Source of the DNA: an uncultured Sphingomonas sp.
GTDB lineage: Bacteria; Pseudomonadota; Alphaproteobacteria; Sphingomonadales; Sphingomonadaceae
NCBI RefSeq assembly: GCF_937859915.1
Contig: NZ_CALMAW010000118.1
Coordinates: 87,677-151,676 of the forward strand
Direction of reading: 5' to 3'
DNA: 64,000 nt
Shown here: positions 1 to 64,000 of the stretch, in pieces
How the letters are laid out: each line of letters starts with the position of its first letter
Position numbering within the stretch: the stretch's first letter is position 1
Translations under genes and position numbers: made by a program
Notes under the pieces: model-generated
Databases searched by the model: none
Seen by the model: only the letters and a program-made list of their open reading frames with translations
Told to the model about the DNA's origin: nothing

Positions 1-489
1 GGCGGCGTCGAGCGCGCGCAGGTCGGACGTGTCGGGTTCGGCGGCCTTGCCGGCGAGCTTGCGCTTGATCCGCTCGGGCCAGCCGGTCTTGCCGCGCGCG
101 GGGCGGCGGACGATGGTCAAGACCTGTTCGTTGACGAACAGCCGGCGGGCATCGAGCCGGCGCTGCCAGCGGTCGTGCAGCAGTGCCGCGAACGGAGCCT
201 CGGGCACACCGTCGAGCGTCACGGTCACGCGGCGCCGCACGACATGGTGATAGACGACGAAGCGCGCGTCGAGCACCGAGCGCAGCATCGTCTCGCGCAC
301 CGCGAGGTGATGATCGAGCGCATCGTCGTCCTCGGTTTCGAACGGCAGCCCCGGCACCTGGATCATCCGCATCACCGCGCCGTCGCGCAGCCGCAGCGTC
401 GTCGCGTCGAGGTGGCGCGCATAGGGCAGACGGTCGCCCGCCTTGGCTTCCTTGGGGCCCCAGGCCGCGGGTCCGGTCCATTTGGTCAT
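1..489 (-). CDS. virB4: VirB4/TrbE-like conjugal transfer ATPase, N-terminal part (truncated by window edge)
   Basis: Open frame from ATG at 489 to the window edge (MTKWTGPAAWGPKEAKAGDRLPYARHLDATTLRLRDG...), directly after virB3-like gene with 4-bp overlap; gene order virB1-2-3-4. Confidence 0.75.
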   Translation of the reverse strand, partial: MTKWTGPAAWGPKEAKAGDRLPYARHLDATTLRLRDGAVMRMIQVPGLPFETEDDDALDHHLAVRETMLRSVLDARFVVYHHVVRRRVTVTLDGVPEAPFAALLHDRWQRRLDARRLFVNEQVLTIVRRPARGKTGWPERIKRKLAGKAAEPDTSDLRALDAA

Positions 490-761
490 GGCGTATAGCT
501 GTTGCAGCCCCAGCGCTTCCAGTTGCGGATGCGCGGGGTCCGGCTGACCTTGGTCAGCCAGAGGTCGAAGATGCGCGGTTCGCGCAGGCAGGCGAGATAG
601 CCGACGCCGTGGACGAGCAATGCCACCGGCAACGCCCAGAAGCTGCGCGTGATCAGAAACGCCTCGGTGGTGACGCCCATGTTGATCACGAAGAAGCTGT
701 AGGTCACCCCGCCGAACATCTGTGGTCGCGTCAGCGCGCGGAAGACCGGGGAGCGGTTCAT
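486..761 (-). CDS. virB3: VirB3-like T4SS inner membrane protein
   Basis: 91 aa, hydrophobic N-terminal half, RPQMFGGVTYSFFVINMG..., in virB order. Confidence 0.8.
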   Translation of the reverse strand: MNRSPVFRALTRPQMFGGVTYSFFVINMGVTTEAFLITRSFWALPVALLVHGVGYLACLREPRIFDLWLTKVSRTPRIRNWKRWGCNSYTP

Positions 762-762
762 G

Positions 763-1071
763 TCAGTGCGCGACCTGCGCGGTCGACTGGATGCCGGTGA
801 CGATCGCGCCCGCGCCGAACAGCACGAAGCAGCCGATGATCACGGTCGCGCCGAAGCGCCAGTTCATCCGCCCGGTGAGCATCATGAAGCCGACCATCGC
901 GACCGCGATCACCGCGACCGCGGTCGCGACATTGCCGAGCAAGGTGCCCTGCAGCCAGCCGAGCGCCGCGACGATCGGCCCCGAGCCGGCGGGATTGACC
1001 GCGGCGCTCTGCGCGAAGGCGGCGGTGGGGAGGAGGGCTGCGGCGAGGCCCGCGAGAAAACGCTTGGTCAT
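763..1071 (-). CDS. virB2: VirB2/TrbC-like pilin
   Basis: 102 aa with signal peptide and two TM helices, between virB1- and virB3-like genes. Confidence 0.8.
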   Translation of the reverse strand: MTKRFLAGLAAALLPTAAFAQSAAVNPAGSGPIVAALGWLQGTLLGNVATAVAVIAVAMVGFMMLTGRMNWRFGATVIIGCFVLFGAGAIVTGIQSTAQVAH

Positions 1072-1737
1072 TTACGGACGTCCTGTGGCGAGGTCCGGCG
1101 TCAGCCGGTCGATGATCGTGGAGACATAGGCGCGGGTCTCGGCGATGGCGGGCAGGCCGCCCGCGCGCAGCACGCGCCCCGGCCCGGCATTATAGGCGGC
1201 GAGCGCACGCTCGACGTCGCCGTCGAACAGGTCGAGCATCTGGCGCAGATAGTGCGCGCCGCCGTCGAGATTGGCGGCGGGATCGCGCGCATCGACGGTG
1301 AGCGCGCGCGCGGTCGAGGGCATCAGTTGCGTGAGCCCGACCGCGCCTTTTGCGCTGACCGCCGCGGGGTGCCAGCGGCTTTCCTGCCAGACCAGTGCGG
1401 CGAGCAATGTCGGGCTGACACGATAGCGCGCCGCGGCGGTCTCGAGCGGCGCGCGCCAGCTGTCGGGCATGACCGGCGCCGCGATCGACGTGAGTGCGCC
1501 GGCCGGAACGGCAAGCGCCACCTTGGCGCCCGTGCCGGCTTCCTCCTCCGTCGCGTCGACCCCCCTCGCGTCGACCCCCGTCGCATCGACCCACGTCACG
1601 TCGGCCCCACCGCCGCGAACACGCACGGCGCCGTCCGCGCCTATTTCCAGCACATCGGCGGACGCCGGCGCAGCCGCGATCTGCAGCAGCATCGTCATCG
1701 CCAATAGTATCGCCGGAAACCGCACGCCGCGCCCCAA
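1072..1737 (-). CDS. virB1: Lytic transglycosylase (SLT domain), VirB1-like
   Basis: YRVSPTLLAALVWQESRWHPAAVSAKGAVGLTQLMPSTA...YLRQMLDLFDGDVERALAAYNAGPGRV: classic SLT motifs. Confidence 0.85.
   Translation of the reverse strand: MGRGVRFPAILLAMTMLLQIAAAPASADVLEIGADGAVRVRGGGADVTWVDATGVDARGVDATEEEAGTGAKVALAVPAGALTSIAAPVMPDSWRAPLETAAARYRVSPTLLAALVWQESRWHPAAVSAKGAVGLTQLMPSTARALTVDARDPAANLDGGAHYLRQMLDLFDGDVERALAAYNAGPGRVLRAGGLPAIAETRAYVSTIIDRLTPDLATGRP
1551..1605. repeat. 15-bp imperfect tandem repeat (about 4 units) inside virB1-like gene
   Basis: tcgcgtcgac-ccccc / tcgcgtcgac-ccccg / tcgcatcgac-ccacg / tcacgtcggc; encodes VDATG-VDARG-VDATE. Confidence 0.7.
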
Positions 1738-1929
1738 ATGTCATTCAGAGGAAAGGAGATATCGAGTTCCCCATCGGCAAACCGCATGACAGTTCAGCGT
1801 CATCGCGTTGACGGTTTCGCGAATCGGCGACCTGCGAAATTCTGTAAACGCCGACGACCGGCCGGAAACCCTGGCCACCCGCGACTATGGCGAGATTTAG
1901 TTCCCAGATTAAAAACTGTTAATGGAGAC

Positions 1930-1947
1930 CCGTCATGTCGCTGTCAC
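1930..1947 (+). promoter_or_regulatory. Candidate Pho box upstream of phosphoesterase
   Basis: CCGTCAT-gtcg-CTGTCAC: 7-bp direct repeat with 4-bp spacer, 13/14 to CTGTCAT-N4-CTGTCAC. Confidence 0.45.
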
Positions 1948-2066
1948 GATGCGGTGGTGGGTGCCGGCCCAGGGCACGGGGGCCGTGACCTGCAGCATTG
2001 CTGTCTTTCTGGATTCGTCTCGTCGTCGATGCCCCCCGAGGGCCGACACGGCTGGCTGTGGAGAAC

Positions 2067-3854
2067 ATGATGTTCCGCAACGCGCTATCATCATCGGTAA
2101 AAATAGGCTGCATGGCACTCTTGCTGAGTTCCTGCGGCCATTCGGGCAACAGCGGTTCGAGCGGCGACACCAGTCCGACGACACCCCTGTCGGCACAGGA
2201 TGCGCTGGCGACGGCGACACCGATCAAGCATCTCGTCGTGATCTTCGGCGAGAATGAATCGTTCGATCATTATTTCGGCACCTATCCGCAGTCGGCCGAT
2301 CCGACGGGCGAGCCGACCCAGAAGTGGGCTGCGCCCAGCAACGTCGCCACCGTCAACGGCTATGTCCGCAACGCGTCGCTGCTGACCGCGAACCCTAATA
2401 CGACCAACGCCGCCAATCTCGCCAAGGCGGCTTCGGCGGGCTTCCCGGCGAGCTTCATGAACCCGTTCCGGCTCGATCGCGCGCAGTTCGACACGTCGAG
2501 CCAGAACCATGCCTATACGCCCGAGCAGCTCGGCACCGACAATCTCAAGATGGACGCCTTCGTGGCGAACACGGGTGCCACCAACGCGGCGGGCGCCGCC
2601 GGCTCGTTCGGCACGGTCGCGCAGGTGATGGGCTATTTCGACGGCAACACCGTCACCGGCATGTGGAACTACGCGCAGAATTTCGCGATGAGCGACAATG
2701 CGTTCACCGACTCGTTCGGGCCGTCGACGCCGGGCGCGATCAACGTCGTCTCGGGCCAGACCAACGGCGGCTCCAACGCCACCTCGTCGACCGTTCCCGA
2801 CGGCCAGGGCGGCTTCACGCTGATCAACGACTCCGATCCGACCGGCGATACCTGTTCCGCCAAGCCGGCTGCGGGCTCCACCGCACCCGTGACGATCCAG
2901 ATGGCGGGCAAGAATATCGGCGATCTGCTCAACACCGCCAACATCACCTGGGGCGGTTTCATGGGCGGCTTCGACCTGACCGCGACCAACGCCAACGGCA
3001 CCACCGGCTGCGCACGCAGCACGGTGTCGCCCAACACCAATCGCACGGTGACCGACTACACGCCGCATCACGCCTGGTTCCAATATTATGCCTCGACCGT
3101 GAACCCGCAGCACACCCGGCCGAGCTCGACCGCGATGATCGGCCACACCGAGCCGACGCTCGACGCGGCGGGATCGACCACCCCGGTCCATCATCAATAT
3201 GATTATAACGACTTCGTCGCGTCGGTGAGCTCGGGCAATTTCGCCTCGGTGAGCTACATCAAGGCGCCCGCCTTCCAGGACGCGCATCCGGGCAATTCCA
3301 ACCCGCTCGACGAGCAGGCGTTCGTCGCCAAGGTGGTCAACTTCCTCGAGCAGCAGGCCGACTGGAAGAACACTGCGGTCATCGTCGCCTATGACGATTC
3401 GGACGGCTGGTACGATCACCAGGCGCCGAACATCCTCACCTCGTCGTTCGACTCGATCACGTCCGAGAGCGTCAACCTGCCGAGCAAGACGGTGATCGGC
3501 GCCGACCAGATGAATTCGCCCGGCGTCTGCACGGGGCCCAATGCCAAGCAGGGGATCGGCGTCAACGGCAAGACGGTCAACGGGCTCTGCGGCCCCGGCA
3601 CGCGGACGCCGTTCATCGTGATCTCGCCTTACGCCCGGGCGAATTATGTCGACAGCACGCCGATCACCCAGGCCTCGATCGTCCGCTTCATCGAGGACAA
3701 TTGGCTGAACGGCCAGCGGCTCGGCGGCGGGTCCAAAGATGCCGCGGCGGGCAGCATCATGGCGATGTTCGACTTCACCTCGGCACCGCACACGACGCCC
3801 GTCTTCATCGACCCGACCTCGGGCAACAAGACGGCGACCGCACCCGCCGCCTGA
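2067..3854 (+). CDS. Phosphoesterase-family (phospholipase C / acid phosphatase type) lipoprotein
   Basis: Lipobox LLLSSCG; IKHLVVIFGENESFDHYFGTYP; NTAVIVAYDDSDGWYDHQAP; RTPFIVISPYAR; ATG at 2067 in the 1998 ORF frame. Confidence 0.85.
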   Translation: MMFRNALSSSVKIGCMALLLSSCGHSGNSGSSGDTSPTTPLSAQDALATATPIKHLVVIFGENESFDHYFGTYPQSADPTGEPTQKWAAPSNVATVNGYVRNASLLTANPNTTNAANLAKAASAGFPASFMNPFRLDRAQFDTSSQNHAYTPEQLGTDNLKMDAFVANTGATNAAGAAGSFGTVAQVMGYFDGNTVTGMWNYAQNFAMSDNAFTDSFGPSTPGAINVVSGQTNGGSNATSSTVPDGQGGFTLINDSDPTGDTCSAKPAAGSTAPVTIQMAGKNIGDLLNTANITWGGFMGGFDLTATNANGTTGCARSTVSPNTNRTVTDYTPHHAWFQYYASTVNPQHTRPSSTAMIGHTEPTLDAAGSTTPVHHQYDYNDFVASVSSGNFASVSYIKAPAFQDAHPGNSNPLDEQAFVAKVVNFLEQQADWKNTAVIVAYDDSDGWYDHQAPNILTSSFDSITSESVNLPSKTVIGADQMNSPGVCTGPNAKQGIGVNGKTVNGLCGPGTRTPFIVISPYARANYVDSTPITQASIVRFIEDNWLNGQRLGGGSKDAAAGSIMAMFDFTSAPHTTPVFIDPTSGNKTATAPAA

Positions 3855-3874
3855 ACAGGCCGTCCGTCCTAAAC

Positions 3875-3915
3875 ACCCTCCCGCCGGCATCGCGCCCGGC
3901 GGGAGGGTCTTTGTC
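3875..3915 (+). terminator. Rho-independent terminator-like hairpin
   Basis: ACCCTCCCGCCGG-catcgcgc-CCGGCGGGAGGGT (13-bp perfect stem) followed by ctttgtcttt. Confidence 0.75.
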
Positions 3916-3939
3916 TTTGCAAGGCATCCGTATCCCATC

Positions 3940-5391
3940 ATGACCGATCAGCCGATCACGCCCCCAGCCGCACCGGCCGCCGCTCCTGGCGGCAAGCCGG
4001 GTTCGCCACGCTGGCGCTATGCGGCAGGCGGCGTCCTGTTCGTGCTGCTGCTGGCCGCAGGGCTCGCCGGCTTTTTCCTCGCCTACCCGGCAAAGGCGCC
4101 CGACGCGCTCGGTCGCGCGATCGAGGACATAACCGGCGCCAATCCGCATCCGGTCATGCTGCTGCGGCCGTCCAGCCAGCCGCTCAGCGCGCTGGCGCAG
4201 CTTGGCGCGCAGATCTTCCGCGATCCGGCGCTCTCCGCCTCGGGGCGCCAATCCTGCGCGTCGTGTCACAGCCCCGACCGTGCCTTCGGCCCGCCCAACG
4301 ATCACGACGTGCAGATCGGCGGCCCCGGCATGACGACCGAGGGGGTCCGGCCGCCGCCGTCGCTCGCCTATCTCTATCGCCAGGGGCCGTTCACGATCGG
4401 CCCCGCCGCGGGCGAGACCGACGCCGTCATCCCGCTCGACCAGTTGGCCCAGCAGGCGCAGGGCGCGCCGCGCGCCAGCAAGAGCGCTGGCGTCAGCCCG
4501 GCCGCCGCGGCGATGGTGCCGAGCGGCGGGCTGTTCTGGGACGGTCGCGACGACACGCTGATGGGCCAGGCGCGCGGGCCGATGCTGAATCCGGCCGAGA
4601 TGGCGAACAGCAGCATGGAGGCCGTCGCCGCCAAGCTCGCACGGGCCAGCTATGCCGGCCAGTTCACGCCGCTGTTCGGCAAGGCGGTGCTGCACAATCC
4701 GGCGATGCTGTTCACCGAGGCGATGTCGGCGTTGTCGCGCTACCAGATCGAGGCGGCCGCCTTCCACCGTTTCGACAGCAAATATGACCAGTGGCTCGAG
4801 GGCAAGGCGCGGCTGTCGCATGCCGAGATGCGCGGGCTCAGGCTGTTCAACGATCCGCTCAAGGGCAATTGCGCGGGCTGCCACCTCAGCCAGCCGACGC
4901 GCGACGGCCTGCCGCCACTGTTCACCGACACCGAATATGAGGCGCTCGGCCTGCCGCGCAACCCGCGGCTCGCGGCCAATCGCGATCCGCATTATGCCGA
5001 TATGGGCCTGTGCGGACCCTATCGCACCGATCTCGCCAAACAGACGCAATATTGCGGGATGTTCCTGACCCCGACGCTGCGCAACGCCGCGCGCCGCGGC
5101 GTCTATTTCCACAACGGCGTCTATCACAGCCTCAAGCAGGTGCTCGACTTCTACAATTATCGCGACGTCCAGCCCGGGCGCATCTATCCGCACGATGGCG
5201 CGGGCAGGATCGCCAAATATAACGATCTGCCCGCGCGCTATCACGTCAATGTCGATGTCGCGGACGCCCCGTTCGATCGCAAGCCCGGCGACCAGCCGGC
5301 GCTGACGGACGCGGAAAGCGCCGACATCATCGCCTTCATCCGCACGCTCGACGACGCAGACCGACGGGCGGGCGGTGCATCCATGCGGTAA
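3940..5391 (+). CDS. Membrane-anchored di-heme cytochrome c peroxidase (MauG/CcpA family)
   Basis: N-terminal TM; two heme motifs SCASCHSPDRAF and NCAGCHLS; TPTLRNAARRGVYFHNGVYHSLKQVLDFYN. Confidence 0.88.
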   Translation: MTDQPITPPAAPAAAPGGKPGSPRWRYAAGGVLFVLLLAAGLAGFFLAYPAKAPDALGRAIEDITGANPHPVMLLRPSSQPLSALAQLGAQIFRDPALSASGRQSCASCHSPDRAFGPPNDHDVQIGGPGMTTEGVRPPPSLAYLYRQGPFTIGPAAGETDAVIPLDQLAQQAQGAPRASKSAGVSPAAAAMVPSGGLFWDGRDDTLMGQARGPMLNPAEMANSSMEAVAAKLARASYAGQFTPLFGKAVLHNPAMLFTEAMSALSRYQIEAAAFHRFDSKYDQWLEGKARLSHAEMRGLRLFNDPLKGNCAGCHLSQPTRDGLPPLFTDTEYEALGLPRNPRLAANRDPHYADMGLCGPYRTDLAKQTQYCGMFLTPTLRNAARRGVYFHNGVYHSLKQVLDFYNYRDVQPGRIYPHDGAGRIAKYNDLPARYHVNVDVADAPFDRKPGDQPALTDAESADIIAFIRTLDDADRRAGGASMR

Positions 5392-5873
5392 CCGGAAGCG
5401 CTTCCTGCTGCCAGGTCCGGCGGACGCCTGCCAGCGCGAGCGGCGCGGGTGCGCTCGATCCAGCGACCGGCGTCGCAAAAAATGTCGTACCGCGGACAGG
5501 TAAGATCGCGCTGACTCAAACCGCGGCGAGGCGGCGACATTCGCGTTTTTTCACCGTCGTCATGTTCCATTCGCTGCGTTCGGGCAGATTCTGGAGCTGA
5601 AGCCCTGTGCGCGGCGGCTGGGTTGGCACGCTCCACACGGCCGGGCGCCATGTCGCGGACGTCGACTTGCGCGTCATCGTCAGCCGGAAGGAATGGCCGA
5701 TTGCGCGGCGTGGCGGACCGGGACCAAGGAACGGTTGATTGACGAGCCCCTGATCCGTGCCGAAGGGATAGATGTCGCCCTTTCAGTCGTCGGAGACAAA
5801 GCCGACGAGGGGGGGCGAGCAGTTCATGGGCGAGCCGCAAAATCTCACGGCGCGAGGCTGGTGCTCGGCCAAT

Positions 5874-6950
5874 TCAGCGCGGCATGCCCTGCGCGGCAGG
5901 CAGCGCGACGATGTCGGAGGATCCGGACCATAGGTTGATGCCCCCATCGACGGCCGCGTCGTCGATGGCCGTGAGGTCTTCGGCGGTAAAATCGAGCTGT
6001 CTGATCGCATCCAGCGAGTCATCCAACTGATCGACATTGCGGGCCCCGATCAGAGCCGAGGTGACGCGCGGGTCGCGCAAGACCCATGCGATCGCCATCT
6101 GCGCAAGCGTCTGACCTCGCTGGGCAGCAATGGCATTTAGCCGATTGATCGCGGTCAGGTTCCGCTCGGACAGCAAATCGGGCGACAGCGATCCGTTGCG
6201 GCTGGCCCGCGCGCCCTTCGGTACGCCGTCGAGATATTTGGCGGTCAACATACCCTGGGCGAGGGGGGAGAAGGCGATGCAGCCGGTTCCCAGATCGTCC
6301 AACGTCGCGAGCAACTCGCTCTCCACCCAGCGGTTGAGGATGGAATAACTGGGCTGATGAATGAACAGCGGCACGCGTTCTTCGGCAAGGATCGCAGCGG
6401 CGCGGCGGGTAAGCCCGGGATCGTAGGACGAAAGCCCGACGTAGAGCGCTTTGCCCTGACGGTGGAGCTGGGCCAGCGCGCCCATTGTCTCTTCAAGCGG
6501 GGTCGCGGGATCGACACGGTGAGAATAGAAGATGTCGACATAGTCGAGACCCATTCGCTTGAGACTCTGCTCGCAGCTCGCAATCAGGTATTTCTTGGAT
6601 GAGCCGATGTCGCCATACGGCCCCGGCCACATGTCCCATCCCGCTTTGGTCGAGATGATCAGTTCATCCCGGTGCGCGGCAAAGTCAGACGCAAGCATGC
6701 GTCCGAAATTCTCTTCGGCCGATCCGTAGGGCGGCCCATAGTTGTTCGCGAGATCAAAATGCGTGACACCGCGATCGAACGCGCGGCGTAACACCGCCCG
6801 TCCGATCTCGAAGACATCGTCACCGCCGAAATTCTGCCAGAGCCCTAGGCTTATCGCCGGCAACCGGAGCCCGCTGCGCCCGGTACGCCGATAGGGCATG
6901 CCCGCATCGTATCGCGCGGGGTCGGCGGCATAGGCAGCGGTAATTGGCAT
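5874..6950 (-). CDS. Aldo/keto reductase (YghZ / L-glyceraldehyde-3-phosphate reductase type)
   Basis: MPYRRTGRSGLRLPAISLGLWQNFG...HFDLANNYGPPYGSAEENFG...STKAGWDMWPGPYG. Confidence 0.88.
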   Translation of the reverse strand: MPITAAYAADPARYDAGMPYRRTGRSGLRLPAISLGLWQNFGGDDVFEIGRAVLRRAFDRGVTHFDLANNYGPPYGSAEENFGRMLASDFAAHRDELIISTKAGWDMWPGPYGDIGSSKKYLIASCEQSLKRMGLDYVDIFYSHRVDPATPLEETMGALAQLHRQGKALYVGLSSYDPGLTRRAAAILAEERVPLFIHQPSYSILNRWVESELLATLDDLGTGCIAFSPLAQGMLTAKYLDGVPKGARASRNGSLSPDLLSERNLTAINRLNAIAAQRGQTLAQMAIAWVLRDPRVTSALIGARNVDQLDDSLDAIRQLDFTAEDLTAIDDAAVDGGINLWSGSSDIVALPAAQGMPR

Positions 6951-7181
6951 GATCACTCCTTGATGATGTGGCGGCTTAGCCGCCCCTATGGTCTTGGCCA
7001 ACCCGCCGGACGCCTGCGCCGCCCGTCGCGTTCCCCTTCCGCCCGTTTTCAGGAGATCGTCGAACCGGTTTGATTCCCTGATCGGCGGCCGTCTCGGGCT
7101 TCGGCGAGCATGGCGTGGCTGGAGATGACGCCTCCGTCCTCGCCCGTCAGCCACGCGGCCGGTCCGCGATCGATGGCGGTG

Positions 7182-7337
7182 TCAGGTCGTCTGTCGTGTC
7201 AGATGCAGATACCGCTCGTTGAAATCCGCAACCGCCCGAAGACCGTTGGGGTCGGGGAAAGTGACCGCTCGACCGAGGCGTTCGGTAAGGCCTTCTGCCT
7301 GCAGTTCCTTGAGCATCCGATTGACCTGATGCGAGGA
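7182..7337 (-). pseudogene. Remnant of a Crp/Fnr regulator, C-terminal HTH only
   Basis: SSHQVNRMLKELQAEGLTERLGRAVTFPDPNGLRAVADFNERYLHL resembles the Crp/Fnr wHTH tail; no cNMP-binding domain upstream in this frame. Confidence 0.55.
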
Positions 7338-7483
7338 GATGGCGTTGAGTGAATCCTTCGGATTGGCTGCGGAAGCGTCCCTTTGGTCGGCTGCGGCCAA
7401 GCTGTCGTCGGTACGTGATCGTCTTCTGCCGTTGAGGTGCGGGCATCGATGGCCGCACGCCTGACCTCTGTCGTTACCGAGCC

Positions 7484-7508
7484 GGAACAAGTCGGTGGTG
7501 GGTGCGTT
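7484..7508 (+). promoter_or_regulatory. Candidate EcfG-type general stress response promoter
   Basis: GGAAC-N16-CGTT (ggaacaagtcggtggtgggtgcgtt), then AAGGA and ATG at 7530. Confidence 0.5.
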
Positions 7509-7529
7509 TCCTTCGCAAGGAACGCTCTG

Positions 7530-7790
7530 ATGACTATCCGCATTGTAACCAAACACGTCGACGGCTCCGAAGACGCGATTGATTGGCTGGTTCACGATCG
7601 GGCTGGCGCAGCCAGTTTTGCGATCGCACGCGCCCATGAGCTCGGCGTGAAGCGGCAAACCGATCCAAACATGACCGAACGAGCGGTCGAGATCTGGCAC
7701 GGGCCCGCTATCTATCTCTCGATAGCTATTCGTCCGGGTGGTCTTGATCCGGTGAAAGGAGCTTCAAGATCTCCAGCCATGCCGGCTTAG
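7530..7790 (+). CDS. Small hypothetical protein
   Basis: MTIRIVTKHVDGSEDAIDWLVHDRAGAASFAIARAHELGVKRQ..., preceded by SD-like AAGGA and EcfG-like promoter. Confidence 0.5.
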   Translation: MTIRIVTKHVDGSEDAIDWLVHDRAGAASFAIARAHELGVKRQTDPNMTERAVEIWHGPAIYLSIAIRPGGLDPVKGASRSPAMPA

Positions 7791-7932
7791 TCTCGGCGCC
7801 GACGGTCCAGGCCTGCGTCGCCGCCACGATCGCGCCGCGATTGCCGAACTTTTGGGTAAGCGCATCCGCGATAATGGCGGCCGAATCGGTTTCAGCAGGC
7901 GGAATGGGCGCGATCGGGGCGGCGAATGTCAT
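7726..7932 (-). CDS. Small hypothetical protein
   Basis: MTFAAPIAPIPPAETDSAAIIADALTQKFGNRGAIVAATQAW...; SD-like GGGAG upstream; overlaps convergent ORF at 3' end. Confidence 0.4.
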   Translation of the reverse strand: MTFAAPIAPIPPAETDSAAIIADALTQKFGNRGAIVAATQAWTVGAETKPAWLEILKLLSPDQDHPDE

Positions 7933-8047
7933 ATCTGCTCCCTTCGGGAGCATGCCCGGCCCAAACGGTCGACCATGAAGCGTAACGCCTTAGCATAGCT
8001 CAGCTAACCGCCCTACCGATCATATCGGGGATAGAACGACAGTCCGT

Positions 8048-10750
8048 CTATCGACACGGATGGACGGGCGACGGGACGGCCGTTGGATCGGTATCAGCAT
8101 GTGGCATCGGATTTTTCGTGGTTTCGGCCAGCCTGGCCGCTGCGATCGGGACCGCGAGCGATCGTAAATTATAGGGCTTGGTAATGATCCCGATCGCGTC
8201 AAACGTGGGAGACAGGCCCAGTGACTCGCCGTAGCCCGTCGCAAACAGGAACGGCACATGGCGATCGAGGAGCGCCTGCGCCACGTCGAGGCTGGTTTCG
8301 TCGCCAAGATTGAAATCGAGGATCGCGAAATCGAGCGTGCCCTGCCGTACGACGGTCATCGCGCCATCGGCGGTGGATGCGATCTGAACTTCGCTCGCCC
8401 CGAGTTCGCGGAGCGCGTCTTCGCCGTCCAGCGCAACGATCATACTGTCTTCCACCAGGAGAACGCGGCATCCGGCGAGCGGCTCGACGGGCATCGGCGC
8501 TATCGACTCCGGGGTGACCTCGGCGAGAGGTAAGTCGGGAAGCAGGTCGCCCACGAACCGGGACGGTATCAAGAAATCGGCCTCGAAGCCGGTCGTCGCG
8601 TAGGTGACACGCGCCTCGCCTCCGAGATCATAGGGGATGGACTGCCTGATGATCGTCGACCCGAAGCCGCTGCGGGTCGGGGGGCGGACAGGGGGGCCGT
8701 CGATTTCGCGCCACTGGATGGCGAGCCCGGCATCGGGATCGACCGTCCATCCAATCGTGATCAGGCCGTTGCCGCTGAGTGCGCCATATTTGGCGGCGTT
8801 CGTGATCAGTTCGTGCACCACGAGCGCCAGCGCGGTGAATGCGGTCGGATCGATCAGCACGTTGGGCCCGTCGATCAGCACGCGCTTTCGCCTGTCGCCC
8901 AGATAAGCCCCGCTCTCGGTCATGATCAGATCGATGAGCCGTGCCTGACCCCATCGATCGGCGGTCAGTTGATCATGCGCACGCGCCAGCGCCTGAACCC
9001 GATCGCCCAGGGTCGCGACGAACGCGTCGGCAGACAGCGACTGGTCGCGACTTTGCGAGATGAGCCCGCGGATCAGCGCCAAGATGTTGCGGACACGGTG
9101 ATTGAGCTCGGCGATCAGCAATTCCTGCTTCTGCTGTGCGCGCTTGCTGTCGCGCGCCGCGCCGTCCGACATGCGCACGACGACCTCGAGCAGCGCGACG
9201 CGCAGGCTTTCGGCGAGGCGCCGCTCGGGGGCCGTGAACGGCAGCGAGGTGCCTTTGACGAGTTCGGACCATTCCTCAAAACTCTTGCGCGGCGTCAGTC
9301 GCGCGCCGTTCGGCCCGTATTCGATGCGTTTCTCAGGATTGCCCGCCCAGCGTACCGCGCGCAAGCGCTCGCTTCGGAACAGGACGACATAGTCTCGCGG
9401 CGACCTCGATAGCGGAATCGTCAACATGCCCGCGACCGTCGTCGAATAGGCGCCAGCCTCCGGAAACTGCGCCATGATGCAGTCCGTCGCAAAGACTTCG
9501 CTCCCGGTCAGCTGGTTGAGCATCCCCGTCAGTCGGCCGAACTGGTCACGATCGGGCGTCAGCCCGGACAGGACCACCGTGCCGTCTATCGAGATGCCGA
9601 CGCCGTCGGCGGGCACCGCTTTGCAGATCATGTCCTCGAGCCAGGACGCATTGGCGAGAAGCGCACTGTCTTCGGCGATCGCGGCCATCAGGCGATCGGC
9701 GATCATCCGGCCGTTCGTTTCATATTGGGCGGCAAGATGGCGTTCGCGGATCTCGAGCATCATCGCGAACATCCGCCCGAACAGCTCGGCGGCGCTGCGT
9801 TGCGCGAAGCTCGGCAGCAACGGTGCGTGATGGTGGCAGGCGAACAGACCCCACAGCCGGCCCTCGACGACGATCGAAATCGACAGCGACGCCTCTACCC
9901 CCATATTGCCGAGATATTCGATATGGATCGGCGAGACCGCGCGCAGCACCGACAAGGATTGATCGAGCGGCGCGCCGCGGAGATCAATTGTGGGGATGAT
10001 CGGAACCGGCGCGGCGTTGACGTCGGCGATGATCCGGAAGATGCTGCGGAGATAGAGGCTGCGGGCCTGGGAAGGTATGTCCGAGGCGGGATAATGCAGC
10101 CCCAGGAAGCTGTCGACTCCCGGCCTGACCGCTTCGGCCACGACTTCGCCGTTTGCGGCCGCATCGAAGCGATAGACCATGACCCGGTCGAAACCAGTGA
10201 GCGCCTTGATCTGCCGGGCGCCCTCGCGGAGAAACGCGCTCGGGTCGGCGATCAGGTCGAGCCGCGTCACCATCGATCGAACCAGCGTGGCCGCATCGAA
10301 CTCGTCGACCGCGACGGGTTCGGCTTCGATGACGACCGACCGCTCCGAGAAATGGATCGCGATATCGAACGCGGGGCCATCCGTGCGAAGCTGAAGGTTG
10401 AACAGACGCTCGACCGCGTCTGGAGATTGCAGGCGCATCGTCGCGTTGCGCAACGTATGGACCGCCGATGCCGACAGGAGTTTGTCGATCGCACCGCCCA
10501 GCGCGGCTTCGGGCGGGATGCCGAGGAACGCCTCGATATTGGCCGACACGCGCGAAACAAGCCAGTCGGACGATACCGTGATCAGAAAACCGAATGGCTG
10601 GATCGTGCCAAGCACATGAATCGGCTCGCGATCACAGTTCGTGAGATCAATATGTTGCCCAGCAGTCATGACCGCCCCCGTTTCAAGCGGGAGCGCGACG
10701 CGTCTCTCAGTCGCCGGATGCCCATGGCCCGCGTCGGCGATGTCGAGCAC
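8048..10750 (-). CDS. bphP: Bacteriophytochrome: PAS-GAF-PHY, HWE histidine kinase, C-terminal receiver
   Basis: NCDREPIHVLGTIQPFG (biliverdin Cys), PASDIPSQAR, SPIHIEYLGNMGVEASLS, ACHH, PRKSF tongue, ELNHRVRNILALIRG kinase motif, LLVEDS/ILDFNLGDE/TKPY receiver. Confidence 0.9.
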   Translation of the reverse strand: MLDIADAGHGHPATERRVALPLETGAVMTAGQHIDLTNCDREPIHVLGTIQPFGFLITVSSDWLVSRVSANIEAFLGIPPEAALGGAIDKLLSASAVHTLRNATMRLQSPDAVERLFNLQLRTDGPAFDIAIHFSERSVVIEAEPVAVDEFDAATLVRSMVTRLDLIADPSAFLREGARQIKALTGFDRVMVYRFDAAANGEVVAEAVRPGVDSFLGLHYPASDIPSQARSLYLRSIFRIIADVNAAPVPIIPTIDLRGAPLDQSLSVLRAVSPIHIEYLGNMGVEASLSISIVVEGRLWGLFACHHHAPLLPSFAQRSAAELFGRMFAMMLEIRERHLAAQYETNGRMIADRLMAAIAEDSALLANASWLEDMICKAVPADGVGISIDGTVVLSGLTPDRDQFGRLTGMLNQLTGSEVFATDCIMAQFPEAGAYSTTVAGMLTIPLSRSPRDYVVLFRSERLRAVRWAGNPEKRIEYGPNGARLTPRKSFEEWSELVKGTSLPFTAPERRLAESLRVALLEVVVRMSDGAARDSKRAQQKQELLIAELNHRVRNILALIRGLISQSRDQSLSADAFVATLGDRVQALARAHDQLTADRWGQARLIDLIMTESGAYLGDRRKRVLIDGPNVLIDPTAFTALALVVHELITNAAKYGALSGNGLITIGWTVDPDAGLAIQWREIDGPPVRPPTRSGFGSTIIRQSIPYDLGGEARVTYATTGFEADFLIPSRFVGDLLPDLPLAEVTPESIAPMPVEPLAGCRVLLVEDSMIVALDGEDALRELGASEVQIASTADGAMTVVRQGTLDFAILDFNLGDETSLDVAQALLDRHVPFLFATGYGESLGLSPTFDAIGIITKPYNLRSLAVPIAAARLAETTKNPMPHADTDPTAVPSPVHPCR

Positions 10751-10872
10751 ATAGCGGCGCTGGGAACGAAAAGCGAGGCAATTGAAGCGCGTGGCCGACT
10801 GTGTGGGTCGCGCTTGGTCCGCTACGCCGTGATCGGAAGCGGATCTGCGGAACGTGATCGTCGGTCGGTCAA

Positions 10873-10902
10873 AGCCGCATGCCGATACGGCGGCATGCGG
10901 CT
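10873..10902 (-). terminator. Hairpin terminator downstream of first tadG
   Basis: AGCCGCATGCCG-(6 nt)-CGGCATGCGGCT, 12-bp perfect stem, followed on minus strand by TTT. Confidence 0.6.
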
Positions 10903-10926
10903 AAGCCCGAACGTCCCTGAAACCCG

Positions 10927-12546
10927 TCACCGCGTCAGCTTGGCCGTCGCCACCGCGCGGGTGAATAGTGTCTGCAGCGCGGAACTGATGTCCTGGTCCG
11001 TCGAGACCGTATACATCAGGTCGGGAGAGGACGCGCAGGTCGTGAGCTGCTGCGCGATGGTTTTGGGCGTCGTGATCGCCGTCGTCGCTATGGCGCGCTG
11101 GTTTGGCTCGTCATCCTGGATAGAGGCGACCGTATATTCCGTGTAGAGGATGGCAATCTTGATGCCACGGCCTTTCAGCGCCGTGCATTGATCCAGTTGC
11201 GCCTGCTGCATCGCCGCGCGCGTCCGTCCGGATCCGACATCCTCGTCGCTCATCCCGTCCGTCACGAGAAAGAGGAAAGCCTGCGGCGTATCTCCAGGAA
11301 AGTTGGTACCCTTTCCGGAGGTTGCCGGCATATCCGAACTCATCTTGTTCATGACGCTCTGAAAGCTGGTGAACAGGAATTGGTTCGAGTTGCAGCTCGT
11401 CGGTCCAGGGGGACAGCCACTGCCGGCCTTGTCGTTTACCGTGACGACATCGATCGTGCTCGACGCTGTGGTGATGCTGTCCAGATTGGAGGTCAGGGGC
11501 GCAATCGTCTTGATGTCGTTATAAGGGCTCGCCCCATAGTCAAAGGTGTAGAGCGCCGCTCGATAGGTACGCTTGTTCTGCGTTGCATAAGACTTGGCCA
11601 ACGTCATCAGGTCGCCAACCGCCCCCCGTTCGGCGGTCACGCGCATGCTTATCCCCTGGTTCAGGGCATACCAATAGCTATCGACGAACGTTCCATCGGC
11701 GTTATAGACGCACGTATCATACCCGTTACCGTCGGCACACATTTTCTGTATTCGGGTATCCGAGATGGTCTTCGTGGCGGGGGCGTTATAATATACGTAC
11801 GTACCTTTTGCGTCTATCTTATACTCCGTGTAGCCGTTGCTGCCATTGACGGTGCTTCCATAGTTGAGGCTGTAGTTGATATTATATGGATTGTTGGAAA
11901 GGCTTCCGGTGATGAGCCCCTTTGGCATGGACTGGCCGCCCGCCGTGTTCTCGATCTTGTTCGAATGGCATGCGAATGTACATGTGAACTTGCTATCCAT
12001 CTGCGCCAACCCGGCGGACGTGGTAGGAAGCGCCATTGAGGGCGACGTGTCGAGTGCCAGATAGAAATCGATGTTCGGCGCCGCTGTAGCCGTCGCGGAT
12101 GAAGACCCATGAATAGAGAGCGTGGCCATATGTAGAATGCCGGCGAACGCGTTCGTCGAGGCGGCAGTATAGCTGACCACCGCCGTGCGCGTCGACGTTA
12201 CCGAGTCGTTGCCGGTTACGTTGACTGTCGGCTGGACATTCATGAGGCCCGGCAAGCCGGCACTTTGGGTTGCGAACATGTTTGTCGCAGCGGTCGTTGC
12301 GGTCGGATTGTCATTGAGCATCATCGGCTGTGTCACGGCAGCCAGCGCGGCTGCGTCCGCCGCAGCGTTGAGCTTCGTCTGAAGCCGCATCGCTCGGCTA
12401 TAATCGATGCCCATTCCTGTGGCGAACGTCAGGGCGAATATCGCCAGGCCGGTGATCAGCAGCACGTTGCCTCGCTGATCGGTTTTGAACCGCCGCGCGG
12501 CACCGCATGCGGCACCGGCTACGGTACGAAGGAGTCTCCAAATCAT
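10927..12546 (-). CDS. TadG-like pilus assembly protein with vWA domain (copy 1)
   Basis: DQRGNVLLITGLAIFALTFATGMGIDYSRAMRLQTKLNAAADAAALAA; MIDAS DTSPSM; CTFACH. Confidence 0.8.
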   Translation of the reverse strand: MIWRLLRTVAGAACGAARRFKTDQRGNVLLITGLAIFALTFATGMGIDYSRAMRLQTKLNAAADAAALAAVTQPMMLNDNPTATTAATNMFATQSAGLPGLMNVQPTVNVTGNDSVTSTRTAVVSYTAASTNAFAGILHMATLSIHGSSSATATAAPNIDFYLALDTSPSMALPTTSAGLAQMDSKFTCTFACHSNKIENTAGGQSMPKGLITGSLSNNPYNINYSLNYGSTVNGSNGYTEYKIDAKGTYVYYNAPATKTISDTRIQKMCADGNGYDTCVYNADGTFVDSYWYALNQGISMRVTAERGAVGDLMTLAKSYATQNKRTYRAALYTFDYGASPYNDIKTIAPLTSNLDSITTASSTIDVVTVNDKAGSGCPPGPTSCNSNQFLFTSFQSVMNKMSSDMPATSGKGTNFPGDTPQAFLFLVTDGMSDEDVGSGRTRAAMQQAQLDQCTALKGRGIKIAILYTEYTVASIQDDEPNQRAIATTAITTPKTIAQQLTTCASSPDLMYTVSTDQDISSALQTLFTRAVATAKLTR

Positions 12547-13079
12547 GATTGCAGATCCACAGTGCTCGAGACGCGAGGATTCATATAGACGGTATCCGAA
12601 AGCGTGAGCGGGCCGACTGTCCTAAACGTCACGGCTGGCGTGTAGGAGTAGGTAACTTCGCTTAGGACAATACTCGTACTGTTCGCCTTGATGGCAGGAG
12701 GCAGGATGAAAGACGATCCCTTCGATCGTCCGCCGCCGCGGTTGTCCATGCTCCATGTCACCGTCGTATTGCCACTCGAGTCTGTGGTAAATTCCGTCAC
12801 GCGAATGAGGGCGTTCGACGCGGAATAGGGCGTTAAGACCTTGCTGGACGCGCTGAGTATCGTGTTGACCTGTGTGGTCGTTACAGCCGAGTTTTGCGTG
12901 ATGAGATCCGCCACTGCGCGCGTCGCGATCGTCACCTTTCGATTGCAGGACAGCGCGTCCGTCAGCTGGTAGCCGGCCAGATACATCAGCAACAGCACAG
13001 GCAGAACGCAGGCGAACTCGACGAGGGCTAAGCCGCGCTGGTCTTCGACAATGCGCATACGACGAACCGTCCGCATCAT
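12543..13079 (-). CDS. TadE/TadF-like pseudopilin (copy 1b)
   Basis: EDQRGLALVEFACVLPVLLLMYLAGYQLTDALSCNRKVTIATRAVADLITQ. Confidence 0.78.
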   Translation of the reverse strand: MMRTVRRMRIVEDQRGLALVEFACVLPVLLLMYLAGYQLTDALSCNRKVTIATRAVADLITQNSAVTTTQVNTILSASSKVLTPYSASNALIRVTEFTTDSSGNTTVTWSMDNRGGGRSKGSSFILPPAIKANSTSIVLSEVTYSYTPAVTFRTVGPLTLSDTVYMNPRVSSTVDLQS

Positions 13080-13675
13080 GATGTATACGGCTCGGTCTGG
13101 GCGACGGACGTCGCGATCAGCAACCGGTTACTCGTCCCGGGCTGATTGCCAAGGTTGAAGCCGAGCGGACCCGTCGCGATGGGCAGGAGGTACATCAGGC
13201 GCACGATCACGATATCGCCTGCGCCGCCGGTCTGATACGGCATGATAGGATTTCCGTTGGCATCGTAGGTGATCGTGGGAGGGGCGGTACTAGCCGCGCT
13301 AAAAGACGCGACCGTCTCGACGTCGACCATCAGTTTGCTGCAATTAAGTAGGGGGGGGAGCTGGTTACAAACCTGCGTTTTATACTGCGCGGCCGTCCAG
13401 CCATTTTGCTGGGCTTGGCCCGTCAGGATAAGACGAGCAGCCGCCTCCCCCGCAGTCTCCAGTGTCTGCTGTGCAAAAAAGACCAGACTCGTCACGAGGA
13501 TGGCTAGCAGCAATGCGATAAAAGGCGGCGCCACCAGCGCGAACTCGACGATCGTTGCACCACCATTGTCTTCGACGCACGCGCTCAAGCACGAGCGCGC
13601 GGACCTATCGCCGCCGCAGCCGCCTATTTTGGCTCTCATTCCACACTCCCCCGTCCAGCGTCTTTTGCCAAGCAA
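13076..13675 (-). CDS. TadE-like pseudopilin (copy 1a)
   Basis: VEDNGGATIVEFALVAPPFIALLLAILVTSLVFFAQQTLETAGEAAARLILTGQ. Confidence 0.8.
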   Translation of the reverse strand: MLGKRRWTGECGMRAKIGGCGGDRSARSCLSACVEDNGGATIVEFALVAPPFIALLLAILVTSLVFFAQQTLETAGEAAARLILTGQAQQNGWTAAQYKTQVCNQLPPLLNCSKLMVDVETVASFSAASTAPPTITYDANGNPIMPYQTGGAGDIVIVRLMYLLPIATGPLGFNLGNQPGTSNRLLIATSVAQTEPYTS

Positions 13676-13807
13676 AGCTTAAGGTACGGTGAAAGCTGCG
13701 TTTTTATGGGACGGTCTATCAGGCCTTACGACGGGCGGGATTTGCGTTGCCGGTCGGTCTTTTCAATCCAACTTCGCTATCGGCGGACATCGTGGATCCC
13801 GGTCTGA

Positions 13808-15706
13808 TCATCGGCTGCCGAGCAACCCGCTCAGGCGGTCGGGCCTGCCCGCAATCCGTTCCAGTCTCGGGTAACGGAGACCGCCAGCGTATTGGATTTC
13901 CAGCGCTCGACGTTGCCCGTCCGCCGAGATTTCCAGCCGGATCGTTGCCGTCGACCGCGCCGTGGCGAGCCGCAGGGCCTCGCGGGAATAGGGTGCGCCC
14001 TCGACCGTAAGGATGCGCGCACCCGGTGCCAGGCCCGCGCGGAACGCAGGGCTATCCCAGGCGACGCTGTCTATGCTGCCGTCGTCGTCGACGACGGCAC
14101 CGACCGAATAGCCGAGATCGAGACCGCCGCCTTCGGCCTCGTTCTGCAGGAAGGTCTCGCTCGGTACCGGCGTGTAGACGAGACGCCATCCCGCGCGCGC
14201 GAGGCCGGCGGTTGCCTCGGCGTCGTCGTGCGTGTCGAGATGGCGCGTCAGGAATGTGCGCCAGTCGTCGTGCGCGATCGCATCGAGCCCGCGGCAGACG
14301 TCGTCGAACATATAGGTCGAGACGACCCCGTCCGGCTGTGCGGCATGGAAGAAGCGGCGCGCGAAGTCGTCGAGGCTCCGCTTGCCCCCGCTGAGCTCGC
14401 GCAGCCGGGCATCGACGTCGAGCCAGAGCAGCACGCCCTCTGGATAATAGTCTTCGCGGCGCTGCCAGTCGCGCCAACCGACATGATGGCCCGCCATGTA
14501 GATCGCGTCGTTGGTGGTGTCGGCGAGCGACTTCCACAGCCGGCCGGGACGGTTGGCGACGGTGGCGGCATCGAGCGCGAGCTTGTCCAGCGTCTCCTGG
14601 CGCGACCGCATGCCCGAGCGCGCCGCCAGCACGCGTCCCCAATATTCGGTCTGCCCCTCATAGACCCACAGCAGGCTGCCACCTGCGGGATCGTTGAAGG
14701 TCGGCGTCCACAAATCGGCGGGCTGGCGGAAGCGGCCGTTCCAGGCGTGGACGAGTTCGTGCGCGATCAGATCCCGGTTGTTGAGCTGCGTCTCCGGCCG
14801 CAGCAGATAATCGGCGGGGAGGTTGTTCTCACCTTCCTCGAGATGCTCGATGCCGCCGGCACCCACCGTGTCGTCGAGTACGACGATCGCATCATAATGG
14901 CGAAACGGTGCCGGTCCGAAGACATGGCGCGTCTGCGCGAGCAGCGCGCGCAGTTCGGCGGTCTCGCGGTCGCCGATCGCGAGCTTGGTGCTGTCTCTGG
15001 CGACAAGATCCAGGCGCACCGGCTGCGGATCGCCCGGCTCCAGATCGATCTGCCGCACGGTCTGGGCCGCATAGACCGGCGCATCGACCAGCCGATCGAG
15101 CGCTGTCGTGGCGAATTGCAGATCGGCAGGGTCCGTGCCGATGCGATCGAGCGCGGTGAACGGGGTCATCCCCGCGGGGAAGCGCAGGCGTGCGGACACC
15201 GGCAGGTCGCGCGCGAACCAGCCCGCAGGATAGAGCAGCGCGCGCTGCCACTGCAGGTCGATGCGGTCGCGGTGGAGTGTGTCACGGTCCGCGATGATCG
15301 TGAAGCCGAGCGTCATCGAACGGGCACCGGCCGGCACCGGGACATGGAACGCATAGACGGCGACCGGATCGCGCCGCCATTCGACACGGCGGCCATCGAT
15401 GCGGACCTCGAGCCCGGTCAGCGATGCTAGCGGAACCGTCGGCGCATGGCTCGCGGTCTCCCATTGCGGATAGAGGAGGACGAAATCGCCAGCCGCCTGG
15501 ACCGGGATCGTCTCGTGCACCGTGACGATCCCGCGCGCGGTATCGGTCGCATCGACCGCCAGCGTGAGCGTGCCGGCGAAGGCCCGGTCCTTCGGGATGG
15601 GCAGGCCAGCGGGCGCGCTCGCGGGGAGGGGGCCGACGCCGACCTGCGCCTGGGCGGCCGGCGCAGTGGCGGCGATCAACGCGATGGCGAAGGGCAGTCT
15701 GAGCAT
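13808..15706 (-). CDS. Exported M61 glycyl aminopeptidase with PDZ domain
   Basis: Signal peptide MLRLPFAIALIAATAPAAQAQ; LIAHELVHAWNGRFRQPADLW (HExxH); PDZ-like tail SPAFRAGLAPGARILTVEGAPYS. Confidence 0.88.
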   Translation of the reverse strand: MLRLPFAIALIAATAPAAQAQVGVGPLPASAPAGLPIPKDRAFAGTLTLAVDATDTARGIVTVHETIPVQAAGDFVLLYPQWETASHAPTVPLASLTGLEVRIDGRRVEWRRDPVAVYAFHVPVPAGARSMTLGFTIIADRDTLHRDRIDLQWQRALLYPAGWFARDLPVSARLRFPAGMTPFTALDRIGTDPADLQFATTALDRLVDAPVYAAQTVRQIDLEPGDPQPVRLDLVARDSTKLAIGDRETAELRALLAQTRHVFGPAPFRHYDAIVVLDDTVGAGGIEHLEEGENNLPADYLLRPETQLNNRDLIAHELVHAWNGRFRQPADLWTPTFNDPAGGSLLWVYEGQTEYWGRVLAARSGMRSRQETLDKLALDAATVANRPGRLWKSLADTTNDAIYMAGHHVGWRDWQRREDYYPEGVLLWLDVDARLRELSGGKRSLDDFARRFFHAAQPDGVVSTYMFDDVCRGLDAIAHDDWRTFLTRHLDTHDDAEATAGLARAGWRLVYTPVPSETFLQNEAEGGGLDLGYSVGAVVDDDGSIDSVAWDSPAFRAGLAPGARILTVEGAPYSREALRLATARSTATIRLEISADGQRRALEIQYAGGLRYPRLERIAGRPDRLSGLLGSR

Positions 15707-15737
15707 GGGCGGTTCCGGCGCTGGTCGTGAACGAATG

Positions 15738-16124
15738 TTATCGGTCTGCCGAACCCGGCGGGCAGAGCCGATATGTCGGGCCGGGCGCGACCGTACCGGC
15801 GGCGGCATAGGCGAAGACGCCCCGCGCGCGAACGCGCAGTGTCGCGATTTCCGTCGTTGGCGTTGCCGGTGAGCCGTCGCCATTGGCGCGGCAGGTCGTG
15901 GCGACGCGGTAGCGGCGGCCGGATCGTGTCAGGATGCGCGATCGGCACTGCGCCGAATGCGGATCGCTCAGACCCTTGCCGTCATAGCGCATCATCGCGG
16001 CGAAGGGCGCATTCCGGCAGGGCGTGCCGGACAGGACATAGGTGCCGGTCTGCAGCGGCACGATCGTGGCGGCGACAGCGGGACCGCAGGCCGCGAGCAG
16101 GACCGCGACGACAAGGCGCTTCAC
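15738..16124 (-). CDS. Small exported hypothetical protein
   Basis: VKRLVVAVLLAACGPAVAATIVPLQTGTYVLSGTPCRNAPFAAMMRYDGKGLSDPHSAQC... Confidence 0.6.
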   Translation of the reverse strand: MKRLVVAVLLAACGPAVAATIVPLQTGTYVLSGTPCRNAPFAAMMRYDGKGLSDPHSAQCRSRILTRSGRRYRVATTCRANGDGSPATPTTEIATLRVRARGVFAYAAAGTVAPGPTYRLCPPGSADR

Positions 16125-16182
16125 GGTACATCGCTTCCCGTGTGCCGCGAGGGCGGCAAGGTCATCGGCCTGCCCGCGTGCA

Positions 16183-16665
16183 TCAGCCGGCATGTCCGGT
16201 ATAGAATTCGCTCGCGATCTTCCACCGCCCGGCAACCTTGAGCAGCTGCATCGTCTTCCAGCCCCAGCTCCTGCCCTGCGGCGCGGTGTTGACGAACACC
16301 AGCGATACGCTCGCCAGCGGCCCGTCCTGCGCGATGTGGATATCCTGGAATCGCTGGGTGAACGGGCCGCCGCCGAACACGTCCGCGCGAAACGCCTGAT
16401 ATTGGTTGGTGACGCCGGGCGCACCGCTCGCCACGCCGTTCGGGCCCACGCCGGCGAAGGGAACGTCCGTGTTGAGCAGCAACGTCTCGAACAACGCTTG
16501 GTCCTTGGTCGATACGGCTTGGGTGTAGCTGTCGAGGAGCGCCGCGATCGCCTGCCGATCCGCGCCGACACTGTCGAACTGCGCCGGTATCGGCACGGCC
16601 TCGACGGCCGCGGGCGACAGGCTTGCAATCACGAGCAGCAGCGGGATTATCGACAGTCTTGGCAT
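16183..16665 (-). CDS. Exported SnoaL/NTF2-like protein
   Basis: MPRLSIIPLLLVIASLSPAAVEA signal; ADRQAIAALLDSYTQAVSTKDQALFETLLL...VAGRWKIASEFYTG. Confidence 0.7.
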   Translation of the reverse strand: MPRLSIIPLLLVIASLSPAAVEAVPIPAQFDSVGADRQAIAALLDSYTQAVSTKDQALFETLLLNTDVPFAGVGPNGVASGAPGVTNQYQAFRADVFGGGPFTQRFQDIHIAQDGPLASVSLVFVNTAPQGRSWGWKTMQLLKVAGRWKIASEFYTGHAG

Positions 16666-17118
16666 CGGAACACCCTTTCGTCTGCGATCCGCCGGCCACC
16701 GAGCCTTGGCGGAACGGCGATCTTTGCATCCTGCGACATGTCGCCGCCCGCAGCACGATATGTGCCAGCTTCGCAAGTCCTTGCGATAGCATCGGAACCG
16801 GCTTCTTGCGATCTGGAACGGATGCGTGCAGCCGTCCGGATCCGGACAGCTGGCGTCCGCGTCCGGACAAGCACAGGGTGCGCCGGTGGGGTCGCACCGC
16901 GCGTAACCGCTCCGGCGCTAGCGGCGGCGGATCGTCGCGACGACATCATCGATGCAGGCGCGCAGCTTGGGCGGCTGTGCGATCAGCCGAACTTCTCGAG
17001 CTACCGCTTCGGGTCGTCGAGAGTCCGCCAGCCCTGATGAATCAATGTCCGCAAGCTGGAAGATTCACCAGGGAGGCTCAGCGTGTGCTCCTGCTCGCGT
17101 ATGATGTGTGCCGCTACC

Positions 17119-19479
17119 TCAGGGCAGCGAATAGGCGACGACGTAGTCGCCCAATGTCGTTCCGAACGAGCCGTGACCCCCGGCAGCCGTTATGACGTAC
17201 TGCTTGCCGTTCTGCGCGTAACTCATCGGTGTCGACTGGCCGCCGGCGGGAAGGCGCGCCTGCCACAACATCGTGCCGGTGGTCACGTCGAAGGCGCGAA
17301 TATAATTGTCCATCGTTGCGGTCAGGAAGGCGACGCCGCCACCCGTCGACATCGTGCCGCCAAGCATCGGCATGCCGAGCTTGAAAGGCAGTGGCACGAC
17401 CGAGTCCCGCGTCGTGCCGACCTTGTGCTTCCAGACGATCTTGTTCGTGCCGAGATCGATGCCCGACATATAGCCCCAGGGCGGCGCCATGCACGGGAAG
17501 CCGAGCGGCGACAGGAAGGGGTGGAGTTCGACGCCGTAGGGCACGCCGTACATAGGCTGGACGCCATTCTCGCTACCGGGCGGATGCGATCCGTTGGGCT
17601 TGGCGGGGTTGTTCGCGCCGCGCGGCAGCAGCTTGGAGACGAACGGAAAGACGATCGGGTTTGCGATCGCGATTTGACGGTAGGGATTGACCGAGATGCC
17701 GCCCCATTCGAACATCCCGACGTCACCCGGGAAGACCAGCGTGCCCTGCGTGCTCGGCGGCGTGAACGGGCCGTCATAGCGCAGCTGCTTGAACAGGATC
17801 CGGCAGGCGAGCTGATCGAACATCGTGGCACCCCACATGTTCGCGTCCGTCAGCCGCGCTTTGGGTTGGAAGCTGAGGTTCGAAAAGGGCTGAGTCGGCG
17901 ACACGCGATCGCCGGGTGCCGCCCCCTGCGGCACCGGCCGCTCGGGCGCGCCGACGATCAGCTTGCCGGTGCGGCGATCGAGCACGAAGATGTTGCCGCT
18001 CTTCGTCGGCGCATAGATGGCGGGCACGATGCCGTGCGGCGTGCGCAGATCGAGCAGGCTGGGCTGCGAAGGCAGGTCCATGTCCCACAGATCGTGATGC
18101 ACGGTCTGATAGGACCAGACGCGCTTGCCGGTGGCGACGTCGAGCGCGACCAGCGCGCTGCCGTAGCGTTCCATCTGCGGTGTGCGGTTGCCGCCCCAGA
18201 TGTCGGGGGCGGGGCCGCCCATCGGCAGGTAGATCAGCCCGAGCTTCTCGTCGACCGCGGAGATCGACCAGCTGTTGGGCGAATTGGCCGTGTAGTGATG
18301 CGTGGCGGAGGCCAGCGCATTCTCGTCGAGCGCGCCCGCGTCCCATGCCCAGATCAGCTTGCCGGTATAGACGTCGAAGCCGCGGACCACGCCCGAGGGC
18401 TCGTTGGTCGAATAATTGTCGATGACGGCGCCCGCCATGATCACCATCGACTTGGTGACGACCGGGGGCGAGGTGCCTTCGTAGAAGCCCTTGTGCTTGA
18501 CGGTCATGCCGTCCTTGAGATCGATCACGCCGTTCTGACCAAAGCCGGCGCATGGCTTGCCGGTGGCGGCATCGAGCGCGAACATCCGCCCGTCGTTGGT
18601 CGGCAGGAACAGACGGTCCCGGCATTCGAGCGGCGCGGGCACGCCGTCCGACGTCGTCGCGCCGGCCGCGGTCGCATGGTAGGAGACCCCGCGGCAGGTA
18701 AGGTGCTGGAAGGTCGGATCGTCAACGACCTTGGGATCGAACATCCACTTCTGCTTGCCCGTCGCGGCATCGAGCGCGAACACCTTCTGGTGCGGCGAGC
18801 AGAGATAGACGGTATCGCCGATCTTCAGCGGCGTCACTTCGTCGGTCGTCTCCAAAGAGTCGTTCGGCCCCTTGCTGTCGCCGGTCCGGAACGTCCACGC
18901 GACCTTCAGATTTGCGACGTTGGCGGGCGTGATCTGGGTCAGCGGCGAGAAGTGATCGCCGGCCCCTGTGCGACCATAGGCATGCCATTCATCATTGGGC
19001 ACCGCATCGGCGTCGGTTTGAGGCAGCGCGCCGACGACGGCGGTCGGCAGCCGGCCGGCGACATCGTCGTTGGTTGTGGCAAGCGCGATTCCGACGATGA
19101 GGATCGACGCGACGACCGCCCCGACGAGCGGCATCCGCCACGGCCGACGCTCGGCCGGGAAGGAGCGCACCACCCACGGGGCGAGCAACCATAGTCCAAA
19201 CGGCACCAATATGTCGCCGCGGGGCGCGAGCGGCCAGAAGTCGAAGCCGACCTCGCACAGCGCCCAGATCATCGTAGCGACAAGGATCAGCGCATACAGG
19301 GGGTAGGCGAAGCGCTGCCCACGCCACAGCAACACGGCGTCTGTAACAAGCGCGACCCCAAGGAGCAGATAATAAGCCGAGCCGCCGAGTATCGCGAGCC
19401 AGCCGCCCGCAATCACCGTGACCAGACCGAGCAGCAGACACGAGGCCGCCGAGATGCGGGCCCAAACACCTGTGCTCAT
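17119..19479 (-). CDS. gcd: Membrane-bound PQQ-dependent glucose/quinate/shikimate-type dehydrogenase
   Basis: N-terminal TM helices; EWHAYGRTGAGDHFSPLTQITPANVANLKVAWTFRTGD; LPAGGQSTPMSYAQNGKQYVITAAGGHG. Confidence 0.9.
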   Translation of the reverse strand: MSTGVWARISAASCLLLGLVTVIAGGWLAILGGSAYYLLLGVALVTDAVLLWRGQRFAYPLYALILVATMIWALCEVGFDFWPLAPRGDILVPFGLWLLAPWVVRSFPAERRPWRMPLVGAVVASILIVGIALATTNDDVAGRLPTAVVGALPQTDADAVPNDEWHAYGRTGAGDHFSPLTQITPANVANLKVAWTFRTGDSKGPNDSLETTDEVTPLKIGDTVYLCSPHQKVFALDAATGKQKWMFDPKVVDDPTFQHLTCRGVSYHATAAGATTSDGVPAPLECRDRLFLPTNDGRMFALDAATGKPCAGFGQNGVIDLKDGMTVKHKGFYEGTSPPVVTKSMVIMAGAVIDNYSTNEPSGVVRGFDVYTGKLIWAWDAGALDENALASATHHYTANSPNSWSISAVDEKLGLIYLPMGGPAPDIWGGNRTPQMERYGSALVALDVATGKRVWSYQTVHHDLWDMDLPSQPSLLDLRTPHGIVPAIYAPTKSGNIFVLDRRTGKLIVGAPERPVPQGAAPGDRVSPTQPFSNLSFQPKARLTDANMWGATMFDQLACRILFKQLRYDGPFTPPSTQGTLVFPGDVGMFEWGGISVNPYRQIAIANPIVFPFVSKLLPRGANNPAKPNGSHPPGSENGVQPMYGVPYGVELHPFLSPLGFPCMAPPWGYMSGIDLGTNKIVWKHKVGTTRDSVVPLPFKLGMPMLGGTMSTGGGVAFLTATMDNYIRAFDVTTGTMLWQARLPAGGQSTPMSYAQNGKQYVITAAGGHGSFGTTLGDYVVAYSLP

Positions 19480-19742
19480 TCTAAATTCCTGACGTGCGTG
19501 CGCTGAACGGCAAAGTTCACTTCGATGGTGCCATGCGCGGGTGCCCGGCCTGGCTAAGTGTCCAAAACCTCTTGATCTCAATTAAGTTGCGTTAGAAAAC
19601 GCAAAATCCTCCTTTGTCGCTCTCGCACGTGAAGAGTCTCGGTCGCGACGGCAGGCCGTCTTGGAGGCAACAGGCGACATCTCAAGCCATGCGGGTCAGC
19701 CATCGAGGTGCGGAACGTCTGCTACCTGGTCGTCCGACATGA

Positions 19743-20579
19743 TCAGTCTGTGCGAGCGTCAAGCAGCGCGCGCAGCCGCGCGGCGTCTTCCGGCGTGGCG
19801 GGATTGTAGATGATCATTCCAAGCTCCGGTCGCCCCTCGACCGCGAACGAGGAGAATTCCATCGCGAGCAGACCCGCATCGGGATGGTGAATGCGCTTCA
19901 CGCCTTCGCCATGCGCGACCACGTCGTTGTCCTGCCATAGCGCTTCGAACGCGGGGCTCATCCGGCATAGCTCTGCAACCAGTCTCGTGACCTCCGCGCT
20001 GCTGCTCGCGCCGGCGCGCGCCACGTCGGCCCGGAAGGCGCCGACGACAAAGCGCGCGACGCCGTCCCAATCCTCGTTGCGGATCCGGCTGTGGTCGCTG
20101 CCAAACATCAAGCGGAGGATGTTGCGCCCTTCGCGCGGCAGCAACGCATAGTCGGTGAGGAGCGTTGCCGCCGCGCGGTTCCAGCCGACGACGTCCCACA
20201 TCGCCGTCTTGATGATCGCGGGGCTTAGCACCATTCCGTCGAGTACGCGCTGAAGCCGGGGGGAAATCCCGTCGACCGGCTGGTAGCGTGCCTCCGGCGC
20301 GCGGTTGAGACCCAGCATATAAAGGTGCTCGCGCTCGGGCTCGGTCAGCATCAGCCCCTTTGCCAGCCGGTCCAGCACGTCGGCCGACGGCGCGCCGCCG
20401 CGACCCTGTTCCAGCCAAGTGTACCATGTCGGGCTGATGTTTGCGCGGCTGGCCACTTCCTCGCGGCGCAGCCCGGGGGTGCGCCGCCGGCCGCCGCCAA
20501 AGCCCAATGCCACGGGGTCAAGCCGGGCGCGACGGTCGCGCAGATAGGTACCGAGCGGATTGGGCGCTTCGCTGGTCAT
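19743..20579 (-). CDS. XRE-family regulator with MmyB-like ligand-binding domain
   Basis: GTYLRDRRARLDPVALGFGGGRRRTPGLRREEVASRANISPTWYTWLEQGR. Confidence 0.88.
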   Translation of the reverse strand: MTSEAPNPLGTYLRDRRARLDPVALGFGGGRRRTPGLRREEVASRANISPTWYTWLEQGRGGAPSADVLDRLAKGLMLTEPEREHLYMLGLNRAPEARYQPVDGISPRLQRVLDGMVLSPAIIKTAMWDVVGWNRAAATLLTDYALLPREGRNILRLMFGSDHSRIRNEDWDGVARFVVGAFRADVARAGASSSAEVTRLVAELCRMSPAFEALWQDNDVVAHGEGVKRIHHPDAGLLAMEFSSFAVEGRPELGMIIYNPATPEDAARLRALLDARTD

Positions 20580-20586
20580 GAACGAT

Positions 20587-20629
20587 CCTGTTACAGCCTA
20601 TACCCTGATAAGATCACTACTTTAACAGG
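20587..20629. promoter_or_regulatory. Inverted-repeat operator candidate in divergent intergenic region
   Basis: CCTGTTA ... TAACAGG arms; left arm lies in palindrome CTGTTACAG; between XRE regulator and SDR gene. Confidence 0.4.
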
Positions 20630-20677
20630 GTCGGGCGACCCGCGATACGCCGCCTCGGCAAGAAGGAGAATTTTTTC

Positions 20678-21574
20678 ATGCGCGTGTTTCTGACCGGGGC
20701 GACCGGCTTTATCGGCTCGCACATCATTCCCGAACTGCGCGATCGCGGCCATCAGGTGCTCGGTCTCACCCGCTCCGACGCCGGCGCGCGGCAGCTGGAA
20801 GCGGCAGGCGTCGACGTCCATCGCGGCGATCTGGAACGGCCCGAGACGCTCGCCCAAGGCGCCGCGGCGGCCGACGCCGTGATCCACTGCGCATTCGATC
20901 ATGATTTCCAGACCTTCTTCGAGAATACGAGGAAGGACGAACGCAACATCGCCGCGATGGGAGAGGCCTTGGAGGGGACGCAGAAGCCGATCCTCATCAC
21001 CTCGGGCGTCGGCATCGGCACACCGCTGAACGGCGGCCCGGCGACCGAGGACGTGCTCAACCCGCGCCATGCCAATCCGCGCATTGCGACCGAGATCGCC
21101 GGCGCGGCGCTGATCGCGCGACGCATCGACGTCCGCACCATCCGGCTGCCGCAGGTGCACGACACCAGCAAGGCCGGGCTGATCACGCCGCTGCTCGCCG
21201 AGGCGCGCCGCGCGGGGGCGGTCGCGTATCTCGGCGAGGGAAAGACGCGCTGGTCCGCGGCGCACGTCAGCGACGTGGCGAGGCTGTACGTCCTGGCACT
21301 GGAGAAGGGCGAGCCGGGGGCGCGGTACAATGCGTCGGCGGAGGAGGGCGTCACGGCACGGGCCATTGCCGAGGCAATCGGAAAGGGCGCCGGACTGCCG
21401 GTCCGCTCGATCGCAGCTGACGAGGTCGAGCATTATTTCGGCTGGATGGCACCCTTCGCGGCGCTCGACATGATCGCATCGAACGCTTGGACCCGCGCGC
21501 GGCGGGGGTGGCACCCGACCGGCCCCGAGCTGCTCACCGGCCTTGCCGCGATGGACTATTCGGTCGTCGACTAG
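20678..21574 (+). CDS. NAD-dependent epimerase / extended SDR family oxidoreductase
   Basis: MRVFLTGATGFIGSHIIPELRDRGHQVLGLTRSDAGARQLEAAG. Confidence 0.88.
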   Translation: MRVFLTGATGFIGSHIIPELRDRGHQVLGLTRSDAGARQLEAAGVDVHRGDLERPETLAQGAAAADAVIHCAFDHDFQTFFENTRKDERNIAAMGEALEGTQKPILITSGVGIGTPLNGGPATEDVLNPRHANPRIATEIAGAALIARRIDVRTIRLPQVHDTSKAGLITPLLAEARRAGAVAYLGEGKTRWSAAHVSDVARLYVLALEKGEPGARYNASAEEGVTARAIAEAIGKGAGLPVRSIAADEVEHYFGWMAPFAALDMIASNAWTRARRGWHPTGPELLTGLAAMDYSVVD

Positions 21575-21801
21575 GGCCTCGTCCTCCGCCTCCGCTCGCT
21601 GGATAGCCAGATCGCCGGATTGCCGGGCCGCGCCTATTCGGGAGCGTCTTTGCGCGCCATCACGGGGTTATACGTTCCAGTCTCGGAACGTCGGCATCGC
21701 GGCTCCGTAGGCGGAGCGATACCGGCCGTCGTCGCAAGTCGGGAGGAACCGTGCCGGCGGCCAATAGCCGCATCGGGGCCGAGACGTTACAGGCTAGGAG
21801 G

Positions 21802-22176
21802 TCACGCGACCTGTACGTCGAATGCGAACCATGCCGCCGCCGCGTGATCGTAGAGTTGCACCAGCTGATCCGCCACTTTCGCCGAGAAGTGGCCGGATGA
21901 ACTTCGATCGTAGCCGCGGGCCATGTCCCCCTCGATCTCCATATGCATGGAGACGCCGTCGCCGGCGTCGCGAATTTCCGGCAGCGTGCCTCCGAACCTC
22001 GCGTCGCGGTCGCCATCATAGCCCTTGAGGTGTGGCGTGCGGGCCTCCGCCGCGATACGCAGGTGCTGCCCTGTCGCATGATCGTAGAGGCCGGCGACCC
22101 TCTTGCCTGTGACGAGCGCATGGGCGGAGGCGGCGATGATGGCACGAATATGGGGCTGCATGCCTCCGCCTGACAC
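21802..22176 (-). CDS. Hypothetical protein
   Basis: 124 aa ORF MSGGGMQPHIRAIIAASAHALVTGKRVAGLYDHATGQHLRIAAEAR... Confidence 0.55.
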   Translation of the reverse strand: MSGGGMQPHIRAIIAASAHALVTGKRVAGLYDHATGQHLRIAAEARTPHLKGYDGDRDARFGGTLPEIRDAGDGVSMHMEIEGDMARGYDRSSSGHFSAKVADQLVQLYDHAAAAWFAFDVQVA

Positions 22177-22247
22177 CGCAGCCGTTCGGGATCAAGCCTC
22201 GCGGCATTGGATCGTTCCGACACGACGCATCGACGGGGAAGCCACGC

Positions 22248-23258
22248 TTAGGTCCGGTGGCGTAGCGGAAGGCGGAAAACGCGATCTGATCCTGTCATAT
22301 ATAAGATCGTCCCATGCTCGCCGATCGCGCAATTGGCGATCGCCGAACCGGAGACGACCAGTCCGAGCGGCTCGGCTTCGGGGGTCAGCACCATCATCCC
22401 GCCGGGCACCGAGCAGAAATGTGTGCCGTCCTGTCGGATCTTCATGCCGTCCGGCAGACCGGGGGCCCCGGCGCCCTGGAGCGGCTTGGCATCGAGCCAC
22501 AGCTCGGAGCGCCGCGGCATGCCGCGCGCATCGAGATCATAGACCATGATCCGCGGTGCCGCCTCGTCGGACACCGAAACATAGAGTCGCCGCTCGTCGG
22601 GCGACCGCGCGATGCCATTGGGCCGCGTCAACGTGCCGTCGACCAGCATCACCCCGCCGTCCGGCGCCAGGCGGTACACGCCGTTCTGGGCAAGCTCCTT
22701 GATCGGCGAGGTGTCGCCATCGGCCAGCCCATAAGGCGGATCGGTGAAATAGATCGCGCCATCGCGCGCGACGTGCAGGTCGTTGGGGCTGTTGAAGCGC
22801 TTGCCGCGGTAGCGATCGACCAGGACCGTGCGACGCCCGGTCTTCAGATCCAGCCGGTCGATGCTGCGGCCGCCGCTATTGGCAATCAGCAGGCGGCCTT
22901 TACGATCGAGCGCGAGCCCGTTGGAGCCAGGTTCGCGCACCAGCGCCGGATCGGTATGCGCCGCGCCCGAAGGCGAGAGGAAGCGGCGCGTGCCCTCCGC
23001 CCGCGTCCAGCGCCGCATCAGATTGGCGGGGGGATCGGAAAAGAGCAGGCCGGTGCCCGGCACCCACAGCGGACCCTCGGCCCAACGGATGCCGGTCGCG
23101 ATCGTCTCGACGATGCTACCGGGCGCGATCAGCGCATCGGCCGCGGGCGACAGCCGGCGGATCGTGACGGCGGCCGGCGGCTCGAGCGCGAGTGCGGGGG
23201 CCGCAGCCAGCCATGCACCCGCCGCGAGCAGGCCGCGACGGCCGATGACGACGCTCAT
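22248..23258 (-). CDS. Exported SMP-30/gluconolactonase-like protein
   Basis: Tat-like GRRGLLAAGAWLAAAPALAL; GIRWAEGPLWVPGTGLLFSDPPANLMRRW; NSPNDLHVARDGAIYFTDPPYGL; LPDGMKIRQDGTHFCS. Confidence 0.88.
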   Translation of the reverse strand: MSVVIGRRGLLAAGAWLAAAPALALEPPAAVTIRRLSPAADALIAPGSIVETIATGIRWAEGPLWVPGTGLLFSDPPANLMRRWTRAEGTRRFLSPSGAAHTDPALVREPGSNGLALDRKGRLLIANSGGRSIDRLDLKTGRRTVLVDRYRGKRFNSPNDLHVARDGAIYFTDPPYGLADGDTSPIKELAQNGVYRLAPDGGVMLVDGTLTRPNGIARSPDERRLYVSVSDEAAPRIMVYDLDARGMPRRSELWLDAKPLQGAGAPGLPDGMKIRQDGTHFCSVPGGMMVLTPEAEPLGLVVSGSAIANCAIGEHGTILYMTGSDRVFRLPLRHRT

Positions 23259-23734
23259 CGCTTTGCCTGCGGCAGCTTGATCCCCAACAGGACGAGCTTT
23301 CCATCGTCGACGCCGAACCAGTGGGGCGTATTGGCCGGGATCAGCATCGCGTCGCCGGGTTTGAGCGGGATGCGTGTGCCGCCGTCGATTTGGCTGCCCT
23401 CGACCAGATCCGGCCGGGTGACGGTTGGATCGACCAGTCGACCGCCGAGCACGAGCGTGCCGGCGCCCTCCATGACGATGGTATATTCGGCGTCGGTCGG
23501 GTGCAGGGCAGGGCGCCCCGGCGCGGTCCAATATTCGAGCGCGGCGACATCGGCGCCGTTCGACAGCACCGGCCGCCAGGCGAAATGCTGGCCGGGCTTG
23601 AGATCGCGAGCCATGGCGGCGATCGTGGCGTGCAAATCGGCGGATCCGGCGAACGTCGTGCCTGCGGTCGGCGCGACGTTCGGGGCCGGCGGCGGGGCGG
23701 CCGCGAGCAGCGCCAGCGCGAGCAGCGCCCTCAT
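23255..23734 (-). CDS. Exported cupin-domain protein
   Basis: MRALLALALLAAAPPPAP signal; RPALHPTDAEYTIVMEGAGTLVLGG...GDAMLIPANTPHWFGV. Confidence 0.82.
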   Translation of the reverse strand: MRALLALALLAAAPPPAPNVAPTAGTTFAGSADLHATIAAMARDLKPGQHFAWRPVLSNGADVAALEYWTAPGRPALHPTDAEYTIVMEGAGTLVLGGRLVDPTVTRPDLVEGSQIDGGTRIPLKPGDAMLIPANTPHWFGVDDGKLVLLGIKLPQAKR

Positions 23735-24852
23735 GCGGTCGTACCCAGCCGGATCGTCCGGCCCTCGCGGGCGGAGCGGTAGATCGCCTCGATGATCCGC
23801 ATGTCGCGCAGACCCTCCTCGCCCGACACGATCGGTTCGCGCCCATCGACGATGCAGCGCGCGAGATGATCGAGCTGCCCGGCGAACTGGGTCTTGCCCG
23901 GCCCCGGCGGCGGCGTGCGTTCCTGCTCGCGACCGTCCTTGCCGGTCCACATGCGGTTGCCGTCGTAGCGCGTCGCGGGTTCGAGCTCGATACGGCCGAG
24001 ATCGCCCATCAGCAGGACATGATTCTGGTTCGCGCTGTACATCGACTGACAGCCGGCGATCGCGCCGGAGGGGAATTCGAGCGTCCACTCGATCATGTCC
24101 TCGACCTCGTGGAAGCGCGGATCGCGCCGGTCGGTGGATTCGCGTGCGGTCACCGCCACGGGCTCCTCGCCGATCATGTAGCGCGCCGCCTGGAGGCTGT
24201 AGATCCCCATGTCCATCAGCGAGCCGCCGCCCGCCAGCGCGCGCTTGAGCCGCCATTTCGACGGATCGCGCTGGACGAAGCCATGTTCGGTACGCACATA
24301 GCGGGTGCGTCCGGCGACGCCGCTGCGCGCCAGCCGCATCGCCTCCAGATTATAGGCCTCGAAATGGCAGCGATAGCCGATCATCAGCTTGCGGTTGGCG
24401 GCATGGCAGGCCGCGATCATCGCCTCACATTCGGCGACCGAGATCGCCATCGGTTTTTCGCACATCACATGCTTGCCGGCGCGCGCCGCCCGTATGGTAT
24501 AGTCGGCATGCATCGCGTTGGGCAGGCAGACATAGACGATGTCGGCGTCCGGATTGTCACGGATGCTGTCGAAATTCGCGTAGGAATAGATTGACGAGCT
24601 GGGCAGGCCGTGCGCCGCGGCCACGGCCTTCGCCTTGGCCGGATCGCCCGACACCACCGCGGCGAGCCGGCTGTGCGTGCAATTGGCGAATTGCGGCATG
24701 ATCACGTCATGGCCGTAGGTGCCGAGGCCGACGATCGCATAGCCGAGCGGCTTGGCTGTTCTACCCTGCGCCCAGGCACCTGGTTCGATGCCGGAGGCAA
24801 GCGCCGCCGCGGTGGCCGAGAGTAGGAAATCACGGCGTCCAACATCGATCAT
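23731..24852 (-). CDS. Tat-exported Gfo/Idh/MocA family oxidoreductase
   Basis: GRRDFLLSATAAALASG Tat motif; GYAIVGLGTYGHDVIMPQFANCTHSRLAAVVSGDPAKA; GKHVMCEKPMAI. Confidence 0.9.
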   Translation of the reverse strand: MIDVGRRDFLLSATAAALASGIEPGAWAQGRTAKPLGYAIVGLGTYGHDVIMPQFANCTHSRLAAVVSGDPAKAKAVAAAHGLPSSSIYSYANFDSIRDNPDADIVYVCLPNAMHADYTIRAARAGKHVMCEKPMAISVAECEAMIAACHAANRKLMIGYRCHFEAYNLEAMRLARSGVAGRTRYVRTEHGFVQRDPSKWRLKRALAGGGSLMDMGIYSLQAARYMIGEEPVAVTARESTDRRDPRFHEVEDMIEWTLEFPSGAIAGCQSMYSANQNHVLLMGDLGRIELEPATRYDGNRMWTGKDGREQERTPPPGPGKTQFAGQLDHLARCIVDGREPIVSGEEGLRDMRIIEAIYRSAREGRTIRLGTTA

Positions 24853-24944
24853 CTTCACCTCCCGTGCGCTCTTCAACTTGGCAAGCATTGGCGAGAATGC
24901 CGATTGGCGTCCATATCGGCGATCCTACGCCTACGGCCGGACAT

Positions 24945-25631
24945 CTATTTATCCGGCGACAGCGTCGCGGCGATCGTCGTGAACGGCCTGGCGAGCACGT
25001 CATAGACCGCGGTCGCCAGCAGGCCGGCGATCGCGGCGGCGCCGGCCGCGATCAGGATGAACTGCATCGCCGAAGCACGGTGACGGCTGCGCTGCAACCG
25101 ATGCGCGAGGTCCGCATCGGTCGTTACGCGATCCGCCAGCCGGCGATCGGGCTTGGCATCGGCGCGTGCGCGGTCGGCAGAGGGGCGGCTGGCAAGCCTG
25201 GGCTCGCTGACGAACCCATCTACGTCCAATACATCCTGCGCCCTGACGCCGAAGAACCGCCCCTTCCGCCATACCACCCGCCCTATGATGATGCGCGAGT
25301 CGCGCCGGATGTCGACATAGTCACCCGGCCGCGGCGGGTGCTCGCTCGCCACCAGAAGCCCGCGCGATGACATATTGTGGATGCACACATCGACCCACAG
25401 GGTCCCGGATCGCATGCGCGACGGGATCGTCACCTGCCGTCGGGCTTCGCGGGGCTTTGTGTCAGGCCGCTGCAGCTTCCACCATCGCGCGGCGCCTTCC
25501 TCACCCCTCAACTGATTGGAATAACGCAAAGTTTCGATCATGAACATCGATGGCGATTGCGCGGATGTCAACGATGATGATGCGCGGTGACGGCTGCCGA
25601 GACGTGGATTCCGCATCGGAGCCCCGGTCAC
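24945..25631 (-). CDS. PilZ-domain protein with C-terminal TM segment
   Basis: REARRQVTIPSRMRSGTLWVDVCIHNMSSRGLLVASEHPPRPGDYVDIRRD; C-terminal AMQFILIAAGAAAIAGLLATAVYDVL. Confidence 0.75.
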   Translation of the reverse strand: MTGAPMRNPRLGSRHRASSSLTSAQSPSMFMIETLRYSNQLRGEEGAARWWKLQRPDTKPREARRQVTIPSRMRSGTLWVDVCIHNMSSRGLLVASEHPPRPGDYVDIRRDSRIIIGRVVWRKGRFFGVRAQDVLDVDGFVSEPRLASRPSADRARADAKPDRRLADRVTTDADLAHRLQRSRHRASAMQFILIAAGAAAIAGLLATAVYDVLARPFTTIAATLSPDK

Positions 25632-25701
25632 GAACTTATCGGTCGCGTCCGCGAACGGCCGGTGCGGCGTAGGGACTATTCCTGCTTCGTCTCACCTGTT
25701 G

Positions 25702-26160
25702 TCAGGCGATAAGCGATCTCGCGGTCTTGTAGCAGTCTTCGATATGCGCGTTCCCCACCATCTTCATCGCGCCGAAGCCGAGGCCCGCGGCGACCAGCGA
25801 TCCGAGGACGGGAACATATTTTGCGACCGACGCCGTCGCGACGCGGACGCCGACGCGCCGCAGCACCTGGATCACCAGCGTCCTGGTCACCATGCGGCCG
25901 ATCACATTATTGCCGAGACCCGCGGCGACAACCAGCGCCTGTTGGGCCAGATGGGGATCGAGCTTTTCCACCTGCGCATGATCAAGGCCGAACCGCGCGC
26001 TGATCGTCGGGAGCAGGGTGGTCAACAGCCCGACGTCCGCGACGACGTCCGCACCCGGCACCGGAACGATGGCCGCGCCGGCGGACATCAGCGCGCGCCG
26101 AGTGACCAGGCTGCGACATTCGATCCGGATGCGGTCGAGTTCTGCCACGGTTGCGATCAT
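25702..26160 (-). CDS. Hypothetical membrane-associated protein
   Basis: MIATVAELDRIRIECRSLVTRRALMSAGAAIVPVPGADVVADVGLLTTLLPTISARFGL... Confidence 0.65.
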   Translation of the reverse strand: MIATVAELDRIRIECRSLVTRRALMSAGAAIVPVPGADVVADVGLLTTLLPTISARFGLDHAQVEKLDPHLAQQALVVAAGLGNNVIGRMVTRTLVIQVLRRVGVRVATASVAKYVPVLGSLVAAGLGFGAMKMVGNAHIEDCYKTARSLIA

Positions 26161-27329
26161 GCGACGTCCTCCGCTTCGGTGCCACCCTCTGCGGGGCCGG
26201 CAGGGGCGATCTCCGATGCGAGCGGATTGATCGGGCCCTTCTGCGATCCGACCCACTCGCGCCACAGCAGAATGAGCGCAGCCATGATCGCGGGCCCCAT
26301 GAACAGCCCGACCAGGCCATAGGCCTCGACCCCACCGAGGATGCCGAGCAGCACCCAGACGAACGGCAGCCGCGTCGCCCCGCCGATCAGCACCGGGCGC
26401 ACGAAATGGTCGGCGATGAAGGTGACCGCGAAACCGAGCACGAGAATGACGATCGCGGCGACGGTCGAGCCCCCGGCCAGCAACACGAGCGCGGCCACGC
26501 AGAAGGCGATCGCGGCACCGAAGGGGATCATCGCGAGCAGGGCGGTGAGCAGTCCGAACAGCGTTGGATGGGGAACGCCGGCGACCGCATAGGCAATGCC
26601 CAAGATCACGCCCTCGCCGAGGCCGACGAGGACCAGGCCGTTCACCGTGCCGTGCACCGAATTGATGATCTGCCGCCCGACATCCTCGCCCGCGGCACCG
26701 AAAGCGCGTCGGCTGCCGACGCGGAGCTGCTCGACGACGTCGTCCGCGTCCCGAAGCAGGAAGAACAAGGCGAGCAGCATGAAGCCGATCAGCACCAGCC
26801 GGTGAACCGCCTGCGCACCGACCGTCCGACCGGTCGCAAGCAGGCCGCCTTGCATCGCGTGGCTGGCGAGCGCCGAGATCCCGCCCGGGCGTCCCAGCTC
26901 CTGCTGCCATAGCGGTACGAGCTTGGCGCCGTAGGGCAGCTCGCCCAGGAAAGCGGGCGGCGCAATGCCGGTCTGGTGGACCTGCGCCACCCAGAGCGAG
27001 GCGGCATGCGCGTCGGACAGCAGCGGCACGACGATCATCACGACGGGCACGATGAAGACGAGCAGCACGATTGCGATGGTGAGCATCGGGATCAATTCAT
27101 GACGATGGCGGGGCCAGCGTCGCGCCGCCTTGCTGAACGTCGGCCACAGACCGATCGCGAAGATCACCGCCCAGATCAAGGCGGGCAGGAAGTCCTTGAG
27201 CGTGACGACGCCTGCGATGAACAGCATCGCGGCTGCCACCAGGCCCGCACGCTTCTGCGGTACCGACATCATATCCTGGTTCGCACGTGTCCATGTGCCC
27301 GCCGGCGAACCCTGGTCTTCCTGCTTCAT
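26157..27329 (-). CDS. AI-2E/UPF0118 family transporter
   Basis: Multi-TM; LGEGVILGIAYAVAGVPHPTLFGLLTALLAMIPFGAAIAF; RPVLIGGATRLPFVWVLLGILGGVEAYGLVGLFMGPAIMA. Confidence 0.88.
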   Translation of the reverse strand: MKQEDQGSPAGTWTRANQDMMSVPQKRAGLVAAAMLFIAGVVTLKDFLPALIWAVIFAIGLWPTFSKAARRWPRHRHELIPMLTIAIVLLVFIVPVVMIVVPLLSDAHAASLWVAQVHQTGIAPPAFLGELPYGAKLVPLWQQELGRPGGISALASHAMQGGLLATGRTVGAQAVHRLVLIGFMLLALFFLLRDADDVVEQLRVGSRRAFGAAGEDVGRQIINSVHGTVNGLVLVGLGEGVILGIAYAVAGVPHPTLFGLLTALLAMIPFGAAIAFCVAALVLLAGGSTVAAIVILVLGFAVTFIADHFVRPVLIGGATRLPFVWVLLGILGGVEAYGLVGLFMGPAIMAALILLWREWVGSQKGPINPLASEIAPAGPAEGGTEAEDVA

Positions 27330-27623
27330 CAGACGCCTTCGTCAATATCCATGGCCCGCTTCGGGGGCTTTCGGCGCACTGAACGCGGTCGCATCGATAT
27401 CGGGTACATCGATAATGGCACCGCCTGTCCGTCCAGGCACATTGTCACGGTCGCTCTTGTAGAGCGTGCGATCTGCGATTATCTGGAAATCTGCGGGACC
27501 GGGCCCCTCTGGCGATGGCGTAACAGCCTCGTGATGTCGGACCGCATCGAGCGTGCTCGGTGCTGGTTGGACATATCGACGGTCGTCCTTCCACCCACCG
27601 GCACCTCGATCGAAGTCAATTCG

Positions 27624-27878
27624 ATGGAGGATGATATGAACAATCTGATCGAGCGTCTGATCGCGGCGCACCGCATGCTCAACCGGGAAATCCGGCGCGA
27701 GCTCGCGCACCGCATCCCGGACCATTTCCGCGTCGTGCGGCTCAAGAAGGAGCGGTTGGCGGTCAAGGACCGGCTGGTCCGCCACCTTCCGGACGCGCGC
27801 GACCTGCGGCACGCGGCGCGGCGCGCCTTGAGCCGCATGCGGATGGACGGCCCCGCCCTTAGCCGCGGGAGGAAGTGA
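27624..27878 (+). CDS. DUF465/YdcH-like small protein
   Basis: MEDDMNNLIERLIAAHRMLNREIRRELAHRIPDHFRVVRLKKERLAVKDRL. Confidence 0.7.
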   Translation: MEDDMNNLIERLIAAHRMLNREIRRELAHRIPDHFRVVRLKKERLAVKDRLVRHLPDARDLRHAARRALSRMRMDGPALSRGRK

Positions 27879-27880
27879 CG

Positions 27881-28582
27881 ATGGACCGCATACTCAAGCC
27901 GGCGATGCTGGCCGGCGAGCGCGACGCGGGTCTGCGCCGCCACATGCTCGGCATCTACCGCTATATGGGGCTGGGGCTGGCCCTCACCGGGCTGGTCGCC
28001 TTCACGGTCGCCAGTTCGCCGACATTGGTCGCGGCGATCTTCGGCACGCCGCTCAAATGGGCGGTGATGCTGGCGCCGCTCGGCTTCGTGATGCTGTTCA
28101 GCGTCCGCGTCCAGCAGATGACGACCGCGTCGGCACGCCTGACCTTCTTCGCCTTCGCGGCGGTGATGGGCGTGTCGATGGCGAGCATCTTCCTGGTCTT
28201 CACCGGCATCAGCATCGCGCAGACCTTTCTGATCGCGGCGACGATGTTCGCCGCCGTTAGCCTGTGGGGCTACACGACCGGTCGCGATCTCACGCGTGCC
28301 TCGACCTTCCTGATGATGGGGCTGATCGGCGTGGTCATCGCGTCGCTGGTCAATGTCTTCGTGGGATCGAGCGCGATCCAGCTCATCGTGTCGCTGGTCG
28401 GCGTCGTCATATTCACGGGGCTGACGGCCTGGGACACGCAGCGTGCCAAATCCGACTATCTGGCCTTTGCGGGCAGCGAACAGGCGGAGAAGTTGGCCGT
28501 GATGAACGCCTTGTCGCTTTACCTGAATCTGATCAACATGTTCCAGCTGCTGCTGAGCTTCTCGGGCCAGCGCCAGTCATGA
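27881..28582 (+). CDS. Bax inhibitor-1/YccA family membrane protein
   Basis: Seven hydrophobic segments; ASIFLVFTGISIAQTFLIAATMFAAVSLWGYTTGRDLT; FTGLTAWDTQRAK. Confidence 0.9.
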   Translation: MDRILKPAMLAGERDAGLRRHMLGIYRYMGLGLALTGLVAFTVASSPTLVAAIFGTPLKWAVMLAPLGFVMLFSVRVQQMTTASARLTFFAFAAVMGVSMASIFLVFTGISIAQTFLIAATMFAAVSLWGYTTGRDLTRASTFLMMGLIGVVIASLVNVFVGSSAIQLIVSLVGVVIFTGLTAWDTQRAKSDYLAFAGSEQAEKLAVMNALSLYLNLINMFQLLLSFSGQRQS

Positions 28583-28591
28583 TGAGGAGAG

Positions 28592-28618
28592 GCGCCGGTT
28601 CCCGGCCGGCGCTTCTTA
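28592..28618 (+). terminator. Hairpin terminator-like
   Basis: GCGCCGG-ttcccgg-CCGGCGC followed by ttctt. Confidence 0.55.
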
Positions 28619-28732
28619 CCGAGGTTTCACGGCGCGGACATGAGTGCATCGAATTATCCAGTTTTTTCAGACGAAAGGGTGGACATTTAGCGCCGCAGTC
28701 CTATTTGCGCGGCTCCCCTCCGGAGTCACCAA

Positions 28733-29275
28733 ATGTCCGACAACAATCTGATCGACCTGACCGCTGATATCGTCACCGCGCACGTCAGCAACAACAACAC
28801 CGCGACTGCCGATCTGCCGGGTCTGATCCAGAGTGTTTTTGCGGCGCTGTCCGCGACCGCCAATCCGGTCGAGCCGGAGGCACCCAAGCAGGAGCCGGCG
28901 GTTTCGGTCCGCTCCTCGATCAAGCATGACTATATCGTGTGCCTCGAGGATGGCGCCAAGCTCAAGATGCTCAAGCGCTATCTGCGCACCAATTTCGACA
29001 TGTCGCCCGAGGATTATCGCGCCAAATGGGGTCTGCCCAAGGATTATCCGATGGTCGCGCCGGCCTATGCCGAGACGCGCCGTACGCTCGCGCATTCGAT
29101 TGGCCTCGGTCGCAAGAAGGACACCGCGCCGGCGCCGAAGGCTGGCTCGAAGCCGAGCATCGCCGCGGCCAAGGAGCATCTCGCAGGGGACGCGACCGCC
29201 GCCAAGAAGCGTGGCCGTCCGGCCAAGGCCAAGGACGATGCACCCGTGGCGGCATCCGAGACGGTCGAAGCCTAA
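28733..29275 (+). CDS. mucR: MucR/Ros-family transcriptional regulator
   Basis: LIDLTADIVTAHVSNN...YIVCLEDGAKLKMLKRYLRTNFDMSPEDYRAKWGLPKDYPMVAPAYAETRRTLAHSIGLG. Confidence 0.9.
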   Translation: MSDNNLIDLTADIVTAHVSNNNTATADLPGLIQSVFAALSATANPVEPEAPKQEPAVSVRSSIKHDYIVCLEDGAKLKMLKRYLRTNFDMSPEDYRAKWGLPKDYPMVAPAYAETRRTLAHSIGLGRKKDTAPAPKAGSKPSIAAAKEHLAGDATAAKKRGRPAKAKDDAPVAASETVEA

Positions 29276-29294
29276 GAACACACCGGCCAGGGCC

Positions 29295-29316
29295 CGCCAC
29301 CACCCGTGTGGTGGCG
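29295..29316. terminator. Hairpin between convergent genes
   Basis: CGCCACCAC-ccgt-GTGGTGGCG, 9-bp perfect stem. Confidence 0.5.
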
Positions 29317-29333
29317 ACGCCTTGGTCGTCAGG

Positions 29334-30236
29334 TCAGGCGTCGGTCTGACCTTCCGGCAGCAGAATCATCTGCTCGCGCGGGCAGCGGTCCCCAACCGTC
29401 TGCCCGCGCGGGAATGCGGCTTCGAGCGCATCGATGTCGGTTGCATCGAGGCTGACCATATTGGCCGCCCAATTGCTCTCGAGATGGGTGATGCTTCGAG
29501 TGCCGGGTATCGGCACAACGGCGCGCGCCAACGTCCAGGCCAGGCTGATCTGCGCCGGGGTCGCCGCCAGCCGCGCGGCGATCCGCTCGATCACCTGCCG
29601 CGGACGCGCATTGGCCTCGACAGCACTCGTTTGAAAACGCGGATGGAAGTTACGCCGATCCGCGGCTTCGACGGGCATCGCACCTGCCAGAAATCCGCGG
29701 CCGAGCGGCGAATAGGCGACGAAACCGATGCCGAGGCGGGCGGCGGTGGGCAGGATGTCGTCTTCGACCTCGCGGCTCCAGAGCGAATATTCGCTCTGCA
29801 GAGCCGTGATCGGGTAGGTTGCGTGCGCGCGACGCAGGCAGGCGGCGCTCACCTCCGACAGGCCGACGCCGCCGATCTTGCCGTCGTCGACGAGCCGGCC
29901 AAGCTGGCCGACGGACTCCTCGATCGGAATTCCGGGATCACGCCGGTGGAGATAGTAAAGATCGATGTGATCGACACCAAGCCGGGTCAGGCTGGCGTCG
30001 ACCGCATCGCGTGCGCGCAGCGGAGGCACATCCGCGCCCCGATCGTGCGTGAACTTGCTCGCCAGGATCAGTCCGTCACGGCGGCCGCGGATCGCGCGGC
30101 CTAGCAAGGACTCATTATGCCCTGCGCCGTACCCCGCGGCGGTGTCGAAAAAGCTGATGCCGAGATCGATCGCGCGGTGGATCGTGCGGATTGATTCCGC
30201 ATCGACGGCCGCGCCATATACGCCGGAAAGCCCCAT
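29334..30236 (-). CDS. Aldo/keto reductase
   Basis: LGISFFDTAAGYGAGHNESLLGRAIRGRRDGLILASKF; VDHIDLYYLHRRDPGIPIEESVGQLGRLVDDGKIGGVGLSE. Confidence 0.88.
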   Translation of the reverse strand: MGLSGVYGAAVDAESIRTIHRAIDLGISFFDTAAGYGAGHNESLLGRAIRGRRDGLILASKFTHDRGADVPPLRARDAVDASLTRLGVDHIDLYYLHRRDPGIPIEESVGQLGRLVDDGKIGGVGLSEVSAACLRRAHATYPITALQSEYSLWSREVEDDILPTAARLGIGFVAYSPLGRGFLAGAMPVEAADRRNFHPRFQTSAVEANARPRQVIERIAARLAATPAQISLAWTLARAVVPIPGTRSITHLESNWAANMVSLDATDIDALEAAFPRGQTVGDRCPREQMILLPEGQTDA

Positions 30237-30594
30237 CGCGCCAAAGCCCTGCGCGCTTACGTCCAGTGCACCGATGAGAGGAATGGCCTCGCTCCTTCAG
30301 AGGGGTGATCGCAGATCACGCGATATATAGGGTCCGGCGAGCCGCTCTGGCTTGCGAAAAGCGTGATCGGATCGGATCGGCGCTGGATGTCGACGGGCGC
30401 GGATCGCGGCCGGATCCTTCTCGACGGCGCGGATTGCATGCGGATCCGGACGATCGGCACGATGCCAGGACGCGAGCGCGCCACCATCCGCGTGCCTAAA
30501 AAGGACGGTTATTCGCAGACTGTTGCGACGGGACACGTTGCGCATCGCGGCCGATTGCGATCAAAGATTAACAAAATCGCGAGTCGATGCGGGG

Positions 30595-31029
30595 ATGTCG
30601 ATGTCGGAACGGCCATTCGAAGCGCTCACCGATCGGCAGCGCATCATGCTGCGGCATGTTCTGGTCGGACGGACCTCGGCGCAGATCGCGCGCGAGCTCG
30701 GTACGACGCCGACCACCGTCGACGATCAGATGAAGAAGGCGATGGCGAAGCTCGGCGTTCCGACCCGCGCCGATGCCGCGCGCGAATTCGCCGCCTTCGA
30801 AGCCGGGCTCCAGCGTCCGGACCCCCACGCACCGGAGCTTCGCAACGCTGCGCTTTGGCCGCTTTTGCTGCCGGTGCCGACCAAGTCGCGGCCGACGAAT
30901 GAACTGACGTGGGTGCAGATCCTGGCATGGGGCGCGATCATGGCGATCGGTTTCCCCTTGCTCATCACGATCGCCGCACTCCTGATGATCACGCTTCGGC
31001 AGCTTCTGGGCGGCACTGTGCACCACTAG
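30595..31029 (+). CDS. HTH (LuxR/sigma-70 r4-like) protein with C-terminal TM anchor
   Basis: FEALTDRQRIMLRHVLVGRTSAQIARELGTTPTTVDDQMKKAMAKLGVPTRADAAREFA; C-terminal hydrophobic ILAWGAIMAIGFPLLITIAALLMITL. Confidence 0.75.
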   Translation: MSMSERPFEALTDRQRIMLRHVLVGRTSAQIARELGTTPTTVDDQMKKAMAKLGVPTRADAAREFAAFEAGLQRPDPHAPELRNAALWPLLLPVPTKSRPTNELTWVQILAWGAIMAIGFPLLITIAALLMITLRQLLGGTVHH

Positions 31030-31064
31030 CGGCGCGCCGACCTCGTCGGCGTGGCGAGGAGAAC

Positions 31065-31424
31065 ATGATGATCGAAGCAACTCAAGCCGGTCCCGTCGTC
31101 GCCGGCGATCTGCGCGCGGCCGAACGCTCGGCGATGATCACCACGCGCGATCTCGCGCAACTGATCGTCTCGACGGCCGACGCGAACCTCAACCTGCCGC
31201 TGTCCCCCTGCGTCGGCGCGCGCGCGATCGATACCGTGCACCAGGCGATGGGCGCCGCGATCTCGTCTCAGCGTCTGCTCCGCCAGGCGCATGCGGAACT
31301 CGAGGTCATCGGCCGCAGGATCGGCCTGACCGAGGAGATGTGGGGCGGCGGCTATCCGAAGGACCCGCCCAGCGCCGAACCGGCAACCCTCCGGGCGTCG
31401 CCGCAATCCGTCGCTGCCGCTTAG
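31065..31424 (+). CDS. Hypothetical protein
   Basis: MMIEATQAGPVVAGDLRAAERSAMITTRDLAQLIVSTADANLNLPLSPCVG..., gene-like position and length. Confidence 0.6.
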   Translation: MMIEATQAGPVVAGDLRAAERSAMITTRDLAQLIVSTADANLNLPLSPCVGARAIDTVHQAMGAAISSQRLLRQAHAELEVIGRRIGLTEEMWGGGYPKDPPSAEPATLRASPQSVAAA

Positions 31425-31462
31425 GACTTGCAAGGGGGGATCGACCATGCATCTCGTTGCCC

Positions 31463-31957
31463 ATGAGCAATCCGGCCATACTCGCATATGCGTACAATCT
31501 TACGCTATTCGTAACCGGTATCTTCGCCCTGCTTCGCGGCAGCGGACCGGAAAGGGTCGGAGCGGCCGTCAACATCGTAGGGTCGAACGCAACAACATTG
31601 CTCATGGCGGCGGGTATCCAGAAATGGGGCGCCGGCTACGCCGCGACGTGGATGGTCGATCTTTCCGTCATCGCAATATTTTACTGGTTGGCCGTCACGA
31701 GCATCCGGTTCTGGCCGATCTGGTGCTTCGGCTTCGCCCTCTGCGATATCCTTCTGCACCCGGCGTCGGTCCTGATGCCGCGCGAGATCGCCTTCTATTA
31801 CGAGTCGGCACAGGTGATTTGGGCCTATATGTCGCTCGGTGTGCTGGCGGTCGCGACAGCGCGGTTGTCGCCCGGTGAGCGGGGCAAGTCCCTCCGCGGG
31901 TGGAGAGCATCCCGTGCTGGAGCCGATCAGGTCGACCACGAATGGCGTGGTTGCTAA
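31463..31957 (+). CDS. Hypothetical membrane protein
   Basis: Several hydrophobic stretches in MSNPAILAYAYNLTLFVTGIFALLRG...FYWLAVTSIRFWPIWCFGFALCDILLH. Confidence 0.6.
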   Translation: MSNPAILAYAYNLTLFVTGIFALLRGSGPERVGAAVNIVGSNATTLLMAAGIQKWGAGYAATWMVDLSVIAIFYWLAVTSIRFWPIWCFGFALCDILLHPASVLMPREIAFYYESAQVIWAYMSLGVLAVATARLSPGERGKSLRGWRASRAGADQVDHEWRGC

Positions 31958-31961
31958 TGTG

Positions 31962-32432
31962 ATGCGGTTCGCGCGCGGGATCGAAACGCAGGTCGCCGAG
32001 ACGGCGCGACCGCCGGTCGGCGCCAGCGGCGATCCCGCGACCGCAAGCCTGCGAGAAACGGACGCGGGACGTCGGCGCCGGATCAAGGCAATCCTTGCGG
32101 ACCGCAGGATGCGCGCCGCGCTCTTTCCAAATGTCGACTTCGGCGATGGGACGTGGGACATCCTGCTCGGCCTGTACGAGGCCCGATTGGACGGCAGGCG
32201 CCTGTCGGCGCAGAATCTGCGGACGGCCGGACGGCTGCCCGCCCACAGCGCTCTGCGGCACATCGCGGTCATGGTCGAGCGGGGCTTGCTGGTCCGTCGT
32301 CCGGGCGGCGACGACGGGCCATGCGCGCCGGCCTATCTCTCATCGGACGCAGAGTCCGCGATGGCGCGGTATGTCGATGGGCTGAGCGCGACGCTATCCG
32401 GCCCGTCAGGCGACGCAGGCGGCGGCCAATAG
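31962..32432 (+). CDS. Winged-helix (MarR-like) regulator
   Basis: FGDGTWDILLGLYEARLDGRRLSAQNLRTAGRLPAHSALRHIAVMVERGLLVRRP. Confidence 0.65.
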   Translation: MRFARGIETQVAETARPPVGASGDPATASLRETDAGRRRRIKAILADRRMRAALFPNVDFGDGTWDILLGLYEARLDGRRLSAQNLRTAGRLPAHSALRHIAVMVERGLLVRRPGGDDGPCAPAYLSSDAESAMARYVDGLSATLSGPSGDAGGGQ

Positions 32433-32522
32433 ACCGACGACCACGCCGACGCGCGCTGACACGGCGTATCAGTTGCACGGTGGGGTCCCGCAAACTGCGC
32501 GGCGGCGCGTCGGCATTTTCCT

Positions 32523-32822
32523 GTGGCGTCGCGCACGAAGCGTGGCATTCTCGACGCCATGATCAAGCATCCCCCGATACGCGGCCGCCGTACCCTCGAA
32601 GGCGACGTGCTGACGCTGTACGATACCCTGCTCGACTGCGTGGTTCGGCTCGATCTCATTCGGGAGACGGATGCGGCGGTGTTGGTGACGCAGGCGATCG
32701 AGCAGTTGGTGGACGCGCCGCCGGCCGCCGAGATGAGCGATGCCGATCGCGCCCGGCATTGTGACGAGATGAACGCCTATATGGACCAGCTCCCCCCGGC
32801 CGATCGTGACGACCTTCACTAG
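32523..32822 (+). CDS. Small hypothetical protein
   Basis: MIKHPPIRGRRTLEGDVLTLYDTLLDCVVRLDLIRETDAAVLVTQAIEQLV; start uncertain (GTG 32523 or ATG 32559). Confidence 0.5.
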   Translation: MASRTKRGILDAMIKHPPIRGRRTLEGDVLTLYDTLLDCVVRLDLIRETDAAVLVTQAIEQLVDAPPAAEMSDADRARHCDEMNAYMDQLPPADRDDLH

Positions 32823-32888
32823 CGTCATAGTGCGCCGTGCATGGGTGGCGGGCGAAGCCTCTCGCGCACGAGAGCGCTACGGATGGTC

Positions 32889-33269
32889 CTACGGCGTCGG
32901 CAATCGACGATCCGACCGGCACCGTTTGAGTGCCACCGGCGTGGCGGCGTAGACGCGCGTCACGCGCATCGTCTGGCGCTCGGTGGTCACCGACAGGCAG
33001 GCGCATCCATGGCCGTGCGGGCCGTTGGTCTCGATCCATCCTGCGGTCGACATGTCCGGCATCCGATCGAAGCCTGACGCGGTATAGCCACCCTGTTCGC
33101 TGATCGTCCATTGGCCCTGGCGATCGTCCAGCTCGAAATTGCCCGGGGTCTCGTTGACCAGCCAACCGCACCGCCGCTCGACCGGTGCCGCCGCTGCAGA
33201 CGACTGGGAAGCCGCGGCCGCGGCGATCACGGCGAGGCCAATCGACAAAGCGGGCAATCGGCTGGGCAT
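32889..33269 (-). CDS. Exported DUF4087-like protein
   Basis: Signal peptide; ERRCGWLVNETPGNFELDDRQGQWTISEQGGYTASGFD. Confidence 0.65.
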   Translation of the reverse strand: MPSRLPALSIGLAVIAAAAASQSSAAAAPVERRCGWLVNETPGNFELDDRQGQWTISEQGGYTASGFDRMPDMSTAGWIETNGPHGHGCACLSVTTERQTMRVTRVYAATPVALKRCRSDRRLPTP

Positions 33270-33445
33270 GTGATGTCCTAGCAGCCCACGATGGCTCGCG
33301 AAACCCGGACCGTCGCGGTGGGCTGAGTCCCGTCGCTCATCGCGAAGACGGGAGGCCGGTCTCGCACTCCAGCGTGCGCTGACCCATTCGGACATGACGA
33401 GGGCACGGGCGGGCGGCGCGTCCTGCGCCGTTCCGGGGTCGCCGA

Positions 33446-34735
33446 TCAGGCGGCGCGCGCCGCCATCCGCGCGGCCATCTTCTCTTCCTCGGTCCAGACC
33501 TTGCGCTCGCGCGGGGCCTTCTCCGGCTTGACCTGCTTGGCGGGTCCGCCGCCGAGCACGGGCGCGCGCTTGGTCGAATGGCGCGCGACTTCGCAATGCC
33601 AGGGATGGTCGTCCTGCACGGTCAGCGCCTGGCCGATCTCGCGCTCGACATCGTGGAGCCAGGCGCGCTGCTCGGCATCGCACAGCGTGATCGCATGGCC
33701 GCTGCGCCCGGCGCGGCCGGTTCGCCCGATGCGGTGGACATAGCTTTCCGGCAGGCTCGGCAGATCATGGTTGAAGACGTGGGTGACCGTGTCGACGTCG
33801 ATGCCGCGGGCCGCGATGTCGGTCGCGACCAGCACTTGGACGGTGCCGGCGCGGAAGGCGTCGAGCGCACGCTCGCGCTGGCCCTGCGACTTGTTGCCGT
33901 GCAGTGCCTCGGCGGTGATGCCGCCCTCGCTGATGAACGCGCACACTTCGTTGGCGATGTTCTTCTGCAGCGTGAAGACGACCGCCTGGCCCATGTCCGG
34001 CGTGCGCAGCAGCTCGAGCAGCGCCGTCTTCTTGTTGGCGGCGTCGAGGAACATCACCGACTGCGCGATCCGCTCGACGGTGGTCGAGGGCGGCGCGATC
34101 TCGACCTTCGCGGGATCGGTCAGCAGGCTCTCGGCGAGCGCCGCGATCGATTTGGGCATCGTCGCCGAAAACAGCAGCGTATGGCGATCCTCGGGCAGCG
34201 TCGCGACGAGGCGTTCGATCGGCTTGGCGAAGCCCATGTCGAGCATCTGGTCGGCCTCGTCGAGCACCAGCGCCTCAAGCCGCGAGAGATCGCACAGGCC
34301 CTGATCGACGAGGTCGAGCAAGCGCCCCGGGGCGGCGACGATGATATCGACGCCGGCCTTGAGCGCTTTGACCTGGTGGAACTGGCTGACGCCGCCGAAG
34401 ATCGTCGTCACGCTGAGTGACAGATGGCGACCGAAGCTTTCGAAGCCCGCGGCGATCTGCGACACCAGTTCGCGCGTCGGCGCCAGCACGAGCAGGCGCG
34501 CACCGTTTTGGGGCGCGGGCCGACGGTCCGCGGCGAGGCGGTGCAGCAGCGGCAGCGCGAAGGCGGCGGTCTTGCCGGTGCCGGTCTGCGCCATGCCGAG
34601 CATGTCGCGACCCTGCAGCAGGAGAGGGATCGATTGCGCCTGAATCGGCGTCGGGCTGACATAGCCTTCCTCGCCGAGCGCCTGGAGCAGGAGCGGCGAC
34701 AGGGCGAGATCGGCAAAAGTCATCGTCATCGTCAC
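33446..34735 (-). CDS. rhlE: DEAD-box RNA helicase, RhlE type
   Basis: TPIQAQSIPLLLQGRDMLGMAQTGTGKTAAFALPLL; VLDEADQMLDMGF; FSATMP; HRIGRTGRAGRSG. Confidence 0.92.
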   Translation of the reverse strand: MTMTMTFADLALSPLLLQALGEEGYVSPTPIQAQSIPLLLQGRDMLGMAQTGTGKTAAFALPLLHRLAADRRPAPQNGARLLVLAPTRELVSQIAAGFESFGRHLSLSVTTIFGGVSQFHQVKALKAGVDIIVAAPGRLLDLVDQGLCDLSRLEALVLDEADQMLDMGFAKPIERLVATLPEDRHTLLFSATMPKSIAALAESLLTDPAKVEIAPPSTTVERIAQSVMFLDAANKKTALLELLRTPDMGQAVVFTLQKNIANEVCAFISEGGITAEALHGNKSQGQRERALDAFRAGTVQVLVATDIAARGIDVDTVTHVFNHDLPSLPESYVHRIGRTGRAGRSGHAITLCDAEQRAWLHDVEREIGQALTVQDDHPWHCEVARHSTKRAPVLGGGPAKQVKPEKAPRERKVWTEEEKMAARMAARAA

Positions 34736-34981
34736 GCGGCGCCTCCAGCGCTGAGCAAGGCTGCGCCGGATCGGGCTTAGCGTCTTGAAGAGCGCGGGCA
34801 GTTAGATTTTATGCTGCACTGCGTCAACGTCGAAAATGGGGAGCGGCCTCATCGATTGCGCGCGTGGCGTCCGCTTCCGGCAAGCGCGCACCATGTGGCT
34901 GTCGACCGACCGTCCCGACCGCACCGGCGTGTCGCGCGTTCCTGACACGACCTCGCTGGCGACGGCCGCGCGTCCAACCTC

Positions 34982-35563
34982 CTACGTCGCCTCCGGACGA
35001 TGACGGGGCTTCCAGCCAAGTCGCCGCCTGATCGCCTGGTCATAATATCTGTCCAGCGGGAAGGAAATCGCGAGCAGGAACGATGCAAAGCCGATGCCGG
35101 CCCACGGAGTGAGCGCAGGATAGATGTCGGTGCGGTGTACGAAGACGATGATCGTCGTGATCAGGTCATACAACGGCTTGTGGATAATATAGATCGTATA
35201 GGACGCCATGCCCAGATAGGCGAGTAGCTGACGCGCGACGTCGCTGCATCTGATCTGCATACCGATATAAATGAGGATCGGAAAAACGACGAACGCGGCG
35301 GTGCAGTCCCACACGAGCGACAGCCATCCGGACGGCTGCGCCGCAAGCGTTCCGGCGACCAGAAGCAGCAGCAGGATCGCGGTTAGGACGGGCTGTGTCC
35401 GGCATATGCTAAGCGCGGGAAGGCGAGACGAAAACCGATACAGCAAAAGCCCAACGCCGAAGGAATAGCCGACCCGCGGGAAGCCAGCCACGAACGTCCG
35501 ACGCGTCCAGCCCATATCGAAATCATGGGCCGGCGATACGATCGCGCACGCGCCGCGAGGCAA
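34982..35563 (-). pseudogene. Truncated acyltransferase-3 family protein (C-terminal part only)
   Basis: GWTRRTFVAGFPRVGYSFGVGLLLYRFSSRLPAL...LLAYLGMASYTIYIIHKPLYDLI; TTG start, expected N-terminal ~200 aa absent. Confidence 0.6.
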
Positions 35564-36053
35564 ACAACACTACGATACAGCGGATGTAAACGACGGCGGA
35601 CCTGAACCGCAATGGCAAACCATCCGGTCACATCATTGATCGCACGGTCGTAGAACGGCTATCCCGCAGCCTGCAGCATGATCTGGATGAACGCCCGTTT
35701 CCGCTGTGTACGCTCGGCAATCGCGTGACGAGACACCGTCGGGTGAGTCTCGCATCGACGACTTGATCACGCCCAAAGCCGGACGTCTGGTCTCGCTGTG
35801 CCCAGCGGATTCTATGGAAACGCGCGCACCGACCGCCTGGATGGCTTACGAGACTTGCAGTCTTCAAGACAGAATGACCGGAATTGGCTCTGTATAGCAA
35901 TTCGTCCGCTTACGTGATCAGGACAGGGTATGGCGGAACGTTGCTACCGTCTCGCGCCGCTTGCCGGCGCTTTTCGGTCTCTTGAATCGCAAAACTATGC
36001 CGTTTCGGTTCTGCGCCCAGGACCGGTCGGCTTGGCCACGCTCGAAGCAGCGC

Positions 36054-36512
36054 TCAGGTCGACAGATCGAGCGTCAGGAACTGATTGTGTGGGCTGGGCG
36101 CATAGTCAGCAAAGGCGGCGCAGGGCACAAACCCCGCGCTCCGATAGAGCGATAGGGCAGGGCCGTGCAGCGCCGCCGTGCCGGTCTCCAGGCTTAGCCG
36201 CGCATAGCCCCGTGCGCGCGCTTCCGCGACGATATGGGCGAGCATGGCGCGTCCCACCCCCATGCCGCGCGCGGCCGGCGCTGCGCGCATCGACTTCACC
36301 TCGCCATGGTCGTGCGCCAGCTGCTTGAGCGCCCCGAACCCCGCCAGCGTCCGATCATGCCAGGCCGTCCAGAAGGTCACGTTCGGCATAGACAGGTCCG
36401 AGGCATCGAGCGCCGAGGCATGCGCGCCCATCACGACCTCGAGTTCGCGGCGATGATAGACGAGGAGGTCGGCGACATACGGCGCCGCCGGATCGTCCCG
36501 TCGTATGTCCAT
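36054..36512 (-). CDS. GNAT-family N-acetyltransferase
   Basis: VKSMRAAPAARGMGVGRAMLAHIVAEARARGYARLSLETGTAALHGPALSLYRSAGFVPC. Confidence 0.9.
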   Translation of the reverse strand: MDIRRDDPAAPYVADLLVYHRRELEVVMGAHASALDASDLSMPNVTFWTAWHDRTLAGFGALKQLAHDHGEVKSMRAAPAARGMGVGRAMLAHIVAEARARGYARLSLETGTAALHGPALSLYRSAGFVPCAAFADYAPSPHNQFLTLDLST

Positions 36513-36581
36513 GTACGCGCCCTCCCATCGCGGTGCGTCGTAGCGGCTACCCGATTGTGAACGACCTATCGATCGGCAATG

Positions 36582-37364
36582 CTAGCCGATTGCGATCAGC
36601 ACGAGGCTGATATTGTCGGCACCGCCGGCGGCGAGCGCGTCCGCCATCAGCTCGTCGGCGATCGTGGCGAGCGGACGCCCGCAATACTCGAGCAGGGCGG
36701 GGTCGGCGTGGCCGCGCGTCAATCCGTCCGAACAGAGCAGGAAGAGGTCGCCGGGCCGCACGGTGACGTCGCGCCGGTCAATCGCGACCTCGGCGGCGGC
36801 GCCGAGCGCGCGGGTGATGACATGCGCCTGCGGATGGCGGTCGGCCTGTTCGGGTGTCAGCGCGCCCGAATCGACCAGTTCCTGAACCAGACTGTGGTCG
36901 CGGCTGAGCCGTTCGAGCCGGCCGTCGCGCGCGCGATAGGCACGGCTGTCGCCCGCCCAGAAGAGTGTCGCGCTGCCGCCGTCGGCATGGAGCGCGACGA
37001 TCGTCGAGCCGCTGACCCGCGACGATCCCGCATTGCCCGCATGAATGTGCCGGCCCGCCGCGATCAGCGACGTCTCGATCATGTCGTCGTCCGGCGTCGA
37101 CGGCGAGCCGACCAGCGCGCGCAGCGTCTCGATGATCGCCTCCGCGGCGACATCACCTGCGAAATGGCCGCCCATGCCGTCGGCGACCGCCCACAGGCCG
37201 TGCTCCGTGCTGGCAAAGACGCGGTCTTCGTTGATCGTGCGGACTCGCCCGACATGCGTGCGCGCAATCGATTGGGTGACGGCGGCCGCATGGGCGGGCG
37301 ACGCTGCGGCGGCGCCGGACACAGCGTATCGCCGCCAGCCCGACAGCAGGCCTGCCAGATTCAT
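36582..37364 (-). CDS. PP2C-family Ser/Thr phosphatase (PppA/Stp1-like)
   Basis: RTINEDRVFASTEHGLWAVADGMGGHFAGDVAAEAIIETL; LLCSDGLTRGHAD; GGADNISLVLI. Confidence 0.9.
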   Translation of the reverse strand: MNLAGLLSGWRRYAVSGAAAASPAHAAAVTQSIARTHVGRVRTINEDRVFASTEHGLWAVADGMGGHFAGDVAAEAIIETLRALVGSPSTPDDDMIETSLIAAGRHIHAGNAGSSRVSGSTIVALHADGGSATLFWAGDSRAYRARDGRLERLSRDHSLVQELVDSGALTPEQADRHPQAHVITRALGAAAEVAIDRRDVTVRPGDLFLLCSDGLTRGHADPALLEYCGRPLATIADELMADALAAGGADNISLVLIAIG

Positions 37365-38377
37365 GCCCGCGGCCTGTCCGCCTGCGCTTCCGCATCGTCA
37401 TAGCCTTTGACGAACGCGTCGTCGAGCGAACCGCCCTCGGCCTGATCGAGCTGGCGGCGCAGATCGGCGTGGCGGTCGGCGACCTCCTGCCATTGCAGTG
37501 CGGCCTTGCTCTTGAGGATCGAGCCCTTGCCGGCGACCGCGGCGTCGACGGTGGTCGGTGCGAAGCTGTCGACTGCGGTGCGCAGCGAGGCCTGCAGGCC
37601 GGCGAAGGTCGAGACGAGGTGTCGCTTGATGTCCTGGAAGGACGCCTGAAGCGCGGCGGGCCCCGACAGGAAGCCGCTGGTGCCGGCGAGCAGCAGGTCG
37701 ATCGCCAGCCGCTGCGTCGGTGCCCATTTGAAGGGATTATTGCCGGTGCCGCTGATCGTCGTACGGCTGAGATGGTAGCGGACGCGGGCGCGATCGCGCT
37801 CGGTCATCAGGTCGCCGATGCCCAGCACCATCTGGCGATAGACCGCGCCGGCGCGGCGCATGATCTCGACCGGCTCCTCGCCCGACAGCAGCGATGCGTC
37901 GAGCCCTGCGCCTTCGCAAAACGCCTCGAGCAGCGACCCTTCCTCGAACACGCGTGGCTCGGGGGTGGCGTCGCTCCAGTCGGTCGGCACCTCGGTGGAG
38001 GCGCCGAGCGGCGGCGTGAGCACCATCGTCCGCGTCTCGTTGCCCGCCATCAGCCCCTCGTGCGGAGCGGGGGCTGCGATCAGCCGGAAGCGGCCGAGGC
38101 GCAGCGTGCTTGGCAGATCGAGCCAGACGTCGGTCTCGTCGGGCAGTCGCGCGCCGGTGCTGTCGTCATAGACGCCGTTGGCGCCCGAACAGCGCAGCTT
38201 AAGTCCGGTCCCGTCGGCATCGAAGGCGCAGTGCGTGCGCGAGATCTCGCGGTCGGGATCGGGTATCGCCCAGTCGCAGGCGGGATCGCGGCCGATCCGC
38301 ATCACGCCATCGCGCAGCATCCGGGCGTCGATCGGGTGGACCGGGTCGCTCTCGTCGAACAGGCGAAGCATGTACAC
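37361..38377 (-). CDS. tagH: FHA-domain protein with T6SS TagH/ImpI-like C-terminal domain
   Basis: GVMRIGRDPACDWAIPDPDREISRTHC FHA core; TTISGTGNNPFKWAPTQRLAIDLLLAGTSGFLSGPAALQASFQDIKRHLVSTFAGLQASLRTAVDSFAP. Confidence 0.82.
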   Translation of the reverse strand: MYMLRLFDESDPVHPIDARMLRDGVMRIGRDPACDWAIPDPDREISRTHCAFDADGTGLKLRCSGANGVYDDSTGARLPDETDVWLDLPSTLRLGRFRLIAAPAPHEGLMAGNETRTMVLTPPLGASTEVPTDWSDATPEPRVFEEGSLLEAFCEGAGLDASLLSGEEPVEIMRRAGAVYRQMVLGIGDLMTERDRARVRYHLSRTTISGTGNNPFKWAPTQRLAIDLLLAGTSGFLSGPAALQASFQDIKRHLVSTFAGLQASLRTAVDSFAPTTVDAAVAGKGSILKSKAALQWQEVADRHADLRRQLDQAEGGSLDDAFVKGYDDAEAQADRPRA

Positions 38378-38388
38378 GACGTGGTCCC

Positions 38389-40068
38389 TCAGGCGGCCCG
38401 GCGCGGCGCGATCAGCGTGGCGGTGAGCGAGATCTCGGGTTCGGCGGCGACACCGATCTGCGGCTCGAGCGCTTCGGCGGCCGCATTGAACGCGTCGAAG
38501 GCGGCGCCGAACTCGTCGCGGCGATCATGCGAAATGCGGAACGAGAGATTGCCGGTGGCAGCATCGTCGAGCGCGCGCCGCAACCGAGCAATCGGACGCG
38601 TGATCAGGCTGGCGCTGAACCAGCCGATCGCCAGCACGACCAGCATCACGAAGGCGGACAGCGCGATCAGCAGGTTGAGCGTGCTGGCGACCGCGGCATC
38701 GAGCGTCGCCCGGCGCAGCAGCAGGTCGACCTTGCCGAAATTGGCGCCGGCATAGCGGATCGGGCGGATGAAGCGGAAGCCGGCGTCGTCTCGCGCCGCG
38801 GTGACGGTCGCGCCGTCGGCCGAGATAATCGGCGCTTCGCCCGGTGCGGCGGCATAGGGGCGCCCGATCAGGCTGCGATCGCTGGCAGCGCGCACGACGC
38901 CGGTCGCATCGGTCACGACGAGACGGCGAATGCCGGTGTCATGGGCCGCGGTGTCGACGAAGGCCTGCAGCGGTGCCCAGTCCTGCTGCTCCGGCGGCAG
39001 GCCCGCATTGTCGGCGGCGAGCACGGCGGCGTTGCTGGTGATGAAGGCGGTGATCGACGAGCCCGACACCACCGCCATATGTTCGAGCGCGTGCTGCTGC
39101 CGGTCGAACACCGTGACGACGCTCGCGGCCAGCGCAAGCGCGGTTGTCGCCGCGAGGATCAGGGGCAATTTCAGGCGGAGCGGCAGGCCGCGCCGGCGGC
39201 GCGCAGGATTTTCGGCGGTGGCGGTCTCGAGATCGCGGCGTAGCGCCTGGGCGAGCTGGTCGCCGCTGGCGAAGCGCCGCTCCGGCTTCTTGGCCAGCAG
39301 CTTGTCGATGATGAAGCGAAGTCCCTTGGGACAGTCGGCGGCGCTGCGCTCGACGGGATCGGGCTGCGCCTGCGCGATCTGGAGGACCAGCGTCGCGAGG
39401 CCGGCGCCGGCGAAAGCGGGTTTGCCGGTGACCATTTCGTAGAGGACGATGCCGAGCGAGAACAGGTCCGAGCGGTGATCGACCGGAAGCCCGAGCGCCT
39501 GTTCCGGGCTCATATAGCGGGGCGTGCCGATCATCTGGCCGACCTGCGTGCGGACCAGCTGGCTGGAATCGGTGTCGCCGATGCGGGCGACGCCGAAGTC
39601 GAGCAGCTTGGCGGTCAGTCCGTCGTCGGAGAGCAGGATGTTCGATGGCTTGACGTCCCGGTGCACGATGCCGCGGGCGTGCGCGTAGGCGAGCGCGTCG
39701 GCCATCTGTGCGCCGAGCGCCAGGACGCGCTCATAGGGCATCCGGCCCTGGGCCTTCAGCACCTCGTCGAGCGGCCGGCCGGCGACCAGTTCCATCGCGA
39801 TATAGGCCACGCCATCGGCCTCGCCGACGTCGTAGATCGTCGCGATATGCGCATGGCTGAGCGTGCCGGCCGCGGTCGCCTCGCGCAGGAAACGCCGCGC
39901 GATCTCGGGATCCCGGCGGTATTCCGGCTTGAGCGCCTTGATCGCCACGACGCGGTCGATCCCGGTGTCGTGCGCACGAAACACCTCGGCCATCGCGCCT
40001 TCGCCGATCCGCGCGTCGATCCTGTAGCGGCCGAGCATGGTCATGCTGGGGTGTCCGGTCATATCCAT
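38389..40068 (-). CDS. Ser/Thr protein kinase with TM-flanked periplasmic sensor and C-terminal HAMP
   Basis: GRYRIDARIGEGAMAEVF, HRDVKPSNILL, LLDFGVAR, GTPRYMSPEQ; TM; periplasmic region IRRLVVTDATGVVRAASDRSLIGRPY; TM; FSASLITRPIARLRRALDDAATGNLSFRI. Confidence 0.88.
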   Translation of the reverse strand: MDMTGHPSMTMLGRYRIDARIGEGAMAEVFRAHDTGIDRVVAIKALKPEYRRDPEIARRFLREATAAGTLSHAHIATIYDVGEADGVAYIAMELVAGRPLDEVLKAQGRMPYERVLALGAQMADALAYAHARGIVHRDVKPSNILLSDDGLTAKLLDFGVARIGDTDSSQLVRTQVGQMIGTPRYMSPEQALGLPVDHRSDLFSLGIVLYEMVTGKPAFAGAGLATLVLQIAQAQPDPVERSAADCPKGLRFIIDKLLAKKPERRFASGDQLAQALRRDLETATAENPARRRRGLPLRLKLPLILAATTALALAASVVTVFDRQQHALEHMAVVSGSSITAFITSNAAVLAADNAGLPPEQQDWAPLQAFVDTAAHDTGIRRLVVTDATGVVRAASDRSLIGRPYAAAPGEAPIISADGATVTAARDDAGFRFIRPIRYAGANFGKVDLLLRRATLDAAVASTLNLLIALSAFVMLVVLAIGWFSASLITRPIARLRRALDDAATGNLSFRISHDRRDEFGAAFDAFNAAAEALEPQIGVAAEPEISLTATLIAPRRAA

Positions 40069-40120
40069 AGTCGCCGGTTCTACGCGGGCAATGGTTAAAC
40101 AAGGCTTGTCGCGGCCATGC

Positions 40121-40864
40121 CTATTGATGCGTCTGGACGGTATGCGCGATCCGCTGGGCGCGCGAAAGGTCGCGGGCGATCAGCGGGTTGGCAGGATCGA
40201 GCGCCGCTGCACGACTGAGCAGCGCGACCGCGCGGTCGACCTTGCCTTGGTTGAGCGCGGCGAGGCCGGCGCCGCGCAGCTGGCGCGCCAGCGCGGGGTT
40301 GGCCGCGGGCGCGGCTGATGCCGCCGGGACGGGCGCGGTAGACCCCGATGCAGCCTTGCCACGGCTCGGTTTCTGCGAGACCGGTTCGCGCGCCGCGGGA
40401 CGGGCGGCGGCCGGCGGTGCGGGGGGCGTGCCGGGGACGCGCAGGACCGTGCCCGCGGCCAGCGTTGCGGGTATCTTCACGCCATTATAGCGGGCGAGCT
40501 GGTAGAATTTGACCTTGTTGCCGAGAAAGCGTTCGGCGAGCATGATCATCGTATCGCCCGGCTGCACGGTATAGGGGAAGGATTTGGGGCCGAGCAGCTC
40601 GACCGGATCCTTCTCGATCGATTCCTCGAGCACGCGCGCGGACGGATCGGTCGGATTGCGTCGCTGGATCGCCTTGATCTGCTGGAGCGCCGCGGCTTCG
40701 TCGCCCTGATTGAGCAACGCGATGACGCTGTCGGACGTCTCCAGCGCGGGCGCGGCGGAGACCGGCTGCGGTGTCGCCGAGGGACCGTGCGAGCAGGCCG
40801 ACAGCACCAGCGTGGCGCCGAGCGAAGCAAGCATGATGCGGGCGTACGAGCGGGAGATGGTCAT
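40121..40864 (-). CDS. LysM-domain lipoprotein with TPR-like repeats
   Basis: Lipobox VLSACSHG; PYTVQPGDTMIMLAERFLGNKVKFYQLARYNGVKIPATLAAGTVLRVPG; ALNQGKVDRAVALLSRAAALDPANPLIA. Confidence 0.85.
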   Translation of the reverse strand: MTISRSYARIMLASLGATLVLSACSHGPSATPQPVSAAPALETSDSVIALLNQGDEAAALQQIKAIQRRNPTDPSARVLEESIEKDPVELLGPKSFPYTVQPGDTMIMLAERFLGNKVKFYQLARYNGVKIPATLAAGTVLRVPGTPPAPPAAARPAAREPVSQKPSRGKAASGSTAPVPAASAAPAANPALARQLRGAGLAALNQGKVDRAVALLSRAAALDPANPLIARDLSRAQRIAHTVQTHQ

Positions 40865-42504
40865 AGGCTGAGCCTTTCGGTCCGGGATTGTAGGGGCGGC
40901 CCCAGCAGCCGCGAGAGATGGGCGTCGTCGCGCACGAACGCCTGGAAGCGCTCGGGATCGAGCGGTTGCGCGAAGTAATAGCCCTGGAAATGCGTGCAGC
41001 CGTGGCGGCGCAGCCAGTCATATTCCTCGCGCCGCTCGACACCCTCGGCGAGGACGCGGATGCCGAGCCCCTGGCCGAGCGCGATCATCGACCGGCAGAT
41101 CGCCTGGCTGTCACGCCGCTGGTCGACCGACGTGACGAATTCGCGATCGATCTTGAGCTTGTCGAAGGCGAGCTGGCGCAGCGCCGAGAAGCTCGAATAG
41201 CCGGTTCCGAAATCGTCGATCGCGACCTTGACGCCGAGCGCGCGCAAGTGGCGGAACACCGTGGCGCTGCGCTCGGCATCGCCGGCCGCGACGGTCTCGG
41301 TGAGCTCGACTTCCAGCGCATCGGGAGACAGCGTGTGACGGGCCAGCGTGCGCTCGATCAGCGCAGGAAGGTCGCTGCGCTCGAGCTGGTGGCCCGAGAT
41401 GTTGACCGCGACACGCAACCCGTCGAGACCTTGACGCTGCCAGGTCCGCGCCTCGCGGCAGGCGGCGTTGAGCGCCCACAGGCCGACTTCGTCCGCAAGC
41501 CCGGACGCCTCGACGATCGGGATGAAGCGCGACGGCGGTACCGGACCGTGTACGGGATGCGTCCAGCGCAGCAGCGCCTCGGCGCCGCAGACGCGTCGCG
41601 CATCGACGTCGACCAGCGGCTGGAAGCGAAGCTCGAACTCGCCGCGATCGATCGCCCGCCGCAGATCCTGTTCCATCGCATAGCGCTCGCGCGCCGCCTC
41701 GACGGGATCGGCCGCCGGTTCGGCGGCGACCATCGCGCCGGCCGACAGGGAGGCGATCGCGCGCGCAAGCAACCCTTGCGGTGTAGCCCCCTCGGTCGGC
41801 ACCGCGGCGATCCCGATCGCGACCTCGGGGAGCCATTCCTGTGCGCCGACATGGATCGGCGCGCCGAGCGCATAGCCGAGCGCGTCGAGCTGCGCGCGCG
41901 CCGCGTCGGCGTCGGCCTCGGGACCATACCATATGGCGAGGCGGAAGCGGTCGATCTGCGCGAGCATCCGCCGGTCGCCCAGCATGCGGCGCGCCCTGTC
42001 CACGATGGCGATCAGCATCTGCTCGGCGAGCGCCGGGTCGAATGCGGTGAGGCGCTCGAAATCGGCGAGGCTGATGAGGCCGAGCACGCCGCCGGGCGCG
42101 TCCGCGCAATCGGCTTCGATCGCCGCGAACAAGGGCTCGCGCGTCGGCAGCCCGCTGATCGGATGCCGCTGCGTGACGCGCTGCTCGAGCGACCCGACCA
42201 GCTTCGACAAGCCGTCGAGCGCCTGGCCGAGCCGATCGAGCGGGCCGCCGGTCAATGTCGTTGAGTCATGATCGACCAGGATGCGCTGCGCGCGGCTCGC
42301 GAGCTCGACGATCCGGCCGTCCCGCGCCGCCCAGCAGCCTAGCGCCAGCGCGGTCGCGCCGGCTGCCAGCAGCCAGGCCAACGCCAGCGCAGGACGCGAT
42401 GCCGCCCAGCCAAGCGCGAGCAGCGCGGTGAGCGTCGAAGCGCACAGCGCAGGCCGGCTCGCCGCGCCGCGCTTCGCTCCTTCGCTCCCGATCGTCATGC
42501 CCAC
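40861..42504 (-). CDS. Membrane EAL phosphodiesterase with degenerate GGDEF domain
   Basis: GAEALLRWTHPVHGPVPPSRFIPIVEASG; IDDFGTGYSSFSALRQLAFDKLKIDREFV; AEGVE; no GGDEF signature in the preceding domain. Confidence 0.9.
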   Translation of the reverse strand: MGMTIGSEGAKRGAASRPALCASTLTALLALGWAASRPALALAWLLAAGATALALGCWAARDGRIVELASRAQRILVDHDSTTLTGGPLDRLGQALDGLSKLVGSLEQRVTQRHPISGLPTREPLFAAIEADCADAPGGVLGLISLADFERLTAFDPALAEQMLIAIVDRARRMLGDRRMLAQIDRFRLAIWYGPEADADAARAQLDALGYALGAPIHVGAQEWLPEVAIGIAAVPTEGATPQGLLARAIASLSAGAMVAAEPAADPVEAARERYAMEQDLRRAIDRGEFELRFQPLVDVDARRVCGAEALLRWTHPVHGPVPPSRFIPIVEASGLADEVGLWALNAACREARTWQRQGLDGLRVAVNISGHQLERSDLPALIERTLARHTLSPDALEVELTETVAAGDAERSATVFRHLRALGVKVAIDDFGTGYSSFSALRQLAFDKLKIDREFVTSVDQRRDSQAICRSMIALGQGLGIRVLAEGVERREEYDWLRRHGCTHFQGYYFAQPLDPERFQAFVRDDAHLSRLLGPPLQSRTERLSL

Positions 42505-42675
42505 TATCGTCTCATGTGCCTGTTGTTGCGGACGACTACACCGCCAAGCGAGAAGGAGGCGTTAATGACGGCGTCCGCTATGTCGCACCGGATGCGCTTG
42601 GCGGGTGGGTGTCGCCGGCTCAGGGGCATGGATAGCATCCCGCCGAGCCGGCCCCCTATCGCGAGACGCGCACGA

Positions 42676-44259
42676 TCATTTCGTGAGGCGCAGGTTGCCC
42701 GCCGTGATCGCCGAGAAGACCTGGGCCACGTCGGTCGCGATGTCCGCATTGTTGCTCGCGGACAGATAGGCACCGGGCGATGCGCAATATTGCATGGCCG
42801 AGGTTATTCCGGTGTCCATGCCCGTGTTGGAAATCAGAGCGGCATATTGCGAGTCGCCCGGTATGCTCGGATATGTCGCTTCGATCGAATAGATGTTCGG
42901 TGCCGAGCTGGTATCGCCGTTGACCGTCGTCGCCTTGATCGTGTCGCAGACGGCCTTGTAGTTCACCACGACCTGCCGATTGGCATAGGTGGTGCCGACG
43001 ATGTCCTCGGCGCCATCGGTCAGAAGGATGAAGAACGTCTTGCGGTGCAACGTGTCGGCACCGTTGCCGAGCGTTGTCTTGGCATCGAGCAGCGCCGAGG
43101 TGAAGGCGTCCGAGGTATAGGTGTAACCATGGTTGAGCGGCATCGTCACGGCCGTCGCCGGCTCGATGTCGATGGCCTGGCTGACCGACTGAAGCTGCGA
43201 ATAATAGGTCGAGATGTTGGTGGCCGTAGGCAATGGGCCGGATGCCAGATTCGGGAAGATCTTCGTCTGCTTGCCGGCGGAGGCGAACGTCCAGATCGAG
43301 ATCTGATACTGGGTCGGTGCGGCGGTCATCGGGGTCTGCAGGCCGGCAACGAAGGTCTGGATGGCGCTGTTCACCGCGTCGATCTTGAGCTGATAGCCGA
43401 GATATTTCGCAAGCACGCGCTTGTCGTCCCACATCACGCAGTCGATCGGACTCGCCGTCTGGGACGTCGCGGGACAATAGGTCAGGCTGCCCGCCTGGTA
43501 GACTTGCGACGTCGTACAGTATTGATAGCCGAAGAACGTCGTGCAGGTCTGTTTCGAGACGTTGCCGCCTGCGCAGTTTATGTTGGAGGGATTGTTGTGG
43601 CAATAATAGCTCGTGGGCTTGTTGGTTTCGGTCGAGTTGGGATCGTGGCAGGCGAACGCACAGGTGCCGGGTGAGTTGAACCGGCTGTCGGCCTGGAGCT
43701 GGGCGATCGTCGCGGCGTCCCCGCCGATCGCCATCGAATTGGAGACATCGACGAGAAACACGATCTGATAATAGATCTTGCCGCCGCCGGTCGCCTGCGC
43801 AACCGAACTGATCGGCACCGTATAGATGCCGACAAGCCGCATGAATGTCGTCGGCACGGTGGCAGTCGCGCTGACGGTCGCCGAAACGCTTCCGTCCGCG
43901 TTGAGCGCCATCGCCAGGCCCGGTGCGACCGTCTGCGCGCGCGTATCGCTGGCCTCGTTGGCGGTGAACACCTGGCTGTACTGCGCCTGCCCCAAGACCT
44001 GGGCCTGGGTCCAGGCGCTCGAGACATTTCCGTTCTGATTCATATAGCTCTGCGCGGCGCGCGCCGCTGCCAGCGCGGCCGCGTTGGCGGCCTCCAGCAT
44101 GTGCGAGCGGGACCGCGCCGCCTGCGAATAGTCTACCGCGGCGCCGACAGTCGCCATCAGGGGGATGAGAGAAAAAGCAAATGTCATCAATACGTTACCG
44201 CGTTGGTCGCGTGTCATGCGGCGCAGTAAAGAGCATAATGAACGATAGTAGACGTGCAT
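42676..44259 (-). CDS. TadG-like vWA pilus assembly protein (copy 2)
   Basis: RDQRGNVLMTFAFSLIPLMATVGAAVDYSQAARSRSHMLEAANAAALAAARAA; MIDAS DVSNSM; CAFACH. Confidence 0.82.
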   Translation of the reverse strand: MHVYYRSLCSLLRRMTRDQRGNVLMTFAFSLIPLMATVGAAVDYSQAARSRSHMLEAANAAALAAARAAQSYMNQNGNVSSAWTQAQVLGQAQYSQVFTANEASDTRAQTVAPGLAMALNADGSVSATVSATATVPTTFMRLVGIYTVPISSVAQATGGGKIYYQIVFLVDVSNSMAIGGDAATIAQLQADSRFNSPGTCAFACHDPNSTETNKPTSYYCHNNPSNINCAGGNVSKQTCTTFFGYQYCTTSQVYQAGSLTYCPATSQTASPIDCVMWDDKRVLAKYLGYQLKIDAVNSAIQTFVAGLQTPMTAAPTQYQISIWTFASAGKQTKIFPNLASGPLPTATNISTYYSQLQSVSQAIDIEPATAVTMPLNHGYTYTSDAFTSALLDAKTTLGNGADTLHRKTFFILLTDGAEDIVGTTYANRQVVVNYKAVCDTIKATTVNGDTSSAPNIYSIEATYPSIPGDSQYAALISNTGMDTGITSAMQYCASPGAYLSASNNADIATDVAQVFSAITAGNLRLTK

Positions 44260-44424
44260 CGGTATCTTTCAGCGTGCCAAGCGTTGACAGACGTATCTTG
44301 GGCAGCCGCGGAAGGCTGTAGGTCTCCGCTATCGGATCATGATCAACGAATCTCTAACAGGATTCGCATATATCTTTAGTCTAATGGATTCCCGTTTTAG
44401 GATATTGGTAATCCGGCCCTGGCT

Positions 44425-45042
44425 ATGCGACCTCGAAAGGGAGCCAAAAGCCACATGGCAATCGCTATAAAAGCCCGGCAATCGCGTGCCGGGCGGCATC
44501 CGACGCGGTCGGTCGACGGGCGGCGGCGGTCCGTGCGTCTGCTCGTCCGCGATGTCAGCGGCGCGGCGATCGTGGAGTTCGGGATCGTCGCGATGCCGTT
44601 CTTCCTGCTGTTGATGGCGATTTTCCAGACCGGCCTGATCTTTTTCGAGCAGGAGATGTTCCAGACCGCCGTCAGCGATGCGGGCCGGCTCATCTATACG
44701 GGGCAGGCCAACTCCGCCGGCTACACGCAGGCCGCGTTCAAGCAGCAGGTGTGCAACCGGCTGCCCGCGCTGATTTCCTGCGCCAATGTCGCGATCGACG
44801 TGCGACCCTATTCGAGCTTCGCGTCTGCAGGACGGTTCTCGCCGGTCAACGCCAAGGGGGTCTATGACCCCACGCTGGTCACGTACAACAGCGGATCCGC
44901 GCAGACGATCGTCGTCGTCACCGGCTACGCCTTGCAGCCCGTACTCTTCCCGATGATGAGCCCCTTTGTCAGCAATGCCGGCAGCGGCAGCATCCTGCTT
45001 ACCGCCTCGGCCGCCTTCCGCAACGAGCCCTGGACATCATGA
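44425..45042 (+). CDS. TadE-like pseudopilin (copy 2a)
   Basis: VRDVSGAAIVEFGIVAMPFFLLLMAIFQTGLIFFEQEMFQTAVSDAGRLIYTGQ; collinear with 13076-13675 product. Confidence 0.82.
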   Translation: MRPRKGAKSHMAIAIKARQSRAGRHPTRSVDGRRRSVRLLVRDVSGAAIVEFGIVAMPFFLLLMAIFQTGLIFFEQEMFQTAVSDAGRLIYTGQANSAGYTQAAFKQQVCNRLPALISCANVAIDVRPYSSFASAGRFSPVNAKGVYDPTLVTYNSGSAQTIVVVTGYALQPVLFPMMSPFVSNAGSGSILLTASAAFRNEPWTS

Positions 45043-45638
45043 CCGTCCTCGCCAAAGCATTGGGTGTCGCCCGTGCGTTGAAATCCTCGTCTCGTGGCTT
45101 GGCGCTCGTCGAATTCGCGCTGCTGTTGCCGATCATGATCGCTTTGTACTTCGGGACCGTCGAGATTACCAAGGCGGTCATTGCCAAGCGCAAGCTGAAT
45201 CTTGCCGTCTATACTTTGGCCGATCTGACGTCGCAGGCGCAGGGCGTGTCGCAGACCGACCTGACGGCGATATTCGGCTCGGCGAGCGCGGTGATGGCGC
45301 CGGTGAATGTGTCCACGCTGCAGATGCGCCTGTCGAGCATCATCGTCTATCCGACCGGCAAGACCTGCGTCGATTGGAGCCAGGCCAGCGGCACGGGCAT
45401 TACCCCGCTGACCGCGGGCAGCACGACGTTCGTCATGCCGACCGTCATCACCGCGACCCCGACCACCGACACGCGCGACTTCATCGTTGCGGAGACCTAT
45501 CTCGCCTATAATCCCGGCTCGCATGGCATCATCGCGGGCACGATCGCGTTGCACGAGGGGCCGACCTATGTGGTGCCCCGCAAGTCGCTGCGCGTCATCG
45601 CCGACACGAGCATCCAGTCCTCGTCGCCCTGCAGCTGA
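45039..45638 (+). CDS. TadE/TadF-like pseudopilin (copy 2b)
   Basis: SSRGLALVEFALLLPIMIALYFGTVEITKAVIAKRKLNLAVYTLADLTSQ. Confidence 0.82.
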   Translation: MTVLAKALGVARALKSSSRGLALVEFALLLPIMIALYFGTVEITKAVIAKRKLNLAVYTLADLTSQAQGVSQTDLTAIFGSASAVMAPVNVSTLQMRLSSIIVYPTGKTCVDWSQASGTGITPLTAGSTTFVMPTVITATPTTDTRDFIVAETYLAYNPGSHGIIAGTIALHEGPTYVVPRKSLRVIADTSIQSSSPCS

Positions 45639-45667
45639 CAGCCGCGCGTCCTGATCCAGTGCGCGGC

Positions 45668-47779
45668 CTAGACGGCGATCCGCGCAATCGAACCCAGGTC
45701 GTCGCGCAGGCGGAGATAGAGAGTGCCGCCGATCGGATGCGGGACCGCGATCGCGGCATTGGGATAGCCGTCGGGCACCGCGACCGCCTGTTCGAAGCCC
45801 GGCGTCGCGGACAGCGCCGCGATCAGGAAGAGGCCATCGCCCGACAGGCTGCACTGCGCCGACGCATCCGGCGGGCAGGTCAGCTGCGCCAGTCGCGGCA
45901 GACGCACGAGCGTGCCGAGCGCGACCCACTCGCCGGCCACGCCGTCGCGGACGACGCGTGCCCGCAGCGGCCCGAAGGCGGAGGCGCCGAGCACCGCGGC
46001 CGGGGTCACGCTGACGAGCGCGACCTGCTGGTCGGCCAGTCGCAGACCATTGGCGCCCGATAGCGTCGCGGTGGCCCCGCCGGCCTCGGCGGCGATCTCG
46101 ATCGTCTCCTTGCCGACGAAGCGTGTGCCCTTGTCGGCGCGCAGCGAAACGGTGAGCACCGCGTCGCTCGGGATATCGTCGGTACCGGCAAGCGTGATCG
46201 GGATCTGGCCGGCGGCTGGCGGGCGCTGGACGGCGCGTGCGATCATCGCGGCGTTGATGCCTTTGGGCTGCGGCGCGCGCGCCAGCGTCACGCGGTCGGC
46301 GCCGGACGGCTCGGCGATGTCGATAGCCGTCCCACCGGCCTGTGCGGTCGGGGTGGGCAATGTGACGCCGATCGAATCCGGCCCGGTCGTCTTCCAGGCG
46401 GCGGGCTGCGCGGGGGCATCGCTGGCCTGGGTCGTCACCCCGGATACGCAGGCCGCGACACCGCCCGTGAGCGTGACCGTCGCGCCATGTGCCGCTTGGT
46501 CCGCGGCAAGATGCCATTGGCCGGGCTGCGGCGATGCCAGCCGCACCGACGGTCCGTCGAACGGCTGGAACCCCCAGATGCCGTGAAGCGTGGCCTCGAG
46601 CGGCGTCTTGCCGTCGGTCGGCAGGCGGCCGTCATTTCCGATGACGAGGCCGCCGCGTTCCGCATCCGGCGTCGCGGGCAGATCGACCGTCCGGCCGCCG
46701 GGAAGGCGGACGCGCAGGACGAGGTCGTGCGCATAGCGGGTCGCGAAGATCAGCGGCGCGCCGCTGACCTGCAGGAAGGGCTGCTTGGCCGCCGCGCAAA
46801 GCTGGGGCATCGGTTCGACGAGCTGGATCGGAGGTATGTGGACCGGGGCGACGATCGGCAGCGCCGTGACCAGCACCGATTTGGGATTGTGGAACGAGGG
46901 CGGCGCGTTGAGCACCAGCGCTATGCGGTCCCCGTCGAGCGTCGCGAGCGCCGGGATATATTGATATTTGGCGGTGCGGATCGAGCCGAAGATGCCGATC
47001 ACGTCGCGGATCGCGGCGATATAGGGGCTGTAATAGCCGAGCCCGCCCTGCGGCGTGGCGCTGAGCTGGAGCGCGAGATCGGCGCCCGGCCCGTTGACGG
47101 CATCGGTGATTGCGTTGCTGTGCCCGTCGTCGAGTACCAGCGCTTCCTGGTTCTGGAGCAGGCAGGCGGCCTGCAGGTCGGGCAGCTTGGCCAGGCAATC
47201 GGGGTTGATCTTGACCTGCAGGCTGCGCGACAGCAGCGGCGTGATGCGCTCGAGCCGGCCGGGGTCCCCTGCGACGGTCTTGCGGACCGCGGTGAGATAG
47301 GTGTCGAGCCGGCTGCGATCGAGCGAGGCCTGGGCCAGTTCCTGCGCCGCGCGGACGAAGGCGCCGGGGCGCCCCTGCACGGCGTTGCGCAGCGTCGAGA
47401 AATCGCCGCCGGTGGCAGGCGCCAGGAACAGGGCGACCTGTTGGGCGCCGTCGGGCACGGTGAGCGACAGTCCCTTGCGACCTTTCTTCGTCCAGATCTC
47501 CGCCTGGAAGAACCATTTGTCGGGCGGCGGATTGGTCGCACCGCGCAGGAAGGCCGCGATCAGCAGATAGTGGGCGGATTGGTCGTCCGGCAGGTCCGCG
47601 GCGATCGCGATCCGGTCTCCGGTCGCCAGTTGCGGCACTTGCGCGATCGGCAGCGTCGCACCCTGGTGCGTGACGCTCACCCGCAGCGCCGGCCCGGCAA
47701 GATCGAACTGGCTGGTCTCGGCACGTGCGGGCCCGGCTAGGGCGCCGATCAGGGCAAGAAATGCGAAGCGGCGGCGCAT
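45668..47779 (-). CDS. Large exported protein of unknown function
   Basis: ~703 aa from MRRRFAFLALIGALAGPARAETSQF (signal peptide); no motif recognised. Confidence 0.75.
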   Translation of the reverse strand: MRRRFAFLALIGALAGPARAETSQFDLAGPALRVSVTHQGATLPIAQVPQLATGDRIAIAADLPDDQSAHYLLIAAFLRGATNPPPDKWFFQAEIWTKKGRKGLSLTVPDGAQQVALFLAPATGGDFSTLRNAVQGRPGAFVRAAQELAQASLDRSRLDTYLTAVRKTVAGDPGRLERITPLLSRSLQVKINPDCLAKLPDLQAACLLQNQEALVLDDGHSNAITDAVNGPGADLALQLSATPQGGLGYYSPYIAAIRDVIGIFGSIRTAKYQYIPALATLDGDRIALVLNAPPSFHNPKSVLVTALPIVAPVHIPPIQLVEPMPQLCAAAKQPFLQVSGAPLIFATRYAHDLVLRVRLPGGRTVDLPATPDAERGGLVIGNDGRLPTDGKTPLEATLHGIWGFQPFDGPSVRLASPQPGQWHLAADQAAHGATVTLTGGVAACVSGVTTQASDAPAQPAAWKTTGPDSIGVTLPTPTAQAGGTAIDIAEPSGADRVTLARAPQPKGINAAMIARAVQRPPAAGQIPITLAGTDDIPSDAVLTVSLRADKGTRFVGKETIEIAAEAGGATATLSGANGLRLADQQVALVSVTPAAVLGASAFGPLRARVVRDGVAGEWVALGTLVRLPRLAQLTCPPDASAQCSLSGDGLFLIAALSATPGFEQAVAVPDGYPNAAIAVPHPIGGTLYLRLRDDLGSIARIAV

Positions 47780-47919
47780 AGGCAAGCGAGAAGTCCCTCG
47801 GCGCAAGTGGATCCAAGGCGCAGGATTGCCCCATATCGCCAAGACCCAGGATGAACACGGCCGACGGGACACGCCGCCACCACTCCCTTGGCGGATGAGC
47901 GAACCCTGCGCGTCGTCCC

Positions 47920-50547
47920 TCATGCGCCGCTCAGCGCTGCCGCCAGTGCGGCGCCACGGGCCTGTTTGAGCACGCCGCAATCATGCACCAACTCGACGGT
48001 CCGATCGAGCGACAGCGCGCCGCGCTGATATTGCTCGACCTTGGGCCGCATCGCGGTCTCGATTGCCGCCGCCTTCTCGACCGAGCAATAGCGCGCCGCC
48101 ATCGCGGGCAGCGTCGAGGCGGTGAAGATGCCATTGTCCTTCACGACCATATCATAATGCGCGACCAGCCAGGCGAAGGCGGTATCACGCGTCGTCGGCT
48201 CGTCGAACAGGCCGCGGAGCAACCCCAGGCGATCGCTCGAGCGCAGCCGCGTGTCGGCGAAATGCGCGATCAGCCAGCCGGCGGTCCGGCTGTCGCCGGT
48301 GCGGCCGAGCGCCCCGATCGCGGAGTCGCGGAACAGCGTATCATCGCTGCCGGCGGCCTTGTCGAACAGCGCCGCGCGCGCTGCATCGCCGCCCTGGGCG
48401 AGATAGGCGCCGAGCGCATCGCCGTATAGCGACTGATCGAGCGCGGCCTTGTCACCGCCGAGATAGGCGATGGCGGCGCTGGCGAGGGTCGCGCTGACCG
48501 CCGGGTCGCGCGCCTCGCCGGCGAGCAGCGCCACGGTCTCGCTGCGCAGCTGCTGGCGGTCGGGATCCTCGCTGAGATAGGCGCCTGCCTTGGGATCGAA
48601 GCCCAATTGCGCGAGCTTGGGCGCGTAGATCGCGGCGATCAGCGCGCGATAGGCCGGCAGCTGCGCGTCCGGGACAAGGCCGCGCGTGCGCCATGTCGCG
48701 AGGCGATGGCCACCATCGACCGCCGCGCCCGAATAGGGGTTTGCCGCCATGGCCTTGGCCGCGGCGATCAGGAGGGCGGGCGCGACATGGCCCGCCCGAT
48801 AGTCCGCCCACAGGCTGTCGGTCATCGCCAGCGCCTCGCCCGGCGCAAGCGTCGGCGCCTCGGCGATCAGCGCGCGCCATTCGGGCTCGGCCATGGAGAA
48901 GCGATAATAGCCGGTCCCGCCGGCATTGGGCATGATCGCCCCCGCGCCTGCTGCCGGCAGGGTGTCCGATGGCGTGGTCAACAGCTGGCAGGTCCGCGCG
49001 CTGCCGATCCGGTAGCACAGGGGGATCGACCAGGTTGCGGGCGCCGCATCGCTGCCCAGCATCGCATAGCGCGACTGCGCGACGGTCAGTCGGTTGTCGG
49101 CACCGCGCGTGACGCGGACGACGGGCACGCCCTGCTGATCGACGAAGCTTTTGAGCGCGGTCAGCACGCGCGGGTCATGCGCGGCCTCGGCGAGCGACGC
49201 GAAGAATTGCTCGGTCGAGGCATTGCCATAGGCGTGGCGGTTGAGATGGAGCCGGACGCCGGCCTGGAACTTGTCGTCGCCGAGGAAGGCGGCGATCATC
49301 GCGACGACCTGTCCGCCCTTGCCGTAGGTGACCGAATCGAACGCGCTGTCGATGTCGCCACTGGTGGGGATTGGCTGATGGATCGGTCGCCCGGCCTTGA
49401 GCGAGTCGATGTCCATCGCCTCGAACGCCTCGTTGATCGCGCCGACGCCGATCTTGAGATCGGGCCGCCATGCGTTGCCGATGCGATAGCCCATCCAGTT
49501 GGCGAAGCTCTCGTTGAGCCAGATGTCGTCCCACCAGGCCGGCGTCACCAGATCGCCGAACCATGGGTGCGACAGCTCATGCGCCACCACCATGCCGAAT
49601 TCCTGCTTCTGTCGGGTCGAGGCACCCTTGTCGAGAAACAGCAGGCTGTCGCCATAGGTGTCGGCGCCGGCGTTCTCCATCGCACCGGGCATGATCGGCG
49701 AACCGATCTGGTCGAGCTTGGGGAAGGGGAAGGGGCGACCGAAATAGGTCTCGAGCAAGCCGACGATCGGGCCGCTGTTCTGCAGCGCGAAGTCCATCTG
49801 GTCGCGATTGGGCTGCGTGCCGAGGATGCGGACCGCCATCGGCTGCGCGCGCTCGGCGGTCGGCGCCGCCGATCCGCTGACCGAGGCGAACGGCCCGACG
49901 CCGAAGGCGACCAGATAGGTCGGCAGCGGTCGCGTCGGCAGGAAATGATGCGTCACCATCGCGCCGGCCTTGCTGGTGCCGGACTCGGGCGCATTGCCAT
50001 AGACGGTGAGTCCCGGCCGCGTCGTCACCGAGACGGTGAAGGGCGTCTTGTAGCCGGGCTCGTCGAAGCCGGGATAGGCGGCGCGCGCATCGATCGATTC
50101 GAACTGCGTCCAGGCATACCATTGGTCGCCGACCTTGACGTGGAACAGCCCGGCCGCGCCGCTGCCGAACGGCGCGTCATAATCGAATGTCAGCGTGACC
50201 TTGCCCGCGGGCAGCGGCTGCGCGAAGTCGAGTCGCACGACCCCGAGCGGATCGACCTGCGTATAGCTCGCCCGGGTCTTGAGCATGCCTGCGTGCGCGG
50301 TGGCGCTGGCGACGTGGAGATCGCGGCCGTGGATATAGAGCGACCGGGTCTGCGCCTTGAGCGTCACGTCGATCTCGGCATGCCCGGTGAAGCGGTCCTG
50401 TTCGGGCTGGATGGTCAGATCGAGCCGATAGGCGATCGGGGTGGCGACGTCTGGCAGCCTGCCCTGCGGCACGGGCGCGGCAGGCGAGGCTGCGCAGAGC
50501 GCGGCGGGCGAGGCGGCCAGAAGCGCCGCAAGGAGGATCGAGCGCAT
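47920..50547 (-). CDS. Exported M1-family aminopeptidase
   Basis: Signal peptide; GAMENAGADTYGDSLLFLD; VVAHELSHPWFGDLVTPAWWDDIWLNESFANWMGY. Confidence 0.92.
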   Translation of the reverse strand: MRSILLAALLAASPAALCAASPAAPVPQGRLPDVATPIAYRLDLTIQPEQDRFTGHAEIDVTLKAQTRSLYIHGRDLHVASATAHAGMLKTRASYTQVDPLGVVRLDFAQPLPAGKVTLTFDYDAPFGSGAAGLFHVKVGDQWYAWTQFESIDARAAYPGFDEPGYKTPFTVSVTTRPGLTVYGNAPESGTSKAGAMVTHHFLPTRPLPTYLVAFGVGPFASVSGSAAPTAERAQPMAVRILGTQPNRDQMDFALQNSGPIVGLLETYFGRPFPFPKLDQIGSPIMPGAMENAGADTYGDSLLFLDKGASTRQKQEFGMVVAHELSHPWFGDLVTPAWWDDIWLNESFANWMGYRIGNAWRPDLKIGVGAINEAFEAMDIDSLKAGRPIHQPIPTSGDIDSAFDSVTYGKGGQVVAMIAAFLGDDKFQAGVRLHLNRHAYGNASTEQFFASLAEAAHDPRVLTALKSFVDQQGVPVVRVTRGADNRLTVAQSRYAMLGSDAAPATWSIPLCYRIGSARTCQLLTTPSDTLPAAGAGAIMPNAGGTGYYRFSMAEPEWRALIAEAPTLAPGEALAMTDSLWADYRAGHVAPALLIAAAKAMAANPYSGAAVDGGHRLATWRTRGLVPDAQLPAYRALIAAIYAPKLAQLGFDPKAGAYLSEDPDRQQLRSETVALLAGEARDPAVSATLASAAIAYLGGDKAALDQSLYGDALGAYLAQGGDAARAALFDKAAGSDDTLFRDSAIGALGRTGDSRTAGWLIAHFADTRLRSSDRLGLLRGLFDEPTTRDTAFAWLVAHYDMVVKDNGIFTASTLPAMAARYCSVEKAAAIETAMRPKVEQYQRGALSLDRTVELVHDCGVLKQARGAALAAALSGA

Positions 50548-50686
50548 CGGACACCCTTTATCGGTTGAGCAAGCGATCTCCGATATGGGTGGGCCGCATG
50601 GCCTGCAAGCGTTGATATAGCCGGGAAATGCCGGTCATGCTGGCGCCGTCGCACGCTGGCGTCCCCGGCGCGTCTGGCGCATGCCG

Positions 50687-51436
50687 TCAGGCGACGTCGA
50701 GGCCGGCGGAAATTTGGCTGGTCGTATCCTGCAGGGCCAGGAGCGCGTCGGCCCGGCCGAGCGTGGCGCCGGGGCCATCGACGAAGGGAACCGTCAGCGC
50801 CGCGAGCGCCGCGCCGTTGCGGACGATCGGGGCCGAGAGGTCGGTGATCGCGGTCAGCATCGGGCTTGGCATGGTGATGTAGCCCGCCCCCTTCACCTTC
50901 GCGAGCAGCCGCAGCAGCGCCTTGCGATCGAAGGCGAGCTTGGCCTGTTCGGTGGCAGCGAGCATGTCCTCGCGGTCGCGGTCGGGCTGGAACGCCATCA
51001 GCACGTGGCCCGATGCCGAGTGGATGAGCGGGCGCCGGTAACCCATGCGGATCGCGAAGCCGAGCAGACCCGGCGCCTCGACATTGGCAACCACGACCAT
51101 TTCCGCGCCGGATGCCATCGCCAGATGGCAGCTCTGTCGCGTCTGCGCGGCAAGGTCGCGCATCGCGGGGAGCGCATGGCTGAGCAGGTCGCGGATCGGC
51201 GGCTGCGCCATGCCCAGCGCGAACAGCCGGTTGGTGACCCGATAGCCTTCGCCCGAACGCGCGATATAGCCCGATTCTTCGAGCACCTGGATCATCCGGA
51301 AGATCTCGCTCACCGAGCGGCCCAGCGCCGCCGATATGTCGACGGTCGGCATCGGGGTGGGCGAGGGCGCCAGCAGCTCGAGGATCTCGAGCCCCTTTTG
51401 GAGCGCGGGCGCCCGGTATTTTTGCGCTGATGCCAT
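50687..51436 (-). CDS. IclR-family transcriptional regulator
   Basis: APALQKGLEILELLAPSPTPMPTVDISAALGRSVSEIFRMIQVLEESGYIARSGEGYRVTNRLFALG. Confidence 0.92.
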   Translation of the reverse strand: MASAQKYRAPALQKGLEILELLAPSPTPMPTVDISAALGRSVSEIFRMIQVLEESGYIARSGEGYRVTNRLFALGMAQPPIRDLLSHALPAMRDLAAQTRQSCHLAMASGAEMVVVANVEAPGLLGFAIRMGYRRPLIHSASGHVLMAFQPDRDREDMLAATEQAKLAFDRKALLRLLAKVKGAGYITMPSPMLTAITDLSAPIVRNGAALAALTVPFVDGPGATLGRADALLALQDTTSQISAGLDVA

Positions 51437-51504
51437 CGTCGCTCGCGTCCCCCCGAAGCAAGTATCGTCCCGTCGCTACGCAGTTCCCGACGCCAATTCA
51501 ACGG

Positions 51505-51519
51505 TGTGAAAAAATCACA
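51505..51519. promoter_or_regulatory. 15-bp palindromic operator candidate (IclR-type)
   Basis: TGTGA-AAAAA-TCACA in divergent intergenic between IclR and TonB receptor; further TGAAA-N12-TTTCA just downstream. Confidence 0.5.
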
Positions 51520-51717
51520 TCTGAAACGCAATTTTATATTTCACATTTCTGACGGCGCTGCTAATGGCCGCCGCAAGGCCCTGCATTCGGTGCAAAGAGG
51601 CTGCTGGAGGGGGAAGCGCGCGGCCAACGGGTCGCCGCCCATCGAAAGCAGTTCGCTTCGCATCCGAAGGCAATGGAAGACGCTAGGTGGCGTCCCGGGC
51701 CAGCGAGGGGACGACAT

Positions 51718-54543
51718 ATGCTCAAGACCAATCTATTCAGCTCCGCCCGCGCGCCGCTGCTGCTCACCTGTTCGGTGTCCGCGCTGCTCGCGACGCTGGC
51801 GTCGACGGCTGCCCAGGCGCAGACGACGACCCCGCCCGCCCGAACCACCAGCGGCGGCAATTCGGTAGCGAGCGGTGATCAGGGCCAGGCCGACACCCAG
51901 GCCACCGATGCCGCCCCGTCGATCGTCGTCACCGGCGTGCGCGCCAGCCTCCAGTCCGCCGAGAATATCAAGCGCAACTCGCCGCAGATCGTCGACTCGA
52001 TCGTCGCGGAAGACATCGGCAAGCTGCCCGATCGCAACGTCGCCGAGGCGCTGCAGCGCATCCCCGGAATCCAAGTCAACCAGAGCTATGGCGAGGGCAC
52101 CTCGGTCGCGATCCGCGGCCTGACCCAGACCCGCACCGAGCTCAACGGCCGCGACATCTTCACCGCCGGCGACGCCTCGGGCGACGGCACCAACGTCCCC
52201 GGCACGCTCAGCCTCGGCGACATCCCCTCGGAGCTGCTTGCCGGCATCGACGTCTACAAGAATCCGTCGGCCGACCTGATCGAGGATCAGCTCAGCGGCA
52301 CGATCGACCTGCGCACGCGCAAGCCGTTCGACTTCAACGGTTTCAAGATCGCCGCGACAGCCAGCAACACCTATTCGGATCTCGTCAAGACGAGCAAGCC
52401 CTCGGCCTCGGTGCTGATCAGCGACCGCTGGGATACCGGCATCGGCGAGATCGGCATCCTGGTCGACGTGGCCTATCAGCGCAGCGCGTTCCGCGAGGAC
52501 ACGATCTCGACCGAGCCTTTCTATCCGCTCGATCCCACCAACGCGACGGATGCGGCGACGCTCGCCGCGCTCGGCCGTACCGGACAGACGACGTCGCTGC
52601 CACACGGCGCGGGCATCGGCGAGGTGTACGGCGATCGCCGGCGCTTCGGTACCGACGTCGCGCTGCAGTGGAAGCCGACCGACACGCTCGAATTCACCGG
52701 AGAGGTGTTCCGGTCGGACTATAAGTTCCGCTTCGACGACTTCAGCCTCTTCTCCTACACCGGCGGCAATTCGATCACGCCGCAGCCCGGTGCGCCGTTC
52801 AGCTTCGCCAGCAATGGCGACTTCGTCAGCGGGACGTTCCAGAACGTTCCGATCGGCGCCAATACCAGCCTCGAGACGCGCCACTCGGTCACCACCGACT
52901 ATTCGCTGCATTCGAGCTGGAAGCCGACGTCGCAGTTCACGCTGACCGGCGACCTGCAATATGTCGCGGCGAACACGCACGATCTGCGCTCGATCGTCGG
53001 CCTCGGCAGCGCGAGCTCGACGCTGAGCCAAGACCTGTCGGGCAGCACGCCGTCGATCGGCATCACCACCCCGCTTGGGCTCACCAATCCGGCGACCTAT
53101 GCCTATAATGCGGTGGCCGCGCCCTTCTATCTCGACGATCTCAACAAGTCGAAGGCAACCGACAAGGCGTTCCGCCTCGACGCGCAGTACAAGTTCGACG
53201 ACGGCTTCCTGCAGTCGCTCAAGGCGGGCTTCCGCTTTGCCGACCGCAAGAACCAGACTGAGGATACCGGCTACCGCTACACCGGCCTCTCGACGACCCC
53301 GACCGACCTGCAATATACCAGCCTCAGCGACTTCTACCGTGGTCAGGCGAACCTGTTCGGCAATTCGCTGTTCTTCAACCGCGATACCATCCTGAACTAT
53401 GACGAGACGCGCTCGGAGCTCGGCATCACCACGACGCCGAGCTATGTCCCGAGCGACACCAGCCGCGAAAGCCTCAAGACCTATGCGGGCTACGTCGCCG
53501 CCTATTTCAAGGCGGACTCGCTGCCGGTGCCGATCGACGGCAATGTCGGTCTGCGCGTGGTCGGCTCGCAGCAGAGCGCGAGCGGCTACGAGCAGATCAC
53601 CCCGCTCGTCACGGATCCCGTCACCGGCACGCAGTCGTCCGGGGCCGCGGTATTCGACGAGACCACGGTCAAGCAGAAATATACCGACGTCCTGCCGAGC
53701 GCCAACCTGCGCGGGCATCTGACCGACAATCTGCAGCTCCGTCTCGCGGCCTCGAAGAACATCTCGCGGCCGTCGCTCGACCAGATCAACCCCGGCGTGA
53801 GCTATGTCGAGCCGGGCGCGGCGCAGCTCAACCAGGAGCATGACACCAGCGGCGGCAATCCCAATCTCAAGCCGATGGTGTCGTGGAACTTCGACGTCTC
53901 GCTGGAATGGTATTTCTCGCACACCGGCTCACTGACCGCGGCGGGCTTCTACAAGAACATCAAGGACTACATCCAGACCGGCATCAATCAGCGTCAGATC
54001 TCGTTCAACGACGGTACTGCGCCGGTGACCTACTATACGACGACCTACGACAACGTCGCGACCGCCAAGGTGAAGGGTTTCGAACTCGCCTATCAGCAGT
54101 TCTACGACTTCCTGCCGGGGCCGCTCAGCGGGCTCGGGATGCAGGCCAACTTCACCTATGTCGACTCGAGCGCGCCGGGGCCGGCGACGCAGGGCGGCGT
54201 GGTCACCACGGTGCCGCTCGAGCAGCTGTCGAAGTACAGCTACAATCTCGTCGGCATCTACGAGAAGGGCAAGATCTCGGCGCGCGTCGCCTATAACTGG
54301 CGCAGCAAATATGTCGTGACCACGCAGGGCAACGGCACCGGCGACCGGCCGATCTTCGACAAGGCCTATGGCGAGCTCGACGCGTCGATCACGCTCAACG
54401 TGACGCCGCACTTCTCGCTGACGCTGGAAGGCGCCAACCTCAACGACGCGATCCATTCCACCTACTTCGGCACCGTCACCGAGCCTCGCGACGTCGTCAT
54501 GGACGATCGCCGGATCACTGGCGTCGCCAAGGTGAGCTTCTAA
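51718..54543 (+). CDS. TonB-dependent receptor
   Basis: Signal peptide; SIVVTGVRASLQSAENIKRNSPQIVDSIVAEDIGKLPDRNVAEALQRIPGIQVNQ plug; C-terminal beta-strand ending ITGVAKVSF. Confidence 0.93.
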   Translation: MLKTNLFSSARAPLLLTCSVSALLATLASTAAQAQTTTPPARTTSGGNSVASGDQGQADTQATDAAPSIVVTGVRASLQSAENIKRNSPQIVDSIVAEDIGKLPDRNVAEALQRIPGIQVNQSYGEGTSVAIRGLTQTRTELNGRDIFTAGDASGDGTNVPGTLSLGDIPSELLAGIDVYKNPSADLIEDQLSGTIDLRTRKPFDFNGFKIAATASNTYSDLVKTSKPSASVLISDRWDTGIGEIGILVDVAYQRSAFREDTISTEPFYPLDPTNATDAATLAALGRTGQTTSLPHGAGIGEVYGDRRRFGTDVALQWKPTDTLEFTGEVFRSDYKFRFDDFSLFSYTGGNSITPQPGAPFSFASNGDFVSGTFQNVPIGANTSLETRHSVTTDYSLHSSWKPTSQFTLTGDLQYVAANTHDLRSIVGLGSASSTLSQDLSGSTPSIGITTPLGLTNPATYAYNAVAAPFYLDDLNKSKATDKAFRLDAQYKFDDGFLQSLKAGFRFADRKNQTEDTGYRYTGLSTTPTDLQYTSLSDFYRGQANLFGNSLFFNRDTILNYDETRSELGITTTPSYVPSDTSRESLKTYAGYVAAYFKADSLPVPIDGNVGLRVVGSQQSASGYEQITPLVTDPVTGTQSSGAAVFDETTVKQKYTDVLPSANLRGHLTDNLQLRLAASKNISRPSLDQINPGVSYVEPGAAQLNQEHDTSGGNPNLKPMVSWNFDVSLEWYFSHTGSLTAAGFYKNIKDYIQTGINQRQISFNDGTAPVTYYTTTYDNVATAKVKGFELAYQQFYDFLPGPLSGLGMQANFTYVDSSAPGPATQGGVVTTVPLEQLSKYSYNLVGIYEKGKISARVAYNWRSKYVVTTQGNGTGDRPIFDKAYGELDASITLNVTPHFSLTLEGANLNDAIHSTYFGTVTEPRDVVMDDRRITGVAKVSF

Positions 54544-54598
54544 AGGGATGGAATGTCGTTCGAGCGCACCCCATCGCTGATCCCTCTCTCCCCCCTGT

Positions 54599-54629
54599 GG
54601 CCGGAGCCTTCGCGCTCCGGCCAGCTTTT
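54599..54629 (+). terminator. Hairpin between TonB receptor and fucP
   Basis: GGCCGGAGC-cttcgc-GCTCCGGCC followed by agctttt. Confidence 0.6.
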
Positions 54630-54671
54630 CCGCCGGGCAACCCGCGGGACGGCCTACCATATGAGGGCGAA

Positions 54672-55916
54672 ATGAGCAGCGTGGCCGGCGATCGGACGGA
54701 CATGGTCGGCGCGAGCCGGGCGGTTACCATCCTGGTGACCGGCCTGTTTTTCCTGTGGGGCGTGGCCAACAATCTCAACGACGTGCTGATCGGGCATTTG
54801 CGGTCGCTGTTCAGCCTTGGTGACTTGCAGTCCGGGCTCGTCCAGTCGGCTTTCTATCTCGGCTATTTCTGCTTCGCGATCCCTGCCTCGCTGGTGATGC
54901 GGCGGTTCGGCTATCGCAGCGCGGTGCTGAGCGGGCTGCTGCTGTTCGGCGCCGGCGCGCTGCTATTCTGGCCGGCCTCGCTGATGCTCAGCTACGGCTT
55001 CTTCCTGGTCGCACTGTTCGTGATCGCAAGCGGTCTCGCTTTTCTCGAGACCGCGGCCAATCCGATGATCGCCGCGCTCGGTGCCCCCGAGACCGCCGAG
55101 CGCCGACTGACCTTCGCGCAGGCGTTCAATCCGCTAGGCTCGATCGCCGGCGTCGGGCTCGGGCTGATGCTGATCCTGTCGGATACCGCCCGCAGCACCG
55201 GCGAGCAGGCCGCCGCGGTCCGTCTGCCCTATCTGGTGATCGCGGCGACCGTGCTGGGCTGGGCGGTGCTGATCTTCGTCACCCGCTTTCCGGCGGTGGC
55301 GACCCGCGGCACCGCGACCGACGAGCGCATTCCCGGCGCCTATCGCGCGCTGCTTCGGCGCCCGCGCTATCTTGCCGGGGTCGCCGCGCAATTTTTCTAT
55401 ATCGGCGCGCAGGTCGGGGTGTGGAGCTTCCTGATCCGCTACACGACCGCGGCATTGCCCGGCATCGGGGTGCGCCACGCCGCCTGGCTGCTCACCGGGT
55501 CGCTTGTGCTGTTCATGGCGGGGCGTTTCGTCGGCGCGGCGCTGATGGCGCGAATCCCGGGGGCGCGGCTGATGCTGAGCTTCGCGCTCGCCGACATGCT
55601 GCTCTGCCTGCTCGCGGTCGCGGTCGGCGGACGGGTCGGCGTCGCGGCGCTGGTCGTGTCGAGCGCCTTCATGTCGATCATGTATCCGACAATCTTCGTG
55701 CTCGCGCTGCGCGGCCTCGGTCCGCTGACCAAGCCGGGCGCGTCGCTGCTCGTGATGGCGATCATCGGCGGCGCGATCCTCACCGCACTGATGGGCCTGA
55801 TCTCCGACATGAGTGGGACGATCCGCGCCGCGATGCTGGTCCCCGCCGGCTGCTTTCTCGTCGTCGCGCTGTTCGCGCGCAGCCAGCTCCGCGGCGCAAC
55901 GGAGATTGTCGCATGA
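54672..55916 (+). CDS. fucP: L-fucose permease (FucP-type MFS)
   Basis: LVTGLFFLWGVANNLNDVLIGHLRSLFSLGDLQSGLVQSAFYLGYFCFAIPASLVMRRFGYRSAVLSGL. Confidence 0.88.
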   Translation: MSSVAGDRTDMVGASRAVTILVTGLFFLWGVANNLNDVLIGHLRSLFSLGDLQSGLVQSAFYLGYFCFAIPASLVMRRFGYRSAVLSGLLLFGAGALLFWPASLMLSYGFFLVALFVIASGLAFLETAANPMIAALGAPETAERRLTFAQAFNPLGSIAGVGLGLMLILSDTARSTGEQAAAVRLPYLVIAATVLGWAVLIFVTRFPAVATRGTATDERIPGAYRALLRRPRYLAGVAAQFFYIGAQVGVWSFLIRYTTAALPGIGVRHAAWLLTGSLVLFMAGRFVGAALMARIPGARLMLSFALADMLLCLLAVAVGGRVGVAALVVSSAFMSIMYPTIFVLALRGLGPLTKPGASLLVMAIIGGAILTALMGLISDMSGTIRAAMLVPAGCFLVVALFARSQLRGATEIVA

Positions 55917-56719
55917 TCGACGCGCACGTTCATCTCTGGCAACTCGACGCGCATGATTGCCGCTGGCCGACGGCGGCCGACGGCGTGCTGTACCGCGACG
56001 TCCTGCTCGACGAACTGGTCGCCACGCTCGACGACGCCGGCGTCGGGCGCGCGATGCTGGTGCAGAGCCAGGAAAGCGCGCGCGATACCGCCTGGCTGCT
56101 CGCCATCGCGGCCACCACCGACCGGATCGCCGGCGTGATCGGCTGGGCCGACCTGCGCGATCATGATGCGGTGCTCGAATGCGCGCACGACGCGCGCCTC
56201 AAGGGTCTCCGGCCGATGGTGCAGGACTGCGCCGCCGACTGGTTCGACGCGCCGTCGATCGAAGCGGGGATCGCTGCGATGGTCGATCATCGGCTGGTGC
56301 TCGATGCGCTGATCCGGCCGATCCATCTGCCCGCTCTGTCGCGCTTGGCGGAACGTCATACCGATCTCGTCATCGTCATCGACCATGCCGCCAAGCCCGA
56401 GGACGGGCCTGACGGTTTTGCCCGCTGGCAGGCGGCGCTGGCGCCGCTGGCGCGCCACTGCAATGTCCACGTCAAGCTGTCGGGGCTGCTCAGCGAAATG
56501 GCGCGCGCGGCCGTCGCGCCGACCGTGAAGACGCTGCTCGACCTGTTCGGCGCGGAGCGTCTGCTCTGGGGTAGCGACTGGCCGGTGCTGACCGCGGTGA
56601 CGGGCTATGCCGACTGGCTCGATCTTGCCCGAACGCTGATCCCGCACGCCGACGAGGCAGCCGTTTTCGGCGGCAATGCGTGCCGGGTCTACGGCGTTGC
56701 GGAGACGGCACATGGTTGA
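55913..56719 (+). CDS. Amidohydrolase, probable L-fuconolactonase
   Basis: MIDAHVHLWQLDAHDCRWPTAADGVLYRDVLLDEL; LLWGSDWPVLTAVTGYADWLDLARTLIP. Confidence 0.85.
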   Translation: MIDAHVHLWQLDAHDCRWPTAADGVLYRDVLLDELVATLDDAGVGRAMLVQSQESARDTAWLLAIAATTDRIAGVIGWADLRDHDAVLECAHDARLKGLRPMVQDCAADWFDAPSIEAGIAAMVDHRLVLDALIRPIHLPALSRLAERHTDLVIVIDHAAKPEDGPDGFARWQAALAPLARHCNVHVKLSGLLSEMARAAVAPTVKTLLDLFGAERLLWGSDWPVLTAVTGYADWLDLARTLIPHADEAAVFGGNACRVYGVAETAHG

Positions 56720-57665
56720 GCTGCCGCCGCTCGGCATGGGCACCGCCGCGATCGGCAATCTCTACCGCGCGATCAGCGACGCGGATGCCGAGGCGACCGT
56801 GCACGCCGCGCTCGATGCCGGGATCCGCTATTTCGACACCGCGCCGCATTACGGCTTCGGGCTTGCCGAGACGCGGCTGGGGCGGGCGCTCGACGGGTGT
56901 CGCGATGTCCGCATCTCGACCAAGGTCGGCCGGCTGCTGGTGCCGACCGAGGACCGCGCGCGCGAACGCCACGCCTTCGTCGATGCGCTGCCCTATGAAC
57001 CCGTCTTCGACTATTCGCGCGACGGCGTGCTGCGGTCCTTCGAGGCGAGCCTGTCGCGGGTGCGGCGCGACCATGTCGACCTGCTGTTCGCGCACGATAT
57101 CGGCCGGCTCACGCATGGCGACCGCCACGACACCATGCTGCGCAGCTTTCTCGACGACGGCTATCCCGCGATGCGCCGGCTCCGCGACGACGGCGCGGCC
57201 GGCGCGATCGGTATCGGCGTCAACGAGATCGCGATCTGCCTCGAACTCCTCGATCGCATCGATCTCGACGTGATCCTGCTTGCCGGGCGCTACACGCTGC
57301 TCGATCGCAGCGCGGCGGACGAGCTGCTGCCGGTCTGCGCGGCAAAGGGAGTCAAGCTCGTCATCGGCGGCCCCTATAATAGCGGCATCCTCGCGCAGCC
57401 GCTGGACCGGGCCGGCGAGCGCAAGTTCGACTATGCGCCGGCGTCGGCCGACATGCTCGCGCGGACCCGCGCGCTCGACGCCGAGTGCGCGCGCTTCGGC
57501 GTGTCGTTGCCTGTGGCGGCGCTGCAATTTCCCGTCCGTCATCCTGCCGTCGTCAGCGTGATCCCGGGCATGGCGAGCCCAAGCGAGGTCACCGAGAATG
57601 TCGCGCGCTTCGCAGCGCCGGTGCCGGACGCGCTGTGGACCGCACTTGAGAGCGTACCGACATGA
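56712..57665 (+). CDS. Aldo/keto reductase, probable L-fucose dehydrogenase
   Basis: MVELPPLGMGTAAIGNLYRAISDADAEATVHAALDAGIRYFDTAPHYGFGLAETRLGRAL. Confidence 0.85.
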   Translation: MVELPPLGMGTAAIGNLYRAISDADAEATVHAALDAGIRYFDTAPHYGFGLAETRLGRALDGCRDVRISTKVGRLLVPTEDRARERHAFVDALPYEPVFDYSRDGVLRSFEASLSRVRRDHVDLLFAHDIGRLTHGDRHDTMLRSFLDDGYPAMRRLRDDGAAGAIGIGVNEIAICLELLDRIDLDVILLAGRYTLLDRSAADELLPVCAAKGVKLVIGGPYNSGILAQPLDRAGERKFDYAPASADMLARTRALDAECARFGVSLPVAALQFPVRHPAVVSVIPGMASPSEVTENVARFAAPVPDALWTALESVPT

Positions 57666-57967
57666 CCTCTGCCAGCCAGCTCATCCTGTTGCACGAGGAC
57701 GACAATGTCTTCGTCGTCGTCGCGCCGATCGAGATCGGCGACATCCTCACGATCGGTGGCGGCACGCTGCCGGCGCGCGAGGGCATCACCGTCGGGCACA
57801 AGATCGCCCGCCGGCCGCTCGATCCCGGCGAGAAGGTCATCAAATATGGCGCGCCGATCGGATCGATGACGGCGCATGCCGACACCGGGGACTGGATCCA
57901 CATGCACAATATGAAGAGCGACTATATCGCGGCGCATTCGCGCGTCGCCGGCAGCGACGTCGCATGA
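57662..57967 (+). CDS. uxaA': UxaA-family dehydratase, small (SAF-like) subunit
   Basis: ITVGHKIARRPLDPGEKVIKYGAPIGSMTAHADTGDWIHMHNMKSDY. Confidence 0.85.
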   Translation: MTSASQLILLHEDDNVFVVVAPIEIGDILTIGGGTLPAREGITVGHKIARRPLDPGEKVIKYGAPIGSMTAHADTGDWIHMHNMKSDYIAAHSRVAGSDVA

Positions 57968-59175
57968 TCTCGGGCTATCTGCGCCAGGATGGCCGCAAGG
58001 GCATCCGCAACGTCACCGTCGTCGCCTATCTGGTCGAATGCGCGCATCATGTCGCGCGCCGGATCGTCGACAAGATCGACGATCCCGATGTGCATCTGAT
58101 CGGCTTCCCGGGCTGCTATCCCAATGCCTATGCCAAGCGGGTGATGGAGGCGATCGCGACCCACCCCAATGTCGGCGGCGTCGTGCTGGTGTCGCTGGGC
58201 TGCGAGAGCTTCGATCGGGCGGGGCTGGCCGAGACGGTGCGCGCCAGCGGCCGCCCGGTCGAGCTGCTGGTGATTCAGGAGGTCGGCGGCACCGCGGCGA
58301 CGATCGCCGGCGGCCTCGCTGCGGTCGAGCGGGTGCGCGCGGTCGCCGCCGATGCGCCCCGCGCCGCGATGGCGCTCGACGAACTGGTCATCGCGACGAT
58401 CTGCGGCGGATCGGACGGGACCAGCGGGATCACCGCCAACCCCGCGGTCGGCCGCGCCTTCGACCGCTTCGTCGCGGCGGGTGCGACCTGCATCTTCGAG
58501 GAGACCGGCGAACTGGTCGGTTGCGAGACGATCATGGCGGACCGCGCGGTCACCCCGGCGCTCGGCGCCGAGATCGAGGCCTGCGTCAAGAAGGCGGAGG
58601 CCTATTACACGATCATGGGCTTCGGCAGCTTCGCGCCCGGCAATGCCGAGGGCGGGCTGACCACGCAGGAAGAGAAGTCGATGGGCGCCTATTCCAAGTC
58701 GGGCTCGTCGCCGATCAGCGGGATCATCAAGCCCGGCGACGTGCCGCCGGCGGGCGGGCTGTATCTGCTCGACGTCGTCCCCGACGGCGAGCCCCGCTTC
58801 GGCTTCCCCAACATCTCGGACAATGCCGAGATCGTCGAACTGATCGCCTGCGGCGCGCATCTGACGCTGTTCACGACCGGACGCGGCTCGGTGGTCGGCT
58901 CGGCGGTGTCGCCGGTGATCAAGATCTGCGCCAACCCCGAGACCGCGCGGCGGCTCGCCGCCGACATGGACATCAATGCCGGTCGCATCCTCGACAATGA
59001 AACGACGCTGAGCGCGGTCGGAGACGAGATCTACGATCGCGTGATCGCGGTGGCATCGGGCGAACGCAGCGTGTCCGAGGAGCTCGGCCACCGCGAATTC
59101 ATCCTTACCTACAAGGCCTTCGAGCCGATCGGACCCGCCTGCCTGCCGGCACGCGCAACAGGAGCAAGATCATGA
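57964..59175 (+). CDS. uxaA: UxaA-family dehydratase, large subunit
   Basis: GYLRQDGRKGIRNVTVVAYLVECAHHVARRIV; ICGGSDGTSGITANPAVGRAFDRFVAAGATCIFEETGELVGCE. Confidence 0.87.
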   Translation: MISGYLRQDGRKGIRNVTVVAYLVECAHHVARRIVDKIDDPDVHLIGFPGCYPNAYAKRVMEAIATHPNVGGVVLVSLGCESFDRAGLAETVRASGRPVELLVIQEVGGTAATIAGGLAAVERVRAVAADAPRAAMALDELVIATICGGSDGTSGITANPAVGRAFDRFVAAGATCIFEETGELVGCETIMADRAVTPALGAEIEACVKKAEAYYTIMGFGSFAPGNAEGGLTTQEEKSMGAYSKSGSSPISGIIKPGDVPPAGGLYLLDVVPDGEPRFGFPNISDNAEIVELIACGAHLTLFTTGRGSVVGSAVSPVIKICANPETARRLAADMDINAGRILDNETTLSAVGDEIYDRVIAVASGERSVSEELGHREFILTYKAFEPIGPACLPARATGARS

Positions 59176-59903
59176 GCGGACGGCTCGCCGGCAAGACGGC
59201 ATTGGTGACGGCGGCGGGGCAGGGCATCGGCCGCGCCTCGGCCGACCTGTTCGTCAAGGAGGGCGCGCGCGTGATCGCGACCGATCTGCATGCCGATCTG
59301 CTCGACGGGCTCGACGGCTGCGAGCGGCGCGCGCTCGACGTCACCGACGCGGCGGCGATCGCCGCGCTCGCCGCCGAACTCGGCGCGATCGACATTCTCC
59401 ACAATGTCGCGGGGTTCGTCCATGCCGGCACGATCCTCGACTGCGACGAGGATGCCTGGCGCTTCTCGATCGATCTCAACATGACCGCGATGTACCGCAC
59501 GATCCGCGCCTTCCTGCCGGCGATGCTCGCGGCGGGCGGTGGGTCGATCGTCAACATCTCGTCGATCGCGAGCTCGGTGAAGGGCATCCCCAACCGCTTC
59601 GCTTATGGCACCACCAAGGCGGGCGTGATCGGGCTGACCAAGGCGGTCGCCGCCGATTTCGTCGCGCGGGGCATCCGCTGCAACGCGATCTGCCCGGGGA
59701 CGGTCGAATCGCCCTCGCTGCAGCAGCGTTTGCGCGATACCGGCGACTATGAAGAGGCGTACCGGCAGTTCAACGCGCGCCAGCCGATGGGCCGGCTGGG
59801 CCGCCCCGACGAGATCGCCAATCTCGCCCTCTACCTCGCCAGCGACGAATCCGCCTTCACCACCGGCGCGGTCCATGTGATCGACGGCGGCTGGATCAAC
59901 TGA
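59172..59903 (+). CDS. SDR oxidoreductase, probable 2-keto-3-deoxy-L-fuconate dehydrogenase
   Basis: LAGKTALVTAAGQGIGRASADLFVKEGARVIATDL; HNVAGFVHAGTILDCDEDAW; YGTTKAGVIGLTKAVAADF. Confidence 0.85.
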   Translation: MSGRLAGKTALVTAAGQGIGRASADLFVKEGARVIATDLHADLLDGLDGCERRALDVTDAAAIAALAAELGAIDILHNVAGFVHAGTILDCDEDAWRFSIDLNMTAMYRTIRAFLPAMLAAGGGSIVNISSIASSVKGIPNRFAYGTTKAGVIGLTKAVAADFVARGIRCNAICPGTVESPSLQQRLRDTGDYEEAYRQFNARQPMGRLGRPDEIANLALYLASDESAFTTGAVHVIDGGWIN

Positions 59904-59947
59904 GGATGCGGCAATGAGGCTCGGACCGACCCGGCCGTGGCAAGGGA

Positions 59948-60328
59948 GTGACCGTCGTGGCTGAGACGCAGCGCCATGTTCTGCTGCTCGACATCGTCGA
60001 CGATGCCGAAGCGATCGCGCGCTACGAAGGATGGCACGCCGCGGGCGCGTTGCCGTCGGCGATCGGGCGCAGCATCCGTGCAGCGGGGATCATGGCGATG
60101 GAGATCTATCGCGCCGGCGACCGGCTGGTCATGCTGATGGAGACGGCGCCAAGCTTCGATCCCGCCGCCAAGGCCGCAGCGGATGCTGCCGATCCCGACG
60201 TGCAGGCGTGGGAGACGCTGATGGCAACCGTTCAGCGCCCGATCCCGGCGGCGGCGGCCGGCCAGAAATGGGTCGCCGCGACGCCGATTTTCTCGCTTGC
60301 CGAACAACCCGACCGGAGCATCGCGTGA
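59948..60328 (+). CDS. L-rhamnose/L-fucose mutarotase superfamily protein
   Basis: RYEGWHAAGALPSAIGRSIRAAGIMAMEIYRAGDRLVMLMETAPSFD; located in fucose operon. Confidence 0.75.
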   Translation: MTVVAETQRHVLLLDIVDDAEAIARYEGWHAAGALPSAIGRSIRAAGIMAMEIYRAGDRLVMLMETAPSFDPAAKAAADAADPDVQAWETLMATVQRPIPAAAAGQKWVAATPIFSLAEQPDRSIA

Positions 60329-61302
60329 TGGATACCAGCCGTCGTCACCTTCTCGCCATGGCGGGCGCCGCCACGGCCGCGATCCCGCTGCTCAGCTGTG
60401 CGGATGCGGCGGTCGCCGACCAGGAGGTGCTCCGGCTGTGGCCGAAAGGACCGCCCGATCGCCTTGCCGCGCCGCTCGCCGAAAAGTTCGCGGACCAGTC
60501 GCACGATCCGGCGCATCCCGATCGTTTCGTGACCGGCGTCGCCGAGCCGCGCCTGATCATATTCCGGCCGGCGAGACCCAATGGCGCCGCGGTGCTGCTG
60601 ATGCCCGGCGGCGGTTATGGATTCCTGTCCTACGACAATGAGGGCGTGACGCAGGCACGCTGGCTCAACGCGATCGGCGTCACCGCCTTCGTGCTGCTCT
60701 ACCGTCTGCCGTCCGAAGGCTGGGCGGATCGCGCCGATGTGCCGCTCAAGGATGCGCAGCGCGCGATGCGGCTGATCCGCGCCAATGCCGGCCGTTATGC
60801 GATCGATACACGGCGGGTGTCGGTGATCGGCTTTTCCGCGGGCGGACATCTCGCCGGGTCGCTGGCGACGCGGCATGCCGAGCCGGTCTATGCGCCGGTC
60901 GATGCGGCGGACGCGCAGTCCGCGCGGCCCGATCTCGTCGGGCTTATCTATCCGGTGGTCAGCCTGTCGGCGCCGTTCACCCATGGTGGATCGCGCGACG
61001 CATTGCTCGGTGCGGACGCGCCCGAGGCCGAGCGGGCGCGCTATTCGGTCGAGCTGCGGGTCGACGCGCAGACGCCGCCTTGCTTCCTCGTCCATGCCGG
61101 GGACGACGGGCTGGTGCCGGTGATGAACAGCATCAGCCTCTATACGGCGCTGCAGACCAAGCAGCGGCCGGCGGAGCTGCACATTTTCGCCGAAGGCGGC
61201 CACGGCTTCGGCGTGCGACCAGGTCCCGACAAGCCGGCATCGGCCTGGCCGCGGCTGTTCCCGGCCTTTGCCGCCAGCCAGAACGCGCTGCCGCGCGTCT
61301 GA
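60328..61302 (+). CDS. Tat-exported alpha/beta hydrolase (acetyl-xylan-esterase-like)
   Basis: TSRRHLLAMAGAATAAI Tat motif; VLLMPGGGYGFLSYDNEG; VSVIGFSAGGHLAGSLATR; CFLVHAGDDGLVPV. Confidence 0.85.
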   Translation: MDTSRRHLLAMAGAATAAIPLLSCADAAVADQEVLRLWPKGPPDRLAAPLAEKFADQSHDPAHPDRFVTGVAEPRLIIFRPARPNGAAVLLMPGGGYGFLSYDNEGVTQARWLNAIGVTAFVLLYRLPSEGWADRADVPLKDAQRAMRLIRANAGRYAIDTRRVSVIGFSAGGHLAGSLATRHAEPVYAPVDAADAQSARPDLVGLIYPVVSLSAPFTHGGSRDALLGADAPEAERARYSVELRVDAQTPPCFLVHAGDDGLVPVMNSISLYTALQTKQRPAELHIFAEGGHGFGVRPGPDKPASAWPRLFPAFAASQNALPRV

Positions 61303-61359
61303 TGCGCCACCAGAACGCGACCATCGCAAGCGATGGCGACCAGTAGGAATGAGGACGCG

Positions 61360-62970
61360 ATGATGAAAGCGGTTTTGGCGGGTGTGGTTGGTGCGGTGCT
61401 GTGCGCCACGGCGCCGGTGCTGGCAGCCGAACTGCCGCGGATCGTCGCCGATCACGGCCGCCATGCGCTGCTCGTCGACGGCGCGCCCTATCTGATGCTC
61501 GGCGCGCAGATCAACAACAGCAGCGCCTGGCCCGCCATGCTGCCCAAGGCCTGGCCGACGGTCGCGCAGCTCGACGCCAACACGCTCGAAGTGCCGATCG
61601 CTTGGGAGCAGATCGAGCCCAAGGAAGGCCAGTTCGACTTTTCCTTTCTCGACCAGCTGCTTACCGAGGCCCGCGCGCATCACGTTCATCTCGTGCTGCT
61701 CTGGTTCGGCACCTGGAAGAACACCTCGCCCAGCTACGCGCCGGCCTGGGTCAAGCTCGACAACAAGCGCTTCCCGCGGATGATCGACGAGAAGGGGCAG
61801 AGCATCTACGCGCTCTCGCCGTTCGCGACGACGACGCTCGACGCCGACCGCGCCGCTTTCACGCGGCTGATGGCGCACCTCAAGGCCGCCGATCCCGATC
61901 ACGAGGTGATCATGGTCCAGGTCGAGAATGAGACCGGCACCTATGGCACCGTCCGCGACCATTCGCCTGCCGCCGACAAGGCGTTCGCGGCGCCGGTGCC
62001 GGCCGAGATCGTGCGGCGGATGGGCGTCCAGGCCGGCACCTGGAGCCAGGTGTTCGGCGCCGACGCCGACGAACAGTTCCACGCCTGGGCGATCGCGCGC
62101 TATGTCGATGCGGTGGCGGCGGCGGGCAAGGCGGAGCTGCCGCTGCCGATGTACGTCAATGCCTCTCTCAACGATCCCTTCAAGCCGCAGGATCCCAAGA
62201 CCTATTCGGCGGGCGGCCCGACGCATCAGGTGCTCGCGATGTGGAAGGCGGCGGCGCCGCATGTCGATGCGATCGGCCCCGACATCTACACGTCCGACTT
62301 CGCGCATTACATGAAATATCTCGACCTCTACGGCCGCCCCGACAACATGCTGTTCGTCCCCGAGACCGGCAATGCCAAGGATTATGCGCGGCACTTCTTC
62401 GCGGTGGTGGGCCGGGGCGGGGTGGGCTTCTCGCCCTTCGGGATGGACCAGACCGGCTATTACAACTTTCCGCTCGGCGCCGCCAAACTCGATGCCGAGA
62501 CCATCGACGCCTTCGCCGCCAATTACCGCCTGTTCCGCCCGCTCGAGCGGATCTGGCCCAAGCTTGCCTATGAAGGCCGCACCTGGGGCGTGTCCGAGCC
62601 GACCGCACCCGAGGCCGGGCATAAGCAGGTCATGACGCTCGGCCGCTGGCGCGCGACCGCGACCTTCGGGCAATGGCAGTTCGGCATCGATCCGCCGACC
62701 GGCAATCCGACGCCGTCGGGCGGTGTGGCGGTCGCGGAACTCGGGCCCGACGAATATCTCGTCACCGGCTATCATGCCCGCGTCAGCTTCGATCTGCCGT
62801 CGCCCAAGCCCGGCGAGCACATGATCATCGACCGCGTCGAGGAAGGGCATTTCGACGCCGACGGGCACTGGGTGTTCGAGCGCGTCTGGAATGGCGACGA
62901 GGTCGATTACGGCCTCAACTTCACGGGCCTGCCACAGCTGCTCAAGGTCAAGCTGGCAACCTATCGGTGA
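61360..62970 (+). CDS. Exported GH35-like beta-galactosidase (DUF5597-type)
   Basis: Signal peptide; LVDGAPYLMLGAQINNSSAWPAMLPKAWPTVAQLDANTLEVPIAWEQIEPKEGQFDFSFLDQLL; VQVENETGTYG. Confidence 0.87.
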   Translation: MMKAVLAGVVGAVLCATAPVLAAELPRIVADHGRHALLVDGAPYLMLGAQINNSSAWPAMLPKAWPTVAQLDANTLEVPIAWEQIEPKEGQFDFSFLDQLLTEARAHHVHLVLLWFGTWKNTSPSYAPAWVKLDNKRFPRMIDEKGQSIYALSPFATTTLDADRAAFTRLMAHLKAADPDHEVIMVQVENETGTYGTVRDHSPAADKAFAAPVPAEIVRRMGVQAGTWSQVFGADADEQFHAWAIARYVDAVAAAGKAELPLPMYVNASLNDPFKPQDPKTYSAGGPTHQVLAMWKAAAPHVDAIGPDIYTSDFAHYMKYLDLYGRPDNMLFVPETGNAKDYARHFFAVVGRGGVGFSPFGMDQTGYYNFPLGAAKLDAETIDAFAANYRLFRPLERIWPKLAYEGRTWGVSEPTAPEAGHKQVMTLGRWRATATFGQWQFGIDPPTGNPTPSGGVAVAELGPDEYLVTGYHARVSFDLPSPKPGEHMIIDRVEEGHFDADGHWVFERVWNGDEVDYGLNFTGLPQLLKVKLATYR

Positions 62971-62977
62971 GCCAGCC

Positions 62978-63000
62978 CCCTCTCCCCAGCGGGGAGAGGG
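62978..63000. terminator. Bidirectional terminator-like hairpin between convergent genes
   Basis: CCCTCTCCCC-agc-GGGGAGAGGG, 10-bp perfect stem. Confidence 0.6.
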
Positions 63001-63009
63001 CTTGCCCGG

Positions 63010-64000
63010 TCAGACCAGCCCGCTTCCTTCGATCCTCAGCCCCGGCACGAATTGGTCCGCCGCAAGCGCCGGCAGCGTCAGGCGCAGCGCATCCTCGTCC
63101 TGGACGAACGCCACCGCGCCGCCGCCGTTGAGCGTGATCCGCGCGATCGTGCCGCGTGCCGCCCGCCGGCCGAGGCAGGCGATGCGCAGCTCGCCGTCGG
63201 GAATGTCGAGCAGGAACAGGTTGAGCCCGCCGCCGCTTGCCGTGATCCGCACGTCCTGCGCGGTGTACGGCTTCATCGCGGCTTCGCTCTGCATGCCGGT
63301 AGGCGGCACATTGGGCCCCTCGCCGAACATGCGCCACGGCCGGGTGCCGTAGATGCCGTCGCCGTTGATCGCGAACCAGCGCGCCAGATCGGCGAGGATG
63401 GCGAGTTCGTCCGCGTCGTGCGTGCCGTCCGGCCGCAGCGGCACGGACAGCAGCAGGTTGCCGTTCTTCGAGACGACGTCGCACAGCCGCTGCACCACCG
63501 CCTTGGCCGGCTTGTAGCCATGGCGCTCGGCGAGCGGGCGGTCGTAGAACCAGCTACCGATGCAGGTGTCGGTCTGCCAGGGATGCGGGCGGATGTCGGC
63601 GGCGAAGCCGCGCTCGACATCCTCGGTGATGCCGTAGAGCTGATAGGGCGAGAGCTGCTTGCCGGTCAGCACGACGTCGGGCGTGCCGTGCCATTCGATC
63701 GCGCGGTTGTAATAGTCGGCGGCGGCCTCGATCCCCGCCTGGCCGAGCGGCAGGCCATAATCGTCGAAATAGACGAGGTCGGGCCGGTATTTGGCGACCA
63801 GGTCCTTCTGCCGCGCCAGCCACTGCGCCGCATAGGCCTCGCCGCGCGTGCCCGGCGGGCGCGACTCCAGCCACACGCCGTCATGCGCGTCATGCCAGCC
63901 ATTCATCGCCTTGATCGACGCAATGCCATCGGGCGGCGCGAAATAGGGGCCGTTATAGAGTTCCTGCGGGTCGAGCCCTTCCCACCAGGTGCCTGTGCCA
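63010..64000 (-). CDS. GH29 alpha-L-fucosidase (truncated by window edge)
   Basis: YRPDLVYFDDYGLP; NGNLLLSVPLRPDGTHDADELAILADLARWFAINGDGIYGTRPW; frame continues to edge (GTGTWWEGLDPQELYNGPYFAPPDGIASIKAMNGWHD). Confidence 0.87.
   Translation of the reverse strand, partial: GTGTWWEGLDPQELYNGPYFAPPDGIASIKAMNGWHDAHDGVWLESRPPGTRGEAYAAQWLARQKDLVAKYRPDLVYFDDYGLPLGQAGIEAAADYYNRAIEWHGTPDVVLTGKQLSPYQLYGITEDVERGFAADIRPHPWQTDTCIGSWFYDRPLAERHGYKPAKAVVQRLCDVVSKNGNLLLSVPLRPDGTHDADELAILADLARWFAINGDGIYGTRPWRMFGEGPNVPPTGMQSEAAMKPYTAQDVRITASGGGLNLFLLDIPDGELRIACLGRRAARGTIARITLNGGGAVAFVQDEDALRLTLPALAADQFVPGLRIEGSGLV

Follow-up and report, generated by a model that had tools for sequence, protein, structure and literature searches.

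The window analysed here, 64,000 nucleotides of DNA from an uncultured Sphingomonas sp., comes from a MAG that is 80% complete and divided into 137 contigs. Between positions 36582 and 42504 its minus strand carries a module of five closely packed, co-directional genes, with overlaps of 4 bp between the EAL and LysM genes and between the FHA and PP2C genes. The initial annotation had recognised here, on one strand, a PP2C phosphatase, a TagH-like FHA protein, a Ser/Thr kinase, a LysM/TPR lipoprotein and an EAL protein, and Pfam and NCBIfam searches confirm all five at the coordinates given below together with the neighbouring Tad genes and two candidate phosphosites.

44425-45638, plus strand: two TadE proteins, upstream of the module
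42676-44259, minus strand: TadG-like protein, upstream of the module
40861..42504, minus strand: predicted EAL phosphodiesterase, the first gene (PF00563, 1.6e-73), with an N-terminal transmembrane (TM) segment at residues ~39-57, a degenerate GGDEF-like region and the EAL domain at 279-514
40121..40864, minus strand: LysM/TPR lipoprotein (PF01476, 1.3e-8; TPR_14, 9e-7) with the lipobox ...LSAC
38389..40068, minus strand: Ser/Thr kinase (Pkinase, 9e-49, plus HAMP), with the kinase domain at 15-268, TM at 297-315, a weak single-Cache sensor, TM at 466-484, HAMP at 486-535 and a disordered tail
38413..38418, minus strand: codons of kinase Thr551-Leu552 (position calculated from the start of the gene), a candidate for phosphorylation and for FHA docking
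37361..38377, minus strand: short TagH-like protein with a GTG start (PF20232, T6SS_FHA_C, 1.3e-33), with FHA at 27-71, a disordered linker and T6SS_FHA_C at 155-328
38024..38029, minus strand: codons of Thr117-Met118 in the FHA-protein linker (RTMVLTPP), candidate phosphosite, position computed from the gene start
36582..37364, minus strand: PP2C phosphatase (PF13672, PP2C_2, 1.1e-10) with the motifs NEDR, DGMGGH, GDSR, SDG and DN intact

The FHA protein scores 167 bits with the NCBIfam TagH model TIGR03354, the curated cut-off of which is 120. The lipoprotein is predicted to be periplasmic or attached to the outer membrane and to bind peptidoglycan; a lipobox is present in 50 of 54 orthologues. 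A scan for promoters and terminators returned nothing above chance. Both the T6SS_FHA_C domain and the PpkA/PppA pair count as markers for regulation of the type VI secretion system (T6SS). The T6SS threonine phosphorylation pathway PpkA-Fha/TagH-PppA has been described in Pseudomonas aeruginosa, Agrobacterium tumefaciens and Serratia marcescens (PMC10482370, PMC3953482), and in Agrobacterium the Fha protein binds phosphorylated TssL (PMC3953482).

A locus scan covering one genome per species in 84,980 species returned 62 loci, two of which (L141 and L143) were set apart because they resemble T6SS TagHs and have TssK or ClpV matches beside them, leaving 60 module loci. The initial annotation had suggested a comparison of synteny among sphingomonads; the order EAL-LysM-kinase-FHA-PP2C is kept on one strand in 48 of the 60 loci, two of them with an extra EAL gene nearby, while the remainder are mostly cut by contig ends or have no adjacent PP2C gene, and one (L134) is rearranged. 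The median intergenic gaps along this order are -4, 58, 10 and -4 bp, and in nearly all loci the EAL gene overlaps with the gene after it or directly adjoins it. Since the five-gene order is invariant in dozens of genomes, a chance origin of the array is excluded. The carriers belong to Sphingomonadales and Caulobacterales (Sphingomonas, Novosphingobium, Sphingobium, Erythrobacteraceae, Sphingosinicella, Phenylobacterium and Hyphomonadaceae). No sixth conserved neighbour emerged from the clustering of neighbouring ORFs, every other family being limited to at most 5 of 63 loci, antisense ORFs over the module excepted.

A search of the order sample gave seven full-length matches to the FHA protein, namely itself and six proteins at 54-75% identity; the matches that follow, over the C-domain, reach no more than 34% identity and are the long TagHs of T6SS loci (~500-700 aa). 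Judged by sequence, the module FHA protein is a family separate from the long T6SS TagHs. Of the module genes on AP027331.1, a complete Sphingobium replicon, four carry the annotation hypothetical protein and one that of a protein phosphatase, and we found no description of this gene set, or of a T6SS-free PpkA/Fha module, in the literature covered by our search, which left most subscription journals outside.

Active-site residues are preserved in the EAL protein, the kinase, the phosphatase and the FHA domain. The EAL catalytic residues (GAEALLRW, NxS, LTE, DDFGTGYSS, K, AEGVE and FQG) are kept in 52 aligned rows, in which the GGDEF-like part has lost its GGDEF motif; with its catalytic residues in place, the EAL enzyme is a predicted phosphodiesterase. 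The kinase motifs AIK, HRD, DFG and GTPRYMSPEQ, the phosphatase motifs DGMGGH, GDSR, SDG and DN, and the FHA-domain motifs GRD, SRxHC and NG are likewise intact or conserved across the family (a few relatives' gene calls with internal stops were excluded from the alignments). In the structural model of the kinase the PknB-like kinase domain is followed by a long helix and a Cache-like domain, and these by a second TM helix, HAMP and the disordered tail. A fold search with it gave PknB as the best matches and was dominated by kinase domains, with nothing matching the sensor part, and the Cache assignment is weak: at E 0.01 it holds for 16 of the 32 kinases. The fold matches of the FHA protein include GarA.

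Two threonines in disordered segments stand out in the alignments. Thr551, in the kinase tail, is Thr in 97% of 58 rows, against at most 67% (mean 43%) for the other tail columns, and lies in a T-x-[IV]-x-P-like context that recurs in the kinases of T6SS loci and of the DotU-containing locus described below. Thr117, in the FHA linker, is Thr in 90% of 61 rows and is modelled with a pLDDT below 50. By analogy with the binding of phosphorylated TssL by Agrobacterium Fha (PMC3953482), and with DgcB of Bdellovibrio, an FHA-GGDEF protein whose tail is recognised by its FHA domain (PMC6733907), these residues are likely candidates for FHA docking sites. Docking of the FHA domain on the EAL protein itself is unsupported, as none of the threonines that lie beyond the catalytic domain is conserved in the EAL-protein alignment.

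The TagH-type C-domain of the FHA protein could mean that the module is a displaced regulator serving a T6SS encoded elsewhere in the genome. Close relatives of its kinase, LysM and PP2C proteins do occur within the T6SS loci of three genomes (G031, G086 and G412), and 8 of the 49 module genomes gave a TssC match, which in one case is a 32-residue fragment. The other 41 of the 49, however, have no TssC match, and DotU/TssL and Hcp were detected in 0 of the 36 T6SS-less module genomes tested, closed genomes included, by searches for which the same-genus genome G045 served as the positive control. A TssL target of the Agrobacterium type is accordingly missing for the FHA protein in those genomes. 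TssK and TssM were not found in seven module genomes (G000, G036, G064, G075, G119, G159 and G342), among them G159, whose assembly is one contig with a completeness rating of 100%; another module locus (L100) sits in the chromosome of a complete genome. The window's own genome gave no match to TssC, TssK, TssM, DotU or Hcp, although a MAG of 80% completeness cannot alone prove absence. The initial annotation had reasoned that a complete T6SS elsewhere lacking its own TagH, PpkA and PppA, with conserved co-occurrence, would make the module a displaced regulator; most carriers have no T6SS, and in the three genomes with both module and T6SS whose T6SS loci were read (G045, G320 and G297) the T6SS locus has a separate kinase (~30% identical), a PP2C protein and a long TagH. 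For T6SS-less genomes the displaced-regulator reading is refuted by the absence of TssC, DotU and Hcp, and in general we hold it to be very improbable. Independence of the module from T6SS is strongly supported, and the initial view of a TagH/PpkA/PppA-type module without T6SS stands.

The TadG-like and TadE genes that adjoin the module in this window would make the Tad pilus another conceivable object of its regulation. In the 62 related loci, however, neither TadG nor TadE gave a match in the flanks of the FHA gene, covered for up to 9 kb to each side. With the tad linkage not conserved in any of these loci and no shared sixth neighbour, we reject the Tad reading as highly unlikely. The proposal that the module controls a different envelope machine coupled to c-di-GMP thus survives in part: the invariant EAL enzyme favours the c-di-GMP component, whereas the adjoining Tad pseudopilins do not qualify as the target. 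The lack of T6SS genes, the separate regulators within T6SS loci and the absence of nearby Tad genes in relatives together indicate that the module regulates neither a T6SS encoded elsewhere nor the Tad genes.

The closest relatives of the module are nevertheless found in one Sphingomonadaceae T6SS subtype (G031, G086:C4 and G412), where the kinase, LysM and PP2C proteins, where found, are ~50%, ~40% and ~44% identical to those of the module. In the FHA_C tree the module C-domains form one clade (support 87/90), the sister of which is the TagH C-domain of this subtype (pair support 93/94), whereas in the kinase tree the T6SS-locus kinases of the subtype nest within the module kinases. A shared origin of the module and the T6SS cassette is clear. 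The two differ in that the T6SS cassette is embedded in tss genes and has a long TagH. No EAL match was present in the stretches read of these three T6SS loci, which, given the close kinase, LysM and PP2C relatives there, points to the EAL gene as specific to the T6SS-free context.

A second T6SS-less context came from a class-wide profile search, in the sample of which the FHA family occurred in one further alphaproteobacterial family (f46). The f46 locus encodes a Cache/HAMP kinase (40-44%), a polysaccharide deacetylase, TPR proteins, a LysM/TPR protein, an FHA protein with T6SS_FHA_C, DotU/TssL and PP2C; it has no EAL match, and no TssC match was found in three genomes that carry it. This arrangement speaks for a portable cassette whose output can be exchanged. 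It can also be taken to suggest that the Sphingomonas module controls some unlinked envelope process, such as cell-wall remodelling, polysaccharide or an adhesin, the EAL protein then acting upstream as an input or forming a side branch, and the constant membership of the LysM lipoprotein in the module fits this as well. On the other hand, the EAL-type module has no other conserved gene nearby, and the EAL gene is tightly joined to its neighbour in nearly all loci; we regard an unlinked target as possible but rather doubtful.

The kinase domain also matches PADLOC kinase models (for example PD-T4-6 at 1e-96), which raises the question of a kinase-based anti-phage defence system of the PD-T4-6, Stk2 or MADS type. 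These matches, however, cover mainly the generic kinase domain; the FHA, LysM and EAL proteins have no PADLOC match and PP2C only a weak one, and a further conserved neighbour is lacking. With generic kinase matches only, a defence function was rejected and has, in our opinion, hardly any probability.

The EAL phosphodiesterase, as far as gene content allows one to judge, is the only conserved candidate for the output, and c-di-GMP coupling of the module is plausible. We propose, giving it somewhat better than an even chance, that the module is a stand-alone phosphothreonine switch which connects the envelope to c-di-GMP and, though related to the PpkA-Fha-PppA pathway, works without T6SS. A cell-wall or periplasmic cue would be sensed by the LysM/TPR lipoprotein, in a role of the TagQ type by analogy (PMC10482370), and by the periplasmic Cache-like domain of the kinase. 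The kinase would then autophosphorylate at its activation loop and at Thr551 of the tail and phosphorylate Thr117 of the FHA linker, and the FHA domain may dock on these phosphothreonines. The T6SS_FHA_C domain would in turn act on the membrane-bound EAL phosphodiesterase, producing local changes of c-di-GMP, and PP2C would reset the switch; the EAL enzyme would thus replace T6SS as the output. Whether PpkA-Fha-PppA is more generally a portable envelope-signalling cassette with at least three outputs (T6SS; DotU with a polysaccharide deacetylase; EAL), the EAL version being a phosphothreonine-to-c-di-GMP relay, appears to us evenly balanced.

The proposed switch shares with the PpkA-Fha-PppA pathway a membrane Ser/Thr kinase, a PP2C phosphatase, an FHA protein with the T6SS-specific C-terminal domain and an envelope lipoprotein in the operon (cf. 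TagQ). It differs from this pathway in that most carriers have no T6SS, there is no TssL target and the FHA protein is short, as well as in its Cache/HAMP kinase, LysM/TPR lipoprotein and invariant EAL phosphodiesterase. DgcB resembles it in the phosphothreonine-FHA recognition of a tail tied to c-di-GMP enzymology, but there the FHA domain is fused to a cyclase in one protein and the kinase is not known (PMC6733907). The module has separate proteins instead, a phosphodiesterase, and both kinase and phosphatase in the operon. In mycobacterial switches of the PknB/GarA type an FHA protein is read out by a PknB-like kinase; the C-domain is different there, and the EAL and Gram-negative envelope parts belong to the module only.

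To our knowledge, few direct links between bacterial Ser/Thr phosphorylation and c-di-GMP are known, DgcB being one. The existence of a stand-alone lineage in T6SS-less genomes means that a TIGR03354/TagH annotation can mislead, and it allows the function of the FHA C-domain to be studied without the T6SS weapon. If the EAL enzyme is indeed the output, the module would link bacterial Ser/Thr phosphorylation to c-di-GMP.

Two features of the window lie close to the five-gene module.

42676-45638, TadG-like gene (-) adjoining two TadE-like genes (+)
45668-47980, ORF of 770 aa, flanked by the TadE genes on one side and by a long aminopeptidase-like ORF on the other

At E 0.01 the 770-aa ORF matched nothing in Pfam or NCBIfam, and one relative was found close to a module, in locus L087 (43%).

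In the window's own family there are T6SS loci in which two TssC (VipB) genes stand in tandem (genomes G031, G083, G086:C4, G096 and G105; loci L072, L073 and others). The T6SS locus of G096 lies at about 1.40 Mb, distant from a T6SS-type kinase that is found beside a different short FHA protein in the same genome (L079:7417-10833; G096:C1, about 911–915 kb).

The module-carrying genome of locus L095 (G373) retains a TssC remnant of 32 residues (G373:C1:440493-440588), while DotU and Hcp are absent from it; perhaps the T6SS has decayed here and the module has been retained.

The further alphaproteobacterial family f46, which has the FHA family of the module, provides a T6SS-less locus in genomes G450, G577 and G749, where TssC was not found.

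L163:7022-18064, f46 locus
L164:1989-13055, f46 locus
L165:7451-18548, f46 locus

It encodes a Cache/HAMP Ser/Thr kinase, a polysaccharide deacetylase, TPR and LysM/TPR proteins and also a TagH-type FHA protein, DotU/TssL and PP2C, and possibly represents a DotU-based envelope machine other than the T6SS.
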